A DNA stretch of 64,000 bases. It comes from Candidatus Saccharimonadota bacterium (GTDB taxonomy: Bacteria > Patescibacteriota > Saccharimonadia > Saccharimonadales > Saccharimonadaceae). The stretch lies in contig JAFQYO010000016.1 in assembly GCA_017406405.1 (NCBI GenBank), positions 1 through 64,000 on the forward strand, written 5' to 3'. The notes beneath the pieces were generated by a model that was given only the letters and a program-made list of their open reading frames with translations, had not been told where the DNA came from and did no database searches. A program made the position numbers and the translations under genes. Of this stretch, positions 1 to 64,000 are shown piece by piece. Each line of letters starts with the position of its first letter. The stretch's first letter is position 1.

Positions 1-131
1 CACCGCCCGTCAAACCATGAGAGTCACCAACACCCAAAGTCGGCTTCGGCTGCCTAAGGTGGGGGAGATGATTGGGGTTAAGTCGTAACAAGGCATCGGT
101 ACGAGAACGTGTCGATGGATTACCTCCTTTC
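1..131 (+). rRNA. rrs: 16S ribosomal RNA, 3' end (partial)
   Basis: The window opens inside helix 44 of the small-subunit rRNA (CACCGCCCGTCAA), continues through the GTCGTAACAAGG element and ends with the anti-Shine-Dalgarno CCTCC at about 124-128. The 5' part lies outside the window. The end at 131 is set by analogy with the usual mature terminus. The following gene is a methylase, not 23S rRNA, and a terminator follows at 298-316, so this rRNA gene is transcribed separately from a 23S gene. Confidence 0.97.
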
Positions 132-297
132 TTGAGAAGGATTTGATGAGTCTGAAACAGTAATGTCGCAGATATCTAGGTCGGTTACGGTTATGGTTTG
201 CAAGCTTGAATCATAACAATTCTGATTTTACAGACGTAACGTTAAGCTTTATACTGAAAAAGATGAAAATTGCACAACTAAGTTGTTAACAAGAGAG

Positions 298-316
298 TCC
301 CCGAAAGGGGATTTTT
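298..316 (+). terminator. Rho-independent terminator after 16S rRNA
   Basis: The stem TCCCC/GGGGA with a GAAA tetraloop is followed directly by five T. It closes the 16S transcript about 170 bases after the mature 3' end. Bases 132-297 between them hold no tRNA and no start of a 23S gene that I can recognise. Confidence 0.85.
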
Positions 317-346
317 CTTGTGTTTTGAGGAGTGTTGTAAAGGTGG

Positions 347-352
347 TATAAT
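347..352 (+). promoter_or_regulatory. -10 box for the TrmH-type gene
   Basis: TATAAT lies 10 bases before the ATG at 363, and a weak -35 (TTGAGG, 324-329) is 17 bases upstream. Transcription would start about 3-5 bases before the start codon, so the mRNA is nearly leaderless. The same arrangement recurs at many first genes in this window. Confidence 0.6.
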
Positions 353-362
353 ATGAAAAAAT

Positions 363-896
363 ATGCAAGAAGATACAAGAAATTTAATCGATGAATACAA
401 AGGTATGACGAATGAACAAGTTTTTGATGAGTTGAGCAAAAAAAGAAATGAACTCGAAATAGCGATTGAAAATGTGAGTCATGATTTTAATGTTGGGACG
501 ATCGTGAGGAGCGCGAATAGTTTTAATGTGAAGACGGTACATATAATAGGGAAGAAGAAATATAATCGTCGAGGGGCGATGTGTACAGATAAATATCTCG
601 AGATAAAATATTGGGATGATTATAAAAAATTTATCCAGGACCAATGTAAACGTGGGTATGAGGTGGTCGCGATTGAGAACAATACAGAAAGAGCAAAGGC
701 GCTAGGCGATAAAAAATTTGTACGAAAAACGACGTTGGTGTTCGGGAGTGAGGGGGAAGGGATTTCTGAGGAACTGTTAAAAGAAGCTCATGATGCAAGA
801 TTTATTGAGAGTTTTGGTTCGACGAGATCGGTGAATGTTGGTGTTGCAGCAGGGATTTCAATGTATGAATGGGTGAGACAATGCGTTTTGGAGTAA
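363..896 (+). CDS. TrmH/SpoU-family RNA 2'-O-methyltransferase
   Basis: This 177-residue protein carries the three SpoU motifs: N(V)GTIVRSA near residue 44, FGSEGEGIS near 127 and SVNVGVAAGIS near 156. It belongs to the knotted SPOUT superfamily, which methylates ribose 2'-OH groups of tRNA or rRNA using S-adenosylmethionine. The size matches the short tRNA-type members without an N-terminal substrate-binding extension; the exact target RNA cannot be told from sequence. The gene sits directly after the 16S terminator and has its own near-leaderless promoter. Its 3' end overlaps the next gene by 16 bases, so the two are probably co-transcribed. Confidence 0.9.
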   Translation: MQEDTRNLIDEYKGMTNEQVFDELSKKRNELEIAIENVSHDFNVGTIVRSANSFNVKTVHIIGKKKYNRRGAMCTDKYLEIKYWDDYKKFIQDQCKRGYEVVAIENNTERAKALGDKKFVRKTTLVFGSEGEGISEELLKEAHDARFIESFGSTRSVNVGVAAGISMYEWVRQCVLE

Positions 897-1678
897 ATAA
901 ACGAGTACCTTGGCTTAAATTCGGCGTTGTCGGAGTGATAGTGTTTTTTGGATTTTTAGTGTTCAGAGGAACATTTAGATATTTTTCCGGAGAGAAGGGG
1001 ACTGTGATTCCGAGAACGCCGATGCTTTCGCAGGTGAAAGTTCCAGAGAGAGTGTTTAGGGGAGATTTGAATGGCAAGAAGTTAGTCGCACTGACGTTTG
1101 ATGATGGTCCGTATTCGGAGACTACGCCTAGGTTGCTTGATATTTTGAAGGAGAAAGGAGCGGTGGCAACATTTTTTGAGTTGGGAATGAGAGCAAAAGA
1201 TAATACAGAAATTACGAAGCGAGTGTTCGAAGAAGGGCATGAAGTAGGAAGTCATACGATGTATCATCAGGATTTAATTGAGCTTTCTAATGAGGCAGTG
1301 GAAGGAGATATAAAAGAGGCAAATGCGGTTTTTGAGGAGATTTTAGGTATAAAACCGAAGATAACAAGAGTGCCGTATGGGAATAGCAATCAATTTATAA
1401 GGGAGCACGTGAAAACACCTTTAATCTATTGGTCGGTAGATACAAAGGATTGGGAAACTAAGGATACAAACAAAGTAGTCGAGGAGACGATGAAAGCTAC
1501 GAGTGACGGGGCGATTATTTTGTATCACGATATATATGGTTCGACGGTAGACGCGATTCCGATAGTGATAGATCAGTTGCGGGATCAGGGGTATGAATTT
1601 GTAACGGTTAGTGAGTTGGCTGAGCTAAGAGGAGTTAGGCTCGAAAACGGGGAAGTATATACGAAATTTGAACCGTAG
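881..1678 (+). CDS. Polysaccharide deacetylase (NodB domain), membrane anchored
   Basis: An N-terminal hydrophobic segment (about residues 13-30) anchors the protein, with a NodB deacetylase domain outside. Family motifs are present: TFDDGP (metal-binding Asp and catalytic base), EVGSHTMYHQ (the two metal His), RVPYG, YWSVDTKDW and ILYHDIY. Such enzymes remove acetyl groups from peptidoglycan GlcNAc or MurNAc, or from surface glycans, which protects the wall from lysozyme-like attack. I chose the ATG at 881, preceded by GGGTGAG; an in-frame ATG at 869 would add four residues. It overlaps the upstream methylase gene by 16 bases. Confidence 0.9.
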   Translation: MRFGVNKRVPWLKFGVVGVIVFFGFLVFRGTFRYFSGEKGTVIPRTPMLSQVKVPERVFRGDLNGKKLVALTFDDGPYSETTPRLLDILKEKGAVATFFELGMRAKDNTEITKRVFEEGHEVGSHTMYHQDLIELSNEAVEGDIKEANAVFEEILGIKPKITRVPYGNSNQFIREHVKTPLIYWSVDTKDWETKDTNKVVEETMKATSDGAIILYHDIYGSTVDAIPIVIDQLRDQGYEFVTVSELAELRGVRLENGEVYTKFEP

Positions 1679-1681
1679 GAG

Positions 1682-1912
1682 CTAGGCGGAAGGGAAAATA
1701 AGATCGACAAGGGCATTCATAAGAAGGTGAAAGAGGCCGGTCATGACGAGAAAGCCGAGACCAATGGCGATTAGGCCGGCGAGTTTTACTTTGTCGTAGC
1801 TGGAGACACCATGGGCGATAAATTCGGATATTTGGCGGTAAAAGATAAAAATAAGAGCACCGCCGACAAAAATCAAGAATCCGATAAAGAATGTTCCGAC
1901 GCCATATTCCAT
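1682..1912 (-). CDS. Small two-helix membrane protein of unknown function
   Basis: The 76-residue product has two hydrophobic segments (about residues 6-25 and 43-65) separated by a short polar loop, and little else. No family is recognised. It is convergent with the deacetylase gene, with three bases between the stops. It could be a small accessory of membrane machinery, but nothing nearby says which. The reading frame and hydrophobic pattern make it a likely real gene. Confidence 0.6.
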   Translation of the reverse strand: MEYGVGTFFIGFLIFVGGALIFIFYRQISEFIAHGVSSYDKVKLAGLIAIGLGFLVMTGLFHLLMNALVDLIFPSA

Positions 1913-1971
1913 AACGCTATTGTATCAAAAAATCCGTCCTTTTGGAACGGATTTTCTATTTCTAGGTTAGA

Positions 1972-2048
1972 TGGTGGGGATATGTGGACTTGAACCACAG
2001 ACCTCGTCATTATCAGTGACGCGCTCTAACCAGCTGAGCTATATCCCC
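1972..2048 (-). tRNA. tRNA-Ile (GAT)
   Basis: Read on the minus strand this folds as a full cloverleaf. The acceptor stem starts GGGGATAT, the D-arm reads AGCTCAG, the anticodon loop CTGATAA gives anticodon GAT, and the T-arm holds GTTCAAGTC. The discriminator A at 1975 is followed by an encoded CCA (1972-1974). tRNA-Ile(GAT) and tRNA-Ala(TGC) normally sit between 16S and 23S; here they lie about 1.7 kb away on the other strand. Confidence 0.95.
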
Positions 2049-2060
2049 AAATATATATGT

Positions 2061-2129
2061 GCGCGGGACGCGCTCTGCTAACATGATCTCGGCGGTGGAC
2101 GCCTCGGACAAGAGCTGAGCTATTACCCC
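2061..2129 (-). pseudogene. Broken tRNA remnant (Ala 5' end joined to other sequence)
   Basis: The first 17 bases on the minus strand, from 2129 to 2113, match the acceptor and D-arm start of the neighbouring tRNA-Ala exactly (GGGGTAATAGCTCAGCT). The rest does not form an anticodon arm or T-arm, although GAGCGCGTC near 2073-2065 matches part of tRNA-Ile. It looks like a relic of recombination or duplication between the two flanking tRNA genes. It is not expected to be functional. Confidence 0.65.
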
Positions 2130-2161
2130 AAATTATCTTCGGATAACTCTGAGAGTGAATT

Positions 2162-2238
2162 TGGTGGAGTAACAGGGATTCAAACCCTGGACCTCCGCCT
2201 TGCAAAGGCGGCGCTCTAATCAGCTGAGCTATTACCCC
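2162..2238 (-). tRNA. tRNA-Ala (TGC)
   Basis: The minus strand gives a complete cloverleaf with 5' GGGGTAAT, anticodon loop TTTGCAA (anticodon TGC) on a CCGCC/GGCGG stem, T-loop GTTTGAATC, discriminator A at 2165 and encoded CCA at 2162-2164. It is upstream of tRNA-Ile in the same orientation, separated by the tRNA relic, so all three could be read from one promoter beyond 2238. Confidence 0.95.
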
Positions 2239-2296
2239 AGTAACACATATTTTATATGATTTTTATCAAAAAAGCAATAGAGAGGGTATAAAAAAT

Positions 2297-2325
2297 TGAA
2301 CAACCTCGCAGTTTGTGATTGTTCA
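2297..2325 (-). terminator. Hairpin with T tract on the minus strand
   Basis: An 8-bp perfect inverted repeat (TTGAACAA/TTGTTCAA) is followed on the minus strand by ATTTTTTATA. It resembles a terminator placed upstream of the tRNA-Ala gene. No minus-strand gene is seen above it, so it may instead be a regulatory hairpin. The rest of 2239-2465 holds only a TTTTCCACA palindrome at 2383-2402. Confidence 0.45.
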
Positions 2326-2382
2326 ACGTACCTCTAGTATATATCATAAGCTGAATAATGTCAACCATCTTTTAAGGAAGAT

Positions 2383-2402
2383 TTTTCCACAGTGGGGAAA
2401 AG
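2383..2402. repeat. TTTTCCACA palindrome (DnaA-box-like)
   Basis: TTTTCCACAGTGGGGAAAAG is an imperfect inverted repeat. TTTTCCACA differs at one base from the DnaA box TTATCCACA. A perfect version of the same palindrome lies at 45471-45492. The site lies 80 bases upstream of the strong KGG promoter. Whether a protein binds here is not known. Confidence 0.4.
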
Positions 2403-2465
2403 TTTAGGGCGGGAGTTGTTCGGGAAAGTTCTTATAGTTAAAACATAAAAATTTAAAAAAGTCTA

Positions 2466-2494
2466 TTGACAAAACTAAAGCGGTATTGTATAAT
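2466..2494 (+). promoter_or_regulatory. Consensus sigma-70 promoter of the KGG gene
   Basis: TTGACA (2466-2471) and TATAAT (2489-2494) are both perfect consensus with a 17-base spacer. It is one of the strongest promoters in the window. It predicts a leader of about 60 bases before the ATG at 2561, with a GGAG ribosome-binding site. Confidence 0.85.
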
Positions 2495-2560
2495 GCTTAT
2501 AATCATCCTAAAAAGGGTGGGTTAGTATTTAAAAATTGGTGGGCAGAAGGAGAGAACCAG

Positions 2561-2764
2561 ATGGCTGGAACTAAAGCTGGCGGTCTTAAAGCTGCTGCGA
2601 CCAACAAAGCAAAATATGGAAAAGAATTTTATGCTAGAATCGGTCGTAAAGGTGGTCAAAACGGTCACACTGGCGGATTTGCTGCTAACCCGGCATTAGC
2701 AAAAATTGCTGGTGCTAAAGGTGGACGTATTTCTCGTCGTGGACCTGCGAAAAAAGCTGCCTAA
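2561..2764 (+). CDS. KGG-repeat small basic protein (stress-type)
   Basis: The 67-residue basic protein has repeated Gly-Gly motifs (TKAGGLKA, RKGGQNG, AKGGRIS) of the KGG type seen in general stress proteins such as GsiB and Con-10. Those proteins are small, hydrophilic and abundant, but their biochemical role is poorly defined. I chose the ATG at 2561 because it has a GGAG site nine bases upstream; a longer reading from about 2486 would start upstream of the predicted transcription start. The perfect sigma-70 promoter at 2466-2494 and a terminator at 2783-2816 make it a strong single-gene unit, consistent with high expression. The role in this organism is inferred only. Confidence 0.85.
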   Translation: MAGTKAGGLKAAATNKAKYGKEFYARIGRKGGQNGHTGGFAANPALAKIAGAKGGRISRRGPAKKAA

Positions 2765-2782
2765 TTTGAAAGAATGTAAAAG

Positions 2783-2816
2783 GAAAAGTCTCAGGAATTG
2801 GGGCTTTTCTTTTTTT
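2783..2816 (+). terminator. Terminator after the KGG gene
   Basis: GAAAAGTC pairs with GGGCTTTTC across a 10-base loop, followed by a run of seven T. The next gene (2846) starts 30 bases later. Confidence 0.75.
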
Positions 2817-2845
2817 GTGGTAGCATAGAGGAAGAAAGGAGAAAA

Positions 2846-3184
2846 ATGTTAAACGATTATCAAGAGGCTGCTAAGGAATTTGATTTGTTTAGAAGGACAG
2901 GAGATTATAATACAGTGGCGTTTATTGAGAAAGTTTTAGGGTTGGTCGGAGAGGCTGGAGAAACGGCAGACAAGGTTAAGAAGATTTTAAGAGATAAGGA
3001 GGGAATGATTTCTGAGGGTGATAAGAGGGAAGTCGTGAAGGAACTCGGTGATGTGCTTTGGTATGTGGCAATGATTGCGGAGTATCTTGAGGTTCCTCTT
3101 AAAGAGGTGGCGGAAACGAATATTGAAAAATTAAGAAGTAGAAAACAGAGGAATCTCTTGCACGGAGCGGGGGACAATAGATAA
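2846..3184 (+). CDS. MazG-like nucleotide pyrophosphohydrolase
   Basis: This 112-residue all-alpha protein has the two acidic helices of the MazG/dUTPase-C superfamily: GLVGEAGETADKVKK (an ExxE metal site) and VKELGDVLWYVAMIAEYL (ExxD). Members hydrolyse canonical or damaged NTPs to NMP and pyrophosphate as a house-cleaning step. The single-domain length fits small MazG-type enzymes. I chose the ATG at 2846 because AAAGGAG lies just upstream; a start at 2798 would lie inside the T tract of the preceding terminator. It is convergent with the minus-strand zinc-peptidase gene, with stops touching. Confidence 0.88.
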   Translation: MLNDYQEAAKEFDLFRRTGDYNTVAFIEKVLGLVGEAGETADKVKKILRDKEGMISEGDKREVVKELGDVLWYVAMIAEYLEVPLKEVAETNIEKLRSRKQRNLLHGAGDNR

Positions 3185-3637
3185 CTATTTTTTGTAGGTT
3201 TTCTGACAGAACGGACAGTAGAGGGTTTTTAGGTTTATTTCTAGACAAGTGAGGCCACAGGTTTTACAGAGGGTTTTTTGGTGGACCCAATCGCGGTAGG
3301 TGTTTAGGTCGGCCTCGGCGAGAGTTTCCGGGAAGGGAATGGAGAACTGTTCGCAAAGTTCGCGAGTTTTCTCCCAGGCGTCACGTTCGATTTCTAGGCG
3401 TTCGAGGGAGGTGTTGAAAGAGAAGTGACCGAGGAGAGCATGGGAAAGTTCGTGGAGGAGATGAGGACGAAAGTTCTCGTCAGATTCAAAATAAAAAATG
3501 GTTTTTTTAGGGCGAAAAAGGAATTTTTTTCCAGGTTTGAAGGAAAAATTAGGGTAGGCGGATTTTATGGTTTCTAAAAAGGTGAGATTTGAGGAGTCGG
3601 AGGGAGAGCAGATAGCGGTTTTTAAGGATTTTTCCAT
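3185..3637 (-). CDS. Small HExxH metallopeptidase-like protein with C-terminal zinc ribbon
   Basis: The 150-residue protein contains HELSHALLGH near residue 63, a zinc-protease HExxH motif in a context like ImmA/IrrE peptidases, followed by an acidic helix (ERDAWEKT) that could hold the third ligand. Its C-terminus has a CxxC...CxxC ribbon (CKTC near 124, CPFC near 141). IrrE/ImmA-type enzymes usually cleave a repressor, but no partner repressor is next to it. It follows the ROK gene by three bases, so the two form an operon. Function beyond a probable zinc protease is unknown. Confidence 0.7.
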   Translation of the reverse strand: MEKSLKTAICSPSDSSNLTFLETIKSAYPNFSFKPGKKFLFRPKKTIFYFESDENFRPHLLHELSHALLGHFSFNTSLERLEIERDAWEKTRELCEQFSIPFPETLAEADLNTYRDWVHQKTLCKTCGLTCLEINLKTLYCPFCQKTYKK

Positions 3638-3640
3638 AAG

Positions 3641-4468
3641 TTAGTCTTTATAGTGTTCTTTAGAATAGAGATAGGCACCGTAGATTGTCGACTCGGTTGG
3701 GCGATGGGCTGGTTCTAGTTCTGGAAGAGAGGATTTTTCTGTTTTTAGGGATTTTTCTAGGAAGGATAAGAGAGGTTTTTTAAGGTTTTTGAAAATTAAG
3801 CCGAGGGGACCTCCGACGATGAGAAGATCGGGAGATTCGGACTTTAAGATGTCGATAAGACCGGAGGAGAGACGAGAAACGAGATCGGATTTTATCTCGG
3901 GAGTGAGTTTAAGGGAAGAGAGAGGGGAAGAGTAAGCTTTGGAGAGGGCTCTGGCGGAGGCAAAATCTTCCCATTCGAGGGATTTGCCGTTAAAAAGATA
4001 TTTTTTATGACCAGGTTCGAAGGAATCCGAGGATTTTAAGAGGTGGGAGTTTTTGGCAAGACCGCCACCTATACCGGTCGAGAAAGTTAAATAGACGGTT
4101 TTTCCAGCTTTTTTTCGGGAGGATTCGTAGAGAGTAGCAAGATTTGCATCGTTGGCGAAGAAAATTTTACAGGAGAATAAATTTCTTAAAGGGGTGAGAA
4201 GGTCGAATTCTCCCCAAGGGAGGTTTGGGCAGGAGATTGAACAAAAATTTTGTTCAAATTTTATGCGGCCGGGGACTGCGATCGTGACGGCTTTAAGACG
4301 AGCGCGAGATTTCTCGGACAAAAAGGATTCGAGGGAGGACGTAAGGGTTTTCAAGAAAGCTTCGGGGGACTTTGGGGTCGGGAATTTGAGACGTTTCAGA
4401 CAAAGGCCCCTAAAAGAGAATAAGGCAAGTAGGGTTTTAGTACCTCCAATGTCGATAGACAAAAACAT
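3641..4468 (-). CDS. ROK-family protein (sugar kinase-like) lacking the zinc motif
   Basis: The N-terminal SIDIGGTKT is the phosphate-binding motif of ROK kinases, and STGIGGG (near 130) is the second. At 275 residues it is slightly shorter than glucokinases. The expected CxCGxxGC zinc cluster after the EPGH motif is missing: YLFNGKSLEW stands there with no cysteine, so sugar specificity or structure may differ. A -10 TATACT lies seven bases before the ATG, giving a leaderless mRNA. It is divergent from the S1-like gene and leads a two-gene unit with the zinc peptidase. Confidence 0.82.
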   Translation of the reverse strand: MFLSIDIGGTKTLLALFSFRGLCLKRLKFPTPKSPEAFLKTLTSSLESFLSEKSRARLKAVTIAVPGRIKFEQNFCSISCPNLPWGEFDLLTPLRNLFSCKIFFANDANLATLYESSRKKAGKTVYLTFSTGIGGGLAKNSHLLKSSDSFEPGHKKYLFNGKSLEWEDFASARALSKAYSSPLSSLKLTPEIKSDLVSRLSSGLIDILKSESPDLLIVGGPLGLIFKNLKKPLLSFLEKSLKTEKSSLPELEPAHRPTESTIYGAYLYSKEHYKD

Positions 4469-4559
4469 GATTTTAGTATAGCACGAAAAAGAAGGAGCGA
4501 CAAATAGGAACGCTTATCTTTACAAGCTAGAGAGAGTTTGGTATAATTTAGGGATATTT

Positions 4560-4611
4560 GGGCTCGTTCAAGAGTTTTCGGGAAGGTGGCGGAGGATTCT
4601 TGAACGAGTCC
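4560..4611 (+). promoter_or_regulatory. Leader hairpin of the S1-like gene
   Basis: An inverted repeat of about 14 bp (GGCTCGTTCAAGA against TCTTGAACGAGTCC) encloses a purine-rich loop. It lies between the TATAAT at 4542-4547 and the ATG at 4632, so it fills most of the 5' leader. Ribosomal S1 is known to repress its own translation in enterobacteria; this hairpin is a candidate for similar control, which is inference. Confidence 0.65.
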
Positions 4612-4631
4612 AAGGAAGGAATAATAATTAA

Positions 4632-5699
4632 ATGGCAAAAGCCAAAAAACTAAGTATGGACGAACTCCTCGAACAAAATGCGGAGTTGGCCAAAAAAACT
4701 GTAGCCGGAGACACCCTACAGGGGATTGTCACTTCGGTAAAAAAACACGAAATTCTAATTGACCTTGGGATTCAAGGAACAGGGTTGGTTTCTCGAAAGG
4801 AAGCAAGCTTTGCAAGGAATTTGAAGGTTGGTGATGAAGTAACTGCTTCGGTGATTGATTCGGAGATGCCGGACGGAACGGTTTTGCTTTCACTTAGAAA
4901 AGCTGTGAAAGATAAGGGTTGGGATGAGATTCAAACCCGATTCGAAAACGAAGAGATTGTCGAAATTCAACCGTTCGACGCTAACAGAGGCGGTTTGTTG
5001 GTTGAATATGAGGGAATCAGAGGATTCTTGCCGGTTTCTCAGCTTTCTGCTGAACATTATCCGAGAGTTGGATCCGCAGATAAAGATGAAATTCTCCAGA
5101 GACTTAATTCGCTTGTCGGGCAAACGATTCGTGTTCGGATTTTGGATGCGAATAAGAAAGAGAATAAGCTTATTTTCTCAGAGAAGGAAGCGATTAAGGA
5201 TGGTCTTGCGGAGAGATTTGCAGAACTTAAGGTCGGCGATGTCGTTAAAGGAATTGTGACGGGGGTTGTTGACTTTGGAGTCTTTGTTAATGTTGACGGT
5301 ATCGAGGGGTTGATTCATATTTCTGAGATTTCTTGGGAAAGAGTAAATAACCCTGCGGATTATGTTAAAGTTGGCGAGACGGTCGAGGCGAAGATTATTG
5401 CAATCGACAAAGAACGCCTTAGCTTGTCTATGAAACAATTAGTTGAAGACCCGTGGCTTTCTGAGGTAGAGGGACTTAAGAAAGGTTCTAAAGTCGAGGG
5501 GACTATAACCAGAATTACTCCGTTCGGAGCGTTCGTGCAGATTTCTCCGGCAGTAGAAGCCTTGGTTCACGTTTCTGAACTCGGAGAGGGAAGCGATGTT
5601 GACCCGGAGAAAGTTTTCACTTTGAACGAGAGAAAGAATTTTAAAGTTCTTGATATAGATAAAGAGGGAAGAAAGATTTCTCTTTCTATTGCTAAATAA
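4632..5699 (+). CDS. rpsA: Ribosomal protein S1-like, four S1 domains
   Basis: The 355-residue protein has four S1 OB-fold repeats, at about residues 25-95, 105-180, 200-270 and 285-355. The last two are most typical (GDVVKGIVTGVVDFGVFVN and GSKVEGTITRITPFGAFVQ). S1 binds mRNA at the ribosome platform and helps initiation; short four-repeat forms occur outside Proteobacteria. The start has a purine-rich AAGGAAGGA site. A TATAAT at 4542 and a long leader hairpin precede it, unusual in a window where most first genes are leaderless. An inverted repeat follows the stop at 5712-5750. Confidence 0.9.
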   Translation: MAKAKKLSMDELLEQNAELAKKTVAGDTLQGIVTSVKKHEILIDLGIQGTGLVSRKEASFARNLKVGDEVTASVIDSEMPDGTVLLSLRKAVKDKGWDEIQTRFENEEIVEIQPFDANRGGLLVEYEGIRGFLPVSQLSAEHYPRVGSADKDEILQRLNSLVGQTIRVRILDANKKENKLIFSEKEAIKDGLAERFAELKVGDVVKGIVTGVVDFGVFVNVDGIEGLIHISEISWERVNNPADYVKVGETVEAKIIAIDKERLSLSMKQLVEDPWLSEVEGLKKGSKVEGTITRITPFGAFVQISPAVEALVHVSELGEGSDVDPEKVFTLNERKNFKVLDIDKEGRKISLSIAK

Positions 5700-5711
5700 G
5701 ACTTTAATAGC

Positions 5712-5750
5712 TATCAACCTTTCGGGCTTGAAAAAACCGGAAGGTTGATA
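5712..5750 (+). terminator. Inverted repeat after the S1-like gene
   Basis: TATCAACCTTTCGG pairs with CCGGAAGGTTGATA across a short A-rich loop. There is no T tract; the tRNA-Asn -10 box (TATAAT, 5751-5756) follows immediately. It may end the upstream transcript or act as a processing stem. Confidence 0.5.
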
Positions 5751-5767
5751 TATAATGAGTTTTAGTT

Positions 5768-5842
5768 TCCCGGGTAGCTCAATGGTGGAGCAAGAAGCTG
5801 TTAACTTCGAGGTTGCCGGTTCGAGCCCGGCCCCGGGAGCCA
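5768..5842 (+). tRNA. tRNA-Asn (GTT)
   Basis: A complete cloverleaf is present. The acceptor TCCCGGG pairs with CCCGGGA, the anticodon loop CTGTTAA gives GTT, the T-loop reads GTTCGAGCC, the discriminator is G and CCA is encoded at 5840-5842. Its own TATAAT lies 12 bases upstream and a terminator follows at 5865-5888. Confidence 0.96.
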
Positions 5843-5864
5843 TTTGAGGGAATTACGGAGGATT

Positions 5865-5888
5865 GAAGCTTTAGGGCTTCTTTTTTTT
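5865..5888 (+). terminator. Terminator after tRNA-Asn
   Basis: GAAGC/GCTTC stem with a six-base loop and eight T. It separates the tRNA from the RecQ gene. Confidence 0.8.
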
Positions 5889-5953
5889 GTTGGTTTTTAT
5901 TTTTGAGTGTAGTATAATGTAAGCATAATTGGAAAGATTGTGAGGTTTCCAAG

Positions 5954-8900
5954 ATGAAAGAGATAAGAGAGGTATTCGCGAAGGCGCGAAGGGAGGGGTA
6001 TTCTGCGTTTTTCTTTCAGCGAGGCGGGAAGACTCGGCTGGATTTTTTGTTGCCTAAAAAAGATGAGCAGAAAAAGATACCAGACAGGTTAGGGGTGCAT
6101 TTTCAGGCGATGAGAAAAATTGTTTTTCGAGGAAGTGGAGGGGAAGCAAAAGAGAGGTGGATGGGGATTTTGACGATTTTGTACGGAGAGGGAGTTTTAA
6201 AGAAGGGGGAGAAAATAAAGATTTCTAGGGCAATTCAAGAGGGAGCAGAAGAAGCGTTAAGGGAACTCGAGGCATTGGATGAGAATTTAGCGAAGTTGTA
6301 TTTGGAAGAAAAGACGATCGGGGAAAATGAGATAGAAATAATAGAAGATGAAAAAACGGAATTTGAACAGGGGTTTGAAGGAAAAAAGAGAGAGGAATTT
6401 GAGCAGATGAGTGCGGAGGAATGGTTCTATCGGAAGATTTTAGTGCCGGTTGTAACTGAGGAAGGTGGAAAGGAAACCGAGGTGATTCCACAGATGGAGT
6501 TTAGGAGTTTGTTCGGGGATGAAAAAGATGAGAGGAGGGTGGATTTTTTCTTGTCGAACGAGAGGGGAAAGGGAATGGTGATTGAGATAGACGACTCGAC
6601 GCATTTAGAGAGAGAAGAGAGAGATGAAGAGAGAGATAAGCTGATTAGGGGGAATAGAATGAGGGTTTTTAGAATAAAAGATGAAGAATTGAAGGATGTC
6701 GAGAAAGCAAAAAAGACTTTTTTAAAGGCGCTGAAAGGATTTTATGAGCCTCTAGAAGGGCCGGAGAAGGCGCAGGAAGGGCTTTCTGGAGAAAGACGTA
6801 GTCCGAATGCGATTATGCTAAAAAATCGCTCAGAACGCGATTTTATAGCCTTTAACGGCAAAATTTATGTGGGGGAGGAGCCTGAGAATCCGGTTTTAGT
6901 GCAGGAAGTGGAGTTTCCGTATGAGATTTTGAATTATAGAACAAGGAGTATTGGGGAGAAAAAAATAGAGTTTTTGACGGGCGTGGAAGGGAAAGAGGTG
7001 ATGAAGTGGCTCTTAGGTTATATTTTTAAGTTTTCGGAATTTAAGGAGGGGCAATACGAGGCAATTCAGAAGGTTTTACGGGGAGAAGATGCGATTGTTT
7101 TGTTGCCAACGGGGGCGGGAAAGTCGGTGATTTATCAGTTGTTAGGGCTAATTTTGCCGGGAGTAGTGATTGTTGTTGAGCCGTTAAGAGCGTTAATGGC
7201 GGATCAAGTGGCGAATTTAGAACAGAGAGGCATAAATCTTGTAGTGAACACTTCTGAGGACGGGACTTTGACGCAGAAAAAGCGAGTTTTAGAGATGATA
7301 AAGAATGGGATGTTTGGGATGATTTATGTGACACCAGAGAGATTGCAGATGGAGGAATTTAGGCGAGTTTTGATTGAGAGCAAGGCGAGAGGAGTGAGAT
7401 ATTTTTTGGGTGCGCTTGATGAAGCACATTGTGTTTCGGAATGGGGTCATGATTTTAGGGTTTCTTATCTGAGCCTGGCGGAGACGTTAAGAAGGGTGTT
7501 GAGATCTAAGCAGAGTAAACCGAGAATTTTGGCACTTACGGGGACAGCTTCGGATGATGTTCTAAGGGATATGGAGAGAGATTTAGGGATTTCTGAGGAG
7601 CAGACTATTCAGTCAACGAGTTTTGATAGGCCAGAGATACATTTTAGAGTTATAAAGACTTGTTCGGAGGGGAAGATGGCGATTTTAGAGGAGCTGTTAG
7701 AGGAGATGAAGAAGGATTTTCCGGGGGTAGATGAAAAAGAGCTGCGAGGGATTGTGTTTTGTGTTTATAAGACGGGAAGTTCGGAATTTGGGGTTGAGGG
7801 GGTGTATCGGAAAATTGCGGAGAGATTTGGGGAGGAGGATTTAGCGAGGTATTATGGAGGAGAAGAAACTGCGGTAATGAAGGAAAATATGAGGCGATTT
7901 AAAGATGACGAGGCAAGAATTATGATTGCGACGAAGGCGTTTGGTATGGGAATCGACAAGAAGAATATCAGGTTTACGATTCATTTCGGGATTACGAATT
8001 CGATTGAGGCGTATTATCAGGAGGCGGGAAGAGGGGGGCGAGACGGAGAGAAAGCGATGTCATATATAATTCTTTCAAACGATGCGCCGGAGCGAAACGA
8101 GGAATTGTTGACGGGGGTAACGATTGAGGATATGGGGAGAGAATTAAGAAGAGTTAGGGAGAAAGACAGAGATGATTTGTACCGGATTTTGTTCTTGCAT
8201 CAGAGGAATTTTAATAAGAGAGAGATGCTCCGGACGGTTGGGAGAGTTTTAGAGAAATTAGGAAGGATTTCAACAGAACGAGAGGAAGAAAAACATATTG
8301 TCGCGGAAAACCGACTCGAAATGCAGAATTTTCAGAAGGTTTTGTTTCGGCTGAAAATTTTGGGCGTGATAGAAGATTATACAATTTTTGACTATGCGAA
8401 CAATGAATTTTTAGTCTTGAACAAAAAATTTGAGCCGAAGAGAATTGTGATGGCGTATGGAGAATATGTTGCGAAATATCAGGAGGGGCAGAGATTGCAC
8501 GAGATGAACAAAATCAAGCGTCAAAGCTATAAGAATCAGGGAGAATTTATTGTTGCGCAACTAGAGATTTTATTGGATTTTATAGATGGGGTGTTTGAGA
8601 AAAGTCGGAGAAGAGCGATTTTGAATATGCTTCAACTTGCTGAGGCGGGGGCGCGTATAAAAAATTTGGATGAAGCAGATAAAGAAATTAGACGGAGGGT
8701 ATTAAATTATTTAGGCGCAACGAACAAAGAATTGTTAAAAACGATTTTGAATGATAAAAAAATTATTCAACAGGCGGTCGAGGCGATGAGGCGAGTTCGG
8801 AAAAAGGACGAAATGGGCCTTGTCGCGGAGGGCAAACGGTTGCTGGCGAGCTATCCGGAGCATCCGGGGCTTTTGATGTTAGTAGGGTTTTTAGAAATGA

Positions 8901-9244
8901 TAGATGAAGAAACAGAGGTGAAACAGGCGGTTTTGGATATTTTGAGCGCGGAGGAGAACTCCGAAAAATATGGGATATCAAGTAGGGAATTCTCTGAGGC
9001 GATAGAAGATATGCTAAGATATAGCTATGGGAAGGCGAGGAGCGAGGGGAAATATAGGGAAGGGGTCGAAGAGCTGGAACGGAGACTAAGAAATAAGTAT
9101 CCTGATATAAGAGAGAAGATGGTGGGGGTTTTGCCGCCGAGATTTACGAATTTGTTTCAGGGGGAAATACTGGTTGAAAATATGGTGATGAGTTTAATGA
9201 AGATAAGATATAGAGAGGAGGACTTATGGACAGGGAGGAATTAG
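5954..9244 (+). CDS. RecQ-family DNA helicase with N-terminal nuclease-like domain
   Basis: The 1096-residue protein has a superfamily 2 RecQ core at about residues 350-720: LLPTGAGKS (Walker A, near 385), ALDEAHCVSEWGHDFR (DEAH box with the RecQ aromatic loop, near 488), LALTGTAS, and QEAGRGGRDG (motif VI). RecQ unwinds 3'-5' in recombination and fork repair. The 350-residue N-terminus is not part of normal RecQ; around residues 190-265 it reads RRVDFFLS...GMVIEIDDSTH...RVFRIKDEEL, resembling PD-(D/E)xK nucleases of the DUF2726/Vsr type. The C-terminus (720-1096) is helical without a recognised HRDC or zinc domain. It overlaps the next gene by 19 bases. A TATAAT lies at 5913-5918. Confidence 0.88.
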   Translation: MKEIREVFAKARREGYSAFFFQRGGKTRLDFLLPKKDEQKKIPDRLGVHFQAMRKIVFRGSGGEAKERWMGILTILYGEGVLKKGEKIKISRAIQEGAEEALRELEALDENLAKLYLEEKTIGENEIEIIEDEKTEFEQGFEGKKREEFEQMSAEEWFYRKILVPVVTEEGGKETEVIPQMEFRSLFGDEKDERRVDFFLSNERGKGMVIEIDDSTHLEREERDEERDKLIRGNRMRVFRIKDEELKDVEKAKKTFLKALKGFYEPLEGPEKAQEGLSGERRSPNAIMLKNRSERDFIAFNGKIYVGEEPENPVLVQEVEFPYEILNYRTRSIGEKKIEFLTGVEGKEVMKWLLGYIFKFSEFKEGQYEAIQKVLRGEDAIVLLPTGAGKSVIYQLLGLILPGVVIVVEPLRALMADQVANLEQRGINLVVNTSEDGTLTQKKRVLEMIKNGMFGMIYVTPERLQMEEFRRVLIESKARGVRYFLGALDEAHCVSEWGHDFRVSYLSLAETLRRVLRSKQSKPRILALTGTASDDVLRDMERDLGISEEQTIQSTSFDRPEIHFRVIKTCSEGKMAILEELLEEMKKDFPGVDEKELRGIVFCVYKTGSSEFGVEGVYRKIAERFGEEDLARYYGGEETAVMKENMRRFKDDEARIMIATKAFGMGIDKKNIRFTIHFGITNSIEAYYQEAGRGGRDGEKAMSYIILSNDAPERNEELLTGVTIEDMGRELRRVREKDRDDLYRILFLHQRNFNKREMLRTVGRVLEKLGRISTEREEEKHIVAENRLEMQNFQKVLFRLKILGVIEDYTIFDYANNEFLVLNKKFEPKRIVMAYGEYVAKYQEGQRLHEMNKIKRQSYKNQGEFIVAQLEILLDFIDGVFEKSRRRAILNMLQLAEAGARIKNLDEADKEIRRRVLNYLGATNKELLKTILNDKKIIQQAVEAMRRVRKKDEMGLVAEGKRLLASYPEHPGLLMLVGFLEMIDEETEVKQAVLDILSAEENSEKYGISSREFSEAIEDMLRYSYGKARSEGKYREGVEELERRLRNKYPDIREKMVGVLPPRFTNLFQGEILVENMVMSLMKIRYREEDLWTGRN

Positions 9245-9651
9245 AAAAAATTAGAAAACTGTCGGATAATGCGGTGGCGGAAATAAGCCGGCTTCAAGGG
9301 GAGATTTCTAGATATAAAAGCGGGGCGGATAGTTTTTTAGAAGGGACGAGAGCGATAAAAGATTTGGCGGCGATGGAGGAAAAAATAGGTCAGGAGCTTC
9401 GAGAAGTTATACTGGCTATTCCGGAGCTTGATACGAAGAAGATTCGAAATGAGGAGAGAAAGACCCGGGAGAGACTTAACAGACTCGCAGAGGAGATGGA
9501 GAAAAATGTTGAGGTGATGAAGGCGGTTGCTGAGAGAGAGGAGAAAAGAGATAGAGAGATGAGGCGAGAACTCAGGAAAATGAAGGAGGAGATTTTAGAA
9601 GAAATTAAGGCAAAGCCAAGAAAAGGCTTTAGATTATTTGGCAAAAAATAG
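9226..9651 (+). CDS. Coiled-coil protein translated with the RecQ-like helicase
   Basis: The 141-residue, highly charged protein is predicted to be coiled coil over nearly all its length (heptad-like E/K/R/L patterns, no cysteine, no signal peptide) and ends in a basic KAKPRKGFRLFGKK tail. Its ATG overlaps the helicase gene by 19 bases and is preceded by GAGGAGG, so it is probably translationally coupled. No family is recognised. The tight coupling suggests a partner or scaffold for the helicase, which is inference from position only. Confidence 0.7.
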   Translation: MDREELEKIRKLSDNAVAEISRLQGEISRYKSGADSFLEGTRAIKDLAAMEEKIGQELREVILAIPELDTKKIRNEERKTRERLNRLAEEMEKNVEVMKAVAEREEKRDREMRRELRKMKEEILEEIKAKPRKGFRLFGKK

Positions 9652-9700
9652 GGTTTTATGGTAAAATAGGGGGAATAGATAAAGAAAGGAGCGTTTTTTG

Positions 9701-11476
9701 ATGGCTGAGACAGACACGAAAGTTATTCAAATTGCGGGAGCGATTACGGTTGACGAGCTGGCAAAAGCGCTCGGACTTTCTGTTACTCAGTTGATTGGAG
9801 AACTTTTTAAGGAGGGGATTGTCGCGACGATAAATCAGAGGTTGGATTTTGATACGGCTTCGTTGATTTTAGACGAGCTGAATATTAAGGGGGTTAAACT
9901 CGAAAGAAAGAATACAGCGACGCAGACTTCGGAGATTCGAAGAGAGTTGTCAGATAAGGCGGTGAGTCGTCCGCCCGTCGTGGCAGTGATGGGACATGTT
10001 GACCACGGAAAAACAACGTTGCTTGATACGCTATTAAATAAGAAGACTGTTGAAGGTGAAGCCGGAGGAATTACACAGCATATTTCTGCATATCAGATGG
10101 AATACGAGGGGAGGAAAATTACTTTTCTAGATACGCCAGGACATGAGGCTTTTGCGGCGATTCGTCAACACGGAGCGATGCTAACAGATATGGTGGTGAT
10201 TGTGGTGGCGGCGGATGATGGTGTAAAGCCACAGACGATTGAGGCGATTAAGTTTGCGCAGGGAGCAAATGCGAAGATTATTGTCGCGATAAATAAGATA
10301 GATAGAGAGGGCGCGGATGTTCCGAGGACGATGGCGGATTTGTCGCAACACGGTCTGCAACCAGAGGAATGGGGTGGAAATACGACGATGATTCCGGTTT
10401 CTGCGAAGAGAGGAGATAACCTCGAGAAGCTCTTAGAGATGATTCTTTTGACGTCGGATATTGAGGAGTTAAAAGCAGACGTTGATATTCCGAGCGAAGG
10501 GCTGGTTATTGAGAGTCATATGGAGATGGGAAAGGGAAGCGTTGTAAATCTTCTTGTTACGGGCGGAGAGCTGAAAACTGGCGAGTTTATTGTTGCTGGG
10601 TCAACTTATGCAAAAATTAGGACCATGGTCGATTATAAAGGGCGACCAAAAGGAAAGGCGACGCCTTCGACGCCGGTTACTGTAACTGGGTTTAAGGATT
10701 TGCCGAATTTTGGGGATAGATTTGTTGAAGTTGCTGATGAGAAGGCAGCAAGGAAGATGGCGCTTTTGAATGCGCAGGCAGAGTTAAATGCGAACGTGTC
10801 GGCGAACGTAACTTCTTCGGATTTGCTCAGAATGATGAATGTGGCGGATAATTCAAAGGTCTTTAATGTGATTATTAAAGGCGATGTTTTAGGGTCAGTG
10901 ACGTCGGTAGTAGATTCTTTGAAGTTAATCGACACGAAGGGAGAAATTACGCTTAATATTGTCGCGACAGGGGTAGGGGACATAACGGAAAACGATGTTT
11001 ATATGGCCGAGGGAGGGGAAACGGTGATTTATGGGTTTAATGTTTCTGTTCCGACTAATATTTCTAAGATGGCGGCAAGAGATGGTGTGAAAATTAAGAC
11101 TTTTCGGGTCATATACGAGCTTCTTGATGATGCTAAATCAGAGATGGAAGAACTGTTGCCAGCGGAAATTGTCGAGGAAGATAAGGGGGAAATGAAGGTT
11201 CTAGGAGTGTTCAGGACTGAGAGGACGGCGATTATCGCGGGAGGAGAGGTTCTGAAAGGAGAGGTGAAACCGGAATACTTTGCACGGGTTTATCGGGGGA
11301 AGGAACTAATCGGAGAAGTGCAGGTTTCTGGGGTGCAAAAAGAGAAAATTGATGTTAAGGAGTTGGTTGCTGGCGAAACGGGCGGGATTGCTTTGAAACT
11401 TGAGAAGAAATTGACGATTGAAATAAATGATAGATTGAAATTCTTTATTAGAGAGAAGAGGAAACGCAAACTTTAG
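9701..11476 (+). CDS. infB: Translation initiation factor IF-2
   Basis: The 591-residue protein has a short N-terminal IF2-N domain (about 8-60), then the GTPase domain with GHVDHGKTT (G1, near 97), DTPGHEAF (G3) and NKID (G4), followed by domains II-IV. IF-2 places fMet-tRNA on the small subunit. It lacks the long variable N-terminal region of larger bacteria, fitting a reduced genome. I chose the ATG at 9701; a TTG immediately before it would add one residue. AAAGGAG lies 12 bases upstream. The presence of fmt and def in the same window fits formylated initiation. Confidence 0.97.
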   Translation: MAETDTKVIQIAGAITVDELAKALGLSVTQLIGELFKEGIVATINQRLDFDTASLILDELNIKGVKLERKNTATQTSEIRRELSDKAVSRPPVVAVMGHVDHGKTTLLDTLLNKKTVEGEAGGITQHISAYQMEYEGRKITFLDTPGHEAFAAIRQHGAMLTDMVVIVVAADDGVKPQTIEAIKFAQGANAKIIVAINKIDREGADVPRTMADLSQHGLQPEEWGGNTTMIPVSAKRGDNLEKLLEMILLTSDIEELKADVDIPSEGLVIESHMEMGKGSVVNLLVTGGELKTGEFIVAGSTYAKIRTMVDYKGRPKGKATPSTPVTVTGFKDLPNFGDRFVEVADEKAARKMALLNAQAELNANVSANVTSSDLLRMMNVADNSKVFNVIIKGDVLGSVTSVVDSLKLIDTKGEITLNIVATGVGDITENDVYMAEGGETVIYGFNVSVPTNISKMAARDGVKIKTFRVIYELLDDAKSEMEELLPAEIVEEDKGEMKVLGVFRTERTAIIAGGEVLKGEVKPEYFARVYRGKELIGEVQVSGVQKEKIDVKELVAGETGGIALKLEKKLTIEINDRLKFFIREKRKRKL

Positions 11477-11503
11477 ATTTTCTATAATAAAAAGGAGGTA
11501 AAG

Positions 11504-11794
11504 ATGAGGTTTGATGAAACGTTTTTGAAGGAAGTGGGACTTTTGGCGATGCCAGAGGAAGAAAAAGCGGAGTTTTTGAGCTATGTCCAGGAAGAATTAG
11601 AGGTCAGGATTGGGGAGGAAATTGCTGAAGGGATGACAGAGGAGAAAATGAAGGAGTTTGAAGACGCGCAGACGGACGAGGAGGCTGAAAAGTGGTTGGC
11701 GACTAATAGACCGAATTATCGCGAGATTGTCCAAAATACCTTAAAGGAGCTGAAAGAAGAGATTAGTAGAAATAGAGATAAGCTGTTAGGGTAG
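11504..11794 (+). CDS. Small acidic CPR hypothetical (DUF5663-like)
   Basis: The 96-residue acidic protein is predicted all-helical, with the pattern MRFDETFLKEVGLLAMPEEEK followed by an E-rich middle and a NRPNYREIV segment. It resembles the small DUF5663-type proteins common in CPR genomes, from memory of the family pattern. A strong AAAGGAGGT site lies before the ATG. It follows infB by 27 bases and precedes a bidirectional terminator. A related small acidic protein is encoded at 28382-28726. The function is unknown. Confidence 0.6.
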   Translation: MRFDETFLKEVGLLAMPEEEKAEFLSYVQEELEVRIGEEIAEGMTEEKMKEFEDAQTDEEAEKWLATNRPNYREIVQNTLKELKEEISRNRDKLLG

Positions 11795-11824
11795 GGATTT
11801 CAAGAGGGATTAGGGAACAAAAAA

Positions 11825-11887
11825 GTCCCATGGTGCGGGATAGGTAAGGGTGGGCATCACCTATCTCCGCGCTATGGGACCTTTTTT
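11825..11887. terminator. Bidirectional terminator hairpin
   Basis: GTCCCAT...GATAGGT pairs with ACCTATC...ATGGGAC in a long interrupted stem flanked by A6 on one side and T6 on the other. It can therefore stop transcription from both directions: the infB operon on plus and the predicted RNA from 12147 on minus. Confidence 0.75.
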
Positions 11888-12147
11888 CACCCTATAACGC
11901 TTCCATAAGATACCGGGAGGACCCCGGAAGCGCGACCCACCTCACACAAATTGGGGCCCGCCGGTTATAGGGGTTGCTATGCCTTCAAAAGACCCTCAAA
12001 GTGGAGGTAATACTTATAAGACTTAAAACCATTGAAGAAGAAATTAAAAGTCTGAGGGGTTTTAAAAGCACGCAACTTCTGCTACACTAAAAGTGTAGCG
12101 AAAGTTATAATTTATTTAGGTACAGTTTAAGGCAAAAGCCTTAACTT
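11825..12147 (-). ncRNA. Candidate non-coding RNA, about 320 nt, class unknown
   Basis: This gene-free stretch carries a minus-strand extended -10 (TGC then TATAAT, 12159-12154). Below it are a stem TTAAGGC/GCCTTAA, a stem CTACACT/AGTGTAG, and a closed domain in which CCCCTATAAC (11972-11963) pairs with GTTATAGGG (11897-11889). Inside that domain CCGGG/CCCGG and GCTTCC/GGAAGC are mutually exclusive pairings. It ends at the bidirectional terminator. I looked for tmRNA, RNase P and SRP RNA hallmarks and did not find them. No ORF with a plausible start fits. Confidence 0.5.
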
Positions 12148-12153
12148 GTGTTG

Positions 12154-12159
12154 ATTATA
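12154..12159 (-). promoter_or_regulatory. Extended -10 box for the candidate RNA
   Basis: On the minus strand TGC precedes TATAAT, with transcription predicted to begin near 12147. No minus-strand coding sequence follows, which is why I call an RNA gene. Confidence 0.5.
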
Positions 12160-12201
12160 GCACTTTCAAATAAAAAAGTCAACAATTTTTTCACATTTTT
12201 T

Positions 12202-13080
12202 ATGAAAATCAAACAAATTTTGCCTCAAGAGAATAATTATACTAAGGTGTTGGAGCATATTGCGCTTATGCCTAAAATGTTGTATTATAGCGGAAAATGG
12301 CCGGAAGAGAGAGAAAAAACCGTGGCGATTGTTGGCTCGAGAAAATGCACGAAATACGGGGAGGGAATTGCTTATAAACTCGCTTTTGAGCTCGCAAAGA
12401 AGGGAGTGATTGTTGTTTCGGGACTTGCGTATGGGGTGGATTCGATAGCGGCGAGAGGTGCGATTGACGGGGGTGGAAAGACGATTGCGATTTTAGGGAC
12501 GGAAATTGAAAAAATTTATCCTAAGCAACACGTGAAGCTTGCTGAAGAGATTGTTGAAAAAGGGGGAGTAGTGGCGAGCGAATATACGCTCGGAGATAAG
12601 GTTTATCCTCAGGCATCGTCGTTTTTGATGCGAAATAGGATTATTTCGGGATTGGCAGATACGGTAGTGATTGTTGAAGCGGCGGAGAGGTCAGGGAGTT
12701 TAAATACGGCGGCGCACGCTTTAGAACAGGGAAAAGATTTGTTTGCGGTTCCAGGGGATATTGGGAAGACGATGAGTGCGGGGTGTAATAGGTTGATACA
12801 GAAGGGGGCGAATGTGTTTTTAGGGGTGGAAGAATTTATGCAATATATGTTCCCGCCAAAGAGTAAGAAACAGAAGAATAGAGAACAGATTTCGCTATTT
12901 GGGGATGCTCCAGAGGAAGTGGCGATTCTCAAGATGATTGTAGAGGAAGGTATTAGAGATGGGGATTTGATTATGGAAAAGCTAGAGATGGCAGTTCCGG
13001 TTTATAATCAGGCGATTACGATGCTAGAGGTGAAAGGGGTGATAAAGCCGCTCGGAGCGAATCATTGGACGATGGCTTAA
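12202..13080 (+). CDS. dprA: DNA-processing protein DprA (Smf)
   Basis: The 292-residue protein has the Rossmann-like DprA core: VAIVGSRKC near residue 36, SGLAYGVDSIAARGAI, and AERSGSLNTAAHALEQGKDLFAVPG. It ends with a winged-helix-like region (about 235-292). DprA loads RecA onto incoming single-stranded DNA during natural transformation, and CPR bacteria commonly keep it. I chose the ATG at 12202; the in-frame ATG at 12148 would overlap the predicted divergent promoter. The stop overlaps the convergent fmt stop by four bases. Confidence 0.92.
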   Translation: MKIKQILPQENNYTKVLEHIALMPKMLYYSGKWPEEREKTVAIVGSRKCTKYGEGIAYKLAFELAKKGVIVVSGLAYGVDSIAARGAIDGGGKTIAILGTEIEKIYPKQHVKLAEEIVEKGGVVASEYTLGDKVYPQASSFLMRNRIISGLADTVVIVEAAERSGSLNTAAHALEQGKDLFAVPGDIGKTMSAGCNRLIQKGANVFLGVEEFMQYMFPPKSKKQKNREQISLFGDAPEEVAILKMIVEEGIRDGDLIMEKLEMAVPVYNQAITMLEVKGVIKPLGANHWTMA

Positions 13081-13907
13081 TGGCGGAGGCCATTTAGGAA
13101 GCTTTTGGCGTCCATAGGTTTTCTAGAAAGTGGTTGGAGACGGTCGACTATGACGTAATTTCCGTCGGCGCATTTTATGGACAAAATTTGGTCGGACGGG
13201 AGAGTTGAACAATTTTTTTCTATGTGGGCGGATAAAATGATTACGTCTTGATTAAAAAAGTTGTACTTTGGCTTTGGGTAGTTTTGGAAGGCGATGATTT
13301 TTCGGAGAGTTGTTTCGGCGGAGTCGGTGGTTGGGGTGAGGAAGGACATAGATTTGTCGAATTTTGAGGTGAATGAGGCGGAGTTGTCATCTTGAAGATG
13401 GTAATCGGGAAAGAATTTTTCAGGGGAGGAAGGGTCTTTTCGGAACTTTTCAAAAACTGGGAGAGTTTTTGAAATCCAGGAGGCGCCAGCAGTCGCGAGG
13501 GCGGAATAGATTTTTGACTTATCTAAAGGGAGGTCGGAGAAGGAAACTTGATAATAGAGAGGGCCGGCATCCATAGCGCGAACGAGCTTCATGACGGAGA
13601 CGGAGAAGGTATTTTCGCCGGCGAGAATAGTGGATTCAATCGGAGAAGCGCCTCGGTAGGCAGGAAGAAGGGACGGGTGGATGTTTAAGATGCCTTCGGG
13701 TTCGAACAATTCGAGGAAGTCGGGTTTAATCAAAACACCGAAGGAGGCGAGGATGCCAAAAGCGGAGGGGTTTGAGACTTTTAGAGAACGGGCGGTTTCT
13801 AGGTCGGCTTTTGAGCGGGCGTGAAAGAGAATTTCGTGAGAGGATTCAAGGACGGCTTTCGCGGAATCGGCGAGAGGGCCGTTCCCGAAGAAGATGATAC
13901 TACTCAT
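13077..13907 (-). CDS. fmt: Methionyl-tRNA formyltransferase
   Basis: The 276-residue protein contains the formyltransferase signature NIHPSLLPAYRGASPIEST (near residue 74), carrying the conserved Asn and His of the catalytic site, and a C-terminal OB-like tail. It formylates Met-tRNAfMet from 10-formyl-THF. It is somewhat shorter than the usual 310 residues. It overlaps def by eight bases, in the common fmt-def pairing; the order here, priA-def-fmt, matches clusters in other bacteria. Confidence 0.93.
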   Translation of the reverse strand: MSSIIFFGNGPLADSAKAVLESSHEILFHARSKADLETARSLKVSNPSAFGILASFGVLIKPDFLELFEPEGILNIHPSLLPAYRGASPIESTILAGENTFSVSVMKLVRAMDAGPLYYQVSFSDLPLDKSKIYSALATAGASWISKTLPVFEKFRKDPSSPEKFFPDYHLQDDNSASFTSKFDKSMSFLTPTTDSAETTLRKIIAFQNYPKPKYNFFNQDVIILSAHIEKNCSTLPSDQILSIKCADGNYVIVDRLQPLSRKPMDAKSFLNGLRH

Positions 13908-14475
13908 CTTTCCCCCAGAGAGAAACGTTGTTTTTTATTTTTGAATCGTAATCAAGAGGTTCGAGGTCGCCTTGGTCGTTTAGGAGGAAAAAGGCATCTT
14001 TTTTGTCGCGGATATGGTCGATAAAAAGGATTCCGTCGAGATGGTCGATTTCGTGAAGAAGAGTTCGAGCGAGAAAATCTTCGGCTTTGATTCGGACGGG
14101 AGTGCCGTCCTCGAGGAGGGCTTTTATCTTTACTTTTTTAGGGCGAGGAACGAGACCATAGCAGAACGGAACAGAGAGACAACCTTCATAGTCGATTTCG
14201 ACTTTTCCGTCGGTTCGAATCACCTCCGGGTTTATTAGGGCGGTGAAGTTGTTGTTCTTTTTGTCTTCGAAATCTTCACGTATGATGACTATACGACGGT
14301 CGAAACCGAGCTGGGGGGCGGCCATGGCGGAAGTCATTTCAAAAGGATGCGCCTTTTCCCAATCGAGGGAAGCTTTGCGCATTTTCGCGATAATGTTTTT
14401 TACTTCATCGTCGATTTTAGTGACTTTTTTACACCTCTGACGAAGCCGCGGATCTGGCGTCGTGACTATTTTCAT
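13900..14475 (-). CDS. def: Peptide deformylase
   Basis: All three motifs are present: SAMAAPQLG (a variant of GxGLAAPQ), EGCLSVP (metal Cys) and HEIDHLDG (two metal His and the catalytic Glu). The enzyme removes the N-formyl group from nascent chains in the cytosol. I chose MKIVTTPD at 14475 because TATAAT lies on the minus strand at 14488-14483, so a start at 14481 or 14511 would lie at or upstream of transcription. That -10 box lets def-fmt be expressed apart from priA, whose stop is 14 bases away. Confidence 0.94.
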   Translation of the reverse strand: MKIVTTPDPRLRQRCKKVTKIDDEVKNIIAKMRKASLDWEKAHPFEMTSAMAAPQLGFDRRIVIIREDFEDKKNNNFTALINPEVIRTDGKVEIDYEGCLSVPFCYGLVPRPKKVKIKALLEDGTPVRIKAEDFLARTLLHEIDHLDGILFIDHIRDKKDAFFLLNDQGDLEPLDYDSKIKNNVSLWGKDE

Positions 14476-14488
14476 AAACATTATTATA

Positions 14489-16459
14489 TCAGAGTAGAGA
14501 AGGCGGGTCAATAGAGAGATGGGGGTTTAGCTTTGGGTCAAGAGATGAGAGGGCATTAAGGAGCGTAGCACGAGAGGAAGAGCGAAGAACGATTTGCCAG
14601 GAAAAGCCAGTCGAGGAGCGTTCATGAAAACATGGGGTTGGAGGAGAGATTTTTAGGGAGTTTTCAAGAGAATGCTCAGAGATAAAGGTCGTGAGAGAGC
14701 GGGAGATAGCGCGGATTTTCGAAAGGGTGGTTTTTTCGGTTTTAAAGGTAACGGTGATCTTAGCGAGGTAGGAGAAAGGAGGGAGGAATTGGGACTTACG
14801 TTTTTTTATCAAGTACTCATAGAAGCCGAGATAATCGGAAGATTTTGCAAAGTTTATAATCGGAGAGTCGGGTTTATAGGTTTGAATGATGACAGAGGCG
14901 GTTTTTAGGTGGCCGCGACCGACGCGGCCGATAACCTGAGTTAAAAGTTCGAAGGTTTTTTCTTCGGCGGAGTAGTCAGGAAGGAAGAGACCAGCGTCGG
15001 CTTGGACGATGCCGATGGAGGCGAGGAGAGGTAAATCAAGACCGCGAGAGACGGTTTGAGTCCCGATAATAATGTCATAGTCGCCACGTTTAACTTCGGA
15101 AAAGAGGGCATCGAGAGTTTCGGATTTTTTGTTGTCAGCATCGAAACGGACGATTTTTGAGCGAGTAAAAAGTTTGTTCAGTTCGGATTCTAGGAGTTTT
15201 GTACCAAAGCCTTTATGGAGGATGCTGGGGTGGTGACAGTCTGGACAGGAAGAGGGGATTTTTTGAGAAAAACCGCATGTGTGGCAGATAAGAGAGTAAG
15301 AATCGGTATGGAGAGTCAAGGGGAGAAAACAGTTTGGACAGAGGGCTTGCCAACCGCATTTCTCACAGATAGTCATTGGGGCGGAGCCGCGCCGGTTGTG
15401 ATAAATCAGGGTTTGGTGGCCGTTTTTTAGATTTGTAGCTATTGTCGAGAGGAGTTGGTCGGAGAAATAGCGAGATTTCGAGAAGGATTCTCGAGAGGTG
15501 AAGTCGACAATTTTGATTTCTGGAGAGATGGCGGTGTCTTTAGCTTTTTTTGTCAAGGGAACGAGGGAGTTTTTTGATTTAGCGAGATAATAATCGGCAA
15601 TGAGGGGCGTGGCGGTTCCAAGGATACAAGGAATAGAGAGAGTTTTTGCTAAAAAAGAAGCAAGACGGAGGGCGGAGTATTTTGGGGGGCTTTCTTGGTA
15701 ATAGGCGGTTTCGTGGGCTTCGTCGATGATGATTAAGCCGAGGTCTTTAAGAGGAGCAAAAAGAGCAGAGCGAGGGCCGATGACGATTTGGGGAGTTTTT
15801 GAGAGAAGGAGGTCTTCCCAGATACGGTGACGTTCGGCCTCGGTTTGTTTTGAGTGAATAAGGGTTACGGATTGTTTAAAGGTTGATTCGAAAATTTGGA
15901 CGAGCTGGGAGGTGAGAGCGATTTCGGGGACGAGGAGAATGACAGAGCGATTTGATTTTAAGGTCTCTTCAGCGAGTTTTAGATAAATGTTGGTTTTTCC
16001 GGAACCGGTAACGCCAAAGAGAAGCTTTGTGGAGTTTTTTATAGATTTTAATGAAGAAAGGGCGGAGGATTGTGCGGAGTTTAAAGGGAGCGACTGAGGA
16101 GGGGCCGGAGTTTTTTCGGATTCTTTTTTGAATAAAGAGTGAGGGCGACGGCGAGTTTTTGAAACGCCGGCAGGAAGAATAAGAGATGCGACGAGCGGGA
16201 GAGGAGAGAGATAATAAGAGGAGAGCCAGAGGGCGGATTTTAAGAGATGGGGAGGGAGAGGGGTTTTATAGAGGAGTTTTTGAACGGATTTACAGGGAAA
16301 ATCTGGTTTTTTCACTTTTTTTAGAACGAGGCCAGGACAAGAGGTTTTCCCGAGAGGGATTAAGACGATTTGGCCGGGGAGGAGGGAGAGGTCGGAAGTA
16401 TAAGTCAGGGCGGTCGAGCCAGAGCGAAAGACTTTTGTCGGTATTACCTCGTAAAACAT
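14489..16459 (-). CDS. priA: Primosomal replication protein N' (PriA helicase)
   Basis: The 656-residue helicase has Walker A GVTGSGKT (near 150), a DEAH box (IIIDEAHE), and the eight-cysteine zinc region that marks PriA (CEKCGWQALCPNC and CHTCG...CPDC, about 360-400). It reloads DnaB at stalled forks. It is shorter than the E. coli protein mainly in the N-terminal DNA-binding part. TATAAT lies nine bases before the ATG, giving a leaderless mRNA. It is divergent from the small winged-helix gene at 16547. Confidence 0.95.
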   Translation of the reverse strand: MFYEVIPTKVFRSGSTALTYTSDLSLLPGQIVLIPLGKTSCPGLVLKKVKKPDFPCKSVQKLLYKTPLPPHLLKSALWLSSYYLSPLPLVASLILPAGVSKTRRRPHSLFKKESEKTPAPPQSLPLNSAQSSALSSLKSIKNSTKLLFGVTGSGKTNIYLKLAEETLKSNRSVILLVPEIALTSQLVQIFESTFKQSVTLIHSKQTEAERHRIWEDLLLSKTPQIVIGPRSALFAPLKDLGLIIIDEAHETAYYQESPPKYSALRLASFLAKTLSIPCILGTATPLIADYYLAKSKNSLVPLTKKAKDTAISPEIKIVDFTSRESFSKSRYFSDQLLSTIATNLKNGHQTLIYHNRRGSAPMTICEKCGWQALCPNCFLPLTLHTDSYSLICHTCGFSQKIPSSCPDCHHPSILHKGFGTKLLESELNKLFTRSKIVRFDADNKKSETLDALFSEVKRGDYDIIIGTQTVSRGLDLPLLASIGIVQADAGLFLPDYSAEEKTFELLTQVIGRVGRGHLKTASVIIQTYKPDSPIINFAKSSDYLGFYEYLIKKRKSQFLPPFSYLAKITVTFKTEKTTLSKIRAISRSLTTFISEHSLENSLKISPPTPCFHERSSTGFSWQIVLRSSSRATLLNALSSLDPKLNPHLSIDPPSLL

Positions 16460-16546
16460 ATTGATAATTATAGCACTTTAGATATTGTAAAAAAAACTTT
16501 TTTAGCCTATAATCGGTGTAGAAGAAAGCGAGGTAAAAATTAAAAA

Positions 16547-16849
16547 ATGTTAGATGTGTTTATTACATCGAGAGTTCGACGGAAAATTCTGGTCGTGTTT
16601 GCGAAATACCCTGATTTTAAGACACATGTGAGGGGGCTTTCCAAACTGATAAAAGAAGACCCGGGGAATATTCAGAGAGAACTGAATCGGCTTGAGAAAG
16701 GGAAGTTTTTGATTATGACGAAAAAGGGGAATACGAAGATTTATCAGACAAACAAGCAATTTCCGATTTTGAAGGAGTTGCAGAGCATGGTTATCAAGAG
16801 CCAACAGTTGTCTCAACAGGGGAATAGACCAAATAAGACAATCGGTTAA
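16547..16849 (+). CDS. Small winged-helix DNA-binding protein
   Basis: The 100-residue protein begins LDVFITSRVRRKILVVFAKY and continues with a helix-turn-helix and wing (VRGLSKLIKEDPGNIQRELNRLEKGKFLI), matching the ArsR/MarR-like winged-helix pattern. It has no sensor domain and no metal-binding cysteines. TATAAT lies at 16508-16513 and a weak GAGG site precedes the ATG. It is divergent from priA and upstream of recJ, so it could regulate either; the target is unknown. Confidence 0.7.
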   Translation: MLDVFITSRVRRKILVVFAKYPDFKTHVRGLSKLIKEDPGNIQRELNRLEKGKFLIMTKKGNTKIYQTNKQFPILKELQSMVIKSQQLSQQGNRPNKTIG

Positions 16850-16922
16850 GCCTAGATGTGGGGGCGACTGGGTTTGGGGTGAAACGCACGAGAAAGCGAA
16901 TTAGAGGGGTTTAAGGAGAATT

Positions 16923-18566
16923 TTGAGTAGTTTATTTGATGAATTAGTGAGGAAAAGGGGGTTTTCTGAGGCATATTTGAAACCAAAATATGAAGATTTG
17001 GCGAGTCCGTTTTTGTTGCCGGATATGAAAAAGACAATCGAAAGGATAAAAAAGGCGAAGGAGACGGGAGAGAAAATAATTATTTATGGAGATTATGACG
17101 CGGACGGAGTTACGGCAAGTACGGTGATGAATGAGGCTTTGAAGCTGGCGGGGATAACAGATATAGAGATGATGTTGCCGGATAGGTTTTTGGACGGGTA
17201 CGGAATGAGTAAAAAAGTTGTTCAGAGGGCGAAAGAACAGGGGGCGAAGTTAGTGATTACGGTCGATTGTGGAAGCGGAAATAAGGAAGTCGTAGATGAG
17301 CTGAAGGCGATAGGTGTCGAGACGATTGTAACGGACCATCATGAGTGCCCAGAGGAGTTGCCGAAGGCGGTCGCGGTGGTGAATCCAAAGAGGAAAGATG
17401 CGTATAAACAGGTTGAGGATTTTGAGGATAAGGCGGAAGAATTGGTTTGGTTGAGGGATTTGGCGGGGGTCGGAGTGGCGTTTATGGTCGCGAAGGCGTT
17501 GACAGAAGAGGGTATGATTCCGGACGGACAAGAGAAATGGTTGCTTGATTTGGTTTTGATTGGGACGATTTGTGATTCGATGGCGATGACGATGGAAAAT
17601 CGGATTTTGTGCTTTTTTGGGGTGAAAGTGTTGAGAAAGACGAGGAGGGCAGGGCTAAAGGAGTTAATTAGAGAACTTGGGCCGAAGAAACTAAATTCGG
17701 AAACGATTGGGTTTCAGATTGGGCCGAGAATAAACGCGGCAGGGAGAATGGCGAATGCGGAGGTGGCGCTGAAGCTGATGATGGCAAAGAAAAAAACTGA
17801 AGCGGCGAGATATGCGAGAGAACTCGAGGAGCTGAATGCGGAAAGACGAAAACAACAAATAATGGCGATGAACGAGTTGGAGGAAAATGGAGTTCCGAGT
17901 GATAAAGTTCTTGTTTTGACGGGGGATTGGCACGAGGGAGTGCTAGGGATAATCGCGGGGAGAATCGTGGAAGAATATAAGCGACCGGCGTTTGTGTTGA
18001 GCGAAAAGGACGGTATTTTAAAGGGGTCAGGAAGGAGTTTTGGGGAATTTAATTTGGCAAAGGCGCTCAAGGCCTGTTCGGAAGTAATTGTCGGAGGAGG
18101 CGGACATGCAGGGGCGGCTGGTGTGAAGATTAAGAAAGAGGAACTCGAGAAGTTTCGAGAGAAAGTAAATGAATATTATGAGAGTCTTGGGCTTTTAGAA
18201 CAGGAGAGGTTTTTTGAGCGGGAGGAGGATTTAGAGGTTGAGGAGCTTTCGGGGTTAAATAGTGAATTGCTTAAGGAGCTCGAGGGGTTGGAGCCGTTTG
18301 GGCCGGGAAATGAAGAACCGGTATTTAAACTGAAAGATGTGTTTGTGCTTGAAAAAGGGTTGATGGGGGAGGAGGGGAGGCATTTGAAACTGATTGTTAG
18401 GGGGAGTGATGAGAAGACTCTGAAGTTGGTCGCGTTTGGGGCGGACGAGGAATGGAAAAAAGTAGAACAAGGAGGGCGAGCGGATATTTTGGTGAATATC
18501 GAGGAGAATGAATGGAACGGGCTGATAAATGTAGAAGGGAGGATTTTAGACCTGAGGGAAGAATAG
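16923..18566 (+). CDS. recJ: Single-strand DNA exonuclease RecJ
   Basis: The 547-residue protein carries the DHH phosphoesterase motifs: YGDYDADGVTAS (near 55), VDCGSGN, VTDHHE (near 137), and the DHHA1 motif GGGGHAGAAG (near 391), then a C-terminal OB domain. RecJ degrades 5' single strands in repair and recombination. I chose a TTG start at 16923 because AAGGAG lies five bases upstream and the next ATG lies deep inside the catalytic domain. Confidence 0.93.
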   Translation: MSSLFDELVRKRGFSEAYLKPKYEDLASPFLLPDMKKTIERIKKAKETGEKIIIYGDYDADGVTASTVMNEALKLAGITDIEMMLPDRFLDGYGMSKKVVQRAKEQGAKLVITVDCGSGNKEVVDELKAIGVETIVTDHHECPEELPKAVAVVNPKRKDAYKQVEDFEDKAEELVWLRDLAGVGVAFMVAKALTEEGMIPDGQEKWLLDLVLIGTICDSMAMTMENRILCFFGVKVLRKTRRAGLKELIRELGPKKLNSETIGFQIGPRINAAGRMANAEVALKLMMAKKKTEAARYARELEELNAERRKQQIMAMNELEENGVPSDKVLVLTGDWHEGVLGIIAGRIVEEYKRPAFVLSEKDGILKGSGRSFGEFNLAKALKACSEVIVGGGGHAGAAGVKIKKEELEKFREKVNEYYESLGLLEQERFFEREEDLEVEELSGLNSELLKELEGLEPFGPGNEEPVFKLKDVFVLEKGLMGEEGRHLKLIVRGSDEKTLKLVAFGADEEWKKVEQGGRADILVNIEENEWNGLINVEGRILDLREE

Positions 18567-18607
18567 GGGTTGTTAAAAGCTGAGAAATTTGGTATAATGG
18601 GGGCAAT

Positions 18608-18826
18608 ATGGCTATTAAAGTTACTAGAAAAGACCAGTCCGAGGCGAACGAAAACGTGATTCGTCGCTTTAACCGCAAGGTTCTTCAGAGCGGAGTGATG
18701 CCACTTGCGAAATCTCAACTTCGTTTTTCTAAACCTATTTCTAAGAGGGAACGTAGAATTAAAGCGATTCTTAGAGAACAGAGAAAAGCAGAAAAGACGG
18801 AACGGATTAAACTCGGGCTAAGATAA
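18608..18826 (+). CDS. rpsU: Ribosomal protein bS21
   Basis: The 72-residue, strongly basic protein matches bS21: MAIKVTRKDQSEANENVIRRF at the start and a KRERRIKAILREQRKAEK helix later. It sits on the small-subunit platform near the anti-Shine-Dalgarno. TATAAT at 18593-18598 is about nine bases before the ATG. A clear terminator follows at 18834. Confidence 0.93.
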   Translation: MAIKVTRKDQSEANENVIRRFNRKVLQSGVMPLAKSQLRFSKPISKRERRIKAILREQRKAEKTERIKLGLR

Positions 18827-18833
18827 TTATTGT

Positions 18834-18859
18834 AAAAACGCCTTTAGGGGCGTTTTTTT
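18834..18859 (+). terminator. Terminator after rpsU
   Basis: AAAACGCC pairs with GGGGCGTTTT across a TTTA loop, followed by T. The adk -10 box begins five bases later. Confidence 0.85.
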
Positions 18860-18875
18860 GTGTTATAATGAGGTT

Positions 18876-19421
18876 ATGGTTATTCTTTTTGGACTGGCGG
18901 GGAGCGGAAAATCAACTCAGGGACAGATTTTGGCAAAAAAGAGAGGGATGACTTGGCTATCGGTCGGGCAGGTTTTAAGGGATACAGGAGAGTTTGATGA
19001 GATTTTGAAGGCGGGGAAGCTGGTTGATGATGATATGGTGATAAAGTTAATGAATAGAGAGATTAGAAAGATACGAGACCAGGGCGGAGATGTGATTTTA
19101 GACGGGTTTCCGAGAGACGAATATCAGGCGAAATGGGTTGCGAAGAATTTAAGTAATGAGATTTCGAGAGCGGTGTTTATTGAAGTCCCAAAGGAGGAAC
19201 TTTGGGCGAGGATTGAGGCGAGAGGAAGGGCTGATGATACGCGAGAAGCAATCGAGAGAAGATTCGGAATCGTTGAACAAAATATTTATGCAATTTTAGA
19301 AATCTTGGAGAAATCTGGGGTAGAGATAAGACAGGTTTCGGGAACGGGGACGATTGAGGAGGTGACAGAGAGACTTGATAAGGAATTGTTCCAGATGAGA
19401 CTGCCGAAATTTATGGTATAA
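18876..19421 (+). CDS. adk: Adenylate kinase-type nucleoside monophosphate kinase
   Basis: The 181-residue protein has the P-loop GLAGSGKST at its N-terminus, LDGFPRDEYQAKW (substrate-binding region, near 80) and a short lid with no zinc cysteines. Adenylate kinase balances ATP, ADP and AMP. Some short members prefer UMP or CMP, so the exact substrate is an inference. TATAAT (18864-18869) is six bases before the ATG, so the mRNA is leaderless; an upstream GTG would lie before transcription begins. It is next to map, as in many ribosomal operons. Confidence 0.85.
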   Translation: MVILFGLAGSGKSTQGQILAKKRGMTWLSVGQVLRDTGEFDEILKAGKLVDDDMVIKLMNREIRKIRDQGGDVILDGFPRDEYQAKWVAKNLSNEISRAVFIEVPKEELWARIEARGRADDTREAIERRFGIVEQNIYAILEILEKSGVEIRQVSGTGTIEEVTERLDKELFQMRLPKFMV

Positions 19422-19428
19422 TTTTTAT

Positions 19429-20187
19429 ATGAATCAAGAAAAAATCGACGCAATGAGAAAAGGGGGAAAAATTTTAGGGGGTGTTTTAAGGGATTTACGA
19501 GCGTATGTGAAGCCGGGGATGAGTGAAAAAGAAGTTGATGAGTGGGTGAGGAAGGAAATTGTAAAGCGAGGGGGAGGAGTCGCTTATGATATGTTACCGA
19601 AGGGTGAAGAATTCCCGGGGGCGATTTGTATTTCTGTGAATGACGAGCTTGTGCATGGAGCGCCGAGCGACTATGTTTTTGAGGAGGGGGATAAGGTTTC
19701 TTTTGACCTCGACGTGTTTTATAAGGGGTATTTTACGGATTCGGCGTTTACAATGATTGTGGGAGAGAAGGGCTCGCCAGCGGTCAAAAAGATGATTTCT
19801 GTGACGGAGTCAGCGATGTGGGAAGGAATTAATCAAGTGAAGGCGGGGGCGAGGATTGGGGATATTTCGGCGGCAGTCGAGAAGGTGTTAAGGGCGGGGA
19901 AGCTAGGGGTGATTGAAAATTATGTGGGGCATGGGATTGGGAAAGAAATGCACGAAGAGCCAGAAGTGCCAAATTATGGGAAAAAAGGACACGGTTATAA
20001 ATTAAAAGCGGGGGATACGATTTGTATTGAGCCGATGAGCTGTCTCGGGAAGCCGAAAAATTATGTTGATAAGGAGAATGGGTGGACGGTGAAAATGAAG
20101 GACGGGTCAATTGGATGCCACTGCGAGCATACGGTTTTAGTGTTAGAAAACGGATATGAAGTTCTGACGCTCCCAGACGAAAAATAG
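19429..20187 (+). CDS. map: Methionine aminopeptidase, type I
   Basis: The 252-residue pita-bread-fold enzyme has all five metal ligands: the two Asp of FDLDVFYKGYFTDS, the His of GHGIGKEMHEEP, the Glu of CIEPM and the Glu near the C-terminus (CEHTVLV). It removes the initiator Met after deformylation by def, which is also in this window. TATAAT lies about seven bases before the ATG. It lies eight bases after adk. Confidence 0.95.
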   Translation: MNQEKIDAMRKGGKILGGVLRDLRAYVKPGMSEKEVDEWVRKEIVKRGGGVAYDMLPKGEEFPGAICISVNDELVHGAPSDYVFEEGDKVSFDLDVFYKGYFTDSAFTMIVGEKGSPAVKKMISVTESAMWEGINQVKAGARIGDISAAVEKVLRAGKLGVIENYVGHGIGKEMHEEPEVPNYGKKGHGYKLKAGDTICIEPMSCLGKPKNYVDKENGWTVKMKDGSIGCHCEHTVLVLENGYEVLTLPDEK

Positions 20188-20222
20188 TTGTTTTTTTGAA
20201 ATCCTTATGGTAATATGAAAAT

Positions 20223-21440
20223 ATGGATGAAACTGTAAGATATGCTGTTGGACTTGATGTAGGGACGGAAAATGTTCGGACGGTTGTCGCGAGCTTGACT
20301 AAGGAGGGGCAACTTTCGATTGTCGGATATAACGAAGCGAAGAATACGGGAATGAGAAAAGGGGTACTCGCGAATTTAGCGGGGCCAGCGGACGCGATAG
20401 ATAAGATGCTTGGGGAAGTCGAGAGGATGTCGGGATATGAGATTCATTCAGCGACAGTTTCAATAAATGGGTCGCAACTTTTGACGACGAAGACGGAAGG
20501 GATGATTGCGGTGGGGACAGTCGAGCATGAGATAAATGAGGAAGATTTGTATCGAGTCGAGGACGTTGCTGTGACGGGGCGGGTGCCGGCGAACCGAGAG
20601 ATTTTAGATGTGATTCCGTTTGGGTATTCGATAGATGGACAAGAAGGGGTGAGAGACCCGATTGGAATGACGGGCGCACGGTTAGAAATGAAGGCGAACG
20701 TGGTTTCGGCTTTGCAGCCGAATTGTACGAATTTAAGGCGAGCGATGGAGGGGGCGAAACTTGAAGTTGAACGAATTATTCCGAGCGTAGTGGCAGGAGC
20801 GCGAGCGGTTTTGAACGAGAGACAGAAGGAAAACGGGGTTGCGGTTGTTGATCTTGGTGCGGCGACGACAGGCGTGGCGATTTATGAAGAGGGGGATTTG
20901 CAGTATGTCGGAGTTGTGCCGGCTGGTTCGAATAACATTACTAATGATTTAGCGATTTGTTTAGAGATAAATACTGAGGTGGCGGAAGAGATAAAGCGAC
21001 GGTATGTCACGGGAAGTTTTTCTGGAGAGAAAGATATCGTAATAAAGGTAAATCGTGAAGAAATGGTGTTTGAACGCGAGAAAGTCGATGAGGTGGTGAG
21101 GGCGAGACTCGCGGAGATTTTTGAGAAGGTAAAGAAAGAGCTCAAGAAGGCGGGGTATGAGAAGAGATTGCCGGAGGGAGCGGTGTTAATCGGCGGGGGT
21201 GCAAAGATGAGGGATATAGAAGTGTTTGCGAAGACGGCGCTCGAGATGAGCGTTAAGATTGGTGCGCCGAGAGATTTAGGTGGAGTCGCGACGGCGGTGG
21301 AGAAGCCAGAATATGCGGCGGCGGTCGGGCTGATGTTGGCTTCGGTCGAGGGGGGAGGAAATAGAGATTTTAAACAAGGGAATAAGGCAAAAAAAACAGG
21401 AGGATTTCTCTCTGGGATATTGAAAAAGTTTCGGTTCTAG
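20223..21440 (+). CDS. ftsA: Cell division protein FtsA
   Basis: The 405-residue actin-like protein begins YAVGLDVGTENVRTVVAS (phosphate 1 loop) and has GVAVVDLGAATTG and GAVLIGGGAKM (later nucleotide-binding loops). The C-terminal GGFLSGILKKFRF is an amphipathic membrane-targeting helix. FtsA anchors FtsZ filaments to the membrane. It is 41 bases upstream of ftsZ, the usual pair, here split from the rest of the dcw genes, which lie 25 kb away. Confidence 0.95.
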   Translation: MDETVRYAVGLDVGTENVRTVVASLTKEGQLSIVGYNEAKNTGMRKGVLANLAGPADAIDKMLGEVERMSGYEIHSATVSINGSQLLTTKTEGMIAVGTVEHEINEEDLYRVEDVAVTGRVPANREILDVIPFGYSIDGQEGVRDPIGMTGARLEMKANVVSALQPNCTNLRRAMEGAKLEVERIIPSVVAGARAVLNERQKENGVAVVDLGAATTGVAIYEEGDLQYVGVVPAGSNNITNDLAICLEINTEVAEEIKRRYVTGSFSGEKDIVIKVNREEMVFEREKVDEVVRARLAEIFEKVKKELKKAGYEKRLPEGAVLIGGGAKMRDIEVFAKTALEMSVKIGAPRDLGGVATAVEKPEYAAAVGLMLASVEGGGNRDFKQGNKAKKTGGFLSGILKKFRF

Positions 21441-21481
21441 GTTATACTGGGGGCAGTATTTTGTAAAGTGAGGAAAAATTT

Positions 21482-22660
21482 ATGCCTGAAATTAAGCCAT
21501 CTGAAGTAGAAAGTACAGCCAGCATTAAAGTAATTGGTGTTGGGGGTGCGGGTGGCTCGGCGATTGATCGAATGAAAGAAGTTGGGCTTAGTGGGGTGGA
21601 GCTTATAGCTATCAATACCGATGCGCAAGCTTTACATCATTCTTCGGCAGATACGAAAGTACATATTGGGCATGGGCTTGGGGCAGGTGGTGACCCGGAA
21701 AAGGGGAAAGAAGCGGCTGTCGAGAGTAAAGATGTCATCGCGAAAGCGCTCGAGGGGGCGGACATGGCATTTATTACGATTGGTGCGGGCGGCGGAACTG
21801 GTTCGGGAGCGGGGCCGATTGTGGCGGAAGAAGCAAAGTCGCGAGATATTTTGACTGTTGGGGTGGCGACAAAGCCGTTTACGTTCGAGGGGGCGATAAG
21901 AAAGAGGAATGCGGATAAGGCGATTGCTGAACTTGCGAAGAATGTTGATGCGCTGATTACGATTCCAAATGATAGGCTTTTACAGACGATTGACCCAAGA
22001 ACGCCTTTGATGGAAACGTTTAAGATTGCGGACGATGTGTTGAGGCAAGGCGTACAGGGGATTTCTGAATTGATTACGGAGCATAGTTTGATTAACCTTG
22101 ACTTTGCGGACGTGAAAGCAATCATGAAGAATGCTGGGTCGGCTTTGATGGGAATTGGGCGTGCAAGCGGAGAAAATCGAGCAGCGCTAGCGGCGCAACA
22201 GGCGATTGAGTCGCCACTTATTGAAGTGAAGATTGAAGGTGCGAAGGGAGTTTTGTTCTCAGTCGCGGGGGGATATGATATGTCGATGTCAGAGATTCAG
22301 GAAGCCGCAGAAGTGATTACGGGAGCGGTGAGCCCAGATGCGAACATCATCTTTGGGGCGGCGATTCGTCCGGAACTTCAAGACGAAATTGTGATTACGG
22401 TCGTTGCGACGGGATTTGATTCGGATTATTATAGAGAACTTGAGGCGCAGGAAGAGGCGGCGAGACGCGAAGCCGAAGAGGCTGAACGGAAGGCTAAAGA
22501 AGCGGCCGAGGAAGAGGCAAGGAAGAAAGAACTCGAAACGACGGATTCGAATGATTTTACGGCGGAAAACAAGGGAAATATGTGGGATTCGATAAAAACT
22601 CCGGAACCGGAGGAGGACTTAGATATTCCGCCAAGCTTAAGAAATAGATTGAAAAAATAA
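21482..22660 (+). CDS. ftsZ: Cell division GTPase FtsZ
   Basis: The 392-residue tubulin-like protein has VIGVGGAGGSA at the start, the GTP-binding loop GAGGGTGSGAGPI, and the T7 loop NLDFADVKAIM. An E/A/R-rich linker leads to a conserved C-terminal peptide (LDIPPSLRNRLKK) that binds FtsA. GTP-driven polymerisation forms the division ring. After the stop lies a roughly 30-bp element repeated near two other cell-division genes (see the repeats at 22664, 46822 and 53438). Confidence 0.97.
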   Translation: MPEIKPSEVESTASIKVIGVGGAGGSAIDRMKEVGLSGVELIAINTDAQALHHSSADTKVHIGHGLGAGGDPEKGKEAAVESKDVIAKALEGADMAFITIGAGGGTGSGAGPIVAEEAKSRDILTVGVATKPFTFEGAIRKRNADKAIAELAKNVDALITIPNDRLLQTIDPRTPLMETFKIADDVLRQGVQGISELITEHSLINLDFADVKAIMKNAGSALMGIGRASGENRAALAAQQAIESPLIEVKIEGAKGVLFSVAGGYDMSMSEIQEAAEVITGAVSPDANIIFGAAIRPELQDEIVITVVATGFDSDYYRELEAQEEAARREAEEAERKAKEAAEEEARKKELETTDSNDFTAENKGNMWDSIKTPEPEEDLDIPPSLRNRLKK

Positions 22661-22663
22661 AAG

Positions 22664-22697
22664 ATTTTCGGAGATTTCGCCCGCGCTCAAAATTTGT
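22664..22697. repeat. Dispersed element copy 1 (after ftsZ)
   Basis: It reads ATTTTCGGAGATTTCGCCC and then GCGCTCAAAATTTGT. Closely related sequences occur at 53438-53472 and, for the core CGCGCTCGAAATTTT, at 46840-46857. A second shared string, TAAATAACAGAGGT, adjoins it and recurs at 46798. The function is unknown. Confidence 0.5.
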
Positions 22698-22732
22698 AAA
22701 TAACAGAGGTAGAGAAGAAGAAAGGGAGGGAA

Positions 22733-23185
22733 ATGAACTATAAGATAAAAATCGGGGATAGTAAGGTTTTGGAAAGCCGAGAGGCGCTTGATGGGACGAT
22801 GATTCGACGAAGGCGAGTAACGTCGGACGGAAAACATAGGTTTACGACGTATGAGCGGATTGAGATGCCGCAGTTAATGGTGAAGAAGAGGAGCGGGGAG
22901 AGGGAAACATTCGATAGGGATAAACTTTTGACTTCGGTCAGGCGGAGTGTGGGGAAGTTTTTGAATTCGGAGCTCGAAGTCGAGGAAGTTGTTGAAAAAG
23001 CGCTGGATATTTTGTATGCGGAGGGAACAGATATAGTGACGAGCGAACAAATCGGCGAGGCGATTTTAGAGGTTTTAGGGCAGATGAACGAAGTCGCGTA
23101 TGTTCGATATGCGAGTGTGTTCAGGAAGTTTAAGACGCTTGATGAATTTGAAAAGATAATTAGGGAGCAAAGAAAGAAAAAATGA
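22733..23185 (+). CDS. nrdR: NrdR-like transcriptional regulator without zinc cysteines
   Basis: The 150-residue protein aligns in pattern with NrdR, repressor of ribonucleotide reductase genes. It has MIRRRRVTSDGKHRFTTYERIE, then the ATP-cone (VKKRSGERETFDRDKLLTSV...LDEFEKII). Normal NrdR has four cysteines, CPxC near the start and CxxCG before RFTTYER; here those positions read MNYKIKIG and VTSDGKHRF. The protein has no cysteine at all, so the zinc ribbon is lost while the RRRR and RFTTYER DNA-binding surface is kept. The gene is preceded by AAAGGGAGG and overlaps the next gene by four bases. Confidence 0.87.
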   Translation: MNYKIKIGDSKVLESREALDGTMIRRRRVTSDGKHRFTTYERIEMPQLMVKKRSGERETFDRDKLLTSVRRSVGKFLNSELEVEEVVEKALDILYAEGTDIVTSEQIGEAILEVLGQMNEVAYVRYASVFRKFKTLDEFEKIIREQRKKK

Positions 23186-23442
23186 GAGTTTTGGTGGTTT
23201 TTAAAGAATATTCGGATAAGGCAAGAGAGGTGTTTGAGTGGATAGAAGAATTTGAGAGAAGAAGCGGTAGAAAGGTTGAAAAAATGAACCCAGAGTCGAA
23301 AGACGGGGAGAGTTTTTGTGTGGCGCACGATATCGTTGAATATCCGACGGTTTTGGCGATAGGAGAAGACGGGAAGGTTTATGAACAATGGAGCGGAGTG
23401 CCTATGCCACAAATAGACACGATGATAGGATATATGGTATAA
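23182..23442 (+). CDS. Thioredoxin-fold-like small protein without CxxC
   Basis: The 86-residue protein starts MRVLVVFKEYSDKAREVFEW and has YPTVLAIGEDGKVYEQWSG, matching the cis-proline strand of the thioredoxin fold. The usual CxxC redox motif is absent and only one cysteine remains. It could be a degenerate glutaredoxin-like binding protein. It overlaps nrdR by ATGA and lies eight bases before ileS, so the three may form one transcript, although a TATAAT inside its end can also serve ileS. Confidence 0.55.
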   Translation: MRVLVVFKEYSDKAREVFEWIEEFERRSGRKVEKMNPESKDGESFCVAHDIVEYPTVLAIGEDGKVYEQWSGVPMPQIDTMIGYMV

Positions 23443-23449
23443 TAAAAGG

Positions 23450-26362
23450 ATGAAATATCAAGCTGGAAAGAGGCGTAGAGCCAAAGAATACGAGAGAGCC
23501 ATCTCTGAATGGTGGAAAAAAGATAAGACTTTTGAGAAGAGTATTGAACAGCGAGATATAGATAATTCTTATGTATTCTACGATGGGCCGCCGTTTATTA
23601 CGGGGAATCCGCATCATGGGACGCTTTTGTCGTCAATCGTAAAAGACGCGGTGCCAAGGTATTGGACGATGAGGGGGAAGAGAGTCGAGAGAAGGTGGGG
23701 GTGGGATTGTCATGGGCTTCCGGCGGAGAATTTTGTTGAAAAACAACTCGGGATTTTAGATAGGCGAGAGATTGGGACGAAGATTTCTCTAGAGTCTTAT
23801 ATCGAGAAGGCTCGAGAGAGTATGGTTGCGAATAGTGAGACTTGGCGGGGGACGATTGATAGGATTGGGAGATGGGTGGATTTTGACCATCCATATCGAA
23901 CGATGAACAAGGATTTTATGGAGAGTGTTTGGTGGGCGTTTAAGACGTTGTACGAAAAGGGGAAGATTTATGAAGGACGAAAAGTCCTGATGTATGATAC
24001 GAAATTCGCGACGCCAGTTTCTAAAGCAGAAGTGACGATGGATAATGATGCGTATCAGACAGTAACCGACCCGTCTGCTTATGTGAAGTTTCGGCTTAAA
24101 CCAACGTCTTCTAAACTTTCAGATGTGGTTTCGGGCGGGGATGTTTATGCGCTAGCTTGGACGACGACTCCGTGGACCTTGCCTGCGAATAAAATGTTGG
24201 CAGTGAATCCAGAGGTGGAATATGGGTTATTTAAAGACATGGTTTTGTCGGTCAAGATGGCGGAGAAGTTGTTCCCAGGAGAGAAGCCGGCGGTGAGGTT
24301 TAAGGGGAAAGAACTGGCGGGGACGGAATATGAAGATTTGTTAGGACGAGGGATGCATAAAGTATTCTTAGCGGAATTTGTCGGAAATGATGAAGGGACG
24401 GGGATTGTGCATTGTGCGCCAGCGTACGGCGAAGATGACTATGGGCTTTTCTTGGAACACGAAGACGAGGTAGAATTTGAAGACGTTTTAGACGAGAATG
24501 GGTATTATCTCCCGGAGATAGCGAAGATTTTGCACGAGCTAGGAGTTCGAGATACGGACGAAAACGGAATCGAGATTTGGGCGGGAAACAAGTTTATCGC
24601 GAAAGTTCTCGAAGAAAAAGGGATTGTTTATAAAATTGAGTATATAAAACACGAGTATCCGTTCAATCCGCGTTCGAAACAGAGGATTATGTATCGGGCG
24701 TTTCCGAGTTGGTTTTTTGATATCCAAGGGTCGAAGGACTTGATGATTGAGGAAAATGAGAAAGTAAACTGGTTCCCAGAATACATCAAGGAGGGGAGAT
24801 TTAGGAAAAATATTGAGGCGGCGCCGGATTGGAATTTGAGCCGGGATAGGTTTTGGGCAACGGCGATGCCGGTTTGGAAAGGTGATAAGGGGTCAATAAA
24901 AGTTGTGGGGAGCTATGACGAACTATATAAGTTGTCTGGTGTGAAGCTTGAAGATTATCACCGGCCGTGGGTTGATGAGATTGAATTTGAGATAGACGGG
25001 GAGCACTTTAAGAGAATCGAAAAAGTGTTGGATTGTTGGTTTGAGTCGGGAAGTATGCCGTTTGCGCAGTTGCATTATCCGTTTGAGAATAAAGAGAAAT
25101 TTGAGAAGAATTATCCGGCAGATTTTATTGTTGAGTACGTTGGGCAAGTTCGAGCATGGTTTTATTATGTCCACGCTGTGAACACGGCGCTGTTTGGGGA
25201 AAATGCATATAAAAACGTGATTGTTACGGGGACGCTGGCGGGGAATGATGGCCGGAAAATGTCGAAGTCGCTCGGGAATTTTACGGACCCGAACGAGCTC
25301 ATGGATAAGTTCTCTGCGGATTCTTTAAGGTTTTTGTTGCTTTCGAGCCCGGTGCTTTCCGGAGAGGATTTCGCGCTTTTAGATAAAGACGTTTCGGATA
25401 CGGCGAGAAAGTTGTCGATGGTTTGGAATGTTTATGATTTCTTTACTATGTATGCTGAAGTTGATAATTTTGATTCTGACGACGCTTATTTGGGCGGCGC
25501 ATTGTTTAACCGGGGCGAGTCAAATGAAGAAGTTTTGAAGAATTTGTTGGATAGATGGATTGTTTCGAGAGTATTTCAGCTGAGAAATAGCATTGTCGAA
25601 GCGATGGAAGAATATAACTTACCGAAGGCGACGAGCGGAGTTTTGCCGTTTATCGACGACCTTTCAAACTGGTTCGTGAGACGGAGTCGTCGACGTTTTT
25701 GGAAATCGGAAGACGACGGGGATAAGGCGGAGGCTTATCAGACACTTTATTTTGTTTTAGTTTATCTTAGCAAACTAATTGCGCCGTTTGTGCCGTTTCT
25801 GAGCGAAGAATTGTATCAAAATATGACAGGAGCGGAGGAATCGGTACATCTTTTGGATTATCCGGAAGCTGGGGAGATTGACGAAGATGCGTTAGAGAAT
25901 ATGCAGGCGACAAGGGAGGCAATCCAAGAGGGGCTGATGATGAGAATGAAAAAGTCGGAAACGGAAGAACAGATAAAGGTGCGCCAGCCGCTTCAGAAAT
26001 TTGTTTATCGAGGAGAGAAATTGGCGAAGTTTTATGAGGAGATTATAAAAGAAGAGTTGAACGTGAAAGAAGTTGAGAACGGGACGGAGTTTTTCCTTGA
26101 TAAGAAGTTGACGAAAGAATTGAGAGAAGAAGGATTTGTTAGGGAGCTGATTAGAGTCGTTCAGGCGGGAAGGAAGAAAGCTGGTCTGAATGTTGATGAT
26201 AGGATTAAACTGTTTACGACTTTCAAGATTCCGGAAGAGTATGTGGAGATGTTCAAGGGAGAGGTTTTGGCGAAAGAATTGAGGGAAGAGGGGAATTTTG
26301 AGTATGATGAGATCGTCAAAGTTAATGGCGAACAGGGGGCTATAAGTTTAGAGAAAATTTAA
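23450..26362 (+). CDS. ileS: Isoleucyl-tRNA synthetase
   Basis: The 970-residue class I synthetase has the HIGH equivalent HHGT in PFITGNPHHGTLL, the GWDCHGLPAE region and KMSKS (GRKMSKSLGNF, near 605). The sequence around the signature resembles the archaeal/eukaryotic-type IleRS (type II, often mupirocin-insensitive); that assignment is inference from motif wording. An editing domain (about 190-400) and anticodon domain are present. The stop TAA overlaps the TAA ending cassette A6 on the other strand, so array A begins exactly where this gene ends. Confidence 0.95.
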   Translation: MKYQAGKRRRAKEYERAISEWWKKDKTFEKSIEQRDIDNSYVFYDGPPFITGNPHHGTLLSSIVKDAVPRYWTMRGKRVERRWGWDCHGLPAENFVEKQLGILDRREIGTKISLESYIEKARESMVANSETWRGTIDRIGRWVDFDHPYRTMNKDFMESVWWAFKTLYEKGKIYEGRKVLMYDTKFATPVSKAEVTMDNDAYQTVTDPSAYVKFRLKPTSSKLSDVVSGGDVYALAWTTTPWTLPANKMLAVNPEVEYGLFKDMVLSVKMAEKLFPGEKPAVRFKGKELAGTEYEDLLGRGMHKVFLAEFVGNDEGTGIVHCAPAYGEDDYGLFLEHEDEVEFEDVLDENGYYLPEIAKILHELGVRDTDENGIEIWAGNKFIAKVLEEKGIVYKIEYIKHEYPFNPRSKQRIMYRAFPSWFFDIQGSKDLMIEENEKVNWFPEYIKEGRFRKNIEAAPDWNLSRDRFWATAMPVWKGDKGSIKVVGSYDELYKLSGVKLEDYHRPWVDEIEFEIDGEHFKRIEKVLDCWFESGSMPFAQLHYPFENKEKFEKNYPADFIVEYVGQVRAWFYYVHAVNTALFGENAYKNVIVTGTLAGNDGRKMSKSLGNFTDPNELMDKFSADSLRFLLLSSPVLSGEDFALLDKDVSDTARKLSMVWNVYDFFTMYAEVDNFDSDDAYLGGALFNRGESNEEVLKNLLDRWIVSRVFQLRNSIVEAMEEYNLPKATSGVLPFIDDLSNWFVRRSRRRFWKSEDDGDKAEAYQTLYFVLVYLSKLIAPFVPFLSEELYQNMTGAEESVHLLDYPEAGEIDEDALENMQATREAIQEGLMMRMKKSETEEQIKVRQPLQKFVYRGEKLAKFYEEIIKEELNVKEVENGTEFFLDKKLTKELREEGFVRELIRVVQAGRKKAGLNVDDRIKLFTTFKIPEEYVEMFKGEVLAKELREEGNFEYDEIVKVNGEQGAISLEKI

Positions 26363-26571
26363 GGGGTCGCAAACCCGTAGCCGCGAATGTCGTTGCTCTG
26401 AGGGTGCAAGCCTGATGAATGGAAGTATAGGTTGTAGGAGTACGTAGTATTGTGGGGACGAAGCGACCAATAGAGGCCGTACGAACCTTTGTAGTTAAGC
26501 CCCGTAGAGGCCCAGGCGTAGTCGCCACTCCTCACATACGATAATGGAGCGCTGAGGAGGCCGAAGTCGCG
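26359..26571 (-). pseudogene. Cassette A6 (abuts ileS)
   Basis: It reads SGDYAWASTGLNYKGSYGLY and ends RGYGFATP with a TAA that overlaps the ileS stop. The last codons of the domain are replaced by sequence at the ileS end, so this is the array's terminal, truncated member. Confidence 0.83.
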
Positions 26572-26590
26572 AGAGGAAAGCGATACGCAA

Positions 26591-26799
26591 CGCATCGCAA
26601 ACCCGTAGCCGCGATTGTAGTTGTTCCGACGGTCTAAGTCCGATGAGTTGAAGTTCAGGTAGCTGGAGCTCGTAGTATTGTTGGAACGAAGCGTCCAATA
26701 GTAGCCGTTCGAACCTCTGTTGTTAAGCTCCGTAGAGCCCCAGCCGTAGTTGCCACTCCTCACATATGATAATGGAGCGCTGAGGAGGCCGTAGTCGCG
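26591..26799 (-). pseudogene. Cassette A5 (richest in AAC codons)
   Basis: It reads SGNYGWGSTELNNRGSNGYY and then SSSYLNFNSSDLDRRNNYN. Many variable positions are AAC, the codon inferred for the template, so it is the closest of the twelve to an unmutated copy. The tail MRCVSLSS retains the natural C-terminal residues. It is in frame with A6. Confidence 0.85.
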
Positions 26800-26857
26800 G
26801 GAGGAGGGAGTTTGAGAGTTGAGGCGGCTGGGGGTTTGGGGAGGTGAGGAGTTTTTT

Positions 26858-27064
26858 GTGCACCGCAAACCCGTAGCCGCGATTGTAGTAGTTCTGAGGG
26901 GTCAAGTGCGATGAGTAGAAGTACAGGTTGTTGGAGTACGCAGTATTGCTGGAACGAAGCGACCAATAGTAGCCGAGCGAACCTCTGCTGCTGAGCTCCG
27001 TAGAGCTCCAGTAAGTGCCACTCCTCACATACGATAATGGGGCGCTGAGGAGGCCGTAGTCGCG
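26858..27064 (-). pseudogene. Cassette A4 (two codons shorter)
   Basis: It reads SGTYWSSTELSSRGSLGYYW, lacking two residues before the conserved Trp, and ends RGYGFAVH. It is followed by the longest spacer of the array (58 bp), which is pyrimidine-rich on the coding strand. Confidence 0.82.
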
Positions 27065-27078
27065 GGAGGTTCTTGTGT

Positions 27079-27287
27079 CGCACCGCAAACCCGGTTCCGC
27101 GAGCGCTGTTGTACTGAGGGCTCAAGTTCGACGAGCCGAAGTACAAGTAGTAGGAGCTCGTAGTATTGCTGGAACGAAGCGACCAATAGTAGCCGAACGA
27201 ACCTCTGACGAAAAGTTCGGTAGAATAATAACGGTAATCTCCACTCCTCACATACGATAATGGAGCGCTAAGGAGGCCGTAGTCGCG
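27079..27287 (-). pseudogene. Cassette A3 (shares its 5' half with B2)
   Basis: SGDYRYYSTELFVRGS is identical at protein level to cassette B2 of the other array and differs from the xWxST pattern of the rest. The 3' half (SSNTTSSYYLYFGSSNLSPQ) differs from B2 at NNC codons. Confidence 0.85.
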
Positions 27288-27306
27288 GGAAGGGAAGAGA
27301 AACAAC

Positions 27307-27519
27307 GCGTACCGTAAAGCCGAGGCCTCGGGCATAATCGCTGTTTCGAGGGTAGAAACTTTGCGTGCTGTATCTTAGGAAGTTTGAGGTCGTGGTGCTA
27401 TTTGAGCGAAGCGACCAATAGTAGCCGTTCGAACCTCTGTTGTTAAGCTCCGTAGAGTCCCAGTCATAATCTCCACTCCTCATATACGATAATGGGGCGC
27501 TGAGAAGGCCGTAGTCGCG
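27307..27519 (-). pseudogene. Cassette A2 (divergent 3' half)
   Basis: The 5' half is standard (SGDYDWDSTELNNRGSNGYY). The 3' half, TSNFLRYSTQSFYPRNSDYA, departs from the other cassettes outside the usual variable codons as well, and the end reads RGLGFTVR. It probably derives from a different parent gene or template. Confidence 0.8.
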
Positions 27520-27540
27520 GGTAGGGAAGATGTTGCGCAA

Positions 27541-27749
27541 CGCACCGCAAACCCGTAGCCACGATTGTTGTAGTCCTGAGGGCGCAAGGCTGACGAGTAG
27601 AAGACCAGGTAGCCGGAGCCCGTAGTACTGCCGGAATGAAGCGACCAATAGTGGCCGCGCGAACCTCTGTAGCTAAGCACCGTAGAGTTCCAGTCATAAT
27701 CTCCACTCCTCACATACGATAATGAAGCGCTAAGGAGGCCGTAGTCGCG
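27541..27749 (-). pseudogene. Cassette A1 (headless variable domain)
   Basis: First cassette of array A in coding order. Variable part: SGDYDWNSTVLSYRGSRGHY and then WSLHSGSTTGSGYL. Its variable codons are GAC, AAC, AGC, CGC, CAC, GGC, GGC, GTC, GCC, CGC, nearly all ending in C. It is followed by a 21-bp spacer and lies in another frame from A2. Confidence 0.85.
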
Positions 27750-27815
27750 GGTAGGGAAGAAGTGTCATTAACAGAGTTAGTTTGACAAAAACAAAAAAAA
27801 TAAGCATAAAAGTTA

Positions 27816-27844
27816 TTGACAAAAATTCGAAAGTGTGCTAGACT
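27816..27844 (+). promoter_or_regulatory. Sigma-70 promoter facing away from array A
   Basis: TTGACA (27816-27821), a 17-base spacer and TAGACT (27839-27844) drive the surface-protein region. It lies between the 5' end of array A and the gene at 27918 and points away from the array. Confidence 0.75.
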
Positions 27845-27917
27845 AAAAACAGTTAGATAATAAAACAAAAATCTAACAAACAAAAATACAAAATAAAAAA
27901 CACAAAAAGGCAAACAA

Positions 27918-28250
27918 ATGAGCGGAAACAATACAAAAATTAACGAAAGGAGCGATAGGGAGAATAAAGTCCCGGAGGAAAACGTTTTTTATATTCCGCG
28001 CGAAGGACGAAAAGGGAAAGTTGTCAAAGCGATGTGGCGAGATGATGTCGAGGAGATGGCCAAGGATATAGATGAAGAAATTGGCTATGAAACGTTTAAA
28101 GACGAAGCTAGTTATGAATCTCCTTCCGACGCACAAATTGTCGATAAAGCGAAATTTGAGGACGAAAAGAAATTGTCCGAAATCATAAAACGCGCGAAGG
28201 CTCAGAAAATTGGAATTAAAGTCCTCGGAGTGTATAGAAAGGCTGCATAG
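27918..28250 (+). CDS. Hypothetical acidic/basic protein, 110 aa
   Basis: No family is recognised. The soluble protein has a polar N-terminus (NNTKINERSDRENK), a central acidic part (DVEEMAKDIDEEIGYE) and a basic C-terminus (KRAKAQKIGIKVLGVYRKAA). It has no signal peptide or membrane segment. The promoter at 27816-27844 and terminator at 28274-28300 make it a single-gene unit next to array A, with a 70-base A-rich leader. It is a candidate array-linked gene only by position. Confidence 0.6.
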   Translation: MSGNNTKINERSDRENKVPEENVFYIPREGRKGKVVKAMWRDDVEEMAKDIDEEIGYETFKDEASYESPSDAQIVDKAKFEDEKKLSEIIKRAKAQKIGIKVLGVYRKAA

Positions 28251-28273
28251 AAACCTATGTAAGAGAAAATATA

Positions 28274-28300
28274 AAACCGAACATCTTGTTCGGTTTTTTC
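28274..28300 (+). terminator. Terminator
   Basis: AAACCGAAC/GTTCGGTTT with a five-base loop, then a T-rich tract. It closes the gene at 27918-28250. Confidence 0.85.
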
Positions 28301-28381
28301 TTTAGAAGGTAAAATGGTTAAGATTTGTCTTGTTTTTCTATTTTGGTTGTGGTAAAATGAGCTAAAATAGGGAGATTAATA

Positions 28382-28726
28382 ATGAAAATAAACAACAAAG
28401 AAGTTCCAAATGACGAGATTGTCCGTGAGGCAGTTTTTGATTTAGTTAAAGAAAAAGGGGTTCCGGAAGAGGAGCGTGAGCAAGAAATAGAACGAATTGA
28501 GAAAGAAATAGACAAGAAGATGACGGACGAAATTTTGTCGGCGCTTCCGACGGAAAGTTTAGAAGAGCTGAAAGCAGTTTTAGCAAAAGATGATTTTTCT
28601 CCCGAAGAATTTGAAGAAGTGGTTAATAAATCCGGGATTAAACTCGAGAGTGTTGCGCAGAAAGTTTTGCGCGAGGTTAGAAATGAATATTTAGGCGCTG
28701 AAGAAGAGCCAGGAGAGGAGGAATAA
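28382..28726 (+). CDS. Small acidic CPR hypothetical (DUF5663-like)
   Basis: The 114-residue acidic helical protein contains PEEEREQEIERIEKEIDKK and a repeated ALPTESLEELKAVLAKD pattern, similar in style to the protein at 11504-11794. The function is unknown. The stop overlaps the next ATG (TAATG), so it is translationally coupled to the 818-residue membrane protein. With the two following genes it forms an apparent surface-protein operon. Confidence 0.6.
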   Translation: MKINNKEVPNDEIVREAVFDLVKEKGVPEEEREQEIERIEKEIDKKMTDEILSALPTESLEELKAVLAKDDFSPEEFEEVVNKSGIKLESVAQKVLREVRNEYLGAEEEPGEEE

Positions 28727-31182
28727 TGTCTTTAAACGACCTTCAAAGATTTCCGGATAAGGGGCTTTATGCTGGCGTTGATATGGACAACGCTTTTGAG
28801 AGAGAACAGAGAGCAAGAGAGTTAGCTCGGAAGGATTTAGCGGAGAGAAAGAGAAAGCTAGAGGAAGAAAAAGAACGCTCGAGAATGAGGGAGATCGGAA
28901 CGTCTTTACTCGACGAGACGGTTTTTGAAGTTGAGCCGAGGAAAGTCGAAAAAATTCGGATTGAGGATATTGAAAAGAGTTATGGTGCGACAAAGCGAGC
29001 GCGACGTTCACGCGCGATTGAGAAAACACCAGCTCAGAAAGATGGTGACGCTGGGACGTTCAAGATTCCGGAAGGCGGAGTTGTTGGAAGAGATGGCGAA
29101 GTTATAAATGAACCGGTTGAAGGCGATAGTAAGTCTGAGGCTAGCTCTGATGAAGCTAAAGAAGATGTTGGCGCCGTGGTCAAGGACGACAATGCGACCG
29201 AACTGAGCGGCGAGAAGGCTGAAGCTTCTCAAGGTGGTGAAGCAGGGGAAGGTGAAGGCGAGCCAACACCTAGCATAGATGAAGTTGTCGACCAGATTAG
29301 CGTGAATCTAGATAAGGATATTGATAAGCAGATTCAACAGATACTTGATGAAAGTAGTGATAAAAAGAAAGAAGAAGCGGACCGAGCTTATCGTGAGCAG
29401 TTAAAGAGAGAAGTTGGGGAGGCTTTTGAACGAAACCCGAAGGCGAAAAGGTTCTTCAAGGGAATGAAGATGAAGATAATCGCAGGGGTGCTTGCGGCAA
29501 TGACTTTGGCCGGGGTTGGATTCGGAGTTTGGAAGGGAGCGAAAGGAAATTGGTTCGGAGGTAAGGCGAGAACAGAAATGACTGGCGGGGAGCTAGAGGA
29601 TTCTTCTGAGGAGGCTTCTTCCGGGGCGACGCTGGATAACACAGGAAGAGAGACTGAAGCTTCTTCTGGAGCAACATTAAACAATACAGGAAGTGAGACT
29701 GAAACCGCAAAAGAGACGGAGACAGAGAAACTTCACAATGAAGGAAATAAACCGATAAATGAGACGTTGCCTTTAGATAATCGTGAGGGCAGGGAGACTG
29801 AAGCTTCTCGTCAGGAGGATTCTACGGAAAAGCTCAGATTGGCGATTCTGAATAATACGGGAGATGGCGGAGCTAGCGAGACGGAGACGGAAAGGCTTGA
29901 TAATTCCGGAAGTCGGGTAGAGACAAAGAAGTTTTATGAGATAACGGATGATGGATACCAGAAACAGGCTTTGTTCGGAGACTTTAAGAATAAAGGAAAC
30001 GAAGTCGCGTTTACGGCGGGATTCCAAAAGGTCAAGGAAGCCGTTGCGAAGGAGCTAGGTAAGACGCCTGAAGAGGTTTCGTTCAAAGAGGCGTTGATGT
30101 ATGCGGCAGGGAACCAGGCTGAGGTTGCGGCGGATTATATTTCTTCACTTCCGGAAAGTCTGAAACCAGAAGCATTCAAGGGAAAGACTATGCTCGAAGC
30201 AGAACGAATTCTTGAGAACGCTTCGAAGGAAGAATATAACGGGTATTTGACCGCTCTTGAAAAGGTGTTTGATAACTCGAAATATAATTATACGACTCTT
30301 AATGGTGATTATAGAAATGCCTTTATAACCTGGAAGGACGCGAGTTTGCCGATTACGGCCAATAATATGACGCTCGTTCAAACATCTACGCACGAGAACG
30401 GAACGCCAGCGATTCAGATTACGTGTCTTGATGAATATGGGAGCCCAGTCGGCGATATGTTTATGAAGACGTATTGTATGCAGATGGTAGATTTGGCAAA
30501 TCATGAGACTAATAAATATGTCGATGCTCCGGAAATTGTGGTGGATGAGCCGGTCGTAACGCCAGAAACTGAACCGAGGACGCCCGAGACTGAGACCGTA
30601 ATCGACGTTCCTGAGCCAGAAATTATACCTCCGATTGATATTCCTGAGCCGACTCCAGTTCCGATACCAACTCCGACGGAAACTGAGCCAGAAACACCTG
30701 ATACGCCAGAGACCGAGCCGGAAACACCAGAAACGGAACCGGAAACATCGCCTGAAACGGAACCGGAAACATCGCCTGAAACTGAGCCAGAAACACCACC
30801 AGAGACGGAGCCAGAGACTCCGCCAGAAACGGAACCGGAAACGCCACCAGAGACAGAGCCGGAAACACCGCCTGAAACTGAGCCAGAGACGCCGGCGCCA
30901 AAGAGCGGAGAGAATCAACAGAGAATTGTTGAGAATGCTGATACGGCGGGAGAAGTCGGGGTTACTCAAGATGTAACTCAGGTTGAAGACGTGACGACAC
31001 GACCAGAGAATCCAGTCGAGAATCAGGAAGCAGTTCCGACGGTTTCTGGCGGAGCGGAAAATGATTTAGCGCAGGAAATGGCGAATCAGAACGAAACTGA
31101 GCAAAACAACATGACGATTGAAGAAGAAAATGATTTGATTGATGATTTAATAAACGAAGCGCTCGCAAAAGGAGGTCAATAA
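28726..31182 (+). CDS. Large single-pass surface protein with PET repeat
   Basis: The 818-residue protein has a charged cytoplasmic N-terminus (coiled-coil rich, 1-245), one membrane segment near 247-265 (MKIIAGVLAAMTLAGVGFGV), then an outside region. That region contains T/E-rich stretches, a folded-looking domain (about 405-600) and a Pro-Glu-Thr repeat (PETEPETPPETE..., about 650-725), a wall-spanning type of spacer. No family is recognised. TAATG overlaps couple it to the gene before and to the LPETG protein after. It is probably an envelope protein that displays its C-terminus. Confidence 0.75.
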   Translation: MSLNDLQRFPDKGLYAGVDMDNAFEREQRARELARKDLAERKRKLEEEKERSRMREIGTSLLDETVFEVEPRKVEKIRIEDIEKSYGATKRARRSRAIEKTPAQKDGDAGTFKIPEGGVVGRDGEVINEPVEGDSKSEASSDEAKEDVGAVVKDDNATELSGEKAEASQGGEAGEGEGEPTPSIDEVVDQISVNLDKDIDKQIQQILDESSDKKKEEADRAYREQLKREVGEAFERNPKAKRFFKGMKMKIIAGVLAAMTLAGVGFGVWKGAKGNWFGGKARTEMTGGELEDSSEEASSGATLDNTGRETEASSGATLNNTGSETETAKETETEKLHNEGNKPINETLPLDNREGRETEASRQEDSTEKLRLAILNNTGDGGASETETERLDNSGSRVETKKFYEITDDGYQKQALFGDFKNKGNEVAFTAGFQKVKEAVAKELGKTPEEVSFKEALMYAAGNQAEVAADYISSLPESLKPEAFKGKTMLEAERILENASKEEYNGYLTALEKVFDNSKYNYTTLNGDYRNAFITWKDASLPITANNMTLVQTSTHENGTPAIQITCLDEYGSPVGDMFMKTYCMQMVDLANHETNKYVDAPEIVVDEPVVTPETEPRTPETETVIDVPEPEIIPPIDIPEPTPVPIPTPTETEPETPDTPETEPETPETEPETSPETEPETSPETEPETPPETEPETPPETEPETPPETEPETPPETEPETPAPKSGENQQRIVENADTAGEVGVTQDVTQVEDVTTRPENPVENQEAVPTVSGGAENDLAQEMANQNETEQNNMTIEEENDLIDDLINEALAKGGQ
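30664..30897 (+). repeat. PETEPETP-coding tandem repeat
   Basis: Short, imperfect repeats encode Pro-Glu-Thr units (PETEPETP and PETSPETE variants) in the 818-residue surface protein. Third codon positions vary, so the repeat is not recent, but its length could still change by slippage. Confidence 0.8.
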
Positions 31183-32588
31183 TGAATAAAACAAAAACAA
31201 AAAGGGGCGTTGTCGTTAGTGCGTTAATGCTTGCTTTGATGGGGGTGGTAAATGTTGCTAGAGCGGTTCCGGCAGCGTTTGCTTGGGGGCCAGAGAGGAC
31301 GACTTATACAAACGAAAATCCTGCACCGAAGGCCGTGTTTAACTCGATTACGAATAATGCGGCGGTCGGAGATGAGCGTGATTTTGTTCGGATTGTTGAA
31401 GTTCACGAAGACGGGACAAAAGATACTTATGCAAACGAGGTTTCTGTTTCGGGAGGGAAGACATATGAAGTATATATTTATTATCATAACGATGCGAGTT
31501 CAACGTATAATGACAGAGACCATGACTATGTTGGGGTTGCGAGGGAGTCGAGAATTTCTGCTTCTTTCCCAGAGTCAATAAAGGAGGGAGAGAAAGGCGA
31601 AGTTAACGCGGTGATTTCTTCTTCGACGACAGCAGTCCCGGAAGTTTGGGACGAGGCATATATGCTTGCGACCGAAGACGTTTCGCTTGCTTATATAAAT
31701 GGAACGGCGAAGATTTTTAACGACTGGGAAGCAAACGGAAGTGTGTTGTCAACAAATTTGTTTACGAGCAACGGAACGTATATCGGACTTAATCAGCTTA
31801 ATGGGATTATCCTTGGGTGTGATGAGTTTTCTGGGCAGGTTGTGTTCCAGGTGAAGGCGACAAGTACAGGAACACCGGAAGATACTCCGTCGGCGGGATT
31901 TGAGCTTGATAAGAAGGTGAGCAATAATGGAGGAGTGAGCTGGGTAGATAGTGTTGATGTTAAACCGGGAGACGAACTTGAGTTTAAGGTCAGCTATAGA
32001 AATACGGGTAGCGTAGCTCAGAAAGATGTAAGCGCGTTTGATACGCTCGAGGAAGCGACTGGGATGGAGTATATTCCCGGAAGCACAAGAATCGTAAGGA
32101 ACGGGGTTGAACAGAAAGTCGACGATGCGACCGAGACAGGGATTTTTAGCGGGGGGTTGAGGATTGGTGATGTTGCGGCGGGAGAGGAAGTCGAGATTTA
32201 TTATAAGGCGAAGATAAGCGAGAATACGGAGACGTTTAGCTGTGGGAAGACTGTTCTTCATAATTTAGTCGGAATGAGCGGTCGAAGAGCTGACCAGGAA
32301 GATGCGGGACTTGCGACGGTTTATGACAAGGTTTCTGTTAATGTGATTAGAGATGGAGATGGCTGTTTGCCATCGAGGTTGCCGGAGACGGGTCCAGCGC
32401 AGGTGATTCTTGCCGGAGTTGTCGGAGGCGGGGTGCTTGTCGGATTTGGGTATTGGTTGAATTCGAAGAGACAGCTCAAGAAGATGAAAAAAGAGGCCAA
32501 GGGTGAGATGAAAGAGAAGAAAGGCGAAGGAGAGAAGAGCAAAATCGCGGAGAAAAAAGAGAAGACGGGTGAAGAGCACAAGGCCTAG
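31182..32588 (+). CDS. Secreted LPETG surface protein with DUF11-like domain
   Basis: The 468-residue protein has an N-terminal signal peptide (about 8-30), an extracellular region with a DUF11-type beta domain (about 235-345: DVKPGDELEFKVSYRNTGS), then LPETG at 400-404, a hydrophobic segment (407-425) and a Lys/Glu-rich tail. This is a sortase sorting signal, although the cytoplasmic tail of about 40 residues is much longer than usual. No sortase gene lies in the window. It is coupled to the PET-repeat protein by a TAATG overlap. Confidence 0.82.
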   Translation: MNKTKTKRGVVVSALMLALMGVVNVARAVPAAFAWGPERTTYTNENPAPKAVFNSITNNAAVGDERDFVRIVEVHEDGTKDTYANEVSVSGGKTYEVYIYYHNDASSTYNDRDHDYVGVARESRISASFPESIKEGEKGEVNAVISSSTTAVPEVWDEAYMLATEDVSLAYINGTAKIFNDWEANGSVLSTNLFTSNGTYIGLNQLNGIILGCDEFSGQVVFQVKATSTGTPEDTPSAGFELDKKVSNNGGVSWVDSVDVKPGDELEFKVSYRNTGSVAQKDVSAFDTLEEATGMEYIPGSTRIVRNGVEQKVDDATETGIFSGGLRIGDVAAGEEVEIYYKAKISENTETFSCGKTVLHNLVGMSGRRADQEDAGLATVYDKVSVNVIRDGDGCLPSRLPETGPAQVILAGVVGGGVLVGFGYWLNSKRQLKKMKKEAKGEMKEKKGEGEKSKIAEKKEKTGEEHKA

Positions 32589-32649
32589 GGGTTGAAAAAG
32601 AGGGGGAGATGTGATAAAATAGCAGAGCTATTAAAACACAAGGAAAGTT

Positions 32650-32958
32650 ATGAAAAAAGCAGTCATTAAGCTTGGCGGAAAGCAATATATCGCCAGCGAA
32701 GGTGAGACCCTTAGGGTGGACCTCCTCCCTGAAGGAACTAAAGAGCTCGAAATGGACGCTTTGCTCGTAACTGATGGCGAGAAGACTGAAGTCGGAACGC
32801 CGACAGTTAAGGGAGTGAAAGTTAAAGCGAAAGTTGTTGAGCCGGAAGTTAAAGGCGACAAAGTTCGCGTTATTCGCTATCACTCTAAGAAACGTGTTCA
32901 TAAGGAAAATGGACACAGACAGAAATACTCGGTTATTGAGATAACTTCAATAAAATAA
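32650..32958 (+). CDS. rplU: Ribosomal protein bL21
   Basis: The 102-residue protein matches bL21: KKAVIKLGGKQYIASEGETL at the start and KVRVIRYHSKKRVHKENGHRQ near the C-terminus. It binds 23S rRNA. rpmA (bL27), the usual neighbour, does not follow; parA does. An AAGGAA site precedes the ATG and a terminator follows at 32978-33004. Confidence 0.95.
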   Translation: MKKAVIKLGGKQYIASEGETLRVDLLPEGTKELEMDALLVTDGEKTEVGTPTVKGVKVKAKVVEPEVKGDKVRVIRYHSKKRVHKENGHRQKYSVIEITSIK

Positions 32959-32977
32959 AAAGTATTCTCAGGGGGCC

Positions 32978-33004
32978 AAAGGGACTTTATTAAAGTCCCT
33001 TTTT
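32978..33004 (+). terminator. Terminator after rplU
   Basis: AAAGGGACTT pairs with AAAGTCCCTTT across a TATT-like loop with a T tract. Confidence 0.85.
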
Positions 33005-33021
33005 GTGATATTATTGTGCAT

Positions 33022-33798
33022 ATGGCTATTGTGATTTGTATTACGAATCAAAAGGGAGGTGTCGGAAAAACGACGACAGCGGTTAATCTCGGGTATTATC
33101 TCGCGAAGGACAAGTTCAAGACGCTGATTGTTGATTTTGACCCGCAGGGAAACGCGACGAGCGGTCTCGGGGTGGACAAAAATGATATCCAGGCAGGAAT
33201 GACGGAAGTGATGGCGGGGAATTTAGGGCTCGAGGGGGTGATTTTAGAAACGAAATATAAGAATCTTGAGATTGCGCCGACGACGCCTGAACTTGCGAAC
33301 GCGGAAGTTGAGCTTGTGAATCGGAAGGGTAAATTTACGATTTTGAAGAACTCAATTAAGAAAATCGAAGCGGGGTATGATTATATTATAATCGACTTGC
33401 CACCGAGCTTGTCGCTCTTAACAGTGAACGGAATGATTGCCTCGAATTATCTTTTGTTGCCGGTTCAGACGGAGTTTTATGCACTCGAAGGGGTGGCGCA
33501 GTTGCTCGAGAGCATGAAGCTTGTTAGAAAGGCGATGAACCCGGGATTGCAACTTCTCGGGGTGCTGGCGACGATGTATGATAAACGAACATCGCTTTCA
33601 GGACAGGTTTTAGCGGAGATAAAAAAGTATTTTAAGGAGAGGACGTTTGAGACGACGATTCCGAGGAATGTGAGAATTGCGGAAGCGCCGAGCCACGGAG
33701 CGCCAGTCGGGGATTATGATAAGTTTTCTAAGGGGGCGAAGGCGTATAAAAACTTGGCGAGAGAAGTAGAAAAAAGAACGGGGAAGGGAGGAAAATAA
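33022..33798 (+). CDS. parA: Chromosome partitioning ATPase ParA (Soj)
   Basis: The 258-residue protein has the deviant Walker A KGGVGKTT (near residue 9), VDFDPQGNAT and the Walker B-like IIIDLPPSL. ParA dimers on the nucleoid move ParB-parS complexes apart. I chose ATG 33022; GTG 33016 would add two residues. It is followed by parB after three bases. Confidence 0.95.
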   Translation: MAIVICITNQKGGVGKTTTAVNLGYYLAKDKFKTLIVDFDPQGNATSGLGVDKNDIQAGMTEVMAGNLGLEGVILETKYKNLEIAPTTPELANAEVELVNRKGKFTILKNSIKKIEAGYDYIIIDLPPSLSLLTVNGMIASNYLLLPVQTEFYALEGVAQLLESMKLVRKAMNPGLQLLGVLATMYDKRTSLSGQVLAEIKKYFKERTFETTIPRNVRIAEAPSHGAPVGDYDKFSKGAKAYKNLAREVEKRTGKGGK

Positions 33799-33801
33799 AA
33801 A

Positions 33802-34650
33802 ATGGCAAGCGGAAAAGGATTAGGGAGGGGTTTCGAGAGTTTAATCCCGACGGATTTAGTGGATGAGGATTTCGGTCCGACGTTTTCTGAGGACGAAAAA
33901 CAGGCTAGCTTAAAGGAGCTTTCGCTTTCGAAAATCGTGCGAGATGAAGAACAACCGAGGAAGGATTTTAATGCGGAAGCGCTCGAAATGTTGGCGGCGT
34001 CGATAAAGGCAAACGGAGTTTTGCAGCCAATTGTGGTTGTTCGAGAAGAAGATAAATATAAAATTGTGGCCGGGGAGAGAAGATACCGCGCATCAAAATT
34101 GGCAGGGCTCGAGACGATTCCGGCAATCGTGCGAACGATAGATGAACAGAACCGACTCGAACTGTCGATTGTCGAAAATGCGCAGAGGGAGGATTTGAAC
34201 GCGATTGAACTTGCGACGGCGTATGCGAAGCTGAAAACACAGTTTAATCTCGAGCCGGCGGAAATTGCGAATCGAATCGGGAAGAGCGAAACGGCGGTCG
34301 TGAATACGATGCGGCTTTTAAACCTGCCGGATTTCGCGAAAAAGGCGATGGTCGAAAATAATTTGTCCGAAGGGGTGATGAGACCGTTAATTCCGCAAGA
34401 AGAAAAAGTAATAAAAGAAGTTTTGCCGAAGATAATTGAGGACGGTTGGTCAGCGAGAAGAGTCGAAGAATATTTAAAAACAAAAAAGAAAAAGAGTTCG
34501 GCGGCGGTTTTGAAGGAAAATAGATTTTTAGAACAGGAAGAGAAATTCGTGAAGAAGTTTAAAGCTAAGAGAGTTAAACTTACGGATAAGTCGATTATGA
34601 TAACGTTCAATAATAATAAAGAACTCGAAGATTTGTTGAAAAAATTATAG
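33802..34650 (+). CDS. parB: Chromosome partitioning protein ParB (Spo0J)
   Basis: The 282-residue protein has the ParB N-terminal CTPase domain (QPRKDFNAEALEMLAASI, VAGERRYRASKLAG) and the helix-turn-helix IANRIGKSETAVVNTMRLL (near 150). The short C-terminus would form the dimer. ParB binds parS and slides as a CTP clamp. I did not find a clear parS consensus nearby by eye. It is convergent with relA. Confidence 0.95.
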   Translation: MASGKGLGRGFESLIPTDLVDEDFGPTFSEDEKQASLKELSLSKIVRDEEQPRKDFNAEALEMLAASIKANGVLQPIVVVREEDKYKIVAGERRYRASKLAGLETIPAIVRTIDEQNRLELSIVENAQREDLNAIELATAYAKLKTQFNLEPAEIANRIGKSETAVVNTMRLLNLPDFAKKAMVENNLSEGVMRPLIPQEEKVIKEVLPKIIEDGWSARRVEEYLKTKKKKSSAAVLKENRFLEQEEKFVKKFKAKRVKLTDKSIMITFNNNKELEDLLKKL

Positions 34651-34661
34651 AAGAACGGCGA

Positions 34662-36164
34662 CTAGCTTTTTGGGAGGAGCTGGCGGAGTTTTTGACGGGC
34701 GTGGGAGGTGAAGATTTTATCGAGCCAAGAGGTTTTTGGGGTTTGGCTTTTCGAGGTAAGGATTTCTACGACGTCGCCTTGTTCGAGACGGCGATTTAGG
34801 TTTGACATTTTTCCGTTGATTTTTACGCCGATAACATGACTGCCGATTTCCGAATGAAGCCGGAAGGCAAAATCGAGCGGGAGAGAGCCCTTTGGGAGGT
34901 CGATGATGTCGCCCTTTGGGGTGTAAACGAAAATTTTGTCAGCAAAGAGGTTAAGGCGGAGCTTTTTTAAGTCAATCTTTTTTCCTTCCTTTAGCTTTGC
35001 GGCGGTTTCTTGGAGTTCGGTAATCCAGAGGAGGTTGGTCGGGAGGTGCTGGATTTTTCCTTTTTTGTAGTTTTCGGTCAGTTTTTGTTCGTTGTAGTAA
35101 AAGCTGGCGGCGAGACCGCGTTCGGCGTAATCGTGCATTTCGCGCGTGCGGATTTGGAACTCGACGATTTTTTTGTTTTTTGTGATGACGGTAGTGTGGA
35201 GAGACTGATAACCGTTTTGTTTAGGGACGGCGATATAGTCTTTTATGCGTTCGTTCATCGGGGTATAAAGGGAATGAAGTAATCCGAGAGTGAGATAACA
35301 AGAAGTGATGTCAGGGACGATTATGCGGAGGGCGGTCAAATCATAGATTTCTCCCATGTTTTGGTTGTGTTTTGCGAGTTTTTTATGGAGAGAATAGACG
35401 GATTTGATGCGACCGGAGATTTCGAAGTCGATTTTTTCTTTTTTCAAGATGTCGGAGACTTCTTGTTCGATTTGCTTTAGGGCGCGAGAAGCTTGTTTGT
35501 TTTGTTCTTCGATGAGGGTTTTTAGGTAAGTAAAGCGTTTTGGGTCAACGTAAGAGAAAGCAAGGTCGGCTAGCTCGACGCGAAGACGGCCCATGTTCAA
35601 GCGGTCGGCTAAGGGAGCGAAAATTTCGAGAGTTTCGAGAGCGATTTTTTTCTGTTTCTCGGGAGGGAGGGCGGAGAGAGTTCGAGCGTTATGGAGGCGG
35701 TCGGCGAGTTTTATAATGAGGACACGGATATCCGAGCCGAGAGCAATCATAAGACGAAGGAAGTTGTCTTTTGTCTCGGGGAGATAAGTGTCGATGTCGT
35801 TCATGTGCTTTCGAACGGCAGAGAGTTTTGTTACACCATCAACGAGGAAGGCAACAGAATCGCCAAATTCGGCTTCGATGTCGGAGAGGGTGATAGAGGT
35901 GTCTTCGACAGTGTCGTGGAGAACGCCAGCGATAATCGTGTCTTCGTCCATTTTCCATTCTTCGAGGATCTTTTTCACAGCGAGAGGGTGAATGATATAA
36001 GGTTCGCCCGTCCGGCGGAGTTGGCCTTCGTGCGCGGAAGTCGCAAGTTCGACGGCGCGAGTGATACGAGGAGAATCTTCGGGCTTTCCGGAGGATTTTG
36101 GCTTTTGAGCATGGGCGGAGGAAGGTTTTGAATCGGGTTTGGTGACTTTCGGTTTCTCGCTCAT
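34662..36164 (-). CDS. relA: (p)ppGpp synthetase/hydrolase, RelA/SpoT family
   Basis: The 500-residue protein has an HD hydrolase domain (about 40-170, HDTVED near 83), the synthetase domain (about 240-360, with DYIAVPKQNGYQSLHTTV) and a TGS domain (about 405-470). The C-terminal helical, zinc-finger and ACT domains of long RelA/SpoT are missing, so ribosome sensing may differ. Both active sites look intact, so it could be bifunctional. The start is only 17 bases from divergent rnhA, and both genes appear leaderless. Confidence 0.93.
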   Translation of the reverse strand: MSEKPKVTKPDSKPSSAHAQKPKSSGKPEDSPRITRAVELATSAHEGQLRRTGEPYIIHPLAVKKILEEWKMDEDTIIAGVLHDTVEDTSITLSDIEAEFGDSVAFLVDGVTKLSAVRKHMNDIDTYLPETKDNFLRLMIALGSDIRVLIIKLADRLHNARTLSALPPEKQKKIALETLEIFAPLADRLNMGRLRVELADLAFSYVDPKRFTYLKTLIEEQNKQASRALKQIEQEVSDILKKEKIDFEISGRIKSVYSLHKKLAKHNQNMGEIYDLTALRIIVPDITSCYLTLGLLHSLYTPMNERIKDYIAVPKQNGYQSLHTTVITKNKKIVEFQIRTREMHDYAERGLAASFYYNEQKLTENYKKGKIQHLPTNLLWITELQETAAKLKEGKKIDLKKLRLNLFADKIFVYTPKGDIIDLPKGSLPLDFAFRLHSEIGSHVIGVKINGKMSNLNRRLEQGDVVEILTSKSQTPKTSWLDKIFTSHARQKLRQLLPKS

Positions 36165-36181
36165 TATGTTATTATTGTATC
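36165..36181. promoter_or_regulatory. Seventeen-base divergent promoter region relA/rnhA
   Basis: The whole gap is TATGTTATTATTGTATC. It contains a possible -10 for rnhA (TATTAT) and, on the other strand, one for relA (TACAAT or AATAAC). The -35 regions must lie inside the opposite coding sequence, so the two promoters overlap and probably interfere. Confidence 0.55.
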
Positions 36182-36640
36182 ATGACAAAAAAGTTATGGA
36201 CAGACGGAAGCGCAAGTCCGAATCCAGGGCCGGGAGGGTATGCTGTGCTTAATGACAGAGGAGAACCGGTTCGGCTTGGGCATGAAGCAGATTCATCGAA
36301 TATCAGGATGGAAGGAGCGGCGTTGATTGCGGCGATGGAATATGCGGGAGAAGAAGAGTGTGAGATTTATACGGATTCGCAGTTTTGGAAGAGTGTTTTA
36401 GAGCAGTGGGCGGAGAGTTGGGAAACGCGGGGGTGGACGAAGAAAACTGGGCCGATAAAAAACTTAGAAATGGTAAAGATGATTTGGAAACTATATAACG
36501 AGAAGTCAGTCAGATTAAGATGGGTTCAGGGACACGCAGGGACGGAGCTGAACGAGATGGCAGATGAATGGGCAAACAGAGCAAGGAAGGGCGCAAAACT
36601 CGACGAAGAATCGGAAATTTTGAAAGGAATTTTAAGATGA
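36182..36640 (+). CDS. rnhA: Ribonuclease HI
   Basis: The 152-residue RNase H fold has the DEDD active site: WTDGSASPNPGPGGYAVL (Asp), MEGAALIAAMEYA (Glu), IYTDSQFW (Asp) and GHAGTELNEMADEWANRA (His and last Asp). It removes RNA from RNA-DNA hybrids. The stop overlaps the next gene as ATGA. Its nearness to the reverse-transcriptase module (about 0.6 kb away) is noted, but rnhA is a normal housekeeping gene. Confidence 0.95.
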   Translation: MTKKLWTDGSASPNPGPGGYAVLNDRGEPVRLGHEADSSNIRMEGAALIAAMEYAGEEECEIYTDSQFWKSVLEQWAESWETRGWTKKTGPIKNLEMVKMIWKLYNEKSVRLRWVQGHAGTELNEMADEWANRARKGAKLDEESEILKGILR

Positions 36641-37173
36641 GAAAGATTGTAATAAAAGTGAAAGTGCGGGGGCGAGACGAATTTGAAGAAAAAGTGACAG
36701 AGCTCGGACATGATTTTGGACCGCTTTATTGGCAACATGACCGGGTTTATGTTCCGAGAGGGTATAAACGAGGACAGAACTATCCGAGATTTATTATGAG
36801 GACGGAGATGAAGGCGATTGACCGGCCGGCAAATTATTTTTTGATTTTTAAACGGCATATCGAAGATACGGGGATTGAACTCGAGAATATGACGATGATA
36901 AAGGATTATGCTGAGGCAGTCGAGATGATAATGCAACTTGGGTTTACGCTTCAGAAGGAAGTGTCGAGAAAGAGACAAGATGTGAAAATTTCTAACGAAA
37001 CGAAACTTTATCTCGACAAAGTCGAGGGGGTGAGCGGAGTGTTTGCGAAAATTGAAGCTGAAATTCCGGAGGATAAGAAGATTGTTGAAGTGAGAAATGA
37101 GGCAAGAGAGTTTTTTGAGAAAGTCGGTGAAAAGAATTTTTATGAGAAAACTTATGCGGAGCTCTTGAACTAA
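36637..37173 (+). CDS. CYTH-superfamily protein (class IV cyclase/triphosphatase-like)
   Basis: The 178-residue protein has the CYTH pattern: alternating charged strands (RKIVIKVKVRGRDEFEEKV), VSRKRQDVKISNETKLYLDK and FAKIEAEI, residues that line the acidic/basic tunnel for triphosphates. Family members are class IV adenylate cyclases, thiamine triphosphatases or inorganic triphosphatases; the substrate cannot be told. The N-terminus is slightly irregular (no clear ExExK), which lowers certainty. It is translationally coupled to rnhA by an ATGA overlap. Confidence 0.7.
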   Translation: MRKIVIKVKVRGRDEFEEKVTELGHDFGPLYWQHDRVYVPRGYKRGQNYPRFIMRTEMKAIDRPANYFLIFKRHIEDTGIELENMTMIKDYAEAVEMIMQLGFTLQKEVSRKRQDVKISNETKLYLDKVEGVSGVFAKIEAEIPEDKKIVEVRNEAREFFEKVGEKNFYEKTYAELLN

Positions 37174-37187
37174 AAAAGCGTTAGGAG

Positions 37188-37193
37188 TATAAT
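37188..37193 (+). promoter_or_regulatory. -10 box of the DGR module
   Basis: TATAAT precedes a leader of about 77 bases before the ATG at 37277. The leader contains TATAGG/CCTATA and TTAG/CTAA complementarity. It is too short and not adenine-rich enough in the right pattern to be the template repeat. Confidence 0.55.
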
Positions 37194-37276
37194 AAGAACG
37201 TTAGTAGCGGATATTGTTTCTGATTTGACGATATAGGACGAACGACCTAACCTATAAAGTTAAAAAGGAAACGGTT

Positions 37277-38071
37277 ATGAGTCAAGATTTGACGCAGAAT
37301 GAGAAGAGCTTTCGGAGACGAAAAAGGGAAGAATATGATAGGGTTAAGGCCGAGGTAAAGAGACTTGAACAGTCTAATTTTTCTCGGTTGATTTTGTTCC
37401 GGAGTGGGGCAGAGTGGTTTAAGATGGGGGGGAATTCTCTTTTGATATATTATTTTGATATTGCGAGGAAGATTCTTAGTTTAAAGCCGAACATTCAGCC
37501 GGACACGGATTATTCGAAGACGATTTTCGAGGACGGGATTTTGTCGTTTCGGGGGATGGAGGGAATCGAGGAAAGATTAAGAAAAGCGGAAGTGATGGAG
37601 TCAAAGAAAGTCGGGAAGCAGACGGTTGTGTTCCAACTTAACTTTAAGATTTCGAAGGAGGAGTTAAAGGGGCTCAGAGAGGAGCTTAGAGAGGAAAGAG
37701 AGCGGGCACTGGCGGTTTTGAGGCCGGCGTCGATTTTGTATCCGGAGATTTATAAAAATATTCGACATATTCAGAAAAGATTGTTCGAAGTCGTAAGAAA
37801 GCTGTCGGCGTTTGAACGGGAATATAACGGAGATTTGATGGCGGATTATAGTCGGAAAATTGCGAAATATTATCTCATGATAAATAATGGAATGTCGCCA
37901 GAGAAAGAGGGGTGGGCGAAGATTCTAGAACTGATAAAACATTTGATGATTGAGATAATGTTCGCGAGCGAGCTCGGAGAAATTCGGCACGATGTGATTG
38001 TTTCGGTCGGGGCGGAGTTAGTCGAAGTTAGGAGGCAGATTGAACGGATTTCGGGGGCGGGGAGAGACTAA
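37277..38071 (+). CDS. DGR accessory protein (MutS-N-like plus Avd-like helical bundle)
   Basis: The 264-residue protein lies directly before the reverse transcriptase, with stop and start adjacent. Residues 30-70 (FSRLILFRSGAEWFKMGG, then SLLIYYFDIARKIL) resemble the first domain of MutS (the FYE/ELF region). The C-terminal 100 residues are four long helices (NIRHIQKRLFEVVRKL to ELVEVRRQIERIS), as in the Avd accessory bundle of diversity-generating retroelements. MutS-like (MSL) accessory proteins have been reported with DGRs, from memory of surveys. Its likely role is binding template RNA and assisting cDNA priming. An AAGGAAA site precedes the ATG. Confidence 0.7.
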   Translation: MSQDLTQNEKSFRRRKREEYDRVKAEVKRLEQSNFSRLILFRSGAEWFKMGGNSLLIYYFDIARKILSLKPNIQPDTDYSKTIFEDGILSFRGMEGIEERLRKAEVMESKKVGKQTVVFQLNFKISKEELKGLREELREERERALAVLRPASILYPEIYKNIRHIQKRLFEVVRKLSAFEREYNGDLMADYSRKIAKYYLMINNGMSPEKEGWAKILELIKHLMIEIMFASELGEIRHDVIVSVGAELVEVRRQIERISGAGRD

Positions 38072-39190
38072 ATGGCAGTGCATAAACAAAAAGCAGGAGA
38101 GAGTTTTTCGGACTGGCTTTTAGTTGAGTTGAATCGGGCGTATGTCGAGGCACGAAAAGGAAAACGAGCGACGGCGGACGAGCAGATATTTGAGATGAAC
38201 GAGGTCGAAAATTTGTTAAACCTCAGGGATACGATAGTTAATAGAACTTATACGCCGAGCAGGGGAATCGCTTTTGTGACGCGGAGACCGGTCATCAGGG
38301 AGATTTTTGCGGCGCCTTTTCGGGATAGGGTCGTTCACCATTTTCTTTATAATGCGGTTGCGGATTGGTGGGATAGAAGGATGATTTATGATTGTTATTC
38401 TTGTCGAGTCGGGAAGGGGACTTGGTTCGGGGTGAAGCGAGCGTCGAAAAATATGCGCCGAGCGAGCAATAATTATACGAAGAAAGCATATATTATTAAA
38501 CTCGATATACAAGGATATTTCATGAGCTTGCCTAGAGATAAGTTGTTTCAGAGGGTGGTTTGGGGGCTGAAGCGACAATTTCCGGAGCGGGGGATGTTGT
38601 ACGACACCTTGAAATTTTTATGGGGGGAGGTGATTTTTGACAATCCTGTCAAAGGGGTGACAAGAAAGGGAAGCCCGAAAGATTGGCGAGACCTTCCGCG
38701 GAGTAAGAGTTTGTTTTGTCAGCCGGAGGGAAAGGGGATTGTTATCGGGAATTTGTCGTCGCAACTTTTATCAAACATTTATCTTGATCAACTTGATAGG
38801 TTTATGATGTTTGAGCTGGGATATAAAGAGTATGGGAGATATGTAGATGATTTTTATTTTATCGTTCCGGAGGAGAGATACGAGCAAGCGAAACAGGACG
38901 TGAGAAGAATTGAAGAGTTTTTAAGGGAGATTGGGTTGACGCTTCATCCCAGGAAACGATATTTTCAGGAAATAAATAAAGGTATGGCGTTTCTCGGAGT
39001 GGTGATTTATCCGGGGAGGATTGTTCCGGGGAAAAGGGTGGTGAGTAATTTTAAGAAAGGAGTGCGGGCGTTTTCGGCAGGAGAAAAAGACAAGGAAACG
39101 GTTGTTTCGTATCTTGGGTTTATGAAGAATTTGAACGGAAGAAAGAAAACGGAGGAAGTGTTTCGGGAAGTCGGCTGGGATTATAAATAA
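38072..39190 (+). CDS. Diversity-generating retroelement reverse transcriptase
   Basis: The 372-residue protein has RT motifs in order: PFRDRVVHHFLYNAV (motif 1 region), IKLDIQGYFMSLP (motif with catalytic Asp), GIVIGNLSSQLLSNIYLDQL (motif 4), YGRYVDDFYFIV (catalytic YVDD) and MAFLGVVI. The (I/V)GNxxSQ string instead of the QGxxxSP of group II introns marks DGR-type enzymes. There is no maturase, endonuclease or RNase H domain. These enzymes copy a template repeat with errors at adenines and write the cDNA into a variable repeat. No template repeat lies within the short flanks; twelve variable cassettes lie 11-17 kb away on both sides. Confidence 0.93.
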   Translation: MAVHKQKAGESFSDWLLVELNRAYVEARKGKRATADEQIFEMNEVENLLNLRDTIVNRTYTPSRGIAFVTRRPVIREIFAAPFRDRVVHHFLYNAVADWWDRRMIYDCYSCRVGKGTWFGVKRASKNMRRASNNYTKKAYIIKLDIQGYFMSLPRDKLFQRVVWGLKRQFPERGMLYDTLKFLWGEVIFDNPVKGVTRKGSPKDWRDLPRSKSLFCQPEGKGIVIGNLSSQLLSNIYLDQLDRFMMFELGYKEYGRYVDDFYFIVPEERYEQAKQDVRRIEEFLREIGLTLHPRKRYFQEINKGMAFLGVVIYPGRIVPGKRVVSNFKKGVRAFSAGEKDKETVVSYLGFMKNLNGRKKTEEVFREVGWDYK

Positions 39191-39227
39191 TAAGAATAAA
39201 TTATTCGTTTTGTGATATAATTTTTAA

Positions 39228-40808
39228 ATGAGGCTAAAAATGAATAAATCTAAGAATGAGAAAAGCTATCAAACACGAATTGGCGAGGCGGTCGCAAGAG
39301 CGAGGGGAGAAAAGGGATGGACGCAAGCCGAGCTCGCGCAAAAAGCAGGAACGAGCCAGTCGGCGATTCATCGAATCGAGAAGGGGGAGCAAAATGTTTC
39401 TCTCGATATGGTGAAAAAACTTTCGGAAGTGCTTCAGAAGCAAATCCTATCTGTTGACGACGAAATAAGTCAGTCGTATATCATCAGAGGCGGGAAGGAA
39501 CTTAGGGGGGAAATTACGGTTAATACGAGCAAAAATGCGGCGGTGGCGCTTCTTTGCGCGGCGTTGCTTAATAAAGGAAAGACGACGCTTCGGGGACTTG
39601 CGAAAATCGAGGAGGTTTATCGGATTATCGAGGTTTTGGAGTCGATTGGGGTGAAGATAAACTGGACAAATTCTGGAAAAGATTTGGAAATTATATCACC
39701 AGATGAATTAAAAATCAAGAATATAGATATTAAGGCGGCAAGAAGAACGAGGTCGGTTTTGATGTTTATGGGGCCGCTTTTGCATTTGTTTGATGATTTT
39801 GAACTTCCGTATGCGGGAGGATGTTCGCTCGGGACGCGGACGATTACGCCTCATCTCAAAGGACTCTCGAACTTCGGGCTTGAGGTCGATGCGAAGAGTC
39901 ATAGCGGTTTTTATAAGATAAGTGTGGATAGAGAAAAAGGGTTTTCTAGAGACGAAAACGGCGAACTAAAGCCGAAGAAGATTGTTTTAATCGAGCGAGG
40001 GGATACGGTTACGGAGAACGTGTTGATGGCGGCGGCGAAATTCCCAGGAGAAACGATTATCGTCGGAGCGAGCCCGAATTATATGGTTCAGGACCTTTGT
40101 TTCTTTCTTCAGAAACTTGGGGTGAAGATAGACGGGATTGGGACGACTACACTCAAGATTATGGGAATGAGAGAAATCGAGAAAGACGTCGAGTATTATC
40201 CTTCGGAAGACCCGATTGAGGCGATGAGTTTGATTGCGGCGGGGATTGTGACGAAATCGGAGATAAAAATAAAACGAGCGCCGATTGAATTTTTAGAGAT
40301 TGAGCTCGAGGTATTGAAGAATATGGGGGCGGAAATTGAGGTCGGGGAAGAGTATCTTTCGCGAAATGGAAAAACGAGATTGGTCGATCTTGCAATTAAA
40401 AAAGCGAAGCTGGTTGCACCGGAAGATAAGATTCATCCGATGCCTTTCCCGGGACTTAATATTGATAATTTGCCGTTTTTCTCGGTGATTGCGGCGACGG
40501 CGAGGGGAAGGACGCTGATTCATGACTGGGTGTTTGAGAATAGGGCGGTTTATACGACGGAACTTGCGAACTTAAATGTGAAAGTCGAGCTCTTAGACGC
40601 GCATAGGGTTGTGATTGAGGGCGGGACGAATTTCCGTCCGGCAGAGATGATGGCCCCGCCAGCGCTAAGACCGGCGGTGGTGATTTTGCTTGCGATGCTA
40701 GCGGCGCCAGGGAAGTCGATTCTCAGAAACGTTTATATGATAAAACGAGGATATCAGGATTTTGCGGAGAGATTAAAGGAATTAGGGGCAGATATAGAGG
40801 CGTACTAA
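39228..40808 (+). CDS. XRE helix-turn-helix fused to MurA-like enolpyruvyl transferase
   Basis: Residues 16-72 form an XRE/Cro-type helix-turn-helix (GWTQAELAQKAGTSQSAIHRI). Residues 85-526 are an EPSP synthase/MurA fold (GGKELRGEITV, SKNAAVALLCAALL, catalytic-Cys loop AGGCSLGTR near 200). MurA makes UDP-GlcNAc-enolpyruvate, the first peptidoglycan step. The Lys and Cys of the active site are kept, so it may be an enzyme that also binds DNA, or an enzyme fold turned sensor. TATAAT is seven bases before ATG 39228, leaderless. It is followed directly by uvrD. Confidence 0.88.
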   Translation: MRLKMNKSKNEKSYQTRIGEAVARARGEKGWTQAELAQKAGTSQSAIHRIEKGEQNVSLDMVKKLSEVLQKQILSVDDEISQSYIIRGGKELRGEITVNTSKNAAVALLCAALLNKGKTTLRGLAKIEEVYRIIEVLESIGVKINWTNSGKDLEIISPDELKIKNIDIKAARRTRSVLMFMGPLLHLFDDFELPYAGGCSLGTRTITPHLKGLSNFGLEVDAKSHSGFYKISVDREKGFSRDENGELKPKKIVLIERGDTVTENVLMAAAKFPGETIIVGASPNYMVQDLCFFLQKLGVKIDGIGTTTLKIMGMREIEKDVEYYPSEDPIEAMSLIAAGIVTKSEIKIKRAPIEFLEIELEVLKNMGAEIEVGEEYLSRNGKTRLVDLAIKKAKLVAPEDKIHPMPFPGLNIDNLPFFSVIAATARGRTLIHDWVFENRAVYTTELANLNVKVELLDAHRVVIEGGTNFRPAEMMAPPALRPAVVILLAMLAAPGKSILRNVYMIKRGYQDFAERLKELGADIEAY

Positions 40809-42818
40809 ATGAAACGGAATGAAAAAATAGAAGAAGTGTTGTTCAAGGGGTTAAACCCGCAACAGAAGGAAGCGGCGAAAACGCTCGAAGGGCCGCTTTT
40901 GATTCTCGCGGGAGCGGGGTCGGGGAAAACAAAAACGATGACGCATCGGATTGCGAATTTGCTTGTTAACGGGGTGAGCGAATTTGAGATTCTCGCGGTT
41001 ACGTTTACGAATAAAGCGGCGCGAGAGATGCGAGAGAGATTGTGGAGTTTAATCAGTTCGTTGAGGTTAAATGATGGATTAGAAGACGAGGGAGGCTCTG
41101 AGTTGCCACGCAATTTTATGCCTTATATGGGGACGTTTCATGGGATTTGCGTACGGATTTTGCGTATCGAATATGAAGCGGCGGGACTTGAGAGGAGTTT
41201 TACGATTTATGATACGGACGACCAGCTTTCGCTAGTTAAGCGAACGATGAAAAACTTAAGTATAGACAATAAAACTATGAAACCGAAAATGGTGCTCGGG
41301 GCGATTTCGAAAGCAAAGAACGAGGGGGTCGGGCCGGAGGAATATTTTGCGCAGGCGATTTATCCGAACCAGAAGGGGACTGCAAAGGTTTATGCGGAAT
41401 ATGAACGGGAAAAGGAAGAAGCGAATGCGCTCGATTTCGACGATTTGTTGTTAAAAACGTTAAAACTATTTCGGGAAAATGTCAATATCAGAAATAAGTG
41501 GCGCGAACGGTTTAAATATGTTTTAATAGACGAATATCAGGACACAAATAATGTCCAATACAAGTTGATAAAACTACTTGTGAATGATAAACATAATATT
41601 TGTGTGGTTGGGGACGACTGGCAGTCGATTTATTCTTGGAGGGGGGCGGATTTTACGAACATTTTGAACTTTAACCGAGATTTTCCAGAGGCGAAAGTGA
41701 TAAAGTTGGAACAGAATTATCGTTCGACGGGAAATATTTTGAAGGCGAGCCAAAAAATTATCAATCAAAATAAACAGAGGTCGGAAAAGACGTTGTTTAC
41801 GGAAGCGGGAGAGGGGGACCCGGTGGAGATTAAAACGACGAGAGACGAGACGGACGAGGCGAGGTTTGTCGCGAGGAAGATAATCGAAATGAGCGAAAGG
41901 AGAGCTTTTTCTGATTTTGCGGTGCTTTATCGAACGAATGCGCAGAGTTATGCTTTTGAGAAGGTTTTTATTGATACGCACATCCCGTATAAGATTGTCG
42001 GCGGAGTTCGATTTTATGACAGGCGAGAAGTCAAGGACGTGCTTGCGATTTTAAGGCTTGTGGTCAATCCGAAGGATAAAGTGAGTCTTTCGAGGGTGAC
42101 GAAAAATGTGGTTTCGGGAATCGGAGAGAAGAGTCTAGAAAAAATCTTTTCTTATCTCGACCAGGGAGGGAGGCTTGGAGATGAAGAGATGCAAAAGGGG
42201 TTGACGGCGAAGGCGAGGGGAAGCGTCGTTCGGATTGCGAACTTTGTCGGGCAAGTCAACCAGGCACAAGAGACTCCGGCGGAAATTATCGAGCTTTGTG
42301 TGAAGTATTTTGATTTTCCGGAGTTGCTTGATGACGGAACGCCAACAGGAAAAGAAAGAATAAATAACCTTGTTGTGCTTGCGGATAACGCAGGGAAGTT
42401 CGAGACGCTTGATGATTTTTTGTCAGAGGCGGCTTTAATGTCGAGCGCAGATGAAAGCTCGGAAAAGAATTCGGTGACGCTTATGACGTTGCACGCAGCA
42501 AAAGGGCTTGAGTTTCCGGTTGTGTTTTTGGTCGGGCTTGAGGAGGGGCTGTTCCCGAGCGGACGAGCGGAAGAGGAAGCGGATATTGAGGAGGAGCGGA
42601 GGCTTGCTTATGTGGGGATGACGAGGGCGATGGAAGATTTGTTCTTAAGCTGGGCGCAGAGTCGGTTTAGCTTTGGGGGGAGGAATTATACGATGCCGTC
42701 GAGGTTTTTAACGGAGCTTGGGTTTGATCCGTATGGGTCGAATGATTATGACGAGATGGGAGATGCGGACGAATTTGACCCGTTTCCAGAAGAAGAGGGA
42801 TGGGACTATGGATATTAG
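40809..42818 (+). CDS. uvrD: UvrD/PcrA-type ATP-dependent DNA helicase
   Basis: The 669-residue superfamily 1A helicase has the Q motif (LNPQQKEAA), Walker A AGAGSGKTKTM (near 34), DEYQDTN (motif II), GDDWQSIYSWRGA (motif III), QNYRST (IV) and TLHAAKGLEFPVVFLVGLEEG (V-VI region). It removes proteins and displaces strands in repair. Its acidic C-terminus (DPFPEEEGWDYGY) is short. It starts right after the MurA-like stop, so the two are co-transcribed. Confidence 0.95.
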   Translation: MKRNEKIEEVLFKGLNPQQKEAAKTLEGPLLILAGAGSGKTKTMTHRIANLLVNGVSEFEILAVTFTNKAAREMRERLWSLISSLRLNDGLEDEGGSELPRNFMPYMGTFHGICVRILRIEYEAAGLERSFTIYDTDDQLSLVKRTMKNLSIDNKTMKPKMVLGAISKAKNEGVGPEEYFAQAIYPNQKGTAKVYAEYEREKEEANALDFDDLLLKTLKLFRENVNIRNKWRERFKYVLIDEYQDTNNVQYKLIKLLVNDKHNICVVGDDWQSIYSWRGADFTNILNFNRDFPEAKVIKLEQNYRSTGNILKASQKIINQNKQRSEKTLFTEAGEGDPVEIKTTRDETDEARFVARKIIEMSERRAFSDFAVLYRTNAQSYAFEKVFIDTHIPYKIVGGVRFYDRREVKDVLAILRLVVNPKDKVSLSRVTKNVVSGIGEKSLEKIFSYLDQGGRLGDEEMQKGLTAKARGSVVRIANFVGQVNQAQETPAEIIELCVKYFDFPELLDDGTPTGKERINNLVVLADNAGKFETLDDFLSEAALMSSADESSEKNSVTLMTLHAAKGLEFPVVFLVGLEEGLFPSGRAEEEADIEEERRLAYVGMTRAMEDLFLSWAQSRFSFGGRNYTMPSRFLTELGFDPYGSNDYDEMGDADEFDPFPEEEGWDYGY

Positions 42819-42843
42819 AAGGGGGGATTGACATAAATTTAGG

Positions 42844-42869
42844 GTCCCCTGCGAGAGCGGGGGATTTTG
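42844..42869 (+). terminator. Terminator after uvrD
   Basis: TCCCC/GGGGGA stem with a GCGAGAGC-type loop and following T-rich bases. The next -10 box is at 42888-42893. Confidence 0.75.
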
Positions 42870-42917
42870 TTTTTAATTTATATTTGGTATAATTAGGAAA
42901 GTTAAGAGAGGTAAAAA

Positions 42918-43895
42918 ATGGAAGAATTTGATGTTTTTCAGTGGGCGAATGAGGTCGACGAAGTAAAAAATAATGTTTCTGTCGAGCTGTTTTTGTTCAA
43001 TAAAAATTATACGCCCTATAAAGTAAGATATTCGGACAAGTTGACGAGTTCGGTCAAGGCGATGTTTATGCAGGAGGCGATTTCTTACATTATTAAAGAG
43101 GCAGACAAGGGGCTTGAATGTCGAACTTATGAGAAAAGCGACGGAGAAGATAAGGTAATTTATAAAACGAAACTCGAGAATATCGGGAGGGCAGAGACGC
43201 TGATTCATCTCATCGAGAATGAATATAAGGATATCGACTTTTTCTCGGACAATGAATATGAGTTTAAGAAGGTGAAGGGAATTATTGCGAAGTTTAGTTA
43301 TCCAGGGGGAGACGAGGGGACGAAGACGTTTTATATTGCGAAAGGGATTTCGGCGAGCGCGGCGCTCAAGGGAGCGACGAGTTGGGAGCTCAACGGGGAG
43401 AGTTTTGAGCCGTTTTCGGCGGAAGTGGCGATAAAAATGCCGGAAGATAACCAAGTTGCGATTGTTGATAAGACGATTGTGGTGTTTAATCAGACGAAGT
43501 TTGAGACGCTCTTTCAATATGACTATAAATCTCAAGTCATCGCGGACGCGAAAGCGAAAGAGTTGCAGGAGAAATATAAACTTTCGTTTGCGGAGGGGCT
43601 TACACTCAATGCGTTGCTTCAAGACCGGAAGCCGTTACTTAAGAAAATTCAGGATATAGATATTAACGAGGCGATGACGCAGGAACAGATGATAGATTAT
43701 TCGGACGAGATGCAACTTGACCTCATGACTGACGATGATAAGTCGATTATTATTATGGACGATAAGGACCTCACGATGTTTGTCAATCTTTTGAACGAGG
43801 ATTATTTTGTTTCTCCGGTGACGGGGCTTCGATATGAGATTAAATCGAAGAAGTTGATGGGAGAACCGGACGGTGGGGAGCCGCCGAGGGGATAA
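42918..43895 (+). CDS. KwaB-like (DUF4868-type) protein
   Basis: The 325-residue soluble protein has a central VDKTIVVFNQTKFETLFQYD near 181 and DRKPLLKKIQDIDI downstream, a pattern I associate with the DUF4868/KwaB family of the Kiwa antiphage system. It has no membrane segment and ends in a flexible EPDGGEPPRG tail. A TATAAT and an AGAGAGGT site precede it. The next gene, 24 bases on, encodes a multi-pass membrane protein, which recalls the KwaA-KwaB arrangement, although that partner belongs to another family. The family call is from memory of sequence style and needs profile confirmation. Confidence 0.5.
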   Translation: MEEFDVFQWANEVDEVKNNVSVELFLFNKNYTPYKVRYSDKLTSSVKAMFMQEAISYIIKEADKGLECRTYEKSDGEDKVIYKTKLENIGRAETLIHLIENEYKDIDFFSDNEYEFKKVKGIIAKFSYPGGDEGTKTFYIAKGISASAALKGATSWELNGESFEPFSAEVAIKMPEDNQVAIVDKTIVVFNQTKFETLFQYDYKSQVIADAKAKELQEKYKLSFAEGLTLNALLQDRKPLLKKIQDIDINEAMTQEQMIDYSDEMQLDLMTDDDKSIIIMDDKDLTMFVNLLNEDYFVSPVTGLRYEIKSKKLMGEPDGGEPPRG

Positions 43896-43919
43896 AACTA
43901 AAGGGTCGGGAGGAGAGAG

Positions 43920-45470
43920 ATGAGCGAAAAAGTCAAAATTGATAGAAAAAAATTAAAAAGAGCTGCACGGAAAGACTTAAAGGCGAACTATTTTAAGGTC
44001 GTTTTAGTGTCGTTTGTTTTTGCGATTATTATGGGCGGGGGATATCAGTTTGTGTCGCAAGTTTGGTTTGGAAATGAAGAAACGAAGAATGAGATTCTTA
44101 CGATATTTGAACGGGATAAAGCGGAGGGGGAAGAAGAGATATCGGAGGTTGTCGAGGAGGTTTCTGAGGATGCGGAGCAGGAAGTTGTTTCTTGGGAAGA
44201 AAAGCGTGAGGCTTTAGACGGGATATTGGCGCCGGTTATAAATCAGATTTTTAAGGACAAATCGGTATTTAATCATTTGGTTGATACGTATGAATTGTTT
44301 ATGACGAATAAAGATTATGGGGCTGGGACGATTTCTCTCTTGACGTCGCTGGTGCTTCTGTTGTTTTATGTTTTTGTGAAACTGGTTCTTAGGGTAGGGA
44401 AAAACCGGTTTTTTCTTGAGTCGCGGAGATATGAAAAAACGTTTGTTGGGAGAGTGTTATATCCGTATCGAACTCGCAGGGCAATGAGAATGTCTCTTAC
44501 GCTTTTTTTGAAAGACATTTATGAGTTTTTGTGGTTGTTTACGATTGTTGGTTATCCGATTAAGTGTTATCAGTATTTAATGATACCTTATGTTTTGGCG
44601 GAAAATCCGAATATAAAAACTAGGGAAGCGTTTAGTTTGTCGAAAGAGATGATGAAGGGGAGAAAATGGGAGGCATTTAAGATCGATTTGAGTCTTTTTG
44701 GCTGGAAAATATTAGAGATTGGGTCGTTCGGGCTATCGGCGGTTTTTTATTCGGAAGGATATATAGATTATGTCTGGGCGGAGTTTTATGCGGAGCAGAG
44801 GGAAAGAAAGAACGAGTTTAAGTATGGGAAGTTGTTGGCTGACGAGGCGTTGTTTGTGAGCAAAAGCGTGGACGCGGACTATCCGAGTGAAAAGTCGTTG
44901 GTCGAGCTGAGAGAATTTAAGATAAACACGGATTATAATCGGAGATATTCGGGCCGGAATTTGATTTTGTTCTTCTTTACCTTTTCATTTGTGGGGTGGG
45001 TTTGGGAAGTAACGTTGCATTTAGTTCGGTATGGGCAATTTGTGAATAGAGGAACGTTGCACGGGCCGTGGTTGCCGATTTATGGGATTGGGGGAGTGCT
45101 GATTTTGGTTTTACTCCGGAGGTTTAGGAAGAATCCGGTGGTGTTTTTCTTGATGACAATGGTCGTGTCGGGGGCTCTTGAGTATGTCACGCATTGGTAT
45201 TTGCAAACGTTTAGGGGGATGGAATGGTGGGATTATCACGGATATTTCTTAAATATAAACGGACGGATTTGTCTTGAGGGGCTTTTGGTGTTTGCGATGG
45301 GGGGAGCGGGAGTAACTTATTTTGTCGCGCCGATTTTGGATACGTTTTATAACAGGTTGAAGCCGGAAGTGGCGGTTTTGATTTGTGCGGTTTTAGTCGC
45401 GGGGTTTGGGACGGATTTTGTTTATTCGTTCAATCATCCAAATACAGGAGAGGGAATCACCAGTGAATAG
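43920..45470 (+). CDS. Membrane protein: DUF975-like N-terminus fused to CmpB-type domain
   Basis: The 516-residue multi-pass protein starts with a DUF975-like part. It has a charged N-terminus, helices near 24-45 and 140-165, and IPYVLAENPNIKTREAFSLS followed by MMKGRKWEAFKIDLSLFGW. It ends with a putative ABC-transporter type IV (CmpB) domain from about 345: FVGWVWEVTLHL, NRGTLHGPWLPIYGIGG, WWDYHGYFLNINGRICLEG. Between the first two helices is an acidic outside loop. Substrate and role are unknown. It follows the KwaB-like gene by 24 bases. Confidence 0.75.
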   Translation: MSEKVKIDRKKLKRAARKDLKANYFKVVLVSFVFAIIMGGGYQFVSQVWFGNEETKNEILTIFERDKAEGEEEISEVVEEVSEDAEQEVVSWEEKREALDGILAPVINQIFKDKSVFNHLVDTYELFMTNKDYGAGTISLLTSLVLLLFYVFVKLVLRVGKNRFFLESRRYEKTFVGRVLYPYRTRRAMRMSLTLFLKDIYEFLWLFTIVGYPIKCYQYLMIPYVLAENPNIKTREAFSLSKEMMKGRKWEAFKIDLSLFGWKILEIGSFGLSAVFYSEGYIDYVWAEFYAEQRERKNEFKYGKLLADEALFVSKSVDADYPSEKSLVELREFKINTDYNRRYSGRNLILFFFTFSFVGWVWEVTLHLVRYGQFVNRGTLHGPWLPIYGIGGVLILVLLRRFRKNPVVFFLMTMVVSGALEYVTHWYLQTFRGMEWWDYHGYFLNINGRICLEGLLVFAMGGAGVTYFVAPILDTFYNRLKPEVAVLICAVLVAGFGTDFVYSFNHPNTGEGITSE

Positions 45471-45492
45471 TTTTCCACAAGGTTGTGGAAAA
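45471..45492. repeat. Perfect TTTTCCACAA palindrome
   Basis: TTTTCCACAA and TTGTGGAAAA are 10-bp perfect arms with two bases between them. It starts right after the stop of the membrane-protein gene and could be a weak terminator, or a binding site carrying DnaA-like boxes. A related palindrome is at 2383-2402. Confidence 0.5.
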
Positions 45493-45905
45493 GTTTTAAG
45501 GGAAGGTGAAAACTTGAAAAAATGCGAAAAAAAAGTCTTGATTTTTCTTTGGAAAGCGGTTAAACTTAATTCAGGTAGAAGTAAAAATAAAAACTAAACA
45601 TAAAAAATCTACTGAAGGTACATTAAAATCAGTTTGAGGACGGTTTACAGGGAGTTTTGGCGCGCGGTTAAATTTAGCGATACGCGTCAACAAAATCGTG
45701 AGTACGTTATGAAACTAACACCTCCCAATTAAAACTCTGAAGAACAAAACATATGTTTTTTTCTTTGCAACCAATTACACAATAAGTCTCTCAACGGCCA
45801 CAATTTATTGTGGTGGATCTAAAGTGTAAGGGAAAACAAAAATCTAAGCAAAAATAAAAACGCTGAAATTTCTTGTAAAGCGTTCTCAAACTAAAGAAGA
45901 AGCAA
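45493..45905. other. Gene-free stretch upstream of the dcw cluster
   Basis: No credible gene is seen. It holds a hairpin CCACAAT/ATTGTGG near 45799-45815 and a structured block at 45651-45728. In that block GGGAG pairs with CTCCC, and inner GTTTTG...CGCG pairs with CGCG...CAAAAT. It also contains several A-tracts. It may be a leader, a small RNA gene or a regulatory region for rsmH. Confidence 0.4.
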
Positions 45906-45924
45906 TATGGTATAATATACCATA
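45906..45924 (+). promoter_or_regulatory. Palindromic operator over the rsmH -10 box
   Basis: TATGGTAT-AAT-ATACCATA has 8-bp perfect arms and contains the -10 TATAAT (45911-45916). Its last base is the A of the rsmH ATG. A dimeric repressor bound here would block both transcription and the leaderless start. No mraZ gene, the usual dcw regulator, is nearby. Confidence 0.6.
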
Positions 45925-46799
45925 TGGAAGAACTGCATAAACCAGTTTTGTTGTCAGAAGTGCTTAAAGTTCTCAACCCGAAGCTGGGCGAGTCGTATTT
46001 AGACTTGACGGCGGGATATGGAGGACATGCGAGCGAAGTTTTGGATTTGACACGGAATTATAAAGAGTCGGTTTTGGTCGACAGGGATTCTTTCGCGACG
46101 GAATATCTAAGAGGGAAGTACAAAGGTGAACCTATAGATATCGTGAATGATGAATTTTATAACTCGGTGCTGAAGGAAGTAGAGTGTGGTAAAACTTTTG
46201 ACATGATTCTGGCGGATTTTGGAGTTTCTTCACCGCAACTAGACCAAGCAGAAAGAGGGTTTTCTTTTTCGAAGGACGGGCCGCTTGATATGAGAATGGA
46301 CAGAAGACAGGAGTTGACCGCGGAATATGTCGTGAACCGCTATTCGGAACGGAAGTTAGCGGAGATTTTTCAGAAATACGGAGAAGAAAGACCTGGGAAC
46401 GCAAAGAGGATGGCTAGGGAAATTGTACACGCGAGGCCGTTTAAGACGACGACGGAGCTTAGCGAGTTTATAAAGAGTAAGAACGGATATTCGAGAGTCC
46501 ATCCAGCGACGAGAATCTTTCAGGCGATTAGGATTGAGGTGAACGGAGAGTTAGAGAGTATAGAGAAAACTCTGCCGATTTTGCCGAAGCTTTTGAAGCC
46601 GGGAGGAAGAGTCGCGATCATAACCTTTCATAGCTTAGAGGATAGGATTGTGAAACAGTTTTTTAAGGACGCGAGTAGCCACGGAGAGGAGTCGGAACTG
46701 AGGATTTTGACGAAAAAACCAATTGTTGCGGAGCAAACGGAGTTAGTTATCAACCCGAGAGCGAGAAGTGCGAAACTTAGGGCTGCGGAAAGACGCTAA
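45924..46799 (+). CDS. rsmH: 16S rRNA m4C1402 methyltransferase RsmH (MraW)
   Basis: The 291-residue protein has HKPVLLSEVLKVL at the start, YLDLTAGYGGHA (SAM-binding), ILADFGVSSPQLDQAERGFSF and the C-terminal GGRVAIITFHSLEDRIVK, all RsmH signatures. It methylates C1402 of 16S rRNA and is the customary first gene of dcw clusters. It is leaderless from the palindromic promoter. mraZ is absent. Confidence 0.96.
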   Translation: MEELHKPVLLSEVLKVLNPKLGESYLDLTAGYGGHASEVLDLTRNYKESVLVDRDSFATEYLRGKYKGEPIDIVNDEFYNSVLKEVECGKTFDMILADFGVSSPQLDQAERGFSFSKDGPLDMRMDRRQELTAEYVVNRYSERKLAEIFQKYGEERPGNAKRMAREIVHARPFKTTTELSEFIKSKNGYSRVHPATRIFQAIRIEVNGELESIEKTLPILPKLLKPGGRVAIITFHSLEDRIVKQFFKDASSHGEESELRILTKKPIVAEQTELVINPRARSAKLRAAERR

Positions 46800-46821
46800 A
46801 TAACAGAGGTCAGACGTTAGG

Positions 46822-46857
46822 ATTGTCGCGAATCGTGAGCGCGCTCGAAATTTTGTG
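46822..46857. repeat. Dispersed element copy 2 (after rsmH)
   Basis: GATTGTCGCGAATCGTGAG is followed by CGCGCTCGAAATTTTGTG (46840-46857). The core matches 53456-53470 exactly over CGCGCTCGAAATTTT and 22682-22697 with changes. The string TAAATAACAGAGGT at 46798-46811 also recurs at 22696-22709. Confidence 0.5.
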
Positions 46858-46912
46858 ATTTTTCGATTTTCGGTGTGATAAAAATAAAAACCAAATACAA
46901 AAAGGAGGCAAT

Positions 46913-46978
46913 ATGCCAAAGCAAATCGTAGTCTCGAACAAGAGTCGTGCACAAAAAGTTAAAGTGACGTTTTGCTAA
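46913..46978 (+). CDS. 21-residue small ORF with a strong ribosome-binding site
   Basis: MPKQIVVSNKSRAQKVKVTF plus Cys is preceded by AAAGGAGG at ideal spacing, one of the best Shine-Dalgarno sites in the window. It lies between rsmH and ftsL and is followed at once by a strongly structured region. The basic short peptide may be a leader peptide whose translation controls the downstream fold, or a small ribosome-associated peptide. No homolog is recognised. Confidence 0.5.
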   Translation: MPKQIVVSNKSRAQKVKVTFC

Positions 46979-47165
46979 GTGGGGGCTCTTTAGCGGCTTC
47001 GGACCTGGTTCGATAAAATGAGCGGACTGGTCCGAAGGAACGCCGGCTAAAGAAAAAATGGGGGAAGACATGGCCCAGAACGGGCTACCACAACTACTAT
47101 GGTTGCGGAGTCTTAAAGAGAGTGTGTTAAATATATGACCTTCCCGAGGAGGACCCAAGTTACTT
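46979..47165 (+). ncRNA. Structured RNA/leader between the small ORF and ftsL
   Basis: Nested stems are visible. CTTTAGC/GCTAAAG (46990-47052) encloses TTCGGACC/GGTCCGAA, TGGCCC pairs with GGGCTA around 47075-47090, and CCACAAC pairs with GGTTGCGG around 47090-47111. GGGGAAG near 47061 may pair with CTTCCC near 47142. No known riboswitch signature was recognised. The position suggests a cis-regulator of ftsL-ftsI or a free small RNA. Confidence 0.5.
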
Positions 47166-47250
47166 ATTGCTCTGCTTGGACAATCCTCTTCGGACTATGT
47201 CACATACACCAAACCAAAACAAAAATAAACAAGCGAGGATGACATTTTTA

Positions 47251-47568
47251 ATGCGTGAATCAAGTTCAACATGGGTGAGAAACAGGAATATAGTTCGACA
47301 TACCCCAAAGACTCTTGGGAGCGTTTCTCAAACGGTGATTTTTGGAGTGTTGGTGCTTGTTGTTGGGTTGATTTATGTGACACAGGGGACAAAAGCGACG
47401 AGTTATGACTATGAACTTTCGAAAGTGGAAAGCGAGATTGCGGAGTTGCAGGCTCAGAAGGAAGATTTGGCGTTTGAGCGATCGAAGTTGACTTCAATCG
47501 GCGCGAACAGTTCGAGCGAAGTTGCGGCGAATATGGAAGTTGGACAAGTTTCTGGGTACGCGGAATAA
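47251..47568 (+). CDS. FtsL-like small division protein
   Basis: The 105-residue protein has a basic cytoplasmic N-terminus, one membrane helix (about 30-50, TVIFGVLVLVVGLIYVTQG) and an outside coiled coil (YELSKVESEIAELQAQKEDL), the topology of FtsL/DivIC. Sequence identity in this family is always low; position between rsmH and ftsI is the main argument. I chose ATG 47251; ATG 47239 (AGGA-preceded) would add four residues. Confidence 0.65.
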   Translation: MRESSSTWVRNRNIVRHTPKTLGSVSQTVIFGVLVLVVGLIYVTQGTKATSYDYELSKVESEIAELQAQKEDLAFERSKLTSIGANSSSEVAANMEVGQVSGYAE

Positions 47569-47618
47569 ACCGAAGATTTTTGAGCATGAGGGGTTTGTGA
47601 TATAATGAAAAACATAAG

Positions 47619-49352
47619 ATGGATAATCGAGTAAAAACACTTCGAGTTGTTTTGTTTGCCGTTGCGGGCATAATTTCGCTGCGGCTGTTTTTTGTGCAGA
47701 TTGTTCAGAACGGGAAGTGGGTCGCGAAGGCGGAAGAACAGCATACGCTCGAGAACACGATTAAGGCGAAGCGGGGGGAGATTTATATGATGGATGGGAG
47801 CGAGCCAGTTCAGGTCGTGATGAACGAGAGGGTTTATACGATTGTGATTGACCCGATGGTGGCGAATGAAGAAGAAGTCGGGAAAATGATTTTTGGGGAA
47901 GACATGAAAGGATATCTGACGGCGACGAAGGAAGAGGCGTTTTCGGACAAGACGAAAAGGTATTTTCTTGTCGCGCGGGGGGTTCCGCGGGCGGAGGCGC
48001 TTAAAATTCAGAGTGAGGAGCTTTCGGGGGTTTATATCAAGGAAGGTACAAAACGAGTTTATCCGGAGGGGACGCTCGGGGCTAGGATGCTTGGGTTTGT
48101 GAACGCCGACGGCGAGGGACAATATGGGGTCGAGGGAGCACTCAATGATGAGCTGAAAGGGAAGGACGGGCTCTTAAAAACAGTGGCGGACGTCAATAGC
48201 GTTGCGCTTTCTATCGGAGATAATAATGTGAAAATTCCGGCGGAGGACGGGAAAAATGTAGTTCTCACTATTGACAGGAATGTTCAGAGTAATGTCGAGC
48301 GAATTTTACAACAGAAAATGGACGAGTTTGGGAAGGACCAAGCGAGCGCGGTCGTGATGAACCCGAAAACGGGCGAGATACTCGCGATGGTGAATCTTCC
48401 GGGGTATGATCCAGCAAACTATGGAGATGTCGAGAGCGCGGATATATATATAAATAGAGTGACGGAAGACCCGTATGAGCCAGCGAGTGTTTGTAAGGGA
48501 TTTACGTTTGCGACGGGAATAGACTTAGGGGTTTTGACGCCGGAGACGACTTATACGAACTATGGATATGAGACGATAGACGGGTGGCAAATAAAGAATG
48601 CGAGTCAATATGAGTATTTGCTCGGGACGACGAGTATCCAGAAGGCGTTTAACTGGAGCTTAAACACGGGGAGTATTTATGCACTGAAGCTTATCGGGGG
48701 AGATGCGACGCAAGTTACGGAGGAGGGGAGAAAAAAGTTGTATGAGTATTATACGGATAAATTTGGGCTAGGGAGAGAGACGGGAGTCGAGCTTTATGAG
48801 AGTCTTGGGCTGATTGGGGACCCGGTCGAAGGGGACGGGCGAGATTCGTTGTATGCTAATATGACGTTTGGGCAGAACATGTTAGTTACGATGATGCAGG
48901 TGATTTCTGGGTATAATACGCTCGTAAACGGAGGAAAGAAGGTAACGCCAACCATAGTCAAGGGAGAGATGAAGGACGGGGAGCTGATTGAGAAACAGAG
49001 AGGAGAGGGCGAGCAGGTTATCGCGGAGACGACGAGTGCGACGATGAGGGAGATGTTGTACGGGACGAGAACGGCGTATCGGACGAACGGGACGGACCCG
49101 GCGGGATATTATATTGGGGGAAAAACGGGGACAGCGCAGGTTATTAGAGACGGGAAGTACTCGATGGACGAGTGGGTCGCGACGTATGTCGGATTTGGGG
49201 GAGTCGAGGGGGAACTGCCGGAGTATACTGTTATGGTGAGGATTTGGAAGGACGGGGAAACGACGAGCGCGGAGACTTATGCGCTTCCGGTGTTTAGCGA
49301 AATATCAAATTATATGATAAAGTACTTGAAAATAAAGCCAAAGGAAGGGTAA
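47619..49352 (+). CDS. ftsI: Division transpeptidase FtsI (class B penicillin-binding protein)
   Basis: The 577-residue protein has an N-terminal membrane helix, a PBP dimer domain (AKRGEIYMMDG near 48) and a transpeptidase domain. The active-site SxxK is SVCK (YEPASVCKGFTF, near 289), SxN is SLN (FNWSLNTGS) and KTG is GGKTGTAQ (near 502). It cross-links septal peptidoglycan. A cysteine inside SxxK is uncommon (STFK/STMK is usual). TATAAT lies 14 bases before the ATG. Confidence 0.94.
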   Translation: MDNRVKTLRVVLFAVAGIISLRLFFVQIVQNGKWVAKAEEQHTLENTIKAKRGEIYMMDGSEPVQVVMNERVYTIVIDPMVANEEEVGKMIFGEDMKGYLTATKEEAFSDKTKRYFLVARGVPRAEALKIQSEELSGVYIKEGTKRVYPEGTLGARMLGFVNADGEGQYGVEGALNDELKGKDGLLKTVADVNSVALSIGDNNVKIPAEDGKNVVLTIDRNVQSNVERILQQKMDEFGKDQASAVVMNPKTGEILAMVNLPGYDPANYGDVESADIYINRVTEDPYEPASVCKGFTFATGIDLGVLTPETTYTNYGYETIDGWQIKNASQYEYLLGTTSIQKAFNWSLNTGSIYALKLIGGDATQVTEEGRKKLYEYYTDKFGLGRETGVELYESLGLIGDPVEGDGRDSLYANMTFGQNMLVTMMQVISGYNTLVNGGKKVTPTIVKGEMKDGELIEKQRGEGEQVIAETTSATMREMLYGTRTAYRTNGTDPAGYYIGGKTGTAQVIRDGKYSMDEWVATYVGFGGVEGELPEYTVMVRIWKDGETTSAETYALPVFSEISNYMIKYLKIKPKEG

Positions 49353-49363
49353 AATAGAAAAGT

Positions 49364-50395
49364 ATGTTTAAAGCGACAATAAATCATGAGCTGTTTTATG
49401 GGATGATTTTGACCCTGGCGGCGTTTCTTTTGGCGATGTTTTTGACCCCTATTTATACGTATTTTGCGTATAAATATAAGTTTTGGAAAAAACAGAAAAA
49501 GACGGCGGTTGATGGGAAGAGTTTGCCGGTTATGACGAAACTTCACGCGCACAAGTTTAAGCGAGCGTTTCCGACGATGGCGGGGGTGGTTGGGGTCGTG
49601 GCGGTTACGATTGTGACAGTTTTTTGTAACTGGGATAGAGGGCAGACGTGGTTGCCGCTCGCGGGATTTCTCGGGGGAAGTTTTGTCGGGTTGGTTGATG
49701 ATTTGATAAATGTATTTGGGAGCGGGAAAGGTGCGGCCGGGCTTCGGGCGCCAGCTAAGTTTTTGATGATTTCGGGCGTGGGGCTTGTCCTCGGATGGTT
49801 TTTTGCGTATAAGCTCGGATGGACGACGGTGATGGTGCCGTTTGTGGGGAATTTGGAAATCGGGGGGATTGGGATGGTGATTTTGTTCGCGTTTGCGGTC
49901 GTGGCGACGAGCAACGCGGTCAATATTAGCGATGGGCTTGATGGGCTTGCGGGAGGGCTGATGATGCTGGCTTATGGTGCGTACGGGGTTTTGGCGTTAT
50001 TTCAGGGACAATGGATGTTGTTTGGGTTTTGTTTGACGGTTGTCGGGTGGCTTTTGTCGTATGTTTGGTTTAATGTGCCGCCGGCAAGGTTTATGATGGG
50101 AGACGTCGGGTCGTTTGCACTCGGGGCAGGGCTTGGAGTGGTGGCGATGATGACGAATGCGTTTTTGTTGCTTCCGGTGATTGGAGCGATGTTAGTGGTT
50201 GAGGCGGGGAGTAGTTTAATTCAGATAATAAGTAAGAAGTTCTTTAAGCGGAAGATTTTTATATCTGCGCCGATCCATCATCATTTAGAGGCGAAAGGGT
50301 GGGGAGAGGCGAAGGTTGTGATGAGATTTTGGATTTTGGCGGGGATTGGGGCGATTCTAGGACTGTTTTTGGCTAGCGTTTCGGGGATTATGTAA
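49364..50395 (+). CDS. mraY: Phospho-MurNAc-pentapeptide translocase MraY
   Basis: The 343-residue multi-pass protein has the family motifs FVGLVDD (Mg-binding Asp pair), NAVNISDGLDGLAGG, FMMGDVGSFALG and APIHHHLEAKGW. It makes lipid I on the inner membrane face. It lies 11 bases after ftsI and 2 bases before ftsW. No murE, murF or murD is interspersed. Confidence 0.96.
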   Translation: MFKATINHELFYGMILTLAAFLLAMFLTPIYTYFAYKYKFWKKQKKTAVDGKSLPVMTKLHAHKFKRAFPTMAGVVGVVAVTIVTVFCNWDRGQTWLPLAGFLGGSFVGLVDDLINVFGSGKGAAGLRAPAKFLMISGVGLVLGWFFAYKLGWTTVMVPFVGNLEIGGIGMVILFAFAVVATSNAVNISDGLDGLAGGLMMLAYGAYGVLALFQGQWMLFGFCLTVVGWLLSYVWFNVPPARFMMGDVGSFALGAGLGVVAMMTNAFLLLPVIGAMLVVEAGSSLIQIISKKFFKRKIFISAPIHHHLEAKGWGEAKVVMRFWILAGIGAILGLFLASVSGIM

Positions 50396-50397
50396 AA

Positions 50398-51636
50398 ATG
50401 GCTGAGGTGGGACGGATGGCAGGAGTGAGGAAACATAAAAGCGATAGGATTATTTCTTTTATGACGTTTTTGTTGCTTCTTGTTGGGCTGATTGTGATTT
50501 ATGCGATTGGGCCGATGAGGGTGAATTTTATGAATGCGGCTTATGGGTCGGAACTTGGACAGAATTATTTTTTCGTTCATCAGTTAGTGAACGTGGCGAT
50601 AAGTACGGCGGCGTTTGTTTTTGCGTTTAAGTTCCCATATGAGAAGACGAGAAAATATGGAAAATGGGTGCTTGTGGTCGGGTTTTTGTTGTGTGCGGTT
50701 TTATATGTCGCGGCGAAGGCAGGGTCGGGGATTGCGAGATGCGAACTCGGGGCGTGTAGATGGATAAATCTCGGGGGGTTTGGGAGTATTCAGCCGGCAG
50801 AGATAATAAAGCTCGGTATGGTTTTGTATTTGTCGCAACTTGCGGCGGAGAGGAAGCGGGAAGGGAAGCTCGAGACAAGTGATTTTTGGCTTCCGCTCGG
50901 GGTGGTGAGCGTGCTCGCGCTCGGGTTTGTAGTGGTGCTACAAAAGGATTTAGGGACGGGAATTGTGATTGTTGCGATTATATTTTCTATGGTGTTTATG
51001 AGCGGAGTGTCGATGGGGAGGATTGTCGGGGTTGGGGCGGCGCTTTTAGTCGCGGGGGTGCTCGCAGTGACGACGAGCGCGCACAGAATGGAGAGAGTGA
51101 TGACGTTTATTAACGGGGAAGGGTCGGATAATTATCATATTGAAAATGCGTTGATTGCAATCGGGACGGGAGGGCTCGCGGGAGTGGGGATTGGGAACAG
51201 CGTGCAGGCGACGGGATATTTGCCTGAGAGTATAAACGATTCGGTGTTTGCGGTGATGGGGGAGACGTTTGGGTTTTTGGGGCTAATGGGGATTGTGATG
51301 GCGTTTATGGTGCTTTTGATGAGGATTTTGCGGGTTGCGGAATATGGGGCGGATGATGAACAGAGGTTGGTGGCGATTGGAGTGTTTGCTTGGGTCGGGG
51401 TGCAGATGGCAGTAAATGTGATGGCGATGACGGGGCTGATTCCGCTCACGGGGATAACTTTGCCGTTGTTGAGTTATGGGGGGACAAGTATGATGTTTGC
51501 GGCGCTGGGATTGGGGCTTGTGGCGCAACTTTCGTGCTATACTAGAAGAGAAAAAGAACTCAAGCAAAAGAAATACAGTAATGAGCATTTGAGAAAGGGA
51601 AGATTGAATGAAAATTCTAGTCGTAGGCGGAGGTAG
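50398..51636 (+). CDS. ftsW: Lipid II polymerase FtsW (SEDS family)
   Basis: The 412-residue multi-pass protein has the SEDS signatures: WINLGGFGSIQPAEIIKLG, VVLQKDLGTGIVI (catalytic Asp), GFLGLMGI and LTGITLPLLSYGGTSM. With FtsI it builds septal glycan strands. The dcw position favours FtsW over RodA. It overlaps murG by 29 bases. Confidence 0.94.
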   Translation: MAEVGRMAGVRKHKSDRIISFMTFLLLLVGLIVIYAIGPMRVNFMNAAYGSELGQNYFFVHQLVNVAISTAAFVFAFKFPYEKTRKYGKWVLVVGFLLCAVLYVAAKAGSGIARCELGACRWINLGGFGSIQPAEIIKLGMVLYLSQLAAERKREGKLETSDFWLPLGVVSVLALGFVVVLQKDLGTGIVIVAIIFSMVFMSGVSMGRIVGVGAALLVAGVLAVTTSAHRMERVMTFINGEGSDNYHIENALIAIGTGGLAGVGIGNSVQATGYLPESINDSVFAVMGETFGFLGLMGIVMAFMVLLMRILRVAEYGADDEQRLVAIGVFAWVGVQMAVNVMAMTGLIPLTGITLPLLSYGGTSMMFAALGLGLVAQLSCYTRREKELKQKKYSNEHLRKGRLNENSSRRRR

Positions 51637-52885
51637 CGGGGGACATATTACTCCGGCGATTGCGGTCGTCAGGGAGATTTTAGAGAAAAAACCGCGGGCG
51701 AAGATTGAATTTTGGACAGACCGAAAATATTATAAAAATGTTGTAAAACTTACAACACTTGGGAAGGAGAGAGGGGAGCTTCCTATCCGAGTTCGGAAAG
51801 TTTGGTCGGGGAAATTCCGGAGATATGCGGGATGGGGTTTTTTGGATTATTTTCGGAATTTTCAGATTACGTTTGTTGATTTGATTTGTAAAAATTTTGT
51901 CGGATTTTTTGGGTTTCTTGGTGGGATTTTACAGAGCTTTTTTAGGCTTGTTTCGAAAAAAGAGCGACCAGATGCGATTTTTCTTAAAGGCGGGTTTGTC
52001 GGGCTTCCGGTCGGGCTAGTTGCTTCTTGGCTGAAAATTCCGTTTGTGATTCATGAGAGCGACGCGACGCCGGGTCTTGCAAACAGGGTTTTAATGAAGA
52101 AAGCGAAAGTTGTCGCTATGGGGGTGAAATTCGAGGTTTCTGAGGAGGATAGGGAACGGAAGAAAAATTGGGAGTGGGTCGGGATTCCTATCGGCGATGA
52201 ATTTAAGAGGGTCGAGCTTCCGAAACAGATAAGCCTTAAACGGGGATTTGGGTTTTCTACGGAGAAGCCACTCGTGGTCGTTACGGGGGGGAGTCAGGGG
52301 TCGGAGCATATAAACGAGGCGATGACAAAGATTTTGCCGGAGATGCTGAAGAATGCGAGCGTGGGGCTTATTGCGGGGAGGAAACATTATGAACAAATGG
52401 TTGAGCTGAAAAAATATGAAGAATGGGAAGACGCGACTCTAAAAAGCAATTTTAGGATGTGGGAATTTAATTCGAACATGGACGAGCTGCTCGGGGCGGC
52501 GGATATTGTGATTTCTCGGGCGGGGGCAACGACGATTGCGGAGCTGGCGGCTTTAGCGAAGGCGGTCGTGCTAGTTCCTTTTGAAAAACTTCCGGGAGGG
52601 CATCAAGTCAAGAACGCAGAGCGGCTTGAGAAACTCGGGGCGGCGGAGATGGTAAGAGATGATAAAATGGTCGAGAAGCCGGAGTTGTTAATTGAGAAGG
52701 TTAGGGAACTGGTCAAGAAGCCAGCGAAGCGGAGGGCGCTCGCGGAGAAGCTTCATGAAGAGGTGAAGGCGGACGCGGCTAAGAGATTGGCGGAGATTGT
52801 AATAGAGGTGGGAGAGAATAAAAAGGAAGGTTTGTCAAGAGAAGATAATAAGAGTAAGGGTGAGCGGAATGGTCACGACAGGTAA
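51608..52885 (+). CDS. murG: Lipid II synthase MurG
   Basis: The 425-residue GT-B enzyme has GGGSGGHITPAIAV at the start, KGGFVGLPVGLVASWLKIP, HESDATPGLANRV and RAGATTIAELAAL near 300. It adds GlcNAc to lipid I. It is about 60 residues longer than usual, with a hydrophobic insert around residues 80-115 that may strengthen membrane contact. It overlaps ftsW by 29 bases and the next gene by 17 bases. Confidence 0.95.
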   Translation: MKILVVGGGSGGHITPAIAVVREILEKKPRAKIEFWTDRKYYKNVVKLTTLGKERGELPIRVRKVWSGKFRRYAGWGFLDYFRNFQITFVDLICKNFVGFFGFLGGILQSFFRLVSKKERPDAIFLKGGFVGLPVGLVASWLKIPFVIHESDATPGLANRVLMKKAKVVAMGVKFEVSEEDRERKKNWEWVGIPIGDEFKRVELPKQISLKRGFGFSTEKPLVVVTGGSQGSEHINEAMTKILPEMLKNASVGLIAGRKHYEQMVELKKYEEWEDATLKSNFRMWEFNSNMDELLGAADIVISRAGATTIAELAALAKAVVLVPFEKLPGGHQVKNAERLEKLGAAEMVRDDKMVEKPELLIEKVRELVKKPAKRRALAEKLHEEVKADAAKRLAEIVIEVGENKKEGLSREDNKSKGERNGHDR

Positions 52886-53411
52886 AACAATCGCAGGGCG
52901 AAGGTCGCGACCGGAGAGCGATTCGGAGCGAGAACGGGTTAGGAAGAAATATCGAAAGCAGAAACGGGTTTCGGTTTTTGCGGTTGTGGTTTTGATAATT
53001 CTTTTAATCGTACTTTCGGTGAAGGCGGTTCAGGGGTGGATGGATTGGCTCGAGCGGAGAGGACGAGAAGAAGTTGTGATTAGAGAGCCGAGCGTTGAGG
53101 TGATTGACGAACAGAGCGGGCAGGTGATGAAAGAACTGCCGACGAAAATTCGAGAGTATTTAGTCAATCTTGAGGACGAGTTTAGTGCACTCGGGAGGAA
53201 GATAACCCGAGCGAGGTTGCCCGCGGATAAAGTTAGAGAAATCGATGTTGAAGTTGAGGGATTTTCTGGGTTTTTGAAGATTTCGCTTGATAGGAATCCG
53301 GCGGTCAGTGCTGAGGACGGAGTGAAAATGATAGATTATCTCGAAGGACAGGGAATTAACGAAGTTCAGTATGTCGATGTGAGAGTCGAAAGGAAAGGGT
53401 ACTGGAAATAG
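52869..53411 (+). CDS. FtsQ/DivIB-like division protein
   Basis: The 180-residue protein has a basic N-terminus, one membrane helix (about 35-52, VFAVVVLIILLIVLSVKAVQ) and an outside part ending VQYVDVRVERKGYWK, like the C-terminal strand of FtsQ (ydvRv..rayyk). The POTRA domain seems reduced. I chose ATG 52869, with AAGGG eight bases upstream; a GTG at 52860 would touch that site. Position after murG supports the call. Confidence 0.68.
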   Translation: MVTTGKTIAGRRSRPESDSERERVRKKYRKQKRVSVFAVVVLIILLIVLSVKAVQGWMDWLERRGREEVVIREPSVEVIDEQSGQVMKELPTKIREYLVNLEDEFSALGRKITRARLPADKVREIDVEVEGFSGFLKISLDRNPAVSAEDGVKMIDYLEGQGINEVQYVDVRVERKGYWK

Positions 53412-53437
53412 GGGCTCTAGGGGGCGGATTTTCTGAG

Positions 53438-53472
53438 GTTTTTGGAGATTCGCTCCGCGCTCGAAATTTTTC
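53438..53472. repeat. Dispersed element copy 3 (after ftsQ-like gene)
   Basis: GTTTTTGGAGATTCGCTCC then GCGCTCGAAATTTTTC. It is close to the copy after ftsZ (22664-22697), and its core equals the copy after rsmH. A TATAAT for the next gene follows at 53479-53484. Confidence 0.5.
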
Positions 53473-53533
53473 GTGTGGTATAATTTTTATAGGGTAATCG
53501 TACATTAAGAGATAGCCGGAAGGGGGTGAGGAT

Positions 53534-54046
53534 TTGACTCAAGTTGTTTATAGATGGACTTATTGGATTTTTGTTATCGGGACGGTGTTTGTTGGTGCGT
53601 ATGGAGCGATGAAGCTTTCTCGGATGATTTGTCGAAGAAAAGGGAAGACTATGTTGTCCGAAACCGGGGCGATGGTGTTTGTGATAGCTGGGATGGGGAT
53701 GGCTGTAATAAACTGTGTGTTGGTTTTCTTGGGTGGGTTTAAGTCTCGAGAGTTGACACGGAATGTTGTCCTGCGCGGAAGGGAATATGATTTAGAGGAG
53801 GGGAGCGAGAGAATTGAGGAGATAACAAGCGAACGAATTCCCTGGGTCGGAAATGTGATTCGAACGAGAGAGGAAGATATAGTGAGGGTGGATTTGGTTG
53901 GGGTCGAGACAAGGAGTAAGACAGTTTTTTTATGGAGAAGGTTCGATACGGATTGGGAGCTTCAGAAAAGAGAATACTGGATTTATGTGCCAAAAGATTT
54001 TTGGCTAGAGCTTGAGGAAGTTTCTGACGAGACAGCCGGTTTTTGA
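53534..54046 (+). CDS. Two-helix membrane protein of unknown function
   Basis: The 170-residue protein has two membrane helices (about 10-28 and 45-67) and a C-terminal soluble part rich in E/R (about 75-165). That part alternates strands (VVLRGREYDLEEGS, VRVDLVGVETRSKTVFLWRR) and may be a small beta domain. No family is recognised. A TTG start at 53534 is chosen because AAGGGGGTGAGG precedes it. It ends at a terminator, beyond which cassette array B begins on the other strand. Confidence 0.65.
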   Translation: MTQVVYRWTYWIFVIGTVFVGAYGAMKLSRMICRRKGKTMLSETGAMVFVIAGMGMAVINCVLVFLGGFKSRELTRNVVLRGREYDLEEGSERIEEITSERIPWVGNVIRTREEDIVRVDLVGVETRSKTVFLWRRFDTDWELQKREYWIYVPKDFWLELEEVSDETAGF

Positions 54047-54048
54047 AT

Positions 54049-54072
54049 GCCCTGAGAAATCGGGGCTTTTTT
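54049..54072 (+). terminator. Terminator before array B
   Basis: GCCC/GGGC stem with a ten-base loop and six T. It would stop plus-strand transcripts before they run antisense through array B. Confidence 0.8.
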
Positions 54073-54128
54073 AGTGGTTTTAAAATGGTGAGGGTTGGGA
54101 AGTTTAAGCGGGGTGCGGGGATTATGCG

Positions 54129-54338
54129 GTGCACCGCAAACCCGTAGCCGCGATTGTGGTAGTTCTGAGGGCTCAAGCCTGATGAGTCGAAGCCCAGGTT
54201 GTCGGAGTTCGTAGTAGTGTAGGAACGAAGCGACCAATAGTAGCCGCTCGAACCTCTGTAGCTAAGCCCAGTAGAGCTCCAGCTGTAGCTGCCACTTCTC
54301 ACATACGATAATGGGGCGCTAAGAAGGCCGTAGTCGCG
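54129..54338 (-). pseudogene. Cassette B6
   Basis: It reads SGSYSWSSTGLSYRGSSGYY and then SDNLGFDSSGLSPQNYHN, ending RGYGFAVH. Many variable codons are AGC. It is the distal end of array B; the palindrome GCGGTGCACCGC follows. Confidence 0.85.
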
Positions 54339-54406
54339 GGTGGAAAGATTTGGCATGTCGAGGACGACCTTATTTATGAAAAGGGAAGAATATGACCCTA
54401 GAAGTG

Positions 54407-54613
54407 TATCGCAAAGCCGTAGCCGCGACGGTAGAAGTTCTGAGGATCTAAGTCTGATGAGTAGAAACGTAAGCTTTTTGAATATGCAGTATCGTCGGAA
54501 CGAAGAATCCAATAGTAGCCGCGTGAACCTCTGAGAAGAAATTCCGCGGAGTACCAGCTGTAGTAGCCATTCCTCACATACGATAATGGGGCGCTGAGGA
54601 GGCCGTAGTCGCG
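54407..54613 (-). pseudogene. Cassette B5 (decayed, own stop)
   Basis: It reads RNGYYSWYSAEFLLRGSRGY and ends GFAIHF followed by TAG. Changes at fixed positions (SG to NG, STE to SAE) suggest relaxed constraint. Confidence 0.8.
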
Positions 54614-54676
54614 GGAGGAAAAGAGATCGGTATTGAGGGATTATAAATTGTGAGGATATAAACTTTTGATACGCAA

Positions 54677-54885
54677 CGCGTCGCATACCCGTAGCCGCGA
54701 TTGTCGAAGGGTTTTGGGTCTAAATTTGTTGAATAAAAAGTTAAGTAGAATGATTCTGAATTTGTGTGGGAGCGAGATATCCAGTAGCGCGCGCGAGAAC
54801 CTCTGTAGTTAAGATTTGTAGTGAGCCAACTGTAGTGACCACTCCTCACATATGATAATGGGGCGCTAAGGAGGCCGTAGTCGCG
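54677..54885 (-). pseudogene. Cassette B4 (decayed)
   Basis: It reads SGHYSWLTTNLNYRGSRARY and then ISRSHTNSESFYLTFYSTNL, changing several normally fixed residues (WSLR to WISR, GFAV to GYAT). It looks older or no longer maintained. Confidence 0.8.
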
Positions 54886-54890
54886 GGAGG

Positions 54891-55099
54891 CGCACCGCAA
54901 ACCCGCTTCCGCGATTGTTGTTGCGCTGAGGGTTCAAGCTTGATGAGTCGAAGTACAGGTAGTTGGAGAGCGTAGTATTGTAGGAACGAAGTGACCAATA
55001 GTGGCCGCGCGAACCTCTGTAGTCGAGCCCCGTAGAGTTCCAGACATAATCGCCACTCCTCACATACGATAATGGGGCGCTGAGAAGGCCGTAGTCGCG
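54891..55099 (-). pseudogene. Cassette B3
   Basis: It reads SGDYVWNSTGLDYRGSRGHY and then SNYLYFDSSSLNPQRNNN, with variable codons GTC, AAC, GAC, CGC, TAC, CTC, AAC, TAC, GAC, AGC, AAC, CGC. It is a clean example of the NNC pattern. Confidence 0.86.
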
Positions 55100-55122
55100 G
55101 GAGGAGAAAAGAGGATACGCAA

Positions 55123-55331
55123 CGCACCGCAAACCCGTTTCCGCGAGTGTTGCCGTACTGAGGGTCTAAGTACGATGAGCGGAAGCTCAGGCAGCTGGAG
55201 TTCGTAGTATTGTTGGGACGAAGCGACCAATAGTAGCCGCCCGAACCTCTGACGAAAAGTTCGGTAGAATAATAACGGTAATCTCCACTCCTCACATATG
55301 ATAGTGGGGCGCTGAGGAGGCCGTAGTCGCG
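55123..55331 (-). pseudogene. Cassette B2 (shares its 5' half with A3)
   Basis: SGDYRYYSTELFVRGS equals A3; the remainder (RPNNTTNSSCLSFRSSYLDP) differs at NNC codons. It ends RGNGFAVRCVSSFLL, keeping the natural RCVS tail. Confidence 0.85.
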
Positions 55332-55334
55332 GGA

Positions 55335-55544
55335 ATACACCGCAAACCCGACGCCGCGACGGTCGTTGCTCCGAGGGCTTAAGTGCGACGAGTAGAAGCT
55401 CAGGTAGTCGGAGTACGTAGTATTGCTGGAACGAAGCGACCAATAGTGGCCACGTTCGCCTCTATAGTTAAGAAATGTAGATGCCCAGGCGTAATCTCCA
55501 CTCCTCACATACGATAATGGGGCGCTGAGGAGGCCGTAGTCGCG
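55335..55544 (-). pseudogene. Cassette B1
   Basis: It reads SGDYAWASTFLNYRGERGHY and then LSFYSSHLSPRSNDRRGVG. Its 5' half resembles A6 (DYAWAST). It is joined to B2 by only 3 bp, in frame. Confidence 0.84.
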
Positions 55545-55589
55545 AGAAGGGAATTATTGCATAAGCAGAATGTGTGGTATAATTTAGAC

Positions 55590-55943
55590 ATGGAAAAACA
55601 AATTCGGGAATACGAGAAGTTTATTGAAAGGGAAACTCGGGCAGGGAAGGAAAGAGGAAAGAGGCTTTTCGAGCTCCATTCGGAGATGGTGAAAAATTTT
55701 CAACACGAGCGACTTATCCATCTTCTTGTTATGTTGTTTTTTGTCGGGATAACGATTTTGTTGCTTGGGGTGACGATTGGGCTGGAGCTATTTATGGTCC
55801 TACCAACGAGCATGCTAATTATGTTAGGGATACTTGATTTGATGATGACCGGGATTTCTATCGCGTATGTGCGTCATTATTATTTTCTCGAGAATCATGT
55901 CCAGGGGCTTTATAAGTATTTTGAGAAGATTAGGGAACTTTAG
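55590..55943 (+). CDS. Small membrane protein with two helices
   Basis: The 117-residue protein has a charged helical N-terminus (KQIREYEKFIERETRAGKER), two membrane helices (about 45-65 and 68-90) and a polar C-terminus. No family is recognised. TATAAT (55578-55583) lies six bases before ATG 55590, so it is leaderless; an in-frame start at 55557 would be upstream of transcription. Its promoter lies 35 bases from array B and points away. Confidence 0.65.
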   Translation: MEKQIREYEKFIERETRAGKERGKRLFELHSEMVKNFQHERLIHLLVMLFFVGITILLLGVTIGLELFMVLPTSMLIMLGILDLMMTGISIAYVRHYYFLENHVQGLYKYFEKIREL

Positions 55944-56458
55944 TTTTGTTTAATTCCCTAAATGTTCGGTTTTTGTTCTTTGGAAATTTTGTTGGATTTT
56001 TTATTGTAAAACTTTTTTCAGAAAATTTTTTCTCGTTTTCATAAAAAAGTGGGGAAAAGCAGGGAAATGCGAATTTTATGGATTTTGCGTGAATTTTATG
56101 AATTTTAGCGAGGCGGCTGGTCAGTCGGCGAGTTTTATGAATTTTAGGCGGTTTTCGTGATGGTCGTGTGGTGGAATTTATCGCTTCATGGAGGCATAGT
56201 TTATAGGTTGTTTAAGGTGGAAAAACATTTGTTTTCCACCTTATAGTTGCATCATATAATATATGATAGCTTCCGGCAGAATGTTTATTTTTTGGACTCG
56301 TTTCAGTATTCCCCTCTTGGTTTATTTATTCTAGACGATAGTGTAATCGTCTTATAACCATAAGCGTAATGTCTCAAAATAGTTATTGTGCGACATTTGG
56401 AGTATGGAAAGAAACGAATGTTGGATGCCGCGGGAAAAATGATTTGGCCGAGTAAAAA
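55944..56458. other. Gene-free AT-rich stretch with repeats and hairpins
   Basis: No credible gene is seen in about 515 bases. It has an AT-rich start, then three direct repeats of about 20 bp (56071-56089, 56091-56110, 56130-56150; GAATTTTATGAATTTTAGCG type). These are followed by a hairpin AAGGTGGAAA/TTTCCACCTT (56214-56242), the palindrome ATCATATAATATATGAT (56251-56267) and AGACGAT/ATCGTCT (56333-56352). The layout recalls an iteron or protein-binding region, but no proof exists. Confidence 0.45.
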
Positions 56459-56476
56459 GGCCGAGAAGTCTCGGCC
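56459..56476 (-). terminator. Terminator of the 120-residue hypothetical gene
   Basis: GGCCGAG/CTCGGCC stem with a four-base loop; on the minus strand it is followed by CCTTTTTAC. Confidence 0.75.
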
Positions 56477-56838
56477 TAAAAGTGTTCTATCGCGTCAAGT
56501 TGCTCTTTTAGCGCTTTTATCGTTCCGTTTTTGCCCGTATCGAGGCAAAAGATAAGGATTTTTATTCTTTTGTCGATAGAGTCGCTTTGATGGAGCGTAT
56601 CGTGGCGTTCAAGTTGGATTAACTGAATAAGTGTCTCATCACATAAGACTGGGGACGGAGGAGGAATGTATGTCACCAGACGATGGATTCTCTGATGTAA
56701 GGTTGTAGGAATATAGATCCGACAATACCAGAACTCGCGCAAGGCTTTTGAGCTCGGGGTCTGATTCCAGGTACGTCTGTCCCAGAGTAGATGGTGAAGA
56801 TTCTCTTCAGTATCAGGTGCATCGTGATTTTTTCTCAT
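56476..56838 (-). CDS. Hypothetical protein, 120 aa
   Basis: No family is recognised. The protein is His-, Arg- and Ile-rich, has no membrane segment or signal peptide, and ends with a helical ALKEQLDAIEHF. A strong AAAGGGGGT site stands before the ATG and a terminator overlaps the stop, so it is likely a real single gene. Its base composition (more C and CT than its neighbours) hints at a different origin. It follows the large ATPase gene on the same strand. Confidence 0.55.
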   Translation of the reverse strand: MRKNHDAPDTEENLHHLLWDRRTWNQTPSSKALREFWYCRIYIPTTLHQRIHRLVTYIPPPSPVLCDETLIQLIQLERHDTLHQSDSIDKRIKILIFCLDTGKNGTIKALKEQLDAIEHF

Positions 56839-56910
56839 TGTCTACCCCCTTTGAAAAAATTGTCGACAGGGATATTATATGACAGATTTTATAGAGAAGA
56901 AAGCATGGGC

Positions 56911-59892
56911 TTAATGAGAAATGGAGAGGAAGCCTTCCGATGCTTCGGATTGTTCGCGGAGAGAGATAATTCCGTCACCGTTTTTATCAAGAGGGGGATT
57001 TGAGGAGTTCGATAGCTTTGGAGCGGCTAGAGAAGCTGGATTTGGGGCGACTGGTTTTGGAGAGGAGGTTGGCTGAACCTGAGCGGCTTTCCGTTCCCTT
57101 TTTTGGCGTTTTTTACGGCTTTTAGAGCGTTTTGAGGGCTTTTCTGAAGAAGAGATGATTCCCTGTTCGTTTTCGGGTTTTTCTTCTGATTTCTTCTCGG
57201 CAAATAATTTTCCAAGGTCTTTTAAGCTCGGACGGTCGGATTTTTCTTCGGCTTCAGAAGGGGAAAGTTTGAGTTTTTTGAATTGTTCTTGGGGGGTGAG
57301 CTCGCGAGGAGGTTTGTACGGTTTTTGTTCGGCTTTGAAACGAGCTGCTTCGGGTTTGTAGGACTTGGATTTTTGAATATCGGACGATTTAAACATGAAT
57401 TTCGGGGGAGCGGAATTTGTGATGATTCCCTGTTCTCCGGAGGGCTTTCCAGAGGCAGAGAGCTCGCGTTTGTATTTTTCGCTCGCTTCAATTGTCTCGC
57501 GAATTTCTGCTTCGACTTCGGAGCGAGGGCGGGAATATTGAGCGCGACTCGAGTCTATGATTTCTTCGAGGTTATCGTGAGGGGAGGCCGGGATTTGGAG
57601 GGTCGTAGCGGAGAAGGCGGGGACCTTTTCCCCGTTAATAATCATAGAGATAATGAAGTTTCGGTTGTTCATTTGGATAAGGTCGTTCGTGTCGAAAGTT
57701 GGCTCGAATTGTTTTACGAGGAGCGGAGCGTCGTCGGCGGAGACGCGGAAGGAAATGGTCGTGCCGACGTTTCCGAAGACGGCGTCGCGGACGGAATCAG
57801 TCATTTGGGCGATGTATTGGTTCGCAACGGTGAGGTTTAGGCCATATTTTCTTGCTTCGGAGAGGATGACGGCAAATGAGTCGGTTGCGAAGTTCTGGAA
57901 TTCGTCTACATAGAGGTAGAAAGGACGGCGGTCCTTTACGTCGGGGATATCAGAACGAGACATGGCGGCGAGTTGGACTTTTGTCACGAGGAAGGCGCCA
58001 AGGATACCGGCATTGTCTTCGCCGATTAAACCTTTAGATAGGTTTACTACTAGGATTTTTCCTTCGTCCATGATTTTTCTGATGTCGAAGGAGGATTTTG
58101 GCTGGCCGACGATGTTTCGGATAATTGGGTTCGCTGTGAAAGCGCCGACTTTATTCAGAACCGGGGCAATACTTTCGGTTACTTGTTTTTCGTTCCAGGT
58201 TCCAAATTCTTGTTTCCAGAATTGAAGGACGGTTACATCTTTACAATAGTCGAGAGTTTCCTTTCTGAAGTCTTTGTCGGTTAGCATCCGGGAGATGTCG
58301 AGGAGAGTGGTTTCTGGGCGGTCGAGAAGAGCAAGGAGAGTGTAACGGAGGATATGCTCAAGACGAGGACCCCAAGAATCGCCGAACATGCGTTTTAGGA
58401 CGCCGATGACTTCCGAGGAGACGTTCGGCTTGCGAGCTGGGTCGGAGAGTTCGAGAGGGTTAAAGGCGACAGGATGGGCCGTGTCGGCGGGGTTGAAATA
58501 GACGACGTCTTTTATACGGCTTTCGGGGATAAAGCGAAGGTTGTTTATTGCGAAGTCGCCGTGGGGGTCAATAATACAATAACCTTGGTTGTAGAAAATA
58601 TCGGAGAGAGCAAAGAGTTCAAGAAGGCCAGATTTTCCGGCGCCTGTTTGGCCGATGATATAGACGTGGCGAGAGCGGTCGCGACGAAGCAGACCGAACT
58701 GGTGGTTTATGCCGCGGAAATTTGTCATGCCAAAGGCGGAGATGTTTTCGTCGGTCGCGGGGTTTCCAGTCAAGAGCGGGAGCTTTGCGGGGGGTTCGGC
58801 GGTTTTTGAGTTCGCCCAGACGATGTTCGGGGTTTCGACGCTGGTGTGGGGGAGGTGATAGACGCTGGCGAGCTCGCTGATGTTTAGGATGAAGCCGTTG
58901 TCGGTGAATTGGCGGAGTTTATAAGCGTCGAGAGCTTCGGGGTTGAAGGTGCTGTTAGCGACTTTAAAACCGTTTAGGTTTGTTGAGTTGAATTGTTTAA
59001 AGGTGCCGACGAGGGCTTGCATGTTTAGCTTTGCGTTTATTTCGTCGTTCCCGAGGTAAGCTAGACGAATTTTTACTTCGTAACCGAGCTTTGTTGCTTT
59101 TTCTTCGGCTTTAGCGATGCGAGTTTTGTCGCGTTCGGAGATTTCCGAGCCAGAAGCGCCGTCGCTACCAGAAGGAGGAGTCCAGAGCGCAGCGATGAGC
59201 TCTAAAAGATATTTCATATCGAGGAAAGTCGTCGAACGGCCGATTTTCCCGGACTTTACGCGGGAAATCCAGCGGTCGGTCGTGGTTTTGTGCCAATCGT
59301 CGGCAATCGGGCGGGTCAGGATTTGAATCCAGAGTTCTTCGTGTTGGTCACTGTCGAGCTTCGCTAGAGTTCCGGTTATCCCGGCGAGTGGGTCAACTTC
59401 GAATGTATCGAAGGTTTTTATCGGGAGAGCGGAATCTTCAGTCAGAGTCAGTTCGGAGGAATAGATAATGGAGTGTTTATGGCGGTTATCGACGTAGTCG
59501 TCGTCACATTTGAAGATTTGGACGGTCGGATATTGGGAGTAAATCTGGCCTTCGACAAAGGACTGGAGGATTTTGGGGACCCAGACGTAAAAGCGAATTT
59601 GGCCGCCGGTCGAGACAATTTCAAAAGAAAGGTGTTCTTGGACGCCACCTGAGTTTTTAAGCTCGTTTTTGTCGCGGAGGATGCCATGGAGAGAAGCGAA
59701 AAGTTGTTCCGCGGCAAGTTCCTTTTTATCGTTCGTGCGAGGGATTTCGAGCATGAGAAGAACTGAGTCGACATTAAGGACCTTTAAGCGGTTTGCTTGT
59801 TTATAGTTTCGATAAGTCAGGAAGGCAAATAATCCGACGAGCGGAATCCATACAATCGGGGTTAAAATAAAATGAATAAATTGCACAAACAT
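56911..59892 (-). CDS. VirD4/TraG-like type IV secretion ATPase with C-terminal EF-hand loop
   Basis: The 993-residue protein has an N-terminal membrane helix (about 8-25), a long region before the motor, Walker A GQTGAGKS (near 414) and Walker B YLYVDEFQNFA (near 660), as in TraG/VirD4/HerA-like DNA-pumping ATPases. The C-terminal 250 residues are disordered and charged. Near 969 they end in DKNGDGIISLRE, a textbook 12-residue EF-hand calcium loop (D, N, D, S, E at ligand positions). No other secretion genes (VirB4, VirB6, relaxase) are next to it. CPR bacteria use type IV-like systems in DNA uptake or host contact; the role here is inference. Confidence 0.85.
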   Translation of the reverse strand: MFVQFIHFILTPIVWIPLVGLFAFLTYRNYKQANRLKVLNVDSVLLMLEIPRTNDKKELAAEQLFASLHGILRDKNELKNSGGVQEHLSFEIVSTGGQIRFYVWVPKILQSFVEGQIYSQYPTVQIFKCDDDYVDNRHKHSIIYSSELTLTEDSALPIKTFDTFEVDPLAGITGTLAKLDSDQHEELWIQILTRPIADDWHKTTTDRWISRVKSGKIGRSTTFLDMKYLLELIAALWTPPSGSDGASGSEISERDKTRIAKAEEKATKLGYEVKIRLAYLGNDEINAKLNMQALVGTFKQFNSTNLNGFKVANSTFNPEALDAYKLRQFTDNGFILNISELASVYHLPHTSVETPNIVWANSKTAEPPAKLPLLTGNPATDENISAFGMTNFRGINHQFGLLRRDRSRHVYIIGQTGAGKSGLLELFALSDIFYNQGYCIIDPHGDFAINNLRFIPESRIKDVVYFNPADTAHPVAFNPLELSDPARKPNVSSEVIGVLKRMFGDSWGPRLEHILRYTLLALLDRPETTLLDISRMLTDKDFRKETLDYCKDVTVLQFWKQEFGTWNEKQVTESIAPVLNKVGAFTANPIIRNIVGQPKSSFDIRKIMDEGKILVVNLSKGLIGEDNAGILGAFLVTKVQLAAMSRSDIPDVKDRRPFYLYVDEFQNFATDSFAVILSEARKYGLNLTVANQYIAQMTDSVRDAVFGNVGTTISFRVSADDAPLLVKQFEPTFDTNDLIQMNNRNFIISMIINGEKVPAFSATTLQIPASPHDNLEEIIDSSRAQYSRPRSEVEAEIRETIEASEKYKRELSASGKPSGEQGIITNSAPPKFMFKSSDIQKSKSYKPEAARFKAEQKPYKPPRELTPQEQFKKLKLSPSEAEEKSDRPSLKDLGKLFAEKKSEEKPENEQGIISSSEKPSKRSKSRKKRQKRERKAAQVQPTSSPKPVAPNPASLAAPKLSNSSNPPLDKNGDGIISLREQSEASEGFLSISH

Positions 59893-59938
59893 TAAGACTA
59901 TTTTAGCATATTTTCGATAAAAAGTCTAAAGATTATGG

Positions 59939-60979
59939 TTAATTTTTAGTAGAGACGAGACGATAGGAATTTTTGTCGACGCGTTCGAAAAGTTTTTTGT
60001 TTTGAAGATTGAGAAGAATCGTAGTTTCTTTTACTTTGCGGGATTTCAGAACCTCGGCGACGATTTCTTCTCGGGAGAGTGGACGATCGTAGCTTTTTAA
60101 GATGCCGATAATAATGTCAGAGACAGTTCCCTTTTTATAACCCCAAGTATCAAGGGCGTAAATTCCGCGACCAATCAGGACAAACCGAGGGTCTTTGATT
60201 AGTTCGTTATGGATGGCTTGGGTTGTGACGTTTTTGCGTTTGAAATTTGACTCTGCGATTGCGGTCGCAATGTCGTTAAAATGCATGGGTTGTTTTTTTG
60301 TTTCGAGGATGACGTAGATTTTGTCGCGAATGTTTTTCGGGTTTACGGTTGGCCATTTCGAGAGACCCCAGAGACCGTTAAGAGTCGAGAGGAGTTTAGA
60401 AACGGAAGCTGTTGCGGAAATTTGAGAAGGATGTTCGTAAGAAAGTTTCATATCGAGCTCGTCGAGAGTCATCGGAGCTTTGTTTGATTTTATGATGGAG
60501 ACGATTTCATCGACTTTTGCGCGGATTTGTTTTTCGTCGCCGGCATCAGAAATAGCGATAGCGCTGTTGTATTTGTCGTTTTCGGAAACAACGGTTAAGG
60601 CGGAGGAAATATCGCCGAGGAAGGTAAGACCGGCTTTTTCGGGATTTGTGGTGGAGCGACCATAAATCTTATCAGCAAGGGAGTTTACGCGGGCGACACG
60701 GCCGATTTCGGCGAGATTTCTGATGATGATTTTTTCGGCTTGGGCGAGTTCGGGGATTTTTCCTTCTCTTGCGGCAACACGGAGGCGGACAAGAATGACT
60801 TTTTCGAGTTGACGAACACGTTCGCGAGTAACGGAGAGAGTCTCACCGATTTGTTCGAGAGTTTCTTTTTGACCTTTGAGACCAAAACGTTTTTCGACGA
60901 TTTGCCGCTCACGGTCTTGTTCTATAATCTGTAGGCTGCCATTAATCGCACGAGCGATAATGTCCGCATTTTGCTCCAT
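59939..60979 (-). CDS. Sigma-70 region 4 / HARE-HTH regulator
   Basis: The 346-residue protein begins with sigma-70 region 4 (DRERQIVEKRFGLKGQKETL, then TRERVRQLEK), so it can contact the -35 box or core polymerase. The rest contains two HARE-HTH/RpoE-delta-like winged helices (about 150-225 and 226-290) and further HTH-like repeats. It lacks region 2, so it is not a complete sigma factor. This architecture recurs in CPR bacteria. A consensus promoter (61025-61053) and an AAGGAAAAACC site precede it. Confidence 0.82.
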   Translation of the reverse strand: MEQNADIIARAINGSLQIIEQDRERQIVEKRFGLKGQKETLEQIGETLSVTRERVRQLEKVILVRLRVAAREGKIPELAQAEKIIIRNLAEIGRVARVNSLADKIYGRSTTNPEKAGLTFLGDISSALTVVSENDKYNSAIAISDAGDEKQIRAKVDEIVSIIKSNKAPMTLDELDMKLSYEHPSQISATASVSKLLSTLNGLWGLSKWPTVNPKNIRDKIYVILETKKQPMHFNDIATAIAESNFKRKNVTTQAIHNELIKDPRFVLIGRGIYALDTWGYKKGTVSDIIIGILKSYDRPLSREEIVAEVLKSRKVKETTILLNLQNKKLFERVDKNSYRLVSTKN

Positions 60980-61024
60980 TGGTTTTTCCTTATTCCACCC
61001 CGTTAATATTAAAAATTTAAATAT

Positions 61025-61053
61025 ATAATATCATAAAAATTACTTTATGTCAA
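61025..61053 (-). promoter_or_regulatory. Promoter of the sigma-4/HARE gene
   Basis: On the minus strand TTGACA (61053-61048), a 17-base spacer and TATTAT (61030-61025). The leader of about 40 bases is AT-rich. Confidence 0.75.
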
Positions 61054-61164
61054 CTGGAAAAAGTTGGACTTCGTAGATTTAATAAAGGTGCTTTTAATAA
61101 AATTTATCCTAGGAATTATTGTATCACAAATTTTACAAAAAAAGCAAGAAAATTATACTTGTGT

Positions 61165-63531
61165 TTACTTTTTTGTGGTTTTCTTTACTGATTTTTTTGA
61201 TTTGACGGATGATTTTGATGATTTTTTTGTGGAAGATTTTTTGGTTGTCTTTTTTATAGCATCAGAACCAGGAAGAGCACGAGTTCCGAATTTTTCAAGA
61301 AGCATTTCTTCGGCTTTTTTCTTTGTGATTTTTTTCGCATCGAGGTCTTTAGGGATTTTCAAGTTGTTTCGGCGGCCGAGGCCTTTTATGTATGGGCCGT
61401 ACGCACCGTCTAGAATCATGATTCCGTTTCCGAAGTCTTTAATGACAGATTTAAGTTTCTTTTCGTAAAATTCGTTCGCGGTCGAAAAATCGATTTTATA
61501 GGGGTCTTGACCCTTTATTGAGATGTTGTATTTTCCTGCTTTTAGGTAAGGGCCGAAGGGTCCGGCGGCGGCGATGAGTTCGGTCCCGTCTTTTGCTTTT
61601 CCGAGCGAACGGGGGAGGGAGGGGAGAGAAAGCTGTTTTAAAGCTTCTTCGAGCGTTATTTCTTTGACGGTTTTTCCTTTCGGGAGTGGAGCAAAGCGGG
61701 GTTTTTCGCCAGATTCTTTTTCGTTTTCGCCGAGCTGGATAAAACCACCGTTTTTACCGATTTTTGCATAAACCTTTTTTCCGGTTTTCGGGTCGATTCC
61801 GAGCTCGGTTGCGGAATTGTATCGTTCGAGGAAGGCGGAGTGGTCGATGAGTTCGGAAAATGGAGTATAAAAATCTCGGAGCATTTTTATACGGTCGAGT
61901 TTCCTCTCGGCGATAAGGTCTAGTTTTTGTTCGACGTCGGCGGTGAAGCCATAGTCAACGATTTGGTCGAAGTTGTCGGTGAGAAAATCCGAGACTAGCT
62001 CGCCGACGGGCGTAGGAATGAGTTTTCCTTTTGTTGCGCCGGCTTTTTCGGAAACGACTTCGCGGGAAATAGAAGAATTTTCGAGTTTAAGCTCGATTAC
62101 GTCGCGTTTTATTCCTTCACCTTCGCCTTTTTTGACGTAGCCACGGGATTGGATTGCGGACATAATCGAGGCATAGGTAGATGGACGGCCGATTCCCAGC
62201 TCTTCGAGCTTTTTTACGAGGGAGCCTTCGGTGTAGCGAGCAGGGGGTTTTGAGAAGGTTTGGCGAGCGGTAATAGAAGATGCGAGGACTTTGTCGCCGA
62301 TTTCGAGCGCAGGGAGTTCGAGGTCTTTCGACTTTCCGTAAACTTTTAAGAAGCCATCAAAGATAACGACTTCGCCACGCGCGACGAATATGTTTTTAGG
62401 CGCGGTGCTTGGAGTGAGAAAAATGGTGGTTTTTGCGACTTTTGCGTTTGACATTTGAGTCGCAATGGTGCGAGTCCGGATAAGATGATAGAGACGACGT
62501 TCGAAGTCGTTTGCACCGGCGGTTTCGACTTCAATATGGGTCGGGCGAATTGCTTCGTGAGCTTCTTGAGCGCCGGCAGATTTGGTTTTAAAATGACGGA
62601 CTCGAAGGTATTTTTCGCCGAAATTGGATTTTATATAGGCGGAAATTGCGGTAAGGGCTTGGGTCGAGAGGTTTAAGGAATCTGTACGGTGGTAAGTAAT
62701 ATGGCCGGCTTGATAAAGACCTTGTGCCGCGCGCATGGTTGTCGAAGACGAAAAACCGAGACGGGCGTTTGCTTCGATTTGGAGAGCGGCGGTGGCGAAC
62801 GGGACGGGATTAGCCTTGTCGGCTTCAGAGCGGTCGACGGCAGAGACTTGATAAGACGCAGTTTTTAAGGAAGCCAGAAGGTCTTTTGCTTCGGCTTCGG
62901 ACGAGGGGGAGTTTTTTTCTAAGACTCCTTGAAAATGAGTGTCGTCTTTTGAAACGAAGTCGCCAGCGACTTTAAAGTTGAACTTTTCGCCAAAGTTTTT
63001 TATTTCACGTTCTTTTTCAACAACCAGACGCAGGGCGGGGGATTGGACGCGTCCGGCAGAAATGGCACCAGGGACTTTTCGGCGGACGATGCCAGAGAGG
63101 TCGAAGCCAACAAGCATATCGAGGGTTTGGCGGGCTTGTTGAGACGAGACCATTGACATATCGACGGTGCGAGGATTTTTTATCGCGGTTTCGAGAGCGG
63201 GTTTGGTGATTTCGTGGAAGGTGATTCGATGGGTCGATTTCGGGAGTTTAAGCACTTCGAGAAGATGCCAAGAGATAGATTCGCCTTCGCGGTCTTCGTC
63301 AGTCGCAAGCCAGATGACATCGGCGGATTTGGTCGCTTTTTTAAGTTCGGCGACGACTTTTTTGTGGCCAGGGTCGATTTCGTAGGTAACAGCAAAATCG
63401 TTTTTTACGTCGACTTTTGTGTCCTTTCGGATGTGCCCAACAGAAGAAAGAACTCGAAAGTCTTTTCCGAGATATTTTTCGATTGTTTTTGCTTTTGCGG
63501 GAGACTCGACGATAACTAGGTTTTTTGGCAT
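61165..63531 (-). CDS. topA: DNA topoisomerase I (type IA)
   Basis: The 788-residue protein has the Toprim start LVIVESPAKAKTIEKYLG, DEDREGE, and the active-site Tyr in ITYHRTDSLNLS (near 280). Two or three C-terminal repeat domains follow (YGPYIKGLGRRNNLKIP) and a Lys/Ser/Thr-rich tail (last 35 residues). It relaxes negative supercoils. The tail, rich in KKTTKKSS, would hold DNA. It follows pth by four bases on the same strand. Confidence 0.96.
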   Translation of the reverse strand: MPKNLVIVESPAKAKTIEKYLGKDFRVLSSVGHIRKDTKVDVKNDFAVTYEIDPGHKKVVAELKKATKSADVIWLATDEDREGESISWHLLEVLKLPKSTHRITFHEITKPALETAIKNPRTVDMSMVSSQQARQTLDMLVGFDLSGIVRRKVPGAISAGRVQSPALRLVVEKEREIKNFGEKFNFKVAGDFVSKDDTHFQGVLEKNSPSSEAEAKDLLASLKTASYQVSAVDRSEADKANPVPFATAALQIEANARLGFSSSTTMRAAQGLYQAGHITYHRTDSLNLSTQALTAISAYIKSNFGEKYLRVRHFKTKSAGAQEAHEAIRPTHIEVETAGANDFERRLYHLIRTRTIATQMSNAKVAKTTIFLTPSTAPKNIFVARGEVVIFDGFLKVYGKSKDLELPALEIGDKVLASSITARQTFSKPPARYTEGSLVKKLEELGIGRPSTYASIMSAIQSRGYVKKGEGEGIKRDVIELKLENSSISREVVSEKAGATKGKLIPTPVGELVSDFLTDNFDQIVDYGFTADVEQKLDLIAERKLDRIKMLRDFYTPFSELIDHSAFLERYNSATELGIDPKTGKKVYAKIGKNGGFIQLGENEKESGEKPRFAPLPKGKTVKEITLEEALKQLSLPSLPRSLGKAKDGTELIAAAGPFGPYLKAGKYNISIKGQDPYKIDFSTANEFYEKKLKSVIKDFGNGIMILDGAYGPYIKGLGRRNNLKIPKDLDAKKITKKKAEEMLLEKFGTRALPGSDAIKKTTKKSSTKKSSKSSVKSKKSVKKTTKK

Positions 63532-63535
63532 AGTT

Positions 63536-64000
63536 TTATTTTAGCATGGTTGTCAAGCGGTTTAGGACTTCGGGGAGTTTTTCTTTTTCGGCGGGAGTGA
63601 ATTTCGAGAGAACAAAATCGACATCTCCGATTTTTTTCCGAAGTTCGTCGTTCCCTGTCCCAAGGCGAAGACGAGGAAATGTGTCGGTTCCGAGGGAGGA
63701 GATGACGGATTTCAGGCCGTTGTTCCCTCCGGAGGAGCCTTTTTTGCGCGAGCGAAATGTTCCGAACGGGAGGTTAAAATCGTCGCAGATACAGAGGATA
63801 TTTTCGGACGGGATTTTATAAAAGTTTTTCCATGCCAGAACGGAATCGCCGATGTTGTTATAAAAAGTTTGGGGTTTTATATATATAATATTGTCGATTT
63901 TCTTATAGATTGAGTTGTATTTTTCGTGGGGCTCCCAAGAATAGTTATTTAGCTTAAAAAAGAAGTCGAGTGCAAGGAACCCGAAATTGTGGCGAGTGAA
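63536..64000 (-). CDS. pth: Peptidyl-tRNA hydrolase (5' end outside the window)
   Basis: The visible 154 residues start FTRHNFGFLALDFF, where the catalytic His and Asn of Pth lie, and include KPQTFYNNIGDSV and ICDDFNLPFGTFR. They continue with GSSGGNNGLKSVISSLG and RLRLGTGND, all family motifs. The first 15-20 residues lie beyond 64000. Pth recycles peptidyl-tRNA released from stalled ribosomes. The stop TAA is at 63538-63536, four bases before topA. Confidence 0.95.
   Translation of the reverse strand, partial: FTRHNFGFLALDFFFKLNNYSWEPHEKYNSIYKKIDNIIYIKPQTFYNNIGDSVLAWKNFYKIPSENILCICDDFNLPFGTFRSRKKGSSGGNNGLKSVISSLGTDTFPRLRLGTGNDELRKKIGDVDFVLSKFTPAEKEKLPEVLNRLTTMLK

Follow-up and report, generated by a model that had tools for sequence, protein, structure and literature searches.

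The 64,000-nucleotide stretch of DNA analysed here (the window) contains two arrays of short cassettes, and the second of them, array B, raises the question of what builds such a bank and what keeps its units readable. Array B consists of six minus-strand cassettes of about 210 nt at 54132-55544; the six units occupy 54128-55550 with a spacing of 213-275 nt. Each cassette starts with CGCGACTACGGCC and ends near GGTTTGCGGTG. The 21-nt start motif was found 12 times in the window, six times each in array A and in array B, against 0.02 occurrences expected in shuffles, and array B is far above chance. A second six-unit minus-strand array sharing its start motif with array A, as an earlier note on this DNA had claimed, is therefore real. 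A gene for a TraG/VirD4-like coupling ATPase is located near array B, at 56911-59892, and this neighbour is conserved in relatives. The coordinates of the features are collected in Table 1.

Table 1 Features of the window. Non-adenine mismatches (non-A) are those to the template, counted over about 113 sites; units of array B are numbered in minus-strand (transcription) order.
Feature	Position	Strand	Remark
Cassette A6, array A	26365..26571	-	5' VR part in common with B1
Cassette A5, array A	26590..26799	-	
Cassette A4, array A	26861..27064	-	
Cassette A3, array A	27078..27287	-	partner of B2
Cassette A2, array A	27307..27519	-	old
Cassette A1, array A	27540..27749	-	
264-aa gene, candidate DGR accessory (Avd-type)	37277..38071	+	immediately upstream of the RT with zero gap; assigned by position
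DGR-type reverse transcriptase (RT), 372 aa	38072..39190	+	motifs IGNLSSQ and YVDD
Cassette B6	54132..54338	-	fresh; 4 non-A
Cassette B5	54407..54613	-	old; 21 non-A; no stop
Cassette B4	54676..54885	-	old; 35 non-A; no stop
Cassette B3	54890..55099	-	fresh; 6 non-A
Cassette B2	55122..55331	-	5' VR half in common with A3; 11 non-A
Cassette B1	55338..55544	-	leads array B; start-less VR fragment; in-frame stop 3 codons upstream, no start codon; 14 non-A

The genome to which the window belongs (G000, Candidatus Saccharibacteria; 697,629 bases in 20 contigs, 97% complete) was examined as a whole. Around one template we found 29 copies in 9 clusters or single sites, a larger set than the earlier note had described, and these copies together with one template-like copy are located on contigs C4, C8, C14 and C17. 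The template repeat (TR) at G000:C4:940-1137 is in the same frame as the cassettes and has AAC at nearly all variable codons (an all-Asn template). Per cassette, 25-53% of the template adenines were changed and 2-37% of the other bases, and the freshest copies differed from the template almost only at adenines. The fresh cassettes of a relative, G022, compared with their own TR, likewise showed changes at 42% of adenine sites and 9% of other sites. Differences concentrated at adenines are the signature of a diversity-generating retroelement (DGR), and we regard it as nearly certain that the cassettes originated as variable repeats (VRs) of such an element. It is this DGR, whose RT is encoded within the window, that the earlier note had left unnamed as the process at work.

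The RT and the candidate accessory gene are located between arrays A and B. The RT matched PF00078 (E 2e-13), phrog_1423 (E 4e-75) and, as the best PDB chain, 8ub7_A (E 9e-23), which we take to be from the BPP-1 DGR RT complex. It is the only RT in the G000 genome, and its closest named relatives are from Candidatus Saccharibacteria. No family or PDB match was found for the 264-aa gene; a 270-aa ORF occupies the same position before the RT in G031. In G000, the TR is next to a copy of the 3' end of the target and on another contig than the RT. G022 likewise has its RT and TR on separate contigs, and G031 shows the classic layout, in which the target (1104 aa), the TR and the RT with the accessory gene are together. 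In three other relatives, at G013:C16, G014:C31 and G041:C5, the DGR RT matches are split in two near residue 165-171, which suggests an insertion inside the RT. The TR and the long copies have a 3' flank in common, whose folding energy in a hairpin test did not surpass that of shuffled sequences. A C-rich element (CCCTCCTCCCC / CCCCCTCCCCC) was observed about 60 nt 3' of the TR and the long VR copies in three species (L063:1136-1190, L063:676-745, L064 near 3300, and the counterparts in G022 and G011), and is possibly part of DGR target recognition.

The gene that the DGR diversifies was located from the assembly breaks, which fall in the VR repeat and leave upstream ends on C9, C16 and C8 and downstream ends on C4, C8 and C14. 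A long ORF was present at only one of the three upstream ends, that of C9, where it extends for 973 aa up to the contig break; the ends of C16 and C8 are 5'-truncated fragments. As three upstream ends meet three downstream ends at the repeat and only one of them bears a long ORF, a single full-length target gene is visible (>970 aa, with a Fib_succ_major tip). Its likeliest downstream end is C4, where the TR follows 590 nt further on. The C9 target matched PF09603 (Fib_succ_major) with an E of 1.5e-4, below the curated cut-off, and the G031 target with an E of 7e-10, above it; the VR is at the 3' end of the target gene. Structure prediction for an isolated cassette gave a mean pLDDT of 39 and did not demonstrate a C-type lectin fold. 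A 1123-aa ORF with two distant Fib_succ_major-like domains lies outside the cassette family (L061 about 11290-12990; G000:C14 about 75.3-77 kb) and has an apparent counterpart on C14 of G022.

The cassettes are copies of the target end truncated at both the 5' and the 3' side and without start codons. They extend from about 36 nt before the TR-homologous part to the VR end or just past it, and 25 of the copies are such 3'-truncated, start-less VR fragments beside the one full-length target found. One spacer between two cassettes of a single array, at G000:C17:21943-22236, is about 300 nt long, far longer than the other spacers.

Subsequently, we considered whether array B descends from array A. 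When the twelve cassettes were compared at non-adenine sites, they showed no grouping by array (between-minus-within distance -0.002, P = 0.58), and among all 29 copies only one nearest neighbour lay in the same cluster, against 3.7 by chance. Two clear cross-array pairs were observed, A3 with B2 and A6 with B1, and their order does not match; spacers also recur across the arrays in a different order. In their 5' parts, A3 and B2 have eight mutated adenine sites in common, where no pair exceeded six in 200 shuffles; in their 3' parts they differ at 20 adenines and 3 other sites. A single block duplication from A to B was accordingly rejected. The view that some process builds the arrays was upheld by this mixing of cassettes between them. 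Furthermore, the gap orthologous to array B was empty in G031 and held a single inverted cassette in G022, and that orthologous to array A was empty in G022; after the orthologue of array A's left-hand gene, G031 has no cassette and G011 has one in the opposite orientation. These gaps led us to reject the two arrays as shared ancestral arrays; A and B arose independently in the G000 lineage.

Similar banks are present in at least five relatives, and those of G000, G022, G011, G008 and G071 each have a species-specific fixed start. G030 (97% complete) contains about 100 cassette-like units of at least three classes, often in alternating orientation (e.g. L265-L276), and no DGR RT was detected in that genome; if the two-stage scheme set out below holds, a memory of variants may persist without an RT in some species such as this one. 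In G022, one VR is found at two loci, identical in every adenine state and with largely different flanks, and another pair of cassettes has a private 3' tract in common while sharing neither the 5' part nor the flanks. The latter pair is not what 3'-primed retrohoming would yield, and the G022 sequences reveal exchange between cassettes.

Whether the cassettes are still rewritten appears to depend on their 3' ends. Four copies in G000 keep the 3' flank, and these had 0, 0, 0 and 4 non-adenine mismatches to the present template, whereas the copies without it had a median of 6 (p = 0.002). The same association was observed in G022, where copies with the 3' flank had 3, 3 and 3 mismatches and those without it at least 4, with a median of 17 (p = 0.002). 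At a codon that is ACC in the template and in three long copies, the flank-less cassettes within 6 mismatches of the template have ACT, with one exception. Targets of BPP-1 require sequence 3' of the VR (PMC3240598); hence, loss of the flank plausibly ends rewriting, and the truncated cassettes appear to be frozen. One truncated copy, C17:22236, has a single mismatch to the template and looks like a recent snapshot. These results bear on the possibility that the cassettes are targets still being rewritten where they lie, by a multi-target DGR acting in trans, with no products made from the cassette loci themselves. Treponema and Thiohalocapsa provide known examples of DGR targets at a distance, and the cassette pairs alike in the 5' VR part with mostly adenine differences in the 3' part, such as A3/B2, have the polarity that 3'-primed retrohoming would give. 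However, the same polarity arises from successive snapshots of a partly rewritten target, and ongoing rewriting would accord poorly with flank-less cassettes that mismatch the present template and carry the older ACT codon, as well as with the requirement in BPP-1. We therefore consider rewriting in place unlikely.

The ages of the cassettes differ within array B, as had been proposed: B3 and B6 are fresh, and B4 and B5 are the most diverged. The description of the latter two as decayed did not stand, since stops and frameshifts are absent from both and their first 36 nt have hardly changed. Across the eight old cassettes of G000, 233 of 901 non-adenine VR sites (26%) differ from the cassette consensus; nevertheless no stop was present, against 12.7 expected from random placement of the same changes (zero in 0 of 2000 trials). 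Changes at C and G were two to four times commoner at third codon positions. In G022, stops were absent both from 16 old cassettes (41.3 expected) and from 35 fresh ones (15.9 expected), and no frameshift was found in 51 full-length cassettes. The 28 equal-length cassettes of G030 also had no stop, against 27.4 expected, with adenine sites defined there by consensus in place of a template. The absence of stops from diverged, frozen cassettes indicates that coding capacity is selected. Because the reading frame is conserved, the old units are not simply rotting copies, and neutral decay as the sole account of B4 and B5 was rejected on the lack of stops and the third-position excess.

This constraint also weighs on a second explanation, in which the cassettes are functionless by-products, scattered as VR fragments by ectopic recombination or faulty retrohoming and lost by drift. 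Their start-less, intergenic nature, ragged 3' ends and lineage-specific positions would fit such an origin, and in T. denticola, too, normal VR genes are accompanied by truncated or over-mutated ones (PMC4891356). By-products would, however, be expected to have collected stops (13, 41 and 27 in G000, G022 and G030) and frameshifts, and a frame-independent blastn search of the whole G000 genome revealed no additional, broken copies. The by-product reading is strongly disfavoured by the coding constraint, and we give it no better prospects than rewriting in place. That the cassettes are translated where they lie, as small proteins or extensions of neighbouring genes, would account for the constraint in the three genomes, and some neighbours do join in frame (B1 with B2, and cassettes of one array in G071), but in every G000 array the first cassette has no start codon and is preceded, at a distance of 3-5 codons, by a stop in the same frame. 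Spacers also change the frame, and the first half of the Fib_succ_major domain is missing from the cassette; translation in place is therefore very improbable.

The reading we favour as probable is that array B is one of several banks forming a silent archive of DGR-made variants, which are returned by recombination. The RT would copy the all-Asn TR with errors at adenines, and the mutated copy would rewrite the 3' end of the large surface-protein gene. Now and then, a piece of the target's 3' end, namely the VR with about 36 nt upstream, ending near the point where the VR's 3' flank begins, would be copied into intergenic DNA. Without the 3' flank, this copy would escape rewriting and become a snapshot of an earlier variant. 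A cassette could then return to the single full-length target by homologous recombination (gene conversion) through the shared 5' block and the VR framework. The snapshots must be expressed at times, since even diverged ones avoid stops and frameshifts, and gene conversion into the target is the most likely route. Storage of variants for return would best explain the coding constraint. G000 has a single expressed gene with start-less partial copies in open frame, and RecA is present at G000:C13:40483.

Several observations qualify this reading. In G000, no cassette-to-target transfer was seen, as the target VRs share no significant tract with the cassettes, and each species was represented by a single genome. 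The coding constraint could have been acquired while an old VR was still in the expressed gene, or the cassettes might be translated in some unrecognised way. In addition, only 13 of the 288 sites in the first 36 nt of the old G000 cassettes were changed (p = 5e-18), and such conservation beside 26% VR divergence calls for recombinational homogenisation or a separate function of the block; it suggests one of these, the function being for example that of a homology arm. That the mutagenic RT retrocopies entire cassettes directly was disfavoured, as the adenines of the first 36 nt are almost unmutated and the block is absent from the TR. The fuller scheme, a two-stage system in which the DGR hypermutates the gene, selected variants are stored as untouchable cassettes with fixed boundaries and recombination later restores them, is more tentative, and we place it slightly short of even chances.

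Saccharibacteria must recognise changing host surfaces, and DGRs are, to our knowledge, random mutators without a record of past successes. If the archive reading is true, a heritable memory of receptor variants would exist on top of the random mutator: a frozen, coding-constrained VR bank would give the DGR a memory and would join hypermutation and gene conversion as strategies of antigenic variation. The recurrence of the bank in several species of one Saccharibacteria genus makes this testable in cultured relatives and in population reads. Furthermore, surveys of DGRs may be counting many start-less copies among their VRs, and assemblies break at VR repeats.

Taken together, the system shares with known DGRs, of the BPP-1 type and of the multi-target Treponema denticola and Thiohalocapsa, a DGR-type RT, an all-Asn TR, adenine-directed variation, a VR at the 3' end of the target gene and targets in trans. 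Known multi-target DGRs have 2-7 whole target genes and, besides these, a few truncated ones (PMC4891356), whereas here one full-length target is accompanied by 25 start-less, 3'-truncated VR fragments in arrays, which appear frozen and are under coding constraint. No report of a silent DGR cassette bank was found in the literature searched, outside which most subscription papers lay. In the CDI/Rhs polymorphic toxins, orphan C-terminal modules are fragments of the 3' part of the gene that lack a start, carry a block of homology upstream and are presumed to enter the full gene by recombination. The present cassettes resemble them in these start-less 3' fragments and the upstream block; unlike them, they form no toxin/immunity pairs, and their variation is adenine-directed from an RNA template. 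Recombination with stand-alone cassettes is described for these toxins (PMC3482391). The closing comparison is with Borrelia vlsE and Neisseria pilE/pilS. As in those systems, one expressed gene, start-less partial copies in frame and RecA are present. In silent-cassette gene conversion of that kind, diversity comes only from the silent copies, whereas the copies described here are written by a hypermutating RT and their conversion into the expressed gene is what we infer.
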